Shown: in pieces, positions 1 to 23,776 of the stretch
Position numbering within the stretch: the first letter of the stretch is position 1
Layout of the letters: each line of letters starts with the position of its first letter
DNA from: a virus
Virus record (IMG/VR): IMGVR_UViG_3300048835_000278
Location: 1-23,776 of that record
DNA: 23,776 bases
Strand: one strand, 5' to 3'
Made by a program: the position numbers and the translations under genes
Notes under the pieces: generated by a model
The model's database searches: none
Seen by the model: the letters and a program-made list of their open reading frames with translations, nothing else
What the model was told of the DNA's origin: nothing

Positions 1-2
1 CC

Positions 3-398
3 GACGACGATCTGGCCTTGCAGGTGTTCGACCTGCTGGCCGGCCACGGCTACGAGCCCGGCCCTTGGGAACTGGACCGCCAGGCCGCCCGCACCGAGCT
101 CCTCACCAACCGCGCCCGCACCACCACGGCCACCGACGACGAGCCGGCCGATGAGACGCCGATCGACGTCGACGAGCTCGGCCTGTCCGACGACCTGGCC
201 GAGCTGCTCATCACCCACGCCCCCGCCGGCGAGGTGATCCTGCCGTCGTCGTCGGAACTGGCCGGCGACCTGACGGCCCGGGGCTGGGCGACCATCAACG
301 ACGACCGCGACGAGGGCCCCGGCCTCACGGTGTACATCCTGACCGCCTACGCCCGCCGGGTCGCTGCGGCGCTGGCTGTGGCCGAAGCCGGGGTGTGA
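3..398 (+). CDS. Partial hypothetical acidic protein (5' end outside window)
   Basis: The frame is open from the first bases of the window, so the N-terminus probably lies upstream; an internal TTG at 18 is the first possible start inside the window but has no clear ribosome binding site. The visible 130 or so residues begin with an Asp run and contain a long acidic, Thr/Asp-rich middle (ATDDEPADETPIDVDE) followed by a helix-rich C-terminus ending in AVAEAGV. I recognise no family. The stop is 3 bases before the GTG of the WhiB gene, so it is probably the upstream member of the same operon. The acidic composition could suit a protein- or DNA-mimic role, but that is speculation. Confidence 0.6.
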   Translation, partial: DDDLALQVFDLLAGHGYEPGPWELDRQAARTELLTNRARTTTATDDEPADETPIDVDELGLSDDLAELLITHAPAGEVILPSSSELAGDLTARGWATINDDRDEGPGLTVYILTAYARRVAAALAVAEAGV

Positions 399-401
399 CC
401 G

Positions 402-713
402 GTGCGGCTGGTTCCACCTCAAGAGTGGGGAGACCGCGGCGCCTGTGTGGGCCGCATCCCCGCCGAGGTGTTCTTCCCGGTCACCCAGGAAGAGCAGTTC
501 GACGCGCTCGAGGTGGTCCGGCCGACCTGCCTTGCCTGCCCCGTCTACCGGGAGTGCCACGCGTGGGCGCTCGCCGCCGAGACCGAAGGGATCTGGGCCG
601 CGACCACCCCGCGGATGCGCCGCCGGCTGCGCCGGGCCCGGAACCTGCCGAACCCGTCCCCCTCCACCGCCGCCGACCTGGCCGCGGCGTACACCGAAAG
701 CACCGCATCGTGA
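402..713 (+). CDS. WhiB-family iron-sulfur transcriptional regulator
   Basis: This 103-residue protein has the four-cysteine pattern of WhiB-like (Wbl) proteins: C15 in GACVG, then C43 and C46 in CLAC, and C52 in REC. These are followed by the Wbl turn GIWAA (residues 63-67, where the usual motif is G[VI]WGG) and an arginine-rich tail (RMRRRLRRAR) that fits DNA or sigma-factor contact. In the family the cysteines hold a 4Fe-4S cluster and the protein binds the primary sigma factor. Wbl proteins are essentially restricted to actinobacteria and their phages, so this is the best host clue. The known phage example, WhiB of mycobacteriophage TM4, interferes with host WhiB2 regulation. The GTG start lies 3 bases after the previous stop, and the stop overlaps the next GTG (GTGA). 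Confidence 0.9.
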   Translation: MRLVPPQEWGDRGACVGRIPAEVFFPVTQEEQFDALEVVRPTCLACPVYRECHAWALAAETEGIWAATTPRMRRRLRRARNLPNPSPSTAADLAAAYTESTAS

Positions 714-1672
714 CCGACACCCTCACCCACACTGCCCGCCGTGCCGACGTCGAGACCTGGCTCGACTCCCTCGGTGCCCGCTGGATCTTCGACCCCGACC
801 TGGTGCTCGCCAAGGTCGACCAGGACGGCTCGCTGGCCAACCAGGCCCGCCGCATCCCGCTCAACGACTCGGTGGTCGAGCGGTACGCGCTCGACATGGC
901 CCGCGGCGACGTGTTCCCGCCGCTGCTGGTCCACGACACCGACCCGCCGCTCCTGCTGGGAGGGAACCACCGCTACGCCGCCCACCTCACCGTCGGCAAC
1001 ACCACCGCCCCCGCCTACCTCATCAAGGCCAAGCCCCAGACCCTGCACCGGCTCCGCTTCGAGGACAACGCCCGCCACGGCCTCCCGCCGACCGCTCAGG
1101 AACGCATCGATCACGCCGTCGGCCTGGTCCGCCTCGGCATGTCCCAGCACACCGCCGCCGCGGTCGCCGGGCTCCCACAGCCGAAGCTGTCGATCGCTCT
1201 CGCCGTGGCGGACATGACCGACCGGGCCGCCCGCCTGGGCGTGAACCCCCGCATCAACGCCCTGCCCGACTCCACCCGCTACTCGCTGGCCCGCTGCGCC
1301 CACGACAAGGTGTTCACCGAGCTCGCCGCCCTCACGATCGACGCCGGCCTCCCCAAGGCGGTCGTGGACGACCTCGTGAAGGCCGCGAACGCCACCGAAC
1401 CGGTCGAAGCGCTCCGCATCGTCGCCGTCGCGGCCGAAGACCACGCGGAGCGGGCCCGGGACATGGCCGGCAACGTCCGCCGGTCGTCACGCACCGCCCG
1501 GGCCACCCTCGAGACCAGCCTGGCGGTGATCCGGGGCCTCGACCCCGCCGAGGTCTACGCGTCGTGCCCGAACGACGACGTCCGGGCCGTGCTGGCCCAG
1601 CGGATCCTCGACGCCGCCAAGATCCTGCAACGCTCCCACGCCCTCCTGGTCCGCAAGGACGGCGACCAGTGA
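710..1672 (+). CDS. ParB/sulfiredoxin-fold protein
   Basis: This 320-residue protein shows a ParB N-terminal-like domain: a segment around PLNDSVVERYALDM (50-63), a 'FPPLLV' strand and then GGNHRYAA (84-91), which matches the nucleotide-binding arginine box of ParB-fold proteins (GxxR-type). A KorB/ParB-like helix-turn-helix is plausible at about 131-165 (ERIDHAVGLVRLGMSQ...VAGLP). The C-terminus is helical and unrecognised. GTG at 710 overlaps the WhiB stop (GTGA); the frame stays open further upstream, but that stretch is antisense-quality Arg/Pro sequence lying over the WhiB gene. No parA or parS-like cluster is visible, so plasmid-type partition is not supported. A DNA-binding regulator, nuclease or nucleotide-dependent clamp are alternatives. 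Confidence 0.75.
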   Translation: MTDTLTHTARRADVETWLDSLGARWIFDPDLVLAKVDQDGSLANQARRIPLNDSVVERYALDMARGDVFPPLLVHDTDPPLLLGGNHRYAAHLTVGNTTAPAYLIKAKPQTLHRLRFEDNARHGLPPTAQERIDHAVGLVRLGMSQHTAAAVAGLPQPKLSIALAVADMTDRAARLGVNPRINALPDSTRYSLARCAHDKVFTELAALTIDAGLPKAVVDDLVKAANATEPVEALRIVAVAAEDHAERARDMAGNVRRSSRTARATLETSLAVIRGLDPAEVYASCPNDDVRAVLAQRILDAAKILQRSHALLVRKDGDQ

Positions 1673-1842
1673 GCCCCGCCGCCGAGCAGCAGCCGACCGC
1701 AACCGTCTCGGCACCGTTCCGGGCCGCGTGGCCGGGCTGGTGCGATGCCTGCAGCAGGCCGATCGTTGCCGGCCAACTGATCCGCACGACCCCGACCGGC
1801 GCACTCCACGACGGGTGCACACCGTGGAAGCCGGCGTTCTGA
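1669..1842 (+). CDS. Small zinc-ribbon-like protein (57 aa)
   Basis: GTG at 1669 overlaps the stop of the ParB-like gene (GTGA). The product has C25-x2-C28 (WCDACSR) and H47-x2-C50 (LHDGC), spaced like a small treble-clef or LIM-type zinc site of the form 'CxxC..I..G..i......HxxC', which is common in actinophage small proteins. The first 20 residues are Gln/Thr/Ala-rich and probably disordered. Its stop shares one base with the next start (TGATG). The function is unknown; protein-protein or nucleic-acid binding is possible. The reading is supported by the coupling at both ends and by conserved-looking metal ligands rather than by length. Confidence 0.65.
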   Translation: MSPAAEQQPTATVSAPFRAAWPGWCDACSRPIVAGQLIRTTPTGALHDGCTPWKPAF

Positions 1843-2255
1843 TGGCCCGCCGCATGTCGGTCTCCATGACCCTCGACGCCGTCCGGGCCCGGACGAAGAC
1901 CGTGACCCGTCGCCACGTCGACACCTGGCGGAGCCTCCAGCCCGGCGACCGGCTCACGCTGATCGAGAAGGGCATGGGCCTCCCGAAGGGCGCCAAGCAG
2001 GTCGTGGTGGCCGAGGTGGAGGTGGTGGACGTCCGGGTGGAGACGATGGCCGAGGTCACCTTCGCCGAGGTCCACCGGGAGGGCCTGCACCTCGAGGCGC
2101 TGGCTGCGCTCGCTGCTGGTGAGGCCAGCTCGATCGAGGAGTGGTTCGTGGCCTTCTGGCTGAAGGGTCACGGCTACGGCTGCCCCGTGCCCGCCCTGGC
2201 GCTGGGCGTGCCGTGCCGACGCATCGAGTGGCGCTACCTGGACGGTGCCCAGTGA
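1842..2255 (+). CDS. ASCH/PUA-like domain protein
   Basis: The 137-residue product reads like an ASCH (PUA-like) domain. It has an N-terminal 'RMSVSMT...VRARTKTVTRR' segment, then 'W..LQPGDRLTLIEKG' (the typical PGD turn before a strand), a 'VVVAEVEVVDVRVE' strand pair, a 'TFAEVHREG' helix start and a final aromatic strand (RIEWRYL). ASCH-fold proteins bind RNA or modified nucleobases; some hydrolyse N4-acetylcytidine, and phages carry them widely. I see no diagnostic catalytic set, so no activity is assigned. ATG at 1842 overlaps the previous stop by one base, and the stop overlaps the next GTG by 4 bases. Confidence 0.7.
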   Translation: MARRMSVSMTLDAVRARTKTVTRRHVDTWRSLQPGDRLTLIEKGMGLPKGAKQVVVAEVEVVDVRVETMAEVTFAEVHREGLHLEALAALAAGEASSIEEWFVAFWLKGHGYGCPVPALALGVPCRRIEWRYLDGAQ

Positions 2256-2371
2256 GCGCCGCGGTCACGGTCACGAACTGGTTCGGCGCCGTGTTCTTCC
2301 ACCTGGTGATCCCGGTGGTGATCGCGACAGCGATCACCGTGGAGCGCTGGCTCGATCGGAGGGGCCGATGA
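2252..2371 (+). CDS. Single-helix membrane miniprotein (39 aa)
   Basis: GTG at 2252 overlaps the previous stop (GTGA) and the stop overlaps the following ATG (ATGA), so the frame is tied on both sides to the translated cassette. The peptide has a short N-terminus, one hydrophobic stretch from about residue 10 to 30 (WFGAVFFHLVIPVVIATAI) and a basic tail (RWLDRRGR), which predicts a single membrane span with the tail in the cytoplasm. The family is unknown. Placement among early genes, away from any endolysin, makes a holin unlikely; a superinfection or envelope-modulating role would be a guess. Confidence 0.55.
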   Translation: MSAAVTVTNWFGAVFFHLVIPVVIATAITVERWLDRRGR

Positions 2372-2580
2372 CCGCGCCTCGCCTCACGGTGGCCCAGCGG
2401 TCCGCCATGGGCGTCGTGCAAGCACGTGGCTGGGCTGCGGTGTCGAACCGGACATCGGCCGACTCCGGGGTGATCGACTCCCGTGTTGCGGACCGGCTGA
2501 TCAAGTTGGGGATGCTCGAGCAGCGCGGACGGGACCGGTGGGGCCGGACCACCGTCCGTGCAGCAAAGGGCCACCGGTGA
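2368..2580 (+). CDS. Winged-helix-like small protein, paralogue A
   Basis: This 70-residue basic protein starts at ATG 2368, overlapping the previous stop (ATGA). The sequence suggests a helix-turn-helix followed by a wing: 'LTVAQRSAMGVVQARGWAAVSN', then 'VIDSRVADRLIKLGMLEQ', then the basic hairpin 'RGRDRWGRTTVRA'. This is the topology of a small winged-helix DNA-binding domain. Its neighbour at 2577 has the same layout and shares many residues (AAVSN-T, VA-RL---G--EQ, TVR, GH), so the two genes look like a tandem duplication. It could be a transcription regulator or an anti-repressor partner; no operator was identified. Confidence 0.65.
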   Translation: MTAPRLTVAQRSAMGVVQARGWAAVSNRTSADSGVIDSRVADRLIKLGMLEQRGRDRWGRTTVRAAKGHR

Positions 2581-2801
2581 CCGTCTCGGCGTCGAGGTTG
2601 CGGGCACTCCAGGTGGTGCACCGTCACGGCACTGCGGCGGTGTCGAACACCACCGACCCGGACCGGGGCCAGATCCACCATGCGGTGGCTCATCGGCTGC
2701 TGGTCGAGGGGCTGATCGAACAGGTCGGGTTCAACCGGCACAACCAGGCCACGGTCCGCTTGACCGGTCACGGCCTCGAGGCGCTGGACGGACGGCGATG
2801 A
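2577..2801 (+). CDS. Winged-helix-like small protein, paralogue B
   Basis: GTG at 2577 overlaps the stop of paralogue A (GTGA). The product (74 aa) has the same plan as A: 'RLRALQVVHRHGTAAVSNTT', 'IHHAVAHRLLVEGLIEQ', then 'NRHNQATVRLTGHG', i.e. helix, recognition-type helix and a beta wing. It extends A by a short 'LEALDGRR' tail. Identity to A is moderate and restricted to structural positions, which implies an old duplication followed by divergence, perhaps into a heterodimer or two specificities. The stop overlaps the next ATG (ATGA). Confidence 0.65.
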   Translation: MTVSASRLRALQVVHRHGTAAVSNTTDPDRGQIHHAVAHRLLVEGLIEQVGFNRHNQATVRLTGHGLEALDGRR

Positions 2802-3055
2802 TCCGCGTCACCACGGTGCCCGCCACCCTCCCGGTCCCCGCGCAGGTTGCCGCCGAGCTCGCCGCCGCCGGCATCCAGATCTCCCCGCCGGCCCGCCGGC
2901 TCTTGGACCGTTCGATCCTGTGCCGTCTCTCGATGCGCCACGACCCGGACCGCCGCACCGCGCTGTGCCGTGACTGCGCCCTGCCGGCTGTCGGCCCGCT
3001 CCCCGCCGCCCCCTCTTCCCCGCCCACGCACCCGTGCGTCCTCCAGGAGGCCTGA
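2798..3055 (+). CDS. Hypothetical Cys-containing small protein (85 aa)
   Basis: ATG at 2798 overlaps the previous stop by 4 bases. An N-terminal Ala/Pro-rich helical part (VPAQVAAELAAAGI) is followed by C42, H48, C57-x2-C60 (CRDC) and a Pro-rich end with C80. The C/H/CxxC set could bind one zinc. The pattern 'LCRLSMRHDPDRRTALCRDC' looks like a short recognition module, but I cannot name a family. An AGGAGG at 3045-3050, inside its last codons, would serve any gene starting just downstream. Confidence 0.55.
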   Translation: MIRVTTVPATLPVPAQVAAELAAAGIQISPPARRLLDRSILCRLSMRHDPDRRTALCRDCALPAVGPLPAAPSSPPTHPCVLQEA

Positions 3056-3061
3056 CCCGCT

Positions 3062-3244
3062 GTGTTCCGCCGTCCCGCGCCCCACCCGGCGCCGTCACCG
3101 AATCACACCCGGGTAGTTCGCTGCCGCCGGGCCCGGCCACCGTGGTGGCGGGCCCGTCGCCGCGGTGAGTGGGCGCTGATCGAGGGTCGCCGTGCCGTGT
3201 CCGAGCTGCTCGCTACGGGCCGGCCCCGAGGCGGGGTGGCCTGA
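3062..3244 (+). CDS. Doubtful small basic ORF (60 aa)
   Basis: A GTG at 3062 lies 11 bases after the AGGAGG at 3045-3050, and the stop overlaps the next ATG by one base (TGATG), as elsewhere in this cassette. Against it, the product is Arg/Pro-rich and low in structure for its first 35 residues, and an imperfect hairpin (3128-3156) sits in the middle. Only the last 25 residues (GEWALIEGRRAVSELLATG) look protein-like. It may be a real small gene, a truncated remnant, or merely the leader of the replication gene. Confidence 0.35.
   Translation: MFRRPAPHPAPSPNHTRVVRCRRARPPWWRARRRGEWALIEGRRAVSELLATGRPRGGVA
3128..3156 (+). terminator. Imperfect hairpin upstream of the replication genes
   Basis: CGGGCCC(G)GCCACC pairs with GGTGGCGGGCCCG around a tiny loop, giving about 13 base pairs with one bulged G. 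It lacks a T tract. It separates the small-gene cassette from the HNH/replication gene at 3244 and could act as an attenuator or an mRNA-processing element. A smaller CCCCG/CGGGG hairpin lies just before the ATG at 3244. In DNA this rich in G and C, chance hairpins are frequent, so the call is tentative. Confidence 0.35.
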
Positions 3245-4332
3245 TGGCGTGGTTCCGCATCGATGACGGTTGGCTCCACCACCCCAAGTCCCGCCGCGCG
3301 GGCCGTGACGGCCGGGACCTGTGGGTGGCGTCCGGGACGATGTGCGCGAAGTACTCCACCGACGGGTGGGTCGAGGGCGCCCTGGCCCCCGACTACGCGA
3401 CCGCCGGCGGCGTCACGAAGTGGAAGGCGGCCGCCAAGGCGCTCGTCACCGCCGGGCTGTGGCACACCGCCGACACCATCAAGCAGTGCCCGAAGTGCCG
3501 GGACCAGATCGCCGAGATCAACACCCAGCGCTCCAAGGACGGCGAGCCGCTCATCGCCATGGGCCCCGAGGACTTCTTCTTCCACGAGTGGTGGCTGTAC
3601 CAGCAGCCCAAGAAGGCCAAGCAGTCCGCCTACGCCAAGCTGGCCGCCGACCGGATGCGGGCCCTGCACCGCAACACCGAGCTGTGCCGGGCGATCCAGA
3701 TCCGTGACCGTGACCGCTGCCGGTACTGCTACGTCGAGGTCAACTGGAACGACCGGCGCTCGGCCACCCGCCCCACCTACGACCACGTCGACCCCCACGA
3801 CTTCGACGGCCCCGACGGCGGCAACTCGCTCGACAAGGTCGTGGTCGCCTGCGCGACCTGCAACGGCCGCAAGGGCAAGCGCACCCCCGAGGAATGGGCC
3901 GCCGACCCCAAGGTTCCGGGCCACCTGCTCCGCCCCCCGTACCAGCCCCCCCAGGACGTGACGCCGGTCACAAAACCTGATCCAAAACCCAATCCCGATC
4001 TACCCCGACCGGCCGGTCCAGACCCCCAAAACCTGCCCCGACCGGCCGGTCCAGACCCCGAAAACCTGCCCGGACCCTCGCATGACGCGCGACTCGGGTC
4101 GGGGCGGGTCGGATCTGGTTCTGGGGCAGATCCGGGACTGGGTCGGGCCGGGACGGGCATGGCCGGGCTGGTGCGGGGCGGGACCGGGCCGGGCCTGGAC
4201 GGTGCGGGCCTGGTCGGGTTCGGGCCGCCCGGGGCCGGGCCGGGACGGGAGCCGCCGACAGGCGGCACCACCAACCCACCATCCGACCGAACGACCGCTG
4301 CAGCCGATGACGCGGAGGACCTGAACCGATGA
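3244..4332 (+). CDS. Replication-initiator-like/HNH endonuclease fusion protein
   Basis: This 362-residue protein has three parts. Residues 1-75 (MAWFRIDDGWLHHPK...GLWVASGTMCA...VTKWKAAAKALVTAGLWH) resemble the winged-helix N-terminal domain of actinophage replication or DNA-binding proteins. After an extra CxxC (82/85) comes an HNH nuclease domain: C159-x2-C162, D180-H181, N194, C203-x2-C206-N207 and K210. Residues about 232-345 are a Pro-rich and then Gly-rich tail with an 11-residue repeat (PRPAGPDPxNL, twice). HNH domains cut DNA using a metal held by the His/Asn/His-type site, and the Cys pairs bind structural zinc. The tail DNA contains iteron-like repeats (separate entries). The ATG shares one base with the previous stop; the gene is coupled to the clamp-like gene (ATGA). 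Confidence 0.8.
   Translation: MAWFRIDDGWLHHPKSRRAGRDGRDLWVASGTMCAKYSTDGWVEGALAPDYATAGGVTKWKAAAKALVTAGLWHTADTIKQCPKCRDQIAEINTQRSKDGEPLIAMGPEDFFFHEWWLYQQPKKAKQSAYAKLAADRMRALHRNTELCRAIQIRDRDRCRYCYVEVNWNDRRSATRPTYDHVDPHDFDGPDGGNSLDKVVVACATCNGRKGKRTPEEWAADPKVPGHLLRPPYQPPQDVTPVTKPDPKPNPDLPRPAGPDPQNLPRPAGPDPENLPGPSHDARLGSGRVGSGSGADPGLGRAGTGMAGLVRGGTGPGLDGAGLVGFGPPGAGPGREPPTGGTTNPPSDRTTAAADDAEDLNR
4001..4066 (+). repeat. Two 33-bp iteron-like direct repeats, each with a 12-bp palindrome
   Basis: The units 4001-4033 and 4034-4066 differ at only two positions. Each contains the perfect palindrome GACCGGCCGGTC (4007-4018 and 4040-4051), so the two dyads are exactly 33 bp, about three helical turns, apart. 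The octamer AAAACCTG, which is AT-rich for this genome, ends the series at 3972-3979, 4028-4035 and 4061-4068. The repeats encode the PRPAGPDPxNL linker. They may be simple coding repeats, or binding sites for the product of the same gene, as in the lambda O/ori arrangement. Confidence 0.8.
4090..4262 (+). repeat. G-run tract with G-quadruplex potential on the + strand
   Basis: This stretch carries about 19 runs of three or four G separated by 1-6 bases, immediately after a C-rich stretch (about 3890-4080). It encodes a Gly-rich low-complexity tail (GSGRVGSGSG..., GGTGPGLDGAG). Dense short-loop G runs can form quadruplexes in single-stranded DNA or RNA. The abrupt strand-composition switch is unusual inside one gene. 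Confidence 0.7.
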
Positions 4333-5039
4333 CCCTGTTCGATGCCTGGGATCTGGCCACGGGCTGGCTGTCGGTCGCTGTCGCCAGCTCGAAGGACGAG
4401 GACCGTCCGGCCCTGCACCGCACCGTGGCGATCGAGGCGTTCCACGAGGGCGTGCGCCTCACGGCCACCGACAGCTACCTGCTGTTGACGGCGTGGGTCC
4501 CGAACCTGGATCACCCCGACGAGCCGCCCCCGCCGCTCGACGTGGCCCCGTACGGCACCACGGTGGCCATCGACCCGCACGGCCGGGCCCGCGGCCTGCT
4601 GGGCCACGCTCTGGGCCTGGCCCACGCCGCGGAGAAGGCCGACGACCCCGAGCCCGTCGAGGTGTCGCTGCAGCTCGGTGTGGTCGATGAGGTCGATGAC
4701 CGGTCGATGCTGGCCGGGATGGAGGTGCCGTGGGTGGTGATCGAGCTGCCGGGCACCGAGCGGGTGAAGCTGCGCACCTACGAGGGCGAGTACCCGAACT
4801 GGCGTGGCCTGTTCGGGTCGGTGAAGCCGAAGCGGACCGCCGGTGTGGGCCTGTCGGCTGACCGGTTGGCGCAGCTGGCCAAGCTCACGAAGTACCACCC
4901 GGCCAAGGTGCTGCGCATGGCATTCGCCGGCGACGGCCACGCCGTGCACCTCGAGCTCCAGGACCGCCACATCGAGGGCCTGGCCATGACGGTGCGCACC
5001 GACATGGAGACCGGCGACCCGATCGGTGGTGACGAGTGA
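4329..5039 (+). CDS. Sliding-clamp (DnaN-like) protein, short form
   Basis: The 236-residue product has beta-clamp-like features: an early 'EGVRLTATDSYLLLTAW' (about 40-56; compare the 'gl.l.atD...' strands of DnaN), an acidic helix-strand region, 'VVIELPG' and 'YEGEYPNWRGLF' (151-162; DnaN has a similar G-x-[FY]-P-x(2,4)-L element), then 'GVGLSADRLAQLAKL', which resembles the helix opening the third clamp domain. A bacterial clamp has three domains and about 370 residues; this one seems to carry about two, as many phage clamp-like proteins do, and would need a higher-order ring. Its presumed role is to tether a polymerase to DNA. It sits directly behind the putative initiator (ATGA overlap), which fits a replication module. 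Confidence 0.6.
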   Translation: MTLFDAWDLATGWLSVAVASSKDEDRPALHRTVAIEAFHEGVRLTATDSYLLLTAWVPNLDHPDEPPPPLDVAPYGTTVAIDPHGRARGLLGHALGLAHAAEKADDPEPVEVSLQLGVVDEVDDRSMLAGMEVPWVVIELPGTERVKLRTYEGEYPNWRGLFGSVKPKRTAGVGLSADRLAQLAKLTKYHPAKVLRMAFAGDGHAVHLELQDRHIEGLAMTVRTDMETGDPIGGDE

Positions 5040-5743
5040 GCCAGTGGATCTCGATCGAGTCCCGCCGTCACCTGGCCCTGGGCGATCAGGAGCTGGTGCT
5101 GCAGTTCGTGGACGAGGTGGAGCAGGCCCGCCAGCTGGCCGCCCGGCTGCCGGCGGTGCTGCGGGTGATGCGTGACGACATGGCCGGCCACCCCAGGGCA
5201 GCGAGCACGGGCCGGGGTGATGGCCCGCCACCATGGTGCTGGGAGCACGAGCGGTCCACGCTGGAGTGCGACCGGGTCGGCCTGGTCTGTGCGGGCGAGG
5301 TGATCGCCGGCCCGTCCGACCCGACCGGCTCGGCGGCGGTGATCGGTGATCGTGCCGCCGAGAACATGCGGCTTCTGCGCCGGGAGGTCGAGCAGATCCA
5401 GCTGCTGCTGCACCGGGTGGTGAAGCTGTCGGCGCCCTACCCGACCGAGCACCTCGAGCGGGAGTTCGTCGAGGCGACGCCGGGTGACGAGTGGTGCCGG
5501 TCGTGCTGGCGCGACGACAAGCACTGCGAGCCGATCACCCGCAAGCCGAACGGCCGCCCGTTCTACGAGGGACTGTGCCGGTGGTGCGGGTCCTTCCGTG
5601 CCGAGCACGGCTGCAACCCGCCCATCGTGCTGCTGCAGCGACGCCACCGGGGCGAGCCGATCCGAGCAGCCATGGTCACGAAGGCGCTCAAGGAGCAGCG
5701 AGCCCGGGAAGCCAAGCCCAAGAAGGGCAAGCGGGCGTCGTGA
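5036..5743 (+). CDS. Zinc-ribbon hypothetical protein (235 aa)
   Basis: GTG at 5036 overlaps the clamp-like gene's stop. An N-terminal helical region (LGDQELVLQFVDEVEQARQLAARLP) is followed by a small cysteine cluster (C68, C78, C85), a second helix (RAAENMRLLRREVEQIQLLLHRVVKL, 106-131) and a likely zinc ribbon with C154-x2-C157 and C181-x2-C184, plus C164 and C193. The tail is lysine/arginine-rich (KALKEQRAREAKPKKGKR). Zinc ribbon plus basic tail suggests nucleic-acid binding; the location suggests a replication or transcription accessory. I recognise no named family. Confidence 0.65.
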   Translation: MSQWISIESRRHLALGDQELVLQFVDEVEQARQLAARLPAVLRVMRDDMAGHPRAASTGRGDGPPPWCWEHERSTLECDRVGLVCAGEVIAGPSDPTGSAAVIGDRAAENMRLLRREVEQIQLLLHRVVKLSAPYPTEHLEREFVEATPGDEWCRSCWRDDKHCEPITRKPNGRPFYEGLCRWCGSFRAEHGCNPPIVLLQRRHRGEPIRAAMVTKALKEQRAREAKPKKGKRAS

Positions 5744-6033
5744 CGGTCGTGCTGCGGTGCGGCTGCCAGGTGCTAGCCCGTGACGAGTTCACCCTGACCA
5801 CCCACCACGTCGACCGGGAGCCACGCAAGGATGACCTGCTCCGCTGGCTCACAGACGCCGGGGTCGCCGTCGACCGATGCCTTGCGGTCCGGCTGGGGGA
5901 AGGGCTCGTTGCGGCAGAGCTGGCCCACCGCCCGTTCCGGCGCTGCGGTGATCACGAGGCCACCTACGTTGCCGAGATCCTGGTGACGTCGCCGCCGCCG
6001 GTTTGGCCGGTGTTCCCCCGGTACATGCGCTGA
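5740..6033 (+). CDS. Hypothetical protein (97 aa)
   Basis: GTG at 5740 overlaps the previous stop (GTGA). The product begins VVLRCGCQVLARDEF, a short Cys-x-Cys beta hairpin, then has a helix (KDDLLRWLTDAGVAVDRCLAV) and a later 'RRCGDH' that may complete a metal site with the N-terminal cysteines. No family is recognised. It is the last gene before the non-coding gap at 6034-6242 and so probably ends the replication operon. Confidence 0.55.
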   Translation: MTVVLRCGCQVLARDEFTLTTHHVDREPRKDDLLRWLTDAGVAVDRCLAVRLGEGLVAAELAHRPFRRCGDHEATYVAEILVTSPPPVWPVFPRYMR

Positions 6034-6242
6034 CCTGGGGTATCCACCACTTCGGTGCTCGGAGGGTACATACTTCATTTCGATGGGCCGTCCTGGTGAT
6101 CCGGGGCGGCTCTTCTCGTTGCGGGGAGGTGGGTCGTGCTGGCTGCGTTCTCCCGCTGGTTGTTGGATCGGGTGGTGCCTCGTCGGGCGGTGCAGGCGGG
6201 GCCGTGTCGTCCGTTGGGTGGCCATCGTTCGTGGCGGCCGTA
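6034..6242 (+). other. 209-bp gap between the replication and packaging modules
   Basis: No convincing gene is seen here. The first 60 bases are less GC-rich than their surroundings and contain CATACT at 6069-6074, a weak -10-like element; no good -35 is seen. The gap lies directly ahead of the HNH-TerS-TerL block, where cohesive-end phages often have their cos site and a late promoter. Neither can be proven from sequence alone. A short ATG frame opening at 6083 is Arg/Gly-rich and looks spurious. Confidence 0.35.
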
Positions 6243-6587
6243 ATGCCGTCTCGTCCTCGGCGTCCTCGGTCCCGGGAGTTGTACGACGCCGACCATGAGC
6301 GCCGCACTCGTGCGGCGATCGATGCGGAGCCGTGGTGCCATGCCCGAGGTGGTTGCCCGCACGCTGATGCGGGCACTCGGGCCAATCCGTTGACCGGTGA
6401 TCATCCTTGGTCGCTGGCCAGCTTCGGTGGTGACGTCGATGCGTGGCGGTCTCAGCCTCGGGTGCCGCTGTGTCGGCGCTGCAACTCCTCGAAGGGCGGT
6501 TCGCCGCTGGTGGAGGGGGAGGGGCGGGCGAAAAGTTCGGGCCCGGGGCGGGGCGGCCAGGACCCGCCAGCGTTCCTCTCTCGCTGA
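6243..6587 (+). CDS. Small HNH endonuclease next to the terminase genes
   Basis: The 114-residue product has a basic N-terminus (PSRPRRPRSREL) and an HNH core: C32 and C38 (WCHARGGCPH), D53-H54 (TGDHPWSL), a 'FGGD' turn, and C77-x2-C80-N81 with K84 (LCRRCNSSKGG), followed by a Gly/Ser-rich tail. Stand-alone HNH proteins beside the small terminase are a recurring part of cos-type packaging machines, where they help the terminase cut; that is the likely role here. ATG at 6243 has no good ribosome binding site; GTG at 6231 is an alternative. The gene uses more T-ending codons than most neighbours (8 of its first 23), a mild hint of separate origin. Confidence 0.8.
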   Translation: MPSRPRRPRSRELYDADHERRTRAAIDAEPWCHARGGCPHADAGTRANPLTGDHPWSLASFGGDVDAWRSQPRVPLCRRCNSSKGGSPLVEGEGRAKSSGPGRGGQDPPAFLSR

Positions 6588-6623
6588 CGAAAGTCCGGAC
6601 CCCGCGTACCCAAGGAGGCGGTG

Positions 6624-7118
6624 ATGGGTGTTGCGGGCAAGGGCCGGCCGAAGAAGCCGACGGCCCTCCAGTTGGTGCAGGGCACCCGCAAGGATCGGAT
6701 CAACCGGTCCGCTCCGATGCCTCACGAGGTGGAGGTCGTGCCGCCGGCGTGGCTGCGCCCTCGGGCGGTGGCCGAGTGGGATCGGTTGGCCCCGGACCTG
6801 ATCGACCAGGGGGTGCTGACGGGCTGGGATGTGCAGGCGTTCGCTGAGTGGTGCGATGCGGTGGCCACCGTGGCTGAGGCGGCTGAGCAACTGGCGGCCG
6901 ACGGGCACATGGTGGAGCGCCCGGTGTTCGACCGCAACGGCGCCAAGACCGGGTTTCGGGTGGTGCCGAACGAGTGGTTCTACATCCAGAAGGCGGCGCT
7001 CGAGGTGAGCGCGAAGAGGGCAGCGCGGTTCGGGCTGACGCCGGCGGAGCGGTCGGCGCTGCCGATCGACCGGGGAGGCGCTGGTGACGGCCAAGACCCG
7101 GAGCGGTTCTTCATCTGA
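6624..7118 (+). CDS. terS: Terminase small subunit (P27-like family)
   Basis: The 164-residue protein opens with 'GKGRPKKPTALQLVQGTRKDR.N', the classic start of P27/Terminase_4 small subunits, followed by 'PP.WL...A..EW.RL...L...G.LT..D...F..WC', also typical. It should bind the packaging initiation site and regulate the large subunit. AAGGAGG at 6612-6618 stands 5 bases before ATG 6624, which I prefer over the in-frame GTG at 6621. The end of the gene overlaps the large subunit by 35 bases. Confidence 0.92.
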   Translation: MGVAGKGRPKKPTALQLVQGTRKDRINRSAPMPHEVEVVPPAWLRPRAVAEWDRLAPDLIDQGVLTGWDVQAFAEWCDAVATVAEAAEQLAADGHMVERPVFDRNGAKTGFRVVPNEWFYIQKAALEVSAKRAARFGLTPAERSALPIDRGGAGDGQDPERFFI

Positions 7119-8868
7119 GCCAAGGGCCAGGGCCCGGGCGAAGCGGGCGCCGCTGGATCCGGCGAAGCGGTGGCGGCCGGCTGACCGGCGGGGCCCGGTG
7201 TGCGGCTACGAGTTCGACGGGAAGGTCTGCAAGAAGAAGGGGGCTCACTACTGCGAGCCGAGGGCTGACCGGCCGGTGAAGTTCTGCGCCGAGGTGCTGC
7301 GCCACACGTCGGGGCCGTACGCCCGGCGGGCGTTCGTGCTGGAGCGGTGGCAGGAGATGGAGATCGTGCGGCCGCTCTTCGGGGAGGTCGTGTGGTCCGA
7401 GGACTGGTCGCGCTACGTGCGCCGGTACCGGATCGCCTACATCGTGATGGCCCGCAAGAACGGCAAGAGCGCGCTTGCCGCTGCTCTGGTGCTGTACCTG
7501 CTGGTCGCTGACGGTGAAGAGGCGGCCGAGGTGTACGGGGCGGCGAAGAACACCCGTCAGGCCGGCAAGGTGTACATGCCGGTGAAGCGGATGATGCAGC
7601 TGTCACCGCAGCTGACGGCCGCCCTGGACGAGAACAAGGCGGCCCGCCGGATCTACCACGAGGCCAGGGGCTCGTTCTACGAGGTGATCCCTGCTGATGC
7701 GCTCGGCGAGCTCGGCCACAACCCGCACGGGTTCGTGCTCGACGAGGTGCTCTCCCAGCCGAACCGGGACCTGTGGGACGCGATGCGTACCGCCACGGGT
7801 GCCCGGGCTCAGCCGCTGCTGATCGCCATCACCACCGAGACGAACCTCCCGGAGTCCTTCGGGGCGGATCTGATCGACGAGGCCGAACGGGTGCAGGAGG
7901 ACCCGGCCAGGGCGGCGCACATCTTCGCCTGGGTCCGCAAGACCCCGATCGCCGCGGACCCGTTCGACGAGAAGACCTGGCCGATCGCCAACCCGGCGCT
8001 CGGGTCGTTCAAGTCGAAGTCCGAGATGCGGGCCATGGCCGAGGAGGCCCGCGAGGACCCGGTGAAGCTCGACGCGTTCATGCAGCTGCAGCTCAACATC
8101 CGCCGGTCCGTGGTGACCCGGTGGATGCCGCTGCCTCTGTGGGACCGTGCGGGCGGTGCCGTCAACGAGGCTGACCTGCGAGGCCGGGCCTGCTTCGCCG
8201 GCCTCGACCTCGCCTCGACCACCGACCTGGCGGCCTGGGTGCTGCGGTTCCCGCCGACTGGCACCGAGCCTGGTGCGGTGCTGTGGCGGTTCTGGACCCC
8301 TGAGGCCGAGCTCCGCACGCTCGACCGTCACACGAACAAGGCGGCGTCTCGGTGGGTGGCCGAGGGGTTCCTCACCGCCACCGAGGGCGACTGGATCGAC
8401 TACGCTGGCGACCCCACCACCGGCCGGTCCGGTTCCGGGCTCGCCATCCACCCCCAGCTCGCTGCGGATGCTGCCCGATTCCGGATCGTCCGGGTCGGCT
8501 ACGACTCGTGGCAGGCGGTGAACACGGCCCAGTTCCTCCAGCGGCTGCTCGGTGACGACGCGGTGCGCCCGGTGGCCCAGGGCTACGGGCTGTCCGAGCC
8601 GCTCAAGGAGCTCATGCGCCTGGTCCAGCACGACGCCGCAGCGGACTACGCCGACGACCTGCTCCTCGGCCATGGCGGCCACCCGGTGGCCCGCTGGAAC
8701 GCTGACAGCGCCGAGGTCCGCCGGGACGACCAGGACCGCATCAAGTTGGTGAAGCCGGACCGGGCCAAGGTCGGCAAGCGGATCGACGGGCTGGCGGCCC
8801 TGGCCAACGCCATGAAGGTCGAGTTGGACCACATCGAGCAGCGACCCAAGGAGGTGAACCTGTGGTGA
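7084..8868 (+). CDS. terL: Terminase large subunit (packaging ATPase/nuclease)
   Basis: The 594-residue protein matches HK97-type Terminase_1 proteins. The ATPase has a Walker A-like ARKNGKS (123-129) and a Walker B 'GFVLDE' (216-221), with the motor coupling motif probably near ITTETN (249-254). The RNase H-like nuclease follows, with candidate acidic ligands D375 (GLDLASTTD), D474 (GYDSW) and D568 (KRIDG). It drives DNA into the prohead through the portal and cuts it at start and finish. GTG at 7084 has a GGGGAGG 5 bases upstream. The length is usual for the family. An early C40/C49/C57 group (CGYEFDGKVC...C) may bind zinc. Confidence 0.96.
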   Translation: MTAKTRSGSSSEPRARARAKRAPLDPAKRWRPADRRGPVCGYEFDGKVCKKKGAHYCEPRADRPVKFCAEVLRHTSGPYARRAFVLERWQEMEIVRPLFGEVVWSEDWSRYVRRYRIAYIVMARKNGKSALAAALVLYLLVADGEEAAEVYGAAKNTRQAGKVYMPVKRMMQLSPQLTAALDENKAARRIYHEARGSFYEVIPADALGELGHNPHGFVLDEVLSQPNRDLWDAMRTATGARAQPLLIAITTETNLPESFGADLIDEAERVQEDPARAAHIFAWVRKTPIAADPFDEKTWPIANPALGSFKSKSEMRAMAEEAREDPVKLDAFMQLQLNIRRSVVTRWMPLPLWDRAGGAVNEADLRGRACFAGLDLASTTDLAAWVLRFPPTGTEPGAVLWRFWTPEAELRTLDRHTNKAASRWVAEGFLTATEGDWIDYAGDPTTGRSGSGLAIHPQLAADAARFRIVRVGYDSWQAVNTAQFLQRLLGDDAVRPVAQGYGLSEPLKELMRLVQHDAAADYADDLLLGHGGHPVARWNADSAEVRRDDQDRIKLVKPDRAKVGKRIDGLAALANAMKVELDHIEQRPKEVNLW

Positions 8869-9107
8869 AGCGATCGATCTCCAGTCTGCGCCGAGCTTGG
8901 GTCACCGCCGTGCTGGCCGTGGCCACCTTGGCCATGGTGCCGGTGGCGCTGGCGTGGCGGGCCCGGGCCGAACTGCTCGAGCTCGCTGCGGCGGGTTGCC
9001 TGGCCTTCGCAGCTGCTGCCCACGTGGAGCGCGGGGCGTGGCTGGTGGCCGCTGCGGCGGCGGGGGCGAAGGCCACGGAGATCGCCCGGCGTGAGGCTCG
9101 TCGGTGA
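8862..9107 (+). CDS. Small two-helix membrane protein
   Basis: The 81-residue product has a basic start (VKRSISSLRRAW), a hydrophobic stretch at about 13-32 (VTAVLAVATLAMVPVALAW), a second less pronounced one at about 37-67 that is Ala-rich, and an Arg-rich end. It therefore probably spans the membrane once or twice. AAGGAGG at 8848-8854 favours GTG 8862 (7 bases) over GTG 8865. Its stop overlaps the portal GTG. Its place between large terminase and portal is unusual for a holin; the role is unknown. Confidence 0.6.
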   Translation: MVKRSISSLRRAWVTAVLAVATLAMVPVALAWRARAELLELAAAGCLAFAAAAHVERGAWLVAAAAAGAKATEIARREARR

Positions 9108-10339
9108 CGGTCCTGTCCAGCTTGTTCGGGCGGCCGTCGCGCTCGATCGAGTCCGAGCCGCTCACCTCGGAGAACCTGGCTGCGTGGTTCAGCGGCGGCC
9201 GCCGCGCTGCCGGCGTGGCGGTCACTGAGCAGCGGGTGCTCGGCTTGCCGGCCTACTACCGGGCGCTGGCGGTGACCGCTGGCACGCTGGCCATGCTGCC
9301 GTTGCACACCTACCGCAGGGGCACCCGTGACCCGTTCGTGGTCCCGACGGTGCTGGCCCGACCGAACCCTCGCCAGACCCAGATCGAGTGGCGGACCACC
9401 TGCTACCTGCACGGCATCGCCTGGGGGGCGAGCTTCAACCGCAAGCTCCGCAACGGTGCGGGCCAGGTGGTGCAGGTGTGGCCGCTGCACCCGGGCCGCT
9501 GTCGGACCGTCGAGACCGACCTGACCGGCGACAACCCCGAGGGCCTGTTGTTCCTCGTCCGGGACAACAAGGGCGTCGAGCACCGCTACACGTCCCGCGA
9601 CGTCCTCCACATCCCGTACCTGTCGATGGATGGCATCTCGGGGATTCGCCCGCTCGAGGTGTTCCGTCAGTCGTTGGGGATCTCGATCGCCACCGATGAC
9701 TCCGCAGCGTCGTTCTTCGCCAACGGGTCCCGGCTGTCGGGGGTCCTGACCACCGAGGGGGAGCTGTCCAAGACGGGCGCGGATCGGCTGAAGGCGCGGT
9801 GGAGGGCGTTGACATCGGGCCCGGACCGCACTGGTGACGTGGCAGTCCTGGACTCGGGGGCGTCGTTCACGCCGGTGGCCATCCCTCCGGTGGACGCTCA
9901 GCTGTTGGAGTCTCGGAAGTGGTCGGTGTCGGACATCGCCCGCATGGTCGGGCTTCCGCCGCACCTGGTCGGCGACATCACCAACTCGACCAGCTGGGGG
10001 ACCGGCATCGAGGAGCAGGTGCTGGGGTGGGTGAAGTTCACGCTCGGCAACTGGATCGAGCTGCACGAGCAGCGCTACGACCTGGAGCTCCTGCCGGAGA
10101 TCGCCTACTGCAAGCACAAGCTCGAGGGGCTGCTGCGCGGTGACGCCAAGACCCGCGCCGCGTTCTACCACTCCGCGATCACCGACGGCTGGATGACCCG
10201 CAACGAGGTCCGCGACCTCGAAGACCGCGAACCCGCCGACGGCCTCGACGAGTACATCGTCCCGTCGAACATGACGCTCATCTCCGTCGACGGCGAGCTC
10301 GTGCCGCTCTCAGCCGCTGGCAACGCCGGCGACGCCTGA
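9104..10339 (+). CDS. Portal protein, HK97 family
   Basis: The 411-residue protein carries the HK97 portal pattern: an N-terminal 'LPAYYRALAVTAGTLAMLPLHTYRR', then 'HGIAWGASFNRKLR', 'PLHPGRCR', 'DVLHIPYLSMDGISGIRPLEVFRQSLG', and the late 'DIARMVGLPPHLVGD' with 'IEEQVLGWVKFTLGNWIELHEQ', followed by the clip/crown region 'HSAITDGWMTRNEVRDLEDREPADGLDEY'. Twelve copies should form the DNA gate at one capsid vertex, binding terminase and, later, the head-tail adaptor. GTG at 9104 overlaps the previous stop (GTGA). The length is normal for the family. Confidence 0.96.
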   Translation: MTVLSSLFGRPSRSIESEPLTSENLAAWFSGGRRAAGVAVTEQRVLGLPAYYRALAVTAGTLAMLPLHTYRRGTRDPFVVPTVLARPNPRQTQIEWRTTCYLHGIAWGASFNRKLRNGAGQVVQVWPLHPGRCRTVETDLTGDNPEGLLFLVRDNKGVEHRYTSRDVLHIPYLSMDGISGIRPLEVFRQSLGISIATDDSAASFFANGSRLSGVLTTEGELSKTGADRLKARWRALTSGPDRTGDVAVLDSGASFTPVAIPPVDAQLLESRKWSVSDIARMVGLPPHLVGDITNSTSWGTGIEEQVLGWVKFTLGNWIELHEQRYDLELLPEIAYCKHKLEGLLRGDAKTRAAFYHSAITDGWMTRNEVRDLEDREPADGLDEYIVPSNMTLISVDGELVPLSAAGNAGDA

Positions 10340-10361
10340 ACCCGACCCCTGGAGGTCACCC

Positions 10362-11261
10362 ATGTCTCGTGCCGTCCCTGACATGGCGCGCCGGTCGATC
10401 CCGATCGACACCGGCCGCCGCACCATCGACCTGCCCGTCGACGCCGCCGGCCACATCCGCCGGGTTGCGCCGCTCGACCAGCGGGCGGTCACACGAGCCG
10501 ACGGCGACCCCGACGCGGCGATCGGCTTCAAGGGCCACGCCGCGGTGTTCAACACCCGCACCTGGATCGGATCGAAGCGGTGGGGGTTCTGGGAGGAGAT
10601 CGCCCCCGGAGCCTTCACCAAGTCACTCGGCGAGTCCGACGTCCGGTTCCTCATCAACCACGACCCGAACCTGATCCTCGCCCGGATGGCCCACACGGCC
10701 AAGGACACGCTCGCCCTGGTCGAAGACGAGATCGGCCTGGCTGTCGACGCCGACATGGCGCCCACCAGCTACGGCCGGGACCTGGCGATCTCCCTCGAGC
10801 GCAGTGACGTCACCCAGATGTCGTTCGCGTTCGACATGATCGCCTACGAGTGGTCCTACCTCGCTGACGGCACCGAGCTGCTCCGCCACACCGAGGTGTC
10901 CCTGTGGGACGTCTCGCCGGTCACCTATCCCGCCTACGTCGAGACCGACGCCGGGCTCCGCATGGACGTGATGGCCGCGGCCCGCTCGGCGGGCTGGTCC
11001 GCTGTGGACCTCGATCTGTTGGCCCGCCAACTTGCGGACCCCACGCCCGACACGCTCGCCGCGCTCCAGGCGCTGGCGCGAGGCGTAGAGATCTCCCCGC
11101 CGGCTGAGACCACGGGGAACACCAGCGGCGCCAGCCGCTCCGAGGAAGCCAACGACCCGCCGGCTGAGACCACGGGCACCGACGACGACCTCGACCCCGG
11201 CGACCGCATCCGCGATCTCCGGTTCCAGACCCTCAGCCGTTCCTTCGAAAGGGGACAGTGA
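10362..11261 (+). CDS. Prohead protease, HK97 family (peptidase S78)
   Basis: The 299-residue protein has 'GFKGHAAVFNT' (55-65), 'EEIAPGAFTKSL' (78-89), 'RFLINHDPNLILAR' with the presumed catalytic H100, and 'VTQMSFAFD' with the presumed catalytic S154, then 'VSLWDVSPVTYPAY'. This is the standard S78 order. It should assemble inside the prohead and remove the scaffold-like N-terminal arm of the capsid protein. The C-terminal 60 residues are disordered and acidic, with PPAETTG twice, coded by a perfect 21-bp repeat. GGAGG at 10351-10355 sets ATG 10362. The gene lies immediately before its substrate. Confidence 0.95.
   Translation: MSRAVPDMARRSIPIDTGRRTIDLPVDAAGHIRRVAPLDQRAVTRADGDPDAAIGFKGHAAVFNTRTWIGSKRWGFWEEIAPGAFTKSLGESDVRFLINHDPNLILARMAHTAKDTLALVEDEIGLAVDADMAPTSYGRDLAISLERSDVTQMSFAFDMIAYEWSYLADGTELLRHTEVSLWDVSPVTYPAYVETDAGLRMDVMAAARSAGWSAVDLDLLARQLADPTPDTLAALQALARGVEISPPAETTGNTSGASRSEEANDPPAETTGTDDDLDPGDRIRDLRFQTLSRSFERGQ
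11096..11176 (+). repeat. Perfect 21-bp direct repeat in the protease tail
   Basis: Bases 11096-11116 recur exactly at 11156-11176, 60 bp apart and in the same frame, each giving PPAETTG. The intervening DNA is not repeated. It lies in the low-complexity linker of the prohead protease and looks like a local duplication whose spacer has diverged, or a site under nucleotide-level constraint. Confidence 0.85.
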
Positions 11262-11262
11262 C

Positions 11263-12522
11263 ATGCCAACCGAACGAGACCTGCTCGACCGTCAGGCCAA
11301 CCTGTGGTCGCAGATGCAGGAGATCCGCACCAAGGTCGACGCCGACGGGTGGACGCCCGAGCTGCGCGAGTCGTGGGAGAAGGCCGACGCCGACCTGGTG
11401 ACGGTGATGGACGACGTCGACCGCGAGCTGCGCTCCAAGGAGCTCAACAAGCGCTTCGAGGCGATCGACCAGGACACCATCGTCATGGGCGGTGACGGCA
11501 ACCCCGCCGGCGCCGGCGACGAGGCGAAGTACCGCAAGGCCTTCGAGCGGTTCATCCGTGGCGGTGTCGCCGACATGGATGCCGAGCAGCGCCAGCTGCT
11601 GCAGGCCAACCTCGACACCAGCCAGGAGGCCCGGGCGCTCGGCACCGGGGCCGGGTTCACCGGTGGCTACACCGTGAGCGAGGGCTTCTGGGCGAAGGTC
11701 ACCGAGACCCAGAAGCTGTACTCGGGGGCCATCGAAGGCGCCGAGGTGATCACCACCGACACCGGCGCCACGCTCCCGTGGGCCACCAACGACGACACGT
11801 CGATGATGGGCTACCAGCTCGGCGAGAACGTCGAGGCCACCAACGAGGGCGACGTCGAGTTCGGCAAGAACCAGCTCGAGGCGTTCACCTTCGTGTCCGG
11901 TGTCCAGAAGGTGTCCTTCGCTCTGCTCCAGGACGCCTCGATCGACATCGAGGCGTTCGTGGGCCGCAAGATCGGCATCCGCCTCGGCCGGATCGGGAAC
12001 CTGCGGGCCACCACCGGCAACGGCACCACCCAGCCCCAGGGCTACATGACCGGGCTCACCACCGGCCGCACCACCGACTCCGCCACCGCGATCACCTACA
12101 ACGAGATCATCGACCTGGAGCACTCCGTCGACGCCGCCTACCGCGACCCGGCCCGCTGCAAGTTCAAGTTCAACGACCTGCTGTTCGCGTACCTCCGCAA
12201 GATCCGTGACGACTCCGGCGGTGCCGGCGTCGGCCGGCCGCTGTGGCAGCCCTCGGTCCAGGTCGGCGCCCCGTCGACGTTCAACGGCTACGGCTACGTG
12301 ATCAACAACGACATGGACTCCACCGTCACCGCCTCCAAGAAGACCGTGGCCTTCGGTGACTGGTCCCAGGCGTTCGTGGTCCGCAAGGTCAAGGGCGCGT
12401 CGGTGATCCGCTTCGCCGAGAAGTTCGCCGACTCGCTGCAGGTCGGGTTCCTCACCTACGAGCGGTGGGACTCGCTCGTCCAGGACCCCTCCGCGGCGAA
12501 GGTCCTCACCCAGCACACCTGA
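11263..12522 (+). CDS. Major capsid protein, HK97 fold
   Basis: The 419-residue protein begins with a helical, charged delta-like region (1 to about 70: DLLDRQANLWSQMQEIRTKVD...), a linker (MGGDGNPAGAGDE), then 'KYRKAFERFIRGG'. Its mature part begins near 'EARALGTGAGFTGGYTVSEGFWAKV', typical of phage_capsid family proteins, and includes 'TDTGATLPWATNDD', 'LEAFTFVSGVQKVSFALLQDASIDIEAFVGRKIGIRLGR' and 'GNGTTQPQGYMTG'. It builds the icosahedral shell; the delta part acts as internal scaffold and should be cut off by the protease encoded just upstream, probably at about residue 115-130. A GGGG stretch at 11251-11254 serves ATG 11263. A strong hairpin follows the stop. Confidence 0.96.
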   Translation: MPTERDLLDRQANLWSQMQEIRTKVDADGWTPELRESWEKADADLVTVMDDVDRELRSKELNKRFEAIDQDTIVMGGDGNPAGAGDEAKYRKAFERFIRGGVADMDAEQRQLLQANLDTSQEARALGTGAGFTGGYTVSEGFWAKVTETQKLYSGAIEGAEVITTDTGATLPWATNDDTSMMGYQLGENVEATNEGDVEFGKNQLEAFTFVSGVQKVSFALLQDASIDIEAFVGRKIGIRLGRIGNLRATTGNGTTQPQGYMTGLTTGRTTDSATAITYNEIIDLEHSVDAAYRDPARCKFKFNDLLFAYLRKIRDDSGGAGVGRPLWQPSVQVGAPSTFNGYGYVINNDMDSTVTASKKTVAFGDWSQAFVVRKVKGASVIRFAEKFADSLQVGFLTYERWDSLVQDPSAAKVLTQHT

Positions 12523-12542
12523 CCCGGCCGGGAGTCAGACCA

Positions 12543-12571
12543 CAGCACCCGCCCCGCTGGGGCGGGTGCTG
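12543..12571 (+). terminator. Strong hairpin after the capsid gene
   Basis: A perfect 13-bp stem (CAGCACCCGCCCC with its complement) closes a 3-base loop (GCT), 20 bases after the capsid stop and 52 bases before the next start. No T tract follows. In actinobacteria such stems can terminate partially, attenuate or protect the 3' end of abundant mRNA, which fits a very highly expressed capsid gene followed by a separately dosed gene. Confidence 0.7.
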
Positions 12572-12623
12572 GAGCCTGACGCTCGACCCCGAGCACCAGA
12601 CACCCTGAGGAGGGAAACCCACC

Positions 12624-13025
12624 ATGTCACTCGTCTCCAACCAGGACATCGACGCCGGGGTGAGCATCGTCTCCACCCAGCTCCCGAACGTCCGCACCAC
12701 CAGCGCCGACGGCACCACCGTCGACCGGTCCGGCTACACCCGGGCCATGTTCATCGCCCACCTGGGCACCATCACCGACGGGACGTTCGCGTTCGACCCC
12801 GAGGAGTCCGACAACGGCACCGACTGGTCGAACATCGCCGCATCGGACCTGTCCGGGGCGTTCGTGTCGGGCACCTCGGCCGCGGATGACCGCACCCAGA
12901 AGGTCGGCTACCTCGGCAGCAAGCGCTACCTGCGCTGCAACCTCACCGTGTCGGGCTCGCCGTCGACCGGCGGCGCCGTCGGTGTCTCCGTGCTGCTCGC
13001 CGGTGCCCGCCGGGTCACTCCCTGA
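12624..13025 (+). CDS. Putative head decoration / structural protein
   Basis: The 133-residue beta-rich protein has a pattern I associate with small phage head proteins found after capsid genes: 'VD.SGYTRAMFIAHLGTITDGTFAFDPEESDNGTDWSNIAASDL', then 'KVGYLGSKRYLRCNLTVSG' and a final 'VSVLLAGARR'. Such proteins are usually annotated as decoration, head-fibre or capsid-stabilising components that sit on the shell surface. GAGGAGGG at 12607-12614 gives a strong ribosome binding site 9 bases before ATG 12624, consistent with high expression. Hairpins lie on both sides of the gene, so it may have its own transcript level. Confidence 0.6.
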   Translation: MSLVSNQDIDAGVSIVSTQLPNVRTTSADGTTVDRSGYTRAMFIAHLGTITDGTFAFDPEESDNGTDWSNIAASDLSGAFVSGTSAADDRTQKVGYLGSKRYLRCNLTVSGSPSTGGAVGVSVLLAGARRVTP

Positions 13026-13042
13026 CCCAGGGCACCCCCCTC

Positions 13043-13083
13043 GTGTCTGGCCGGCCGTCTGAGGGGACCGGCCGGCCAGACAC
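13043..13083 (+). terminator. Strong hairpin after the decoration gene
   Basis: A perfect 15-bp inverted repeat (13043-13057 with 13069-13083, core GGCCGGCC) surrounds an 11-base loop and lies 17 bases after the decoration gene's stop, 22 bases before the next ATG. There is no T tract. It mirrors the hairpin upstream of the decoration gene and probably limits read-through or stabilises the upstream mRNA. A GTG inside the stem opens an upstream extension of the next gene, which I reject as its start. Confidence 0.7.
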
Positions 13084-13105
13084 CCCACCACGGAAGGAAC
13101 TCCAC

Positions 13106-13708
13106 ATGCTCGTCACCATGACCACCAACATCGGCGGCCACCGCAACGGTGAGCCCTGGCCGACCAAGGGCGGCACCATCGACCTGCCCGTCCCGGAGGC
13201 GCTCGACCTGATCGGCGCCGGCTACGCGGCAGCCGCCGACCCGGCCCAGGCGCTCGCCATCGTTCTCGGGGCCGCCCCCGACACCGCACCCACCAGCCCG
13301 GCCCCGTTCGATGTGGCCAAGGCGACCAAGCGCCAGCTGGCCGAACTGGCCGCCGACCGAGGTCTCGACGTCGACGTGAAGCTCCCCGTCAAGGAGCTGC
13401 GCCAGGCCGTGGCCACCGCACTGGAGGCAACCGCCGATGAGACCCACCCCACCGAACCCGACACCGACACCATCGGACCGGGCGACGGCACCTGGCCCGA
13501 CCCGGGCAGCGGTGAAGAGGCCGTCGAGGTCGGCCTCGACGACCTCGACAAGGGGCAGCTCCTCGACCTCGCCGCGGACCTGAACGTCTCGGTCAACCCG
13601 GCCCTCGACGCCGAGGAGATCCGGGCCGTGCTCGCCGACGCCGGCGTGATGGGCCAGCTGGTCGTGGACGACCCGGACCTGCCGCCGGCTGAGCCACTCG
13701 AGGCCTGA
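13106..13708 (+). CDS. Head-tail region protein with two SAP/HeH-like motifs
   Basis: ATG at 13106 follows AAGGA at 13094-13098. The 200-residue product opens with a beta-rich 'HRNGEPWPTKGGTIDLPVPEALDLIGAGYAA', a pattern common to small head/neck proteins, and then has two helix-extended-helix motifs separated by an acidic linker: 'ATKRQLAELAADRGLDVDVKLPVKELRQAVATAL' condensed as residues 72-105, and 'LDKGQLLDLAADLNVSVNPALDAEEIRAVLADAG' as residues about 151-185. These resemble SAP/HeH/LEM-type modules. The gene lies between head and connector genes, so a virion or assembly role is likely; the motif may bind DNA or another protein. The exact function is unknown. Confidence 0.6.
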   Translation: MLVTMTTNIGGHRNGEPWPTKGGTIDLPVPEALDLIGAGYAAAADPAQALAIVLGAAPDTAPTSPAPFDVAKATKRQLAELAADRGLDVDVKLPVKELRQAVATALEATADETHPTEPDTDTIGPGDGTWPDPGSGEEAVEVGLDDLDKGQLLDLAADLNVSVNPALDAEEIRAVLADAGVMGQLVVDDPDLPPAEPLEA

Positions 13709-13711
13709 CCG

Positions 13712-14563
13712 GTGGCGCTGGTGGTGGGCAGCGATGCCCGGGTGATCTCCCCGCTGTTCACCGACCTGGACGAGGTGCCGGCCGCTGTCACCGGTGTCCC
13801 GACCGTGTCGGTGGTGTCGCTGCTCACCGGCGCCCTGGCTGCGCCGACCGCCACCGCCTACCCGGACATGACCGGCCTGTACCGGGCGACGCTCACCGCT
13901 GCGGTCCATCTGACCGAACCCGACGAGCTCACCCTCACCTGGGCGGGCACCGTCGACGGTGCGGCCCGGACGTTGACCTCGACGGCCGAGGTGGCCGGCG
14001 GGGTGTACGTCCCGACCGATGTGCTGGCCGGGCAGCGCACCGTGCCTGACACGACCGTCGGGCTCGACGTGGTGCGGGCGTGGCGCGACGTGTTCGAGTG
14101 GCTGGCCGAACGGGCCAGGGGCGTGGCTTACGTGCCCCGCCTGGCGGTGGAGGACCACCCGGTGACTGACCGGGGTGTGGTGTCGCTCGGCTGGGCGAGG
14201 CCCCGGGCCATCCGGGCGGTGTGGGTCGACGGTACCGCCGTCGACGCCGACGCCTACACGCTCGACGCCGGTGCCGGCACCGTGTCGGGCTCGTTCTGCT
14301 CACCGACCCGCATTGCCTACGAGCACGGCTACGACCGGCCCCCCGCGGCGCTGGTGGTGGCCGAACGGGACTACGTGCGGGCGAAGGTCCTCTCCGACAC
14401 CAGCGACCAGCACCGCAACGTGATCTCCTTCACCGACCGGGTGTCCGGTGAGACCTACCGGTACGGGACCGCCGACTGGAAGGCCGGCCGCTGGACCGGG
14501 ATGGAGTCGATCGACTCGCTGATCGCCTCGGTACCTGACGAGCGGATCCCGGGCGTCGGATGA
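13712..14563 (+). CDS. Head-tail adaptor (connector) protein
   Basis: The 283-residue product has an N-terminal beta-sandwich-like half (ALVVGSDARVISPLF...YRATLTAAVHLTEPDELTLTWAG) and a C-terminal half like gp6/gp15-type adaptors: 'VVRAWRDVFEWLAERARGVAYVPRLAVED', 'RAVWVDGTAVDADAYTLDAGAGTVSG', then 'RIAYEHGYDRPPAALVVAERDYVRAKVL', in which the 'Y.HGyd.PP..l' element is a recurring adaptor signature. It should bind beneath the portal to start the neck. The larger than usual size comes from the N-terminal extension. GTG 13712 is 3 bases after the previous stop; the stop overlaps the next ATG (ATGA). Confidence 0.65.
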   Translation: MALVVGSDARVISPLFTDLDEVPAAVTGVPTVSVVSLLTGALAAPTATAYPDMTGLYRATLTAAVHLTEPDELTLTWAGTVDGAARTLTSTAEVAGGVYVPTDVLAGQRTVPDTTVGLDVVRAWRDVFEWLAERARGVAYVPRLAVEDHPVTDRGVVSLGWARPRAIRAVWVDGTAVDADAYTLDAGAGTVSGSFCSPTRIAYEHGYDRPPAALVVAERDYVRAKVLSDTSDQHRNVISFTDRVSGETYRYGTADWKAGRWTGMESIDSLIASVPDERIPGVG

Positions 14564-15015
14564 CCACCTACTCGGATCGGCCCGCTGTGCGCCGCCGGAT
14601 CGTCGAGGTCCTCGCCGCCGCACCGGGCCTCGAGGCGGTGCAGGTCACCTACAGCTACCCGCAGGCCGCCACCCGCAACGAGGCGATCTGGACCGGCGGT
14701 GTCGAGGGCACTCAGGACCAGGTCGACTTCGGGACGCCCCGGCCGGGCCGTGACGACGAGTGGCAGCTCGGCCTGGCTGTGGCCGTGTCCGGCCGTGCTG
14801 ATGAGCAGGCCGCTGATGCCCGCTGCCAGGAGCTCATCGCCGCCGTGTGCGAGGCGCTGTTCGCCGGTGACCGGCTCGGCACCGCCTGGAAGAACGTGGC
14901 ATTGCGCCCCGGGAAGTTGGACGGCCCGAACGGTGGCCGCAACGCCCCCCACGAGCCGGCGTTCTCGGTGGCCGAGTTCGCCATCACCATCCACGTCCCG
15001 CTCCGGGGCGCCTGA
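14560..15015 (+). CDS. Tail-terminator-like neck protein
   Basis: The 151-residue product starts with a helix (AVRRRIVEVLAAAPGLEAVQVTYSYPQA), continues with 'EAIWTGGVEGTQDQVDFGTPRPGRDDEWQLGLAVAVSGR', then a helix (DARCQELIAAVCEALFAG) and a final strand (FSVAEFAITIHVPLRG). This alpha-beta plan, order and size match gpU-like tail terminators and related siphophage neck proteins that cap the tail tube and join it to the head. ATG 14560 overlaps the adaptor stop. Assignment rests on pattern and gene order, so a head-closure role is the alternative. Confidence 0.55.
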   Translation: MTTYSDRPAVRRRIVEVLAAAPGLEAVQVTYSYPQAATRNEAIWTGGVEGTQDQVDFGTPRPGRDDEWQLGLAVAVSGRADEQAADARCQELIAAVCEALFAGDRLGTAWKNVALRPGKLDGPNGGRNAPHEPAFSVAEFAITIHVPLRGA

Positions 15016-15031
15016 CCGCCAGGAGAACATG

Positions 15032-15370
15032 ATGCGAGTCCGCTACACCGGCCCGGCCGGCTACACCTTCGAGCCGATCGGCGGAACCGACTTCCAGCCT
15101 CACCCGGGTGAGGTGCTGGACCTCGATGAGGACCTGGTGGCCACCCTCGGCGCCGACTTCGAACCCGTCGACACCCCGGCCGAGCAGCCGGTGGGGTTCG
15201 ACCCGGCGACGGCCCGCAAGGCCGAGCTGCTCGCCTTCGTCGACGCCCATGGCCTCGGCGACGTGATCGACCGGTCCGCCACGGTGGCGGACCTGCGTGC
15301 GGCCGTGCTGGCCGCCATCGACGCCTCCGCACCCGCGGATGGTGACACCCCGACCGGCCAGGAGGGCTGA
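15032..15370 (+). CDS. Small protein with one SAP/HeH-like motif before the tail tube gene
   Basis: AGGAG at 15021-15025 is 6 bases before ATG 15032 and only 3 before the in-frame ATG 15029, so 15032 is chosen. The 112-residue product begins with a short beta-rich part (RVRYTGPAGYTFEPIGG, 'HPGEVLDLDEDLVATLGADFEPVD'), like small head proteins, followed by a C-terminal helix-extended-helix motif ('KAELLAFVDAHGLGDVIDR..TVADLRAAVLAAI') resembling the two in the protein at 13106. This suggests a shared origin or binding partner. The function is unknown; it is probably a neck or tail-tube accessory. Confidence 0.55.
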   Translation: MRVRYTGPAGYTFEPIGGTDFQPHPGEVLDLDEDLVATLGADFEPVDTPAEQPVGFDPATARKAELLAFVDAHGLGDVIDRSATVADLRAAVLAAIDASAPADGDTPTGQEG

Positions 15371-15372
15371 AC

Positions 15373-16350
15373 ATGGGTATCCAGGACAACTTCTGGACGA
15401 TCGGCGAGGAGCTGGTGGCCTGGGGGACCAAGGCCGCCACGCTCACCCGCGGCATCGAGAACCAGACCGACGACACCACCCCGAACGTGGAGCACATGGA
15501 GTCCCGTGGCATGCGCCCCGCCACCGTGGCGACCCCGTCGGGCCGGTCGGTGGCGGTGCCCCGCGGCGGTCAGCACGTGATCACCGTGGACCTGATGTCC
15601 AAGTCGCTCGGTCTGCTGCTGGCCTCGGTCGCGTCCAACGTGGCCACGACCACCCCGTCCGGGGCCACGAACGCCCGGCTCCACACCTTCACCCCGAACA
15701 CCACCGGGCCCGTGAAGTCCTTCACGATCCACTCCGGCCGCGCCGATGCGAGCGGCACCGTGAACCACCACGACGACTTGGGCTGCATGGCCGAGTCGCT
15801 GAACCTCGCCCTGTCGCCCAAGGGCCTCCCCAAGCTCAAGACCACCTTCAACTACAAGGCGCGTGACACCGCCGCCAGCAGCGTGACCCCGTCGTACCCG
15901 ACCGGCGCCCACGTCTACACCGACATCGACTGCGTGGTGTCGATCGACGGGAACAGCGAGTGCCTGCGCTCGGCGGACTTCACGATCCCGACCGGCCTCG
16001 ACATGGAGCGGTGGCGGATCTGCGCCGGCGGCCGCGAGAAGCCGGTGCTGAACACCCGGGTGAACCCGACCGGCACGCTGGCCCTCGACTACGACGGCGA
16101 CACCTGGCATGACGCCTGGCTGGCCGGCACCGAGCTCGAGGACCTGGTGATCACCTTCACCGGTCCCGAGATCGAGACCGGGTTCGACTTCTTCTTCCGG
16201 GCGACGTTCCCGCTGATCCAGCTCACCGGGTCGTCCCCGAAGGTCGGCATCGACACCACCCCCGAGCAGCCGCTCCCGTTCAAGGTGCTCGACAACGGCA
16301 CCGACCCGGCCTGGACCCTGGAGTACCAGACCTCCGACACCGCGTACTGA
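15373..16350 (+). CDS. Major tail (tube) protein
   Basis: The 325-residue protein has the layout of actinophage tail-tube proteins: 'FWTIGEELVAWGTKAATLTRGIENQTDDTTPNVEHMESRGM', a 'GGQHVITVDLMSKSLGLLLASV' segment, 'FTIHSGRADASGTVNHHDDLGCMAESLNLALSPKGLPKLKTTF', and a C-terminal beta region ending 'AWTLEYQTSDTAY'. Hexameric rings stack to make the tube. The last part could include an exposed domain. The strong AGGAGG at 15360-15365, 7 bases before ATG 15373, fits a highly expressed structural gene. It follows neck genes and precedes the tail-assembly genes. Confidence 0.8.
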   Translation: MGIQDNFWTIGEELVAWGTKAATLTRGIENQTDDTTPNVEHMESRGMRPATVATPSGRSVAVPRGGQHVITVDLMSKSLGLLLASVASNVATTTPSGATNARLHTFTPNTTGPVKSFTIHSGRADASGTVNHHDDLGCMAESLNLALSPKGLPKLKTTFNYKARDTAASSVTPSYPTGAHVYTDIDCVVSIDGNSECLRSADFTIPTGLDMERWRICAGGREKPVLNTRVNPTGTLALDYDGDTWHDAWLAGTELEDLVITFTGPEIETGFDFFFRATFPLIQLTGSSPKVGIDTTPEQPLPFKVLDNGTDPAWTLEYQTSDTAY

Positions 16351-16368
16351 CCCGGGCAGCGACGTCGG

Positions 16369-16896
16369 GTGGCTGACCCGCTCCTGGCCGTCGAGGCCGC
16401 CGGCCTCGACGAGCTGATCGCCGGGATCCGCTCCGCCCAGCGTGACCTCGGCCGCGAGCAGCGCCGAGCGAACAAGGACGTCGCCACCCAGGCGCAACGC
16501 TGGGCTCAGGACGCCGCACGAGGCGGTACCCGCCAGCAGCAGGCCATGGCCGGCGCCATCCAGGCACGAGCCACCCAGACCATCGCCCGCCTCGCGATCT
16601 CCCAGGCCGCCAGGTGGGCCCCGGCCAACCCGGCGTTCTGGGGGGCGATGCGCCACTTCGGCTGGTACGGCGGCTGGTACCGCAAGGAGCTCAACCCGCG
16701 GCGGGCGGCCGGGTTCGCCGACGGCCCGCCGCACGCCCCGACGTGGGTGGGTAACACGTGGGTCGCCGGCCGCAAGGGCGAAGGCCCGCACGCACTCAAC
16801 GACGCGCTGGCCGCCCACGTCGACGACATCGAGGCCCTGTACCTCGACGCACACATGCGGGCCCTCAGGGCCGCGTTCCCAGGAGGACCTGAATGA
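16369..16896 (+). CDS. Tail-region protein, possibly tail completion (gp10-like)
   Basis: The 175-residue product starts 'LLAVEAAGLDELIAGIRSAQRDLGREQRRANKDVATQAQRWAQDAARGG', an amphipathic helix pair like that of HK97 gp10-type tail-completion proteins, and has a conserved-looking aromatic patch 'FWGAMRHFGWYGGWYRKELNP' before a 'WVGNTWVAG' and a terminal helix. In gp10-like families this protein sits near the neck and aids tail completion; here it lies after the tail tube gene. GTG 16369 is 18 bases after the preceding stop, with a weak ribosome binding site. The stop overlaps the next ATG. Confidence 0.5.
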   Translation: MADPLLAVEAAGLDELIAGIRSAQRDLGREQRRANKDVATQAQRWAQDAARGGTRQQQAMAGAIQARATQTIARLAISQAARWAPANPAFWGAMRHFGWYGGWYRKELNPRRAAGFADGPPHAPTWVGNTWVAGRKGEGPHALNDALAAHVDDIEALYLDAHMRALRAAFPGGPE

Positions 16897-17189
16897 CCAG
16901 CACCATCACCGCCGTCATCGACGACGCCACCCACACCGTGGACCTGACCCGGGTCACCGGGCTCGACGCCGTCCAGTACCGGATGGAGACCGGCCAGGAG
17001 CTCGACCTCGCGGTGCTCGGTCTGCTCGAGCGCAGCGAGGTCGTGCTGCTCGCGGACCTCGCCGTCGTGAAGTGGCTGTGGGTCCGCCAGAACGTCGACC
17101 CGCTCGCCACCTTCGCGTTGGTGGCCGCCACCGTCACGCTGTTCCCTGCCGAGCCGGCCGACGAGCCGGCTCTCGTGGCCGAGAGCTGA
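16893..17189 (+). CDS. Tail assembly chaperone-like protein
   Basis: The 98-residue product has the position (just before the tape measure) and look of a tail assembly chaperone: a short beta start, then 'ARVTGLDAVQYRMETG' style helix (VTGLDAVQYRMETGQELDL), 'LLERSEVVLLADLAVVKWLWVRQ' and 'DPLATFALVAATVTLF', a small helical protein with Leu/Val-rich faces. In this family it coats the tape measure during tail polymerisation. Many relatives make a longer form by -1 frameshift; here the tape measure starts 4 bases after the stop and no long extension exists in the -1 frame. ATG 16893 is 6 bases after AGGAGG (16881-16886). Confidence 0.55.
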   Translation: MTSTITAVIDDATHTVDLTRVTGLDAVQYRMETGQELDLAVLGLLERSEVVLLADLAVVKWLWVRQNVDPLATFALVAATVTLFPAEPADEPALVAES

Positions 17190-17193
17190 CCCG

Positions 17194-20100
17194 ATGACGG
17201 GCCGCGCGCTCACGATCGACATCACGACCCGCGACCAGCAGACGCTGGCCGCGCTCAAGCGAATCCAGCGCGAGCTCGGTCAGCTCGACAAGTCGATCGA
17301 GACCACGGCCCGTCAGGGCGACAAGCTCGGCGCCTCAGCCGACGAGTACGCTCGCACGCTCGAACAGGCCAGGGAGATCGCCGGCGGCATCGTCCTGGGC
17401 GGCACCGTGGCCGTGCTTGGCGGGGCCACGGTGGCCGCCGGCAACCTTGCCGAGGCGCAGATCAGGGTCGACACGACCTTCAAGGAGTCGGCCGCGAGCG
17501 TGAACGCCTTCGCCGAGGGCGCCACCGATGCGCTCGGCTTGTCGAAGCGTGCGGCCCTCGACTCCGCAGCAGGGTTCGGCAACCTGTTCACCCAGCTCGG
17601 GCTGGCCGAGGGCCAGGCCGCTCAGATGTCCGCGACGATGGTCACCCTTGGTGCCGACTTCGCGGCGTACCGGGGTGCCAATCCCGAGGCCGTCATGGAG
17701 GCGCAGGCCGCGGCGTTCCGTGGTGAGTACGACGCGTTGCAGCGGTACATCCCCTCGATCACGGCTGCCACGATCGAGAAGCGGGCGCTGGCCGACACAG
17801 GAAAGACCAACGCCAAGGAGCTGACGGCCCAAGAGAGGGCGCTGGCGACCTACGCCATCATGGTGGAGTCGGCGGGTGACGCCGACGGCGCAGCCGCCCG
17901 GAGCAAGGACACCCTTCGCGGCTCCACGCAGCGGGCCCGGGCCGAGCTGGAGAACTCGGCCGCCACGATGGGCCAGTCCCTGGTGCCGATCGCCGCCGAT
18001 GCTGCACAGGGTGTCGCTGCGCTGGCTGGAGCGTTCGGTGTCCTCCCTGGCCCGATGCAGGCCGGGATCGTCGGTGTCGGTGGCCTCGTGCTGGGCCTCG
18101 GGCTGCTGGGCCCCCGGCTCCGAGAAGGCGCGGAGATGATGCGCGCCGGGATCACTGTCGCTCGCCAGTTCGGCTCGGAGACGGCCACCACCGCCACCAA
18201 GGTCCAAGGTGCAGCGGTCGGCGTCGGCGCTCTCTCGGCCGCGCTGGTGGCGGGTGTGGCGGCCTGGCAGCAGTGGGGTGCTGCTGGGCGCGGTGCCGCT
18301 GGCGACTGGGTAGGCAAGTTCGATCAGGCCAACGGACGGACCGTCGAGGGCATGCGCCGCACGGCGGAGGAGAGCCGGGCGTGGGCGGCCGCCCTCGAGG
18401 AGTCACACGGCGCGGTGAACTACCTGCCGGACCTCGGCGACGTGCTCGACATCGACTACAACCGATCGGTCGATGAGGCGCGCTCGGCGGCCAACGAGAA
18501 GGCCGACGCGTTCGATGCTGCGGCGGCCCGGGTGGAGGAGGCGGCCCGGCGATCCGGGATGACCGTCACAGAGGCCGAGCAGGGCCTCGTTGCCCAGGGC
18601 ATCGACCCGACGATCATGTCGACTGAGAAGCTGATAGAGGTACTCGGCCGACACGCCAACTCAGCGGCATCCACGGCCCAGGCGACCAACGAGCAAACCG
18701 CTGAACTGGATCGCCAGGCCGAGGCGGCGGACCGGGCCCGCTCGGCGGTCGATGCGTTCCGGTCTGCTGAGGAGGGCGTGGCGTCCGCCCAGGACGCGGT
18801 GGTGGCCGCCAAGGAGCAGGTGGTCGATGCCGAGCGGGGGGTGGCCGAGGCCCGTGAGAGCGTGGCGGACGCGGCCCGTGGGGTTCAGGACGCCGAGCGG
18901 GGCCTGGCCGAGGCCCGCCAGGGGGCCACCGAGGCGGCCCTGGATCTGGCTGAGGCCGAGCGGGAACAGCGCGACGGGTCCGACGAGCTGCGGTCCGCCC
19001 AGGAGGGCGTGGCGGATGCTGAGCGGGCGCTCGCTGAGGCGCAGGCGGAGAGCCTGGCCACCCAGGAGGCCCTGAACGACGCACGGGCGACCGCCACCGA
19101 GCGGCTCGAGGATCTGCGGCGGGCCGTTGAGGAGCTGCCCCTGGACGAGCGCGAGGCCCGCCTCCGGCTGGCCCAGGCCCAGGAACGCCAGGCCGAGCTC
19201 GACAGCGAGTCGACGGCGCTCGACCGGGAGGCCGCGGCGATCGCGGTGGCCCGCGCCGAGATCGCCCTGAGGGAGGCGCTCGAGGAGGCGGCCGAGCAAC
19301 GGGCCGAGCTGGCCGAGCAGGAGGCCCTCGGTGTCGAGCAGTCACCCGAGGTGGTGGCGGCCAAGGACGCCATCACCGAGGCCGCCGAGCGCGAGAAGGA
19401 CGCGCAGGGCCGCCTGACTGAGGCTCAGGCGGCGGTGGTCGAGGCCCAGGAGCAGATGACCGAACGGGTCGTTGAGGCTCAGCGGCGGGTGCAGGAGGCG
19501 AACGACAGGGTCCGTGAGGCCGCCGATCGGGTGCGTGACGCCAACGGCCAGGTGGTCGAGGCGCAGCAGCGGGTCATCGACCAGCAGGCCACGGTGGTCG
19601 AGGCCCGGGGCGCTGTCGAGGAGGCCGAGCGGGGCGTGACCGAGGCCCTGGCCGAGCAGGTCATCAAGCAGGGTGAGCTGAACGAGGCGATGGGCAACGC
19701 CAAGGGCGCCCTCGATGACCAGATCGTCAAGCTCCTCGAGTTCGCCGGCCAGATGGAACCGGGGTCACCGGTCCGGGCCCGGCTGGAGGAGATGGCCGCG
19801 GAGCTGAACGCGTTGACCGGCCGGCCGTGGACGATCGAGCTGCAGACCGCTCTGGTGGCCGTCTCTGACGCGCAGGGGGCGGCGCAGTCGCTGGTGGACC
19901 GGGTTGTGGCGGCGACGGGCGGCCGGGCGACGGGTGGCCGGATCGGCCGGGGTCAGCGGCGGGTGGTAGGTGAGCACGGCCTGGAGTTCGTGGAGGGCCC
20001 CGTCGATGTGCTGACTCCGGAGCAGGCGGTGGTGCGGGACCGTCAGGAGGCGGCGGTGGCGGAACGTGACCGGCGCAGGTCGGCAGCGGATCGGGGGAAG

Positions 20101-20211
20101 GTGGAGCAGACGTTCCACATCACGGTGCAGGAAGCGGCGGCGCCGTGGGTGACCGTTGACCTGATCGGCCGCCAGTTCGAGCGTGCCATGCGAACCACGG
20201 TGCCGACCTGA
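17194..20211 (+). CDS. Tape measure protein
   Basis: The 1005-residue protein has an N-terminal helix (1-60), hydrophobic stretches at about 63-83, 272-308 and 340-358, 'AAGFGNLFTQLGLAEGQAAQMSATMVTLGADFAAYRG' (about 125-161) typical of phage minor tail/tape measure domains, and a long coiled coil. The coil has two in-register heptad arrays (529-640 and 720-820) led by Val (V-x-[DE]-A-x-x-x) and an interruption between them. The C-terminus has the common 'ATGGRATGGR...VGEHGLEFVEGP' motif (907-936). It sets tail length and later crosses the membrane with DNA; at 1.5 angstroms per residue the tail would be about 150 nm. ATG 17194 has only a weak ribosome binding site. Confidence 0.95.
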   Translation: MTGRALTIDITTRDQQTLAALKRIQRELGQLDKSIETTARQGDKLGASADEYARTLEQAREIAGGIVLGGTVAVLGGATVAAGNLAEAQIRVDTTFKESAASVNAFAEGATDALGLSKRAALDSAAGFGNLFTQLGLAEGQAAQMSATMVTLGADFAAYRGANPEAVMEAQAAAFRGEYDALQRYIPSITAATIEKRALADTGKTNAKELTAQERALATYAIMVESAGDADGAAARSKDTLRGSTQRARAELENSAATMGQSLVPIAADAAQGVAALAGAFGVLPGPMQAGIVGVGGLVLGLGLLGPRLREGAEMMRAGITVARQFGSETATTATKVQGAAVGVGALSAALVAGVAAWQQWGAAGRGAAGDWVGKFDQANGRTVEGMRRTAEESRAWAAALEESHGAVNYLPDLGDVLDIDYNRSVDEARSAANEKADAFDAAAARVEEAARRSGMTVTEAEQGLVAQGIDPTIMSTEKLIEVLGRHANSAASTAQATNEQTAELDRQAEAADRARSAVDAFRSAEEGVASAQDAVVAAKEQVVDAERGVAEARESVADAARGVQDAERGLAEARQGATEAALDLAEAEREQRDGSDELRSAQEGVADAERALAEAQAESLATQEALNDARATATERLEDLRRAVEELPLDEREARLRLAQAQERQAELDSESTALDREAAAIAVARAEIALREALEEAAEQRAELAEQEALGVEQSPEVVAAKDAITEAAEREKDAQGRLTEAQAAVVEAQEQMTERVVEAQRRVQEANDRVREAADRVRDANGQVVEAQQRVIDQQATVVEARGAVEEAERGVTEALAEQVIKQGELNEAMGNAKGALDDQIVKLLEFAGQMEPGSPVRARLEEMAAELNALTGRPWTIELQTALVAVSDAQGAAQSLVDRVVAATGGRATGGRIGRGQRRVVGEHGLEFVEGPVDVLTPEQAVVRDRQEAAVAERDRRRSAADRGKVEQTFHITVQEAAAPWVTVDLIGRQFERAMRTTVPT

Positions 20212-20672
20212 TGCCGTCTCCGCTGACAGGCCCCTACCAGTTCGGGGTCGGCTCGCTGCTGGCCGGCGACGGGACCGCCAACCCTGAGGTGTCGCTGCTG
20301 AGCGTGTCGGGTCTCGGACCGGTGGTGCTCGGCCAGGTGGCGCCCCGGTCGTTCTCACCTGGCGCTGCGGTGGGCACTGACGTGTCAGGGGCCCGGGACA
20401 TCGACCTCGAGGTGGAGATCTGGACCCCCGGCGACGACGAGGCCGCTGGGGCCTGGTGGGTGACGTTGACCACCGAGTTCGATGCGATGGAGACGGGCAC
20501 CGGGTCGTTGTGGCTGTGGCTCCCGGGGATCGGCCACCGGGAGATCATCGGCCGCCCGAGGGGCACGTCCGACGACGGGCTGGTGTCGCTGCCCTACGGC
20601 TACGTCGCCATGACGTTGCGCTGGCTGTGCACGGCCGGGTCGCTCGGCGCCGACATCGAGGAGGAGCCCTGA
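20211..20672 (+). CDS. Distal tail-like protein
   Basis: The 153-residue protein starts 'LTGPYQFGVGSLLAGDGTANPEVSLLSVSGLG' and has 'ARDIDLEVEIWTP...AAGAWWVTLTTEFDAM...GSLWLWLPG', a beta-rich pattern resembling the N-terminal domain of distal tail (Dit-like) proteins that ring the tube end next to the hub. A shared base couples it to the tape measure stop (TGATG). Its short length lacks the C-terminal domain of longer distal tail proteins. The next small gene might complete the same assembly. Confidence 0.6.
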   Translation: MPSPLTGPYQFGVGSLLAGDGTANPEVSLLSVSGLGPVVLGQVAPRSFSPGAAVGTDVSGARDIDLEVEIWTPGDDEAAGAWWVTLTTEFDAMETGTGSLWLWLPGIGHREIIGRPRGTSDDGLVSLPYGYVAMTLRWLCTAGSLGADIEEEP

Positions 20673-21100
20673 TGGCCCTGTTGGTCGCGTTCTACCGCGG
20701 CGGTGCCCAGCGGCTCAGCCCGACCACGTGGGCGGCGCGCACCGACGACGAGGTGCTGCTGATCGAGCACGGCACCGGCTGGACGTTCGACGCCAACGAC
20801 ACGTCCCTGACCGATCTGGCGTTGGGGACCACCGAGGCGACGGCGGTCGGCTACTCGCGGGCGGCGACGACCCCGGGAACGCCGGTGTGGTCCGCTGGCC
20901 GGTGGACGCTGCCGCTGTCGGCGATCGTGTGGCCGTCGTGCGGCGCCGCCGAGGACATCGCCGCGGTGGTCGGGTTCGAGTCGGGCGTCGATGATGCGGC
21001 GTCGGTGCCGCTGTGGGCCGTGTACGACTCGGGTGGCGCTCCGATCCTGACGTTGGACGGCACCGACCTGACCTTGACCCACGACCTCGGGTTGTCCTGA
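20672..21100 (+). CDS. Small beta-rich minor tail protein
   Basis: The 142-residue product is mainly beta: 'MALLVAFYRGGAQRLSPTTWAARTDDEVLLIEHGTGWTFDANDTSLTDL', then 'WTLPLSAIVWPSCGAAEDIAAVVGFESG', 'PLWAVYDSGGAPILTLDGTDLTLTHD' at the end. No family is recognised. ATG 20672 and the stop each share a base with the neighbours (TGATG), and it lies between the distal tail-like and hub-like genes. It is thus most likely a tail tip component. Confidence 0.5.
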   Translation: MALLVAFYRGGAQRLSPTTWAARTDDEVLLIEHGTGWTFDANDTSLTDLALGTTEATAVGYSRAATTPGTPVWSAGRWTLPLSAIVWPSCGAAEDIAAVVGFESGVDDAASVPLWAVYDSGGAPILTLDGTDLTLTHDLGLS

Positions 21101-22629
21101 TGGCCGTCTCGATCACGGGCCCGGCCGGCTCCCTCGAGCTCGGTGGTTCGGCGGCGCTCGGCACGGAGATCGCGTCAGCGGAGCTTGAGGTGTGGATCAC
21201 CGAGTCGGGCAGCGGTGCCCGGGTGGCCCAGATCCCTGACGAGCACATCGTGTCGTGCCCCTGGTCCGAGACGATGGACGCGATCGGGTCGTCGACGGCC
21301 ACCCTCACCGTCGACCACTACGGCAAGTTCCCGGATGACTCGTGGATCGCTGACGAGCTGATCCGGGTGGAGCGGGAGGTGCAGATCTCCTGGGCGGGCC
21401 GGGTGATGCACTGGGGTCCGGTCGTGTCGGTGAAACGCGAGCCGGGTGAGGCGACGATCGAGGCCACGGTGGCCGGCCCCGAGTACTGGCTGGGGTTGCG
21501 CCTGGTGGAGGGCGACGAGAGCACCTGGGGCCGCGAGCAGATCCGGGGCATCAGGACGTGGTCGCCGGCCCTGGACGTGTCGTCCACGGAGTTGGTGGCC
21601 CGGGGGTCGTTCTCCTATCGCACCTCGGAGTGGCGGTTCACCGCCGAGGTGTGGGTGGGTGGGTCGGTCCCCGATGACACGGTGGTGTTGCGGGCTTTCG
21701 CCAACCCGGGCGGTATGGACCCCCAGCAGGGCGACATGGTGTTCGCCCGGGACCTCACCCGTGACACGTGGACCACCGCTGTGATCCACACCACGTTCAC
21801 GTCGACGTCGGGGGCCGGCGGGGCGCCTCGTACCTGGTACATGGGGGTGGGCGGTGGCTTGGCTGGCCCTGATGACGTGGTGGTGCGGGAGGTGTCGGCG
21901 CAGGTGTCGCCGACGTCGGTCGGGTTCGACGAGACCGAGACCGAGGTCGAGTTGGTGCCGGTGTGGGACACGTGGATGGAGGCGGTCGGTCGGATCTCGG
22001 ATCTGGGGATCTCGGCGTGGATCGACGGCAGCATCGCCGGGGTGATGGAGGCGTCGTGGCGGCGCCCGGACGTGTCCGCTGCGGAGGCGGCCCGGCAGGT
22101 GGTCGACACCGGGTACGGCGAGTGCGACTTCGGGCTGACGCCGGCGACCCGGGTGTGCCGGTGCTGGGTGCTGCGCGGGGTCGAGCATGACCCGGAGGAC
22201 CTGACCTTGACCGCTGCCGATGGCGGCCCGGTCACAGCGTGGGGCACCTTGACGTCAGGGCTCGACACCCCGATCACCGAGTGGGTGGTGGCCAACGACG
22301 AGGGGTTCACCGGGTCGTACCACGACACCACCCGTTTCGGTGGCCTGAAGCTGCAGGCCTACTCGGCTGCTCCGACCGGCACCGCAGCGAGCGCGCTGAA
22401 GGCCCGTGCGGAGCGGCTGGGGTACACGGCGGTGTCTGCCCTGTCCGAGGAGCTGACGGCGGAGGTTGAGATGAGCTTGGTGGCCTCGTTGTGGGTGGGG
22501 GACCGGGTGCAGGTCGTCATCGATGACGGCCCGACGCAGATCGATGGCCTGTGGAGGGTCCGTTCGAAGTCGGTGGACCCGGCGAAGGCCACGTTCACGG
22601 TCGGGTTGGCGCCGTGGGTGGAGCCGTGA
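21100..22629 (+). CDS. Tail hub / minor tail protein with inserted beta-sandwich
   Basis: The 509-residue protein appears to have a split hub core. Residues 20-150 ('SAELEVWITESGSG...IVSCPWSETMDAIGSSTATLTV', 'WAGRVMHWGPVVSVKREPGEATI', 'YWLGLRLV') and residues from about 285 to the end ('VWDTWMEAVGRISDLGISAWID', 'VEMSLVASLWVGDRVQVVIDDGPTQIDGLWRVRSKS', 'TFTVGLAPW') look like hub domains. Between them (about 155-270) a likely jelly-roll insert 'GSFSYRTSEWRFTAEVWVGG' ... 'VVVREVSAQV' resembles carbohydrate-binding modules (CBM4/9-like), which could contact host surface polysaccharide. ATG 21100 shares a base with the preceding stop. Confidence 0.65.
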   Translation: MAVSITGPAGSLELGGSAALGTEIASAELEVWITESGSGARVAQIPDEHIVSCPWSETMDAIGSSTATLTVDHYGKFPDDSWIADELIRVEREVQISWAGRVMHWGPVVSVKREPGEATIEATVAGPEYWLGLRLVEGDESTWGREQIRGIRTWSPALDVSSTELVARGSFSYRTSEWRFTAEVWVGGSVPDDTVVLRAFANPGGMDPQQGDMVFARDLTRDTWTTAVIHTTFTSTSGAGGAPRTWYMGVGGGLAGPDDVVVREVSAQVSPTSVGFDETETEVELVPVWDTWMEAVGRISDLGISAWIDGSIAGVMEASWRRPDVSAAEAARQVVDTGYGECDFGLTPATRVCRCWVLRGVEHDPEDLTLTAADGGPVTAWGTLTSGLDTPITEWVVANDEGFTGSYHDTTRFGGLKLQAYSAAPTGTAASALKARAERLGYTAVSALSEELTAEVEMSLVASLWVGDRVQVVIDDGPTQIDGLWRVRSKSVDPAKATFTVGLAPWVEP

Positions 22630-23321
22630 GGGACCCGGTCGCTGCTGAGACGACGGCCCACGCCCGGCGGCTGTTGTCGTTGGAGCGGAGGCTGCGGGAC
22701 CTCCGACTGGTCCGCTACTTGCACCAGCTCCTCGACGTCGACGTCACCTACGGCGACGGCCCCGACGACGTCCAGGACGGTGACGTGCTCACCTACGACG
22801 ACGAAGCCAAGAAGTGGGTGGCTGCCGCCGGCGGCGCCGGCTCGCGCGGCTTCTCCACGATCTCCTACACCGGCCTGTGGACCAGCGGCGGTGTGTCGGA
22901 CCTCGAGGTCGAGTGGAATCTGGCATCGGAGCCGGGGCTGGCGTTGTCTCCATCGTCGGGTGGGTCGCTGCTCGGCTCGGTGCAGGAGGGCGTGGAGGTC
23001 ACCGCCCCCGGCATCTACATGGTGATCGCCACGGTGGCGGCGACGATGGGCGGCGGGTCGGGAACGCCGGGGGTGTCGATCCTGCACACGGGCGCGACCT
23101 CCGGGTGGACGATCGACGGTGACGCCGAGACGTGCCGTCCACCGATCCACGCAGCGGACACCGGCGACAACGCCGCTGGTGTGCCGCTGCTGTTGCCGCT
23201 GGATCCTGAGACACCGGTCGCCATCGACGTGGACCTGGGCGGCTGCACCGAGGTGCGCTGGCGCCTCCAGGTCGATTGGCGGCATGCCGCAGCGGTCGAG
23301 CCAGGAGCGTGTGGCGGCTGA
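22626..23321 (+). CDS. Tail fibre/spike-like protein
   Basis: The 231-residue product has an N-terminal charged helix (about 8-38: 'TTAHARRLLSLERRLRDLRLVRYLHQLL') suited to trimeric coiled coil, followed by 'DGPDDVQDGDVLTYDDEAKKWVAAAGG', the 'DGdVLtyd....kWva' repeat unit found in many trimeric phage fibres, and a beta-rich C-terminal domain (about 76-225) with 'APGIYMVIATVAATMG' resembling C1q/TNF-like jelly-roll heads. It probably forms a receptor-binding or adhesin tip. GTG 22626 overlaps the hub stop (GTGA). Two Cys (about 'AETCRPP', 'LGGCTE') may pair. Confidence 0.6.
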   Translation: MRDPVAAETTAHARRLLSLERRLRDLRLVRYLHQLLDVDVTYGDGPDDVQDGDVLTYDDEAKKWVAAAGGAGSRGFSTISYTGLWTSGGVSDLEVEWNLASEPGLALSPSSGGSLLGSVQEGVEVTAPGIYMVIATVAATMGGGSGTPGVSILHTGATSGWTIDGDAETCRPPIHAADTGDNAAGVPLLLPLDPETPVAIDVDLGGCTEVRWRLQVDWRHAAAVEPGACGG

Positions 23322-23343
23322 TGAACGTGAAGGGAACGAGCTG

Positions 23344-23776
23344 ATGGTGACGGTGTCGATCGACCACGAGCTGCCCGGCGGTGCGCCGGCAGCGCGCATG
23401 GAAGTCCAGGTGGCGGCCAGGACAGGCCCGGCCGGCGTAGCGCTCGAGGACCTGGTCGTCGGTCAGACCCGACAACTGCAGCTCGATGCCGCCGGCCACG
23501 CGACCGTCGACCTCGACCCGGTCGATGTCGCTGACGAGCCCATCATCTGGCAGATCCGAGTCGGGAACGTGACCCGCCACCTCGACCTGTCCGCAGCCTC
23601 GGGCACGGTGTCGTGGGCCGACCCTTCGGTACTGGTGCTGGAGGGCCCGGCCCCCTCCGACTGGGTGCCGGTCCAGGGCCCCCAGGGTGAGCCCGGCGTG
23701 GTGGCCGCCTCCGGCCTGGCCGCGTACGACCCCGAGACCCAGACCGTCGACGTCCCCGCCGAGCCGCTACTGACCC
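23344..23776 (+). CDS. Tail fibre-like protein, 3' truncated by window end
   Basis: An open frame without stop runs to the window end. It starts 'MVTVSIDHELPGGAPAARMEVQVAARTGPAGVALEDLVVG', a beta-sandwich-like region, then 'DEPIIWQIRVGNVTRHLDLS', 'VSWADPSVLVLEGPAPSDWVPVQGPQGEPGVV' and 'AAYDPETQTVDV'. The GPQGEPG is a short collagen-like segment typical of phage fibres, and the 'YDPETQTVDV' resembles the linker motif of the preceding gene. ATG 23344 has AAGGGA 8 bases upstream. GTG 23311 in the same frame has AGGAG 3 bases upstream and is an alternative, 11 codons longer. Confidence 0.65.
   Translation, partial: MVTVSIDHELPGGAPAARMEVQVAARTGPAGVALEDLVVGQTRQLQLDAAGHATVDLDPVDVADEPIIWQIRVGNVTRHLDLSAASGTVSWADPSVLVLEGPAPSDWVPVQGPQGEPGVVAASGLAAYDPETQTVDVPAEPLLT

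Follow-up and report, generated by a model that had tools for sequence, protein, structure and literature searches.

The window analysed here, the whole 23,776-nucleotide stretch of viral DNA, contains at 3244-4332 (+ strand, ATG at 3244) an initiator-type gene, recognised from its translation and PHROG matches. Its 362-amino-acid product consists, in this order, of an N-terminal HTH domain, an HNH domain and a low-complexity Pro/Gly-rich tail, and the DNA encoding the tail contains the element considered below. A longer contig of 34,579 bases represents the same phage, with one mismatch in the shared part (99.99% identical). No further close relative of the phage was found besides this 34.6-kb contig, and the phage records searched contained no near match to the window. 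The GC content of the phage is 71%. Because a tyrosine integrase gene, a ParB-like gene, the HTH+HNH initiator-type gene and the terminase genes all lie on the 34.6-kb contig, the phage is probably temperate. A WhiB-type regulator gene (PF02467, E 7e-12) at 402-713 of the window overlaps, in another frame, the upstream part of a long ORF whose last part encodes the ParB-like protein. On the longer contig (L320), adjacent DUF433 and DUF5615 genes at 1283-2353, beside the integrase gene, are possibly a toxin-antitoxin pair.

The N-terminus of the repeat-bearing gene had been said to look like that of a replication or HTH protein, and this was borne out by a match of the product to PHROG 2447, replication initiation protein (E 6.8e-13). 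The domain (3244-3651, + strand) is predicted to be helical and HTH/replisome-organizer-like (AlphaFold2 pLDDT 87.7). Its matches among predicted viral structures, to HTH, DUF1376 and replisome organizer proteins, were stronger than those in the PDB, where the fold matches were weak (the Rep-DNA complex 5kbj at E 1.0, and the DnaD N-domain); a sequence search of PDB chains with a profile of the domain gave no match. The probable HNH domain (3718-3882, + strand; CRYC...DHVDP...CATCN) was assigned through PHROG 15463, HNH endonuclease (E 1.5e-17), through Pfam PF01844 at 20.3 bits, slightly below the cut-off of 21.4, and through fold comparison, in which HNH-type matches appeared at E 0.04 and weaker. 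This HTH+HNH fusion is common, being found also in Arthrobacter, Gordonia, Brevibacterium and Actinomyces phages. The next gene (4329-5039, + strand), a neighbour outside the element, had been called sliding-clamp-like. The gene does follow in this position, but its possible clamp identity comes from a single weak match to PHROG 947, DNA polymerase processivity factor (E 0.002). The same product matches the RusA-labelled PHROG 12598 at E 3.5e-6, and no PDB relatives of it were found.

Repeats and G tracts in the window

Two 33-bp direct repeats lie on the + strand at 4000-4032 and 4033-4065, 31 of their 33 positions being identical. They correspond, with a shift of one base (4000-4065), to the repeats with two mismatches in the original prediction, and the palindrome and boxes that it described are also present: GACCGGCCGGTC lies within each repeat, at 4007-4018 and 4040-4051, and AAAACCTG starts at 3972, 4028 and 4061. 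Neither sequence has other copies in the 34.6-kb contig, where three copies of AAAACCTG stand against 0.20 expected and two of GACCGGCCGGTC against 0.02. The box at 3972-3979 (+ strand), with GCCGGTC just upstream, is probably part of a third, degenerate repeat unit. Under a criterion of at least 29/33 identity at a spacing of 20-120, the 33-mers are the sole near-tandem repeat of the longer contig. Their identity rarely survives synonymous resampling (p=0.011), and both palindromes were retained in 0 of 20,000 such trials. Adjoining the repeats is an AT-rich tract (3970-3999) with 57% AT in this 71% GC phage; among all 30-mers of the 34.6-kb contig, the one starting at 3970-3972 shares the highest AT content, a value that is modest in absolute terms. 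The two 33-mers and the one partial unit, unique in the contig, are specific to the window phage, and we consider that they are best read as its putative iterons.

The abrupt change from C-rich to G-rich strand composition that had been placed near 4085 was recovered at about 4085-4095 and is the sharpest in the contig. Indeed, the strongest C-rich and G-rich asymmetries of the 34.6-kb contig join at 4095, the 150-bp G4Hunter maximum starting at 4096 (+1.16) and the strongest minimum at 3922 (-1.14). A GGG-tract array of degenerate GGGNC repeats, with G on the coding strand, then extends over 4096-4250 (+ strand) and is the counterpart of the array of the homologues. It contains 10 GGG-N2-GGG pairs, where 2.5 would be expected if the phage's codon usage were applied to an identical protein (p=0.001), and it has the highest GGG density in the contig. 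G-quadruplex motifs, defined in sequence as four G-tracts of at least 3 with loops of at most 7, are present at 4123-4193 and 4206-4249. The longest exact-period run is 4 tracts, and the strict form of (GGGWC)3 or more, exact GGGWCGGGWCGGG, is absent from the whole contig; the window is a degenerate member of the GGG-tract array group. Inside the array lies an inverted repeat, CGGATCTG-N9-CAGATCCG (4110-4134, + strand), whose ATCTGG/CAGATC words are also found before the array in HNH-type relatives. Another, less pronounced G-rich stretch, with 5 GGG-N2-GGG pairs, was seen at 6407-6590 of the window; it lies in a small ORF (6003-6587) that immediately precedes the terminase small subunit.

The G-tract array in related genes

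Relatives were gathered by protein homology alone, and a G-rich element of this kind occupies the corresponding place of an initiator-type gene in clearly more than a hundred related phages and prophages. It consists of tandem GGG tracts, mostly (GGGWC)n. HTH-only genes carry the G tracts on the non-coding strand, HNH-type genes on the coding strand. Of 91 non-redundant genes, 69 have runs of at least four tracts (38/52, 15/17 and 16/22, against 0, 1 and 0 elsewhere in the same loci), and these runs occur in all three frames; synonymous resampling gave p<0.05 in 62 of 67 genes. The HTH-only genes (n=80, gathered by N-terminal homology) have mostly (CCCGW)n, with n mostly 4-7, near codon 120-190 and in all three frames. 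GGG arrays are present in the 3' third of 49/49 HNH-type genes (gathered by protein homology), with exact-period runs of at least four tracts in 47 of them. Genes from bacterial genomes (50 usable), among them those of Streptomyces, Nocardia, Gordonia, Arthrobacter, Nonomuraea, Amycolatopsis and others, give the same picture. Gordonia phage Phinally and Streptomyces phage Darolandstone are examples of phage isolates whose array is strict.

Across whole records, the array was found in 45 of 50 and, 3 stray places aside, was confined to the initiator-type gene; a reversed-pattern control over 50 whole records gave 1 match. Rare second arrays off the initiator gene were noted in phage records (G022:41138, G026:14350, G044:68125, G057:34904 and G068:29842). 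Among the 80 array contigs listed by a search with the DNA pattern, the array lies inside an HTH initiator frame in at least 45 and directly behind one in 4; about 10 more have it in HNH-type genes, as judged by eye, and most of the remaining contigs appear non-coding or may not be viral. The DNA pattern alone is unspecific, because array contigs L096, L117, L124, L126 and L163 look non-coding or non-viral, possibly eukaryotic. CCCGT arrays near 10142 in L111 and near 4382 in L162, close to the ends of 74-77-kb viral contigs, are apparently non-coding, and neither is enclosed by an HTH initiator frame. In L021 and L044 the HTH frame ends near codon 115, and the array is still found about 450 bp from the start codon.

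Among the relatives, HNH-type genes encode the tail peptides GSGRV, GTGRD or GRAGQ, whereas the tail of HTH-only genes reads DPTRPDPTRP. One DNA repeat lies behind both kinds of tail: the period-5 GGGTC reads GGG TCG GGT CGG GTC, and its complement reads GAC CCG ACC CGA CCC. The occurrence of the array in three frames and on either strand, and its retention past the end of the HTH frame, show that it is kept as DNA. Since (GGGTC)n gives GSGRV and its complement (GACCC)n gives DPTRP, the Pro/Gly-rich linker would be a by-product of selection on DNA, a proposal that forms part of the origin explanation given below and shares its likelihood.

Selection could instead act on the protein, favouring a disordered Pro/Gly/Arg-rich tail for its flexibility or charge, with the DNA repeats arising by slippage in a tolerant region. 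The tail is indeed low-complexity in every relative. Moreover, Brevibacterium phage AGM1 has four annotated 198-bp tandem repeats in the homologous HTH+HNH gene (L006 3293-4084), so that this region in the AGM phages evidently tolerates expansions. These repeats resemble those of the window in lying upstream of the G-array of their gene; their unit is unrelated to the window's 33-mers. The 198-bp tandem repeats of Brevibacterium aurantiacum phages were reportedly described by de Melo et al. in 2020. However, arrays in all frames and on either strand give differing peptides (GSGRV, DPTRP, GQGQ), synonymous choices favour the array, the array outlasts the HTH frame, and it is flanked by iterons and a hairpin. 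We consider it unlikely that the properties of the tail explain the array, and prefer selection on the DNA.

Sequences flanking the array

Repeated short palindromes stand directly before the array in HTH-only genes. They are lineage-specific, comprising GTCACGCGTGAC, GTTCGGGCGAAC, GTAACGCCGTTAC, GTCCGGAC, TTGCGCCGCAA and GAAGCA/TGCTTC, and repeats are enriched solely in the 120 bp that precede the array (Fisher p ~1e-24; 7e-23 in a second run), each of the eight other bins giving p=1. A general iteron signal was not found before the array of HNH-type relatives (p 0.2); ATCTGG or CAGATC words are enriched there, with ATCTGG in 9 of 15 genes. In 21 of 54 HTH-only genes a perfect hairpin of 7 bp or more directly follows the array, and its loop is C-TN(N)C-G in 17 of these 21, as against 0 of 300 hairpins elsewhere. 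Incidence and loop identity were counted as evidence for the hairpin, and covariation was excluded because perfect stems had been selected. No hairpin with a C-TNAC-G loop follows the array in the window or in HNH-type relatives. On the complementary strand the loop reads C-GNNA-G or C-GNA-G, and such loops give extra-stable DNA mini-hairpins (PMC4686876).

The hairpin also bears on the possibility that the element works as RNA, the array and hairpin acting in the mRNA, as a G-quadruplex or a UNAC-type hairpin, to control translation or decay of the initiator message. UNAC loops are a stable RNA type, the coding-strand loop of the hairpin is TNAC, and the G tracts of HNH-type genes are on the coding strand. 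Against this, the mRNA of HTH-only genes is C-rich, because their G tracts are on the non-coding strand; the GNNA/GNA rule for the complementary DNA strand fits 17 of 21 loops, whereas UNAC fits 11 of 21; and palindromic iterons usually point to a protein that binds duplex DNA. Control through the mRNA thus appears very unlikely, and we return to an element that acts as DNA.

A similar arrangement occurs in another group of initiator genes. Pseudomonas phages phi297, D14L and Ostro have GGGACA repeats in the linker of a DUF1376 (PF07120) gene, and DUF1376 proteins of Pseudomonas and Burkholderia phages share with the window protein a similar predicted N-terminal fold in some viral members. Like the family described above, DUF1376 genes have intragenic palindromic repeats and then GGGACA-type repeats, but the repeats are of 6 bp rather than 5 bp and the arrays are looser. 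Four strict tracts are reached in 2 of 9 non-redundant viral-contig DUF1376 genes; other DUF1376 genes have, by eye, looser GGGACA, GGGAGA or GGGTAA repeats behind palindromic repeats. In phi297, GTGACA-type repeats precede the array and a GTCCTAC-TGAC-GTAGGAC hairpin with the same loop follows it. The PHROG for the phi297 gene product is labelled 'replication protein', with an O-like initiator match; the gene is followed by a DnaB-like helicase gene, and that of D14L by a DnaC-type loader and a helicase.

Two narrower proposals did not survive these comparisons. Recognition of a pure 5-bp period is weakened by the 6-bp GGGACA/GGGAGA arrays of DUF1376 phages and by the degenerate array of the window. 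A link of the hairpin to the G strand was dropped, since the TGAC loop of phi297 is in coding orientation together with coding-strand G tracts.

Reading of the element as a probable origin

From the sequence comparisons, we consider it probable, at roughly three chances in four, that this phage, itself probably temperate, has an intragenic replication origin at about 3960-4250, and that the protein encoded by the surrounding gene reads it. Our confidence is somewhat lower for the window phage than for the family, because the window has a degenerate array and two 33-mers with a partial third. What stands of the intragenic origin in the original prediction is a cis element inside an initiator-type gene, with lambda-like anatomy; its conserved part, however, is the G-tract array and not the 33-bp repeats. 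The nicking role suggested for the HNH domain is unsupported, as HTH-only homologues lack this domain and yet have an array of this kind; the domain is therefore dispensable for the element. A GC-skew minimum also failed as an origin marker: there is a local minimum at exactly 4095, but the global minimum of the contig lies elsewhere, and among 21 genomes a skew extreme fell within 5% of genome length from the array in 4 cases versus 4.2 expected. A cis site of another kind, for partition (ParB), recombination or packaging, would agree with a single site per genome, with palindromic repeats and with the ParB-like gene nearby in the window phage, but we think it as improbable as control through the mRNA, since, in many phages and prophages that are unrelated to one another, the element goes with the initiator gene and not with parB or terminase.

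If the element is an origin, we suggest that the HTH domain (3244-3651) would bind the iterons, in the window the 33-bp repeats with GACCGGCCGGTC, and that the adjacent AT-rich tract and the array would be opened. A G-quadruplex or a strand-specific protein might then keep the G-rich strand open, and the opened element would be where helicase and primase are loaded. Because the loops shift from 2 nt to ACA/AGA and the strand flips, we think that what may be selected is more likely a property of the G tracts or of a G-quadruplex than a single fixed recognition sequence. The loops are AC or TC in more than 85% of strict arrays, and this leaves room for a sequence-reading protein.

The closest known counterpart is oriLambda, in which iterons and an adjacent AT-rich tract lie in the middle of gene O of lambdoid and Stx phages (PMC7466680). 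The window likewise has repeats and an AT-rich tract inside an initiator gene (3960-4250 within 3244-4332). In contrast, the initiator domains are unrelated, O has no HNH domain, and the conserved part here is a GGG-tract array on either strand, to which HTH-only relatives add a loop-conserved hairpin. Among extrachromosomal mycobacterial prophages, the RepA-type initiator gene is sufficient for replication, and an origin has been suggested in or beside repA, for which repeats were not identified (PMC7157519). These systems share with the window an actinophage initiator gene and an origin proposed to lie in or beside it. When open-access full texts were searched for the array sequence or for DPTRPDPTRP, no relevant paper and no description of the array was found. 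The array thus appears not to have been described before, a provisional statement because the search covered open-access full texts.

More tentatively, and at somewhat less than even odds, we propose that these elements represent a widespread origin module of G+C-rich phages. It would combine lineage-specific iterons, a G-quadruplex-type array on either strand and sometimes a loop-conserved mini-hairpin, all placed within the coding sequences of HTH, HTH+HNH and DUF1376 initiators, with the G-strand structure replacing the AT-rich melting tract of lambda. To our knowledge, the replication origins of most actinophages are not known, and the one-site-per-genome signature offers origin candidates for very many actinophages and prophages. 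Plasmid tools for Streptomyces, Gordonia, Arthrobacter and their relatives might also be built from these candidates. Finally, with this element it can be asked directly whether, in G+C-rich genomes, the part of an origin that is opened may consist of G-tract structures, either alongside AT-rich DNA or in its place.
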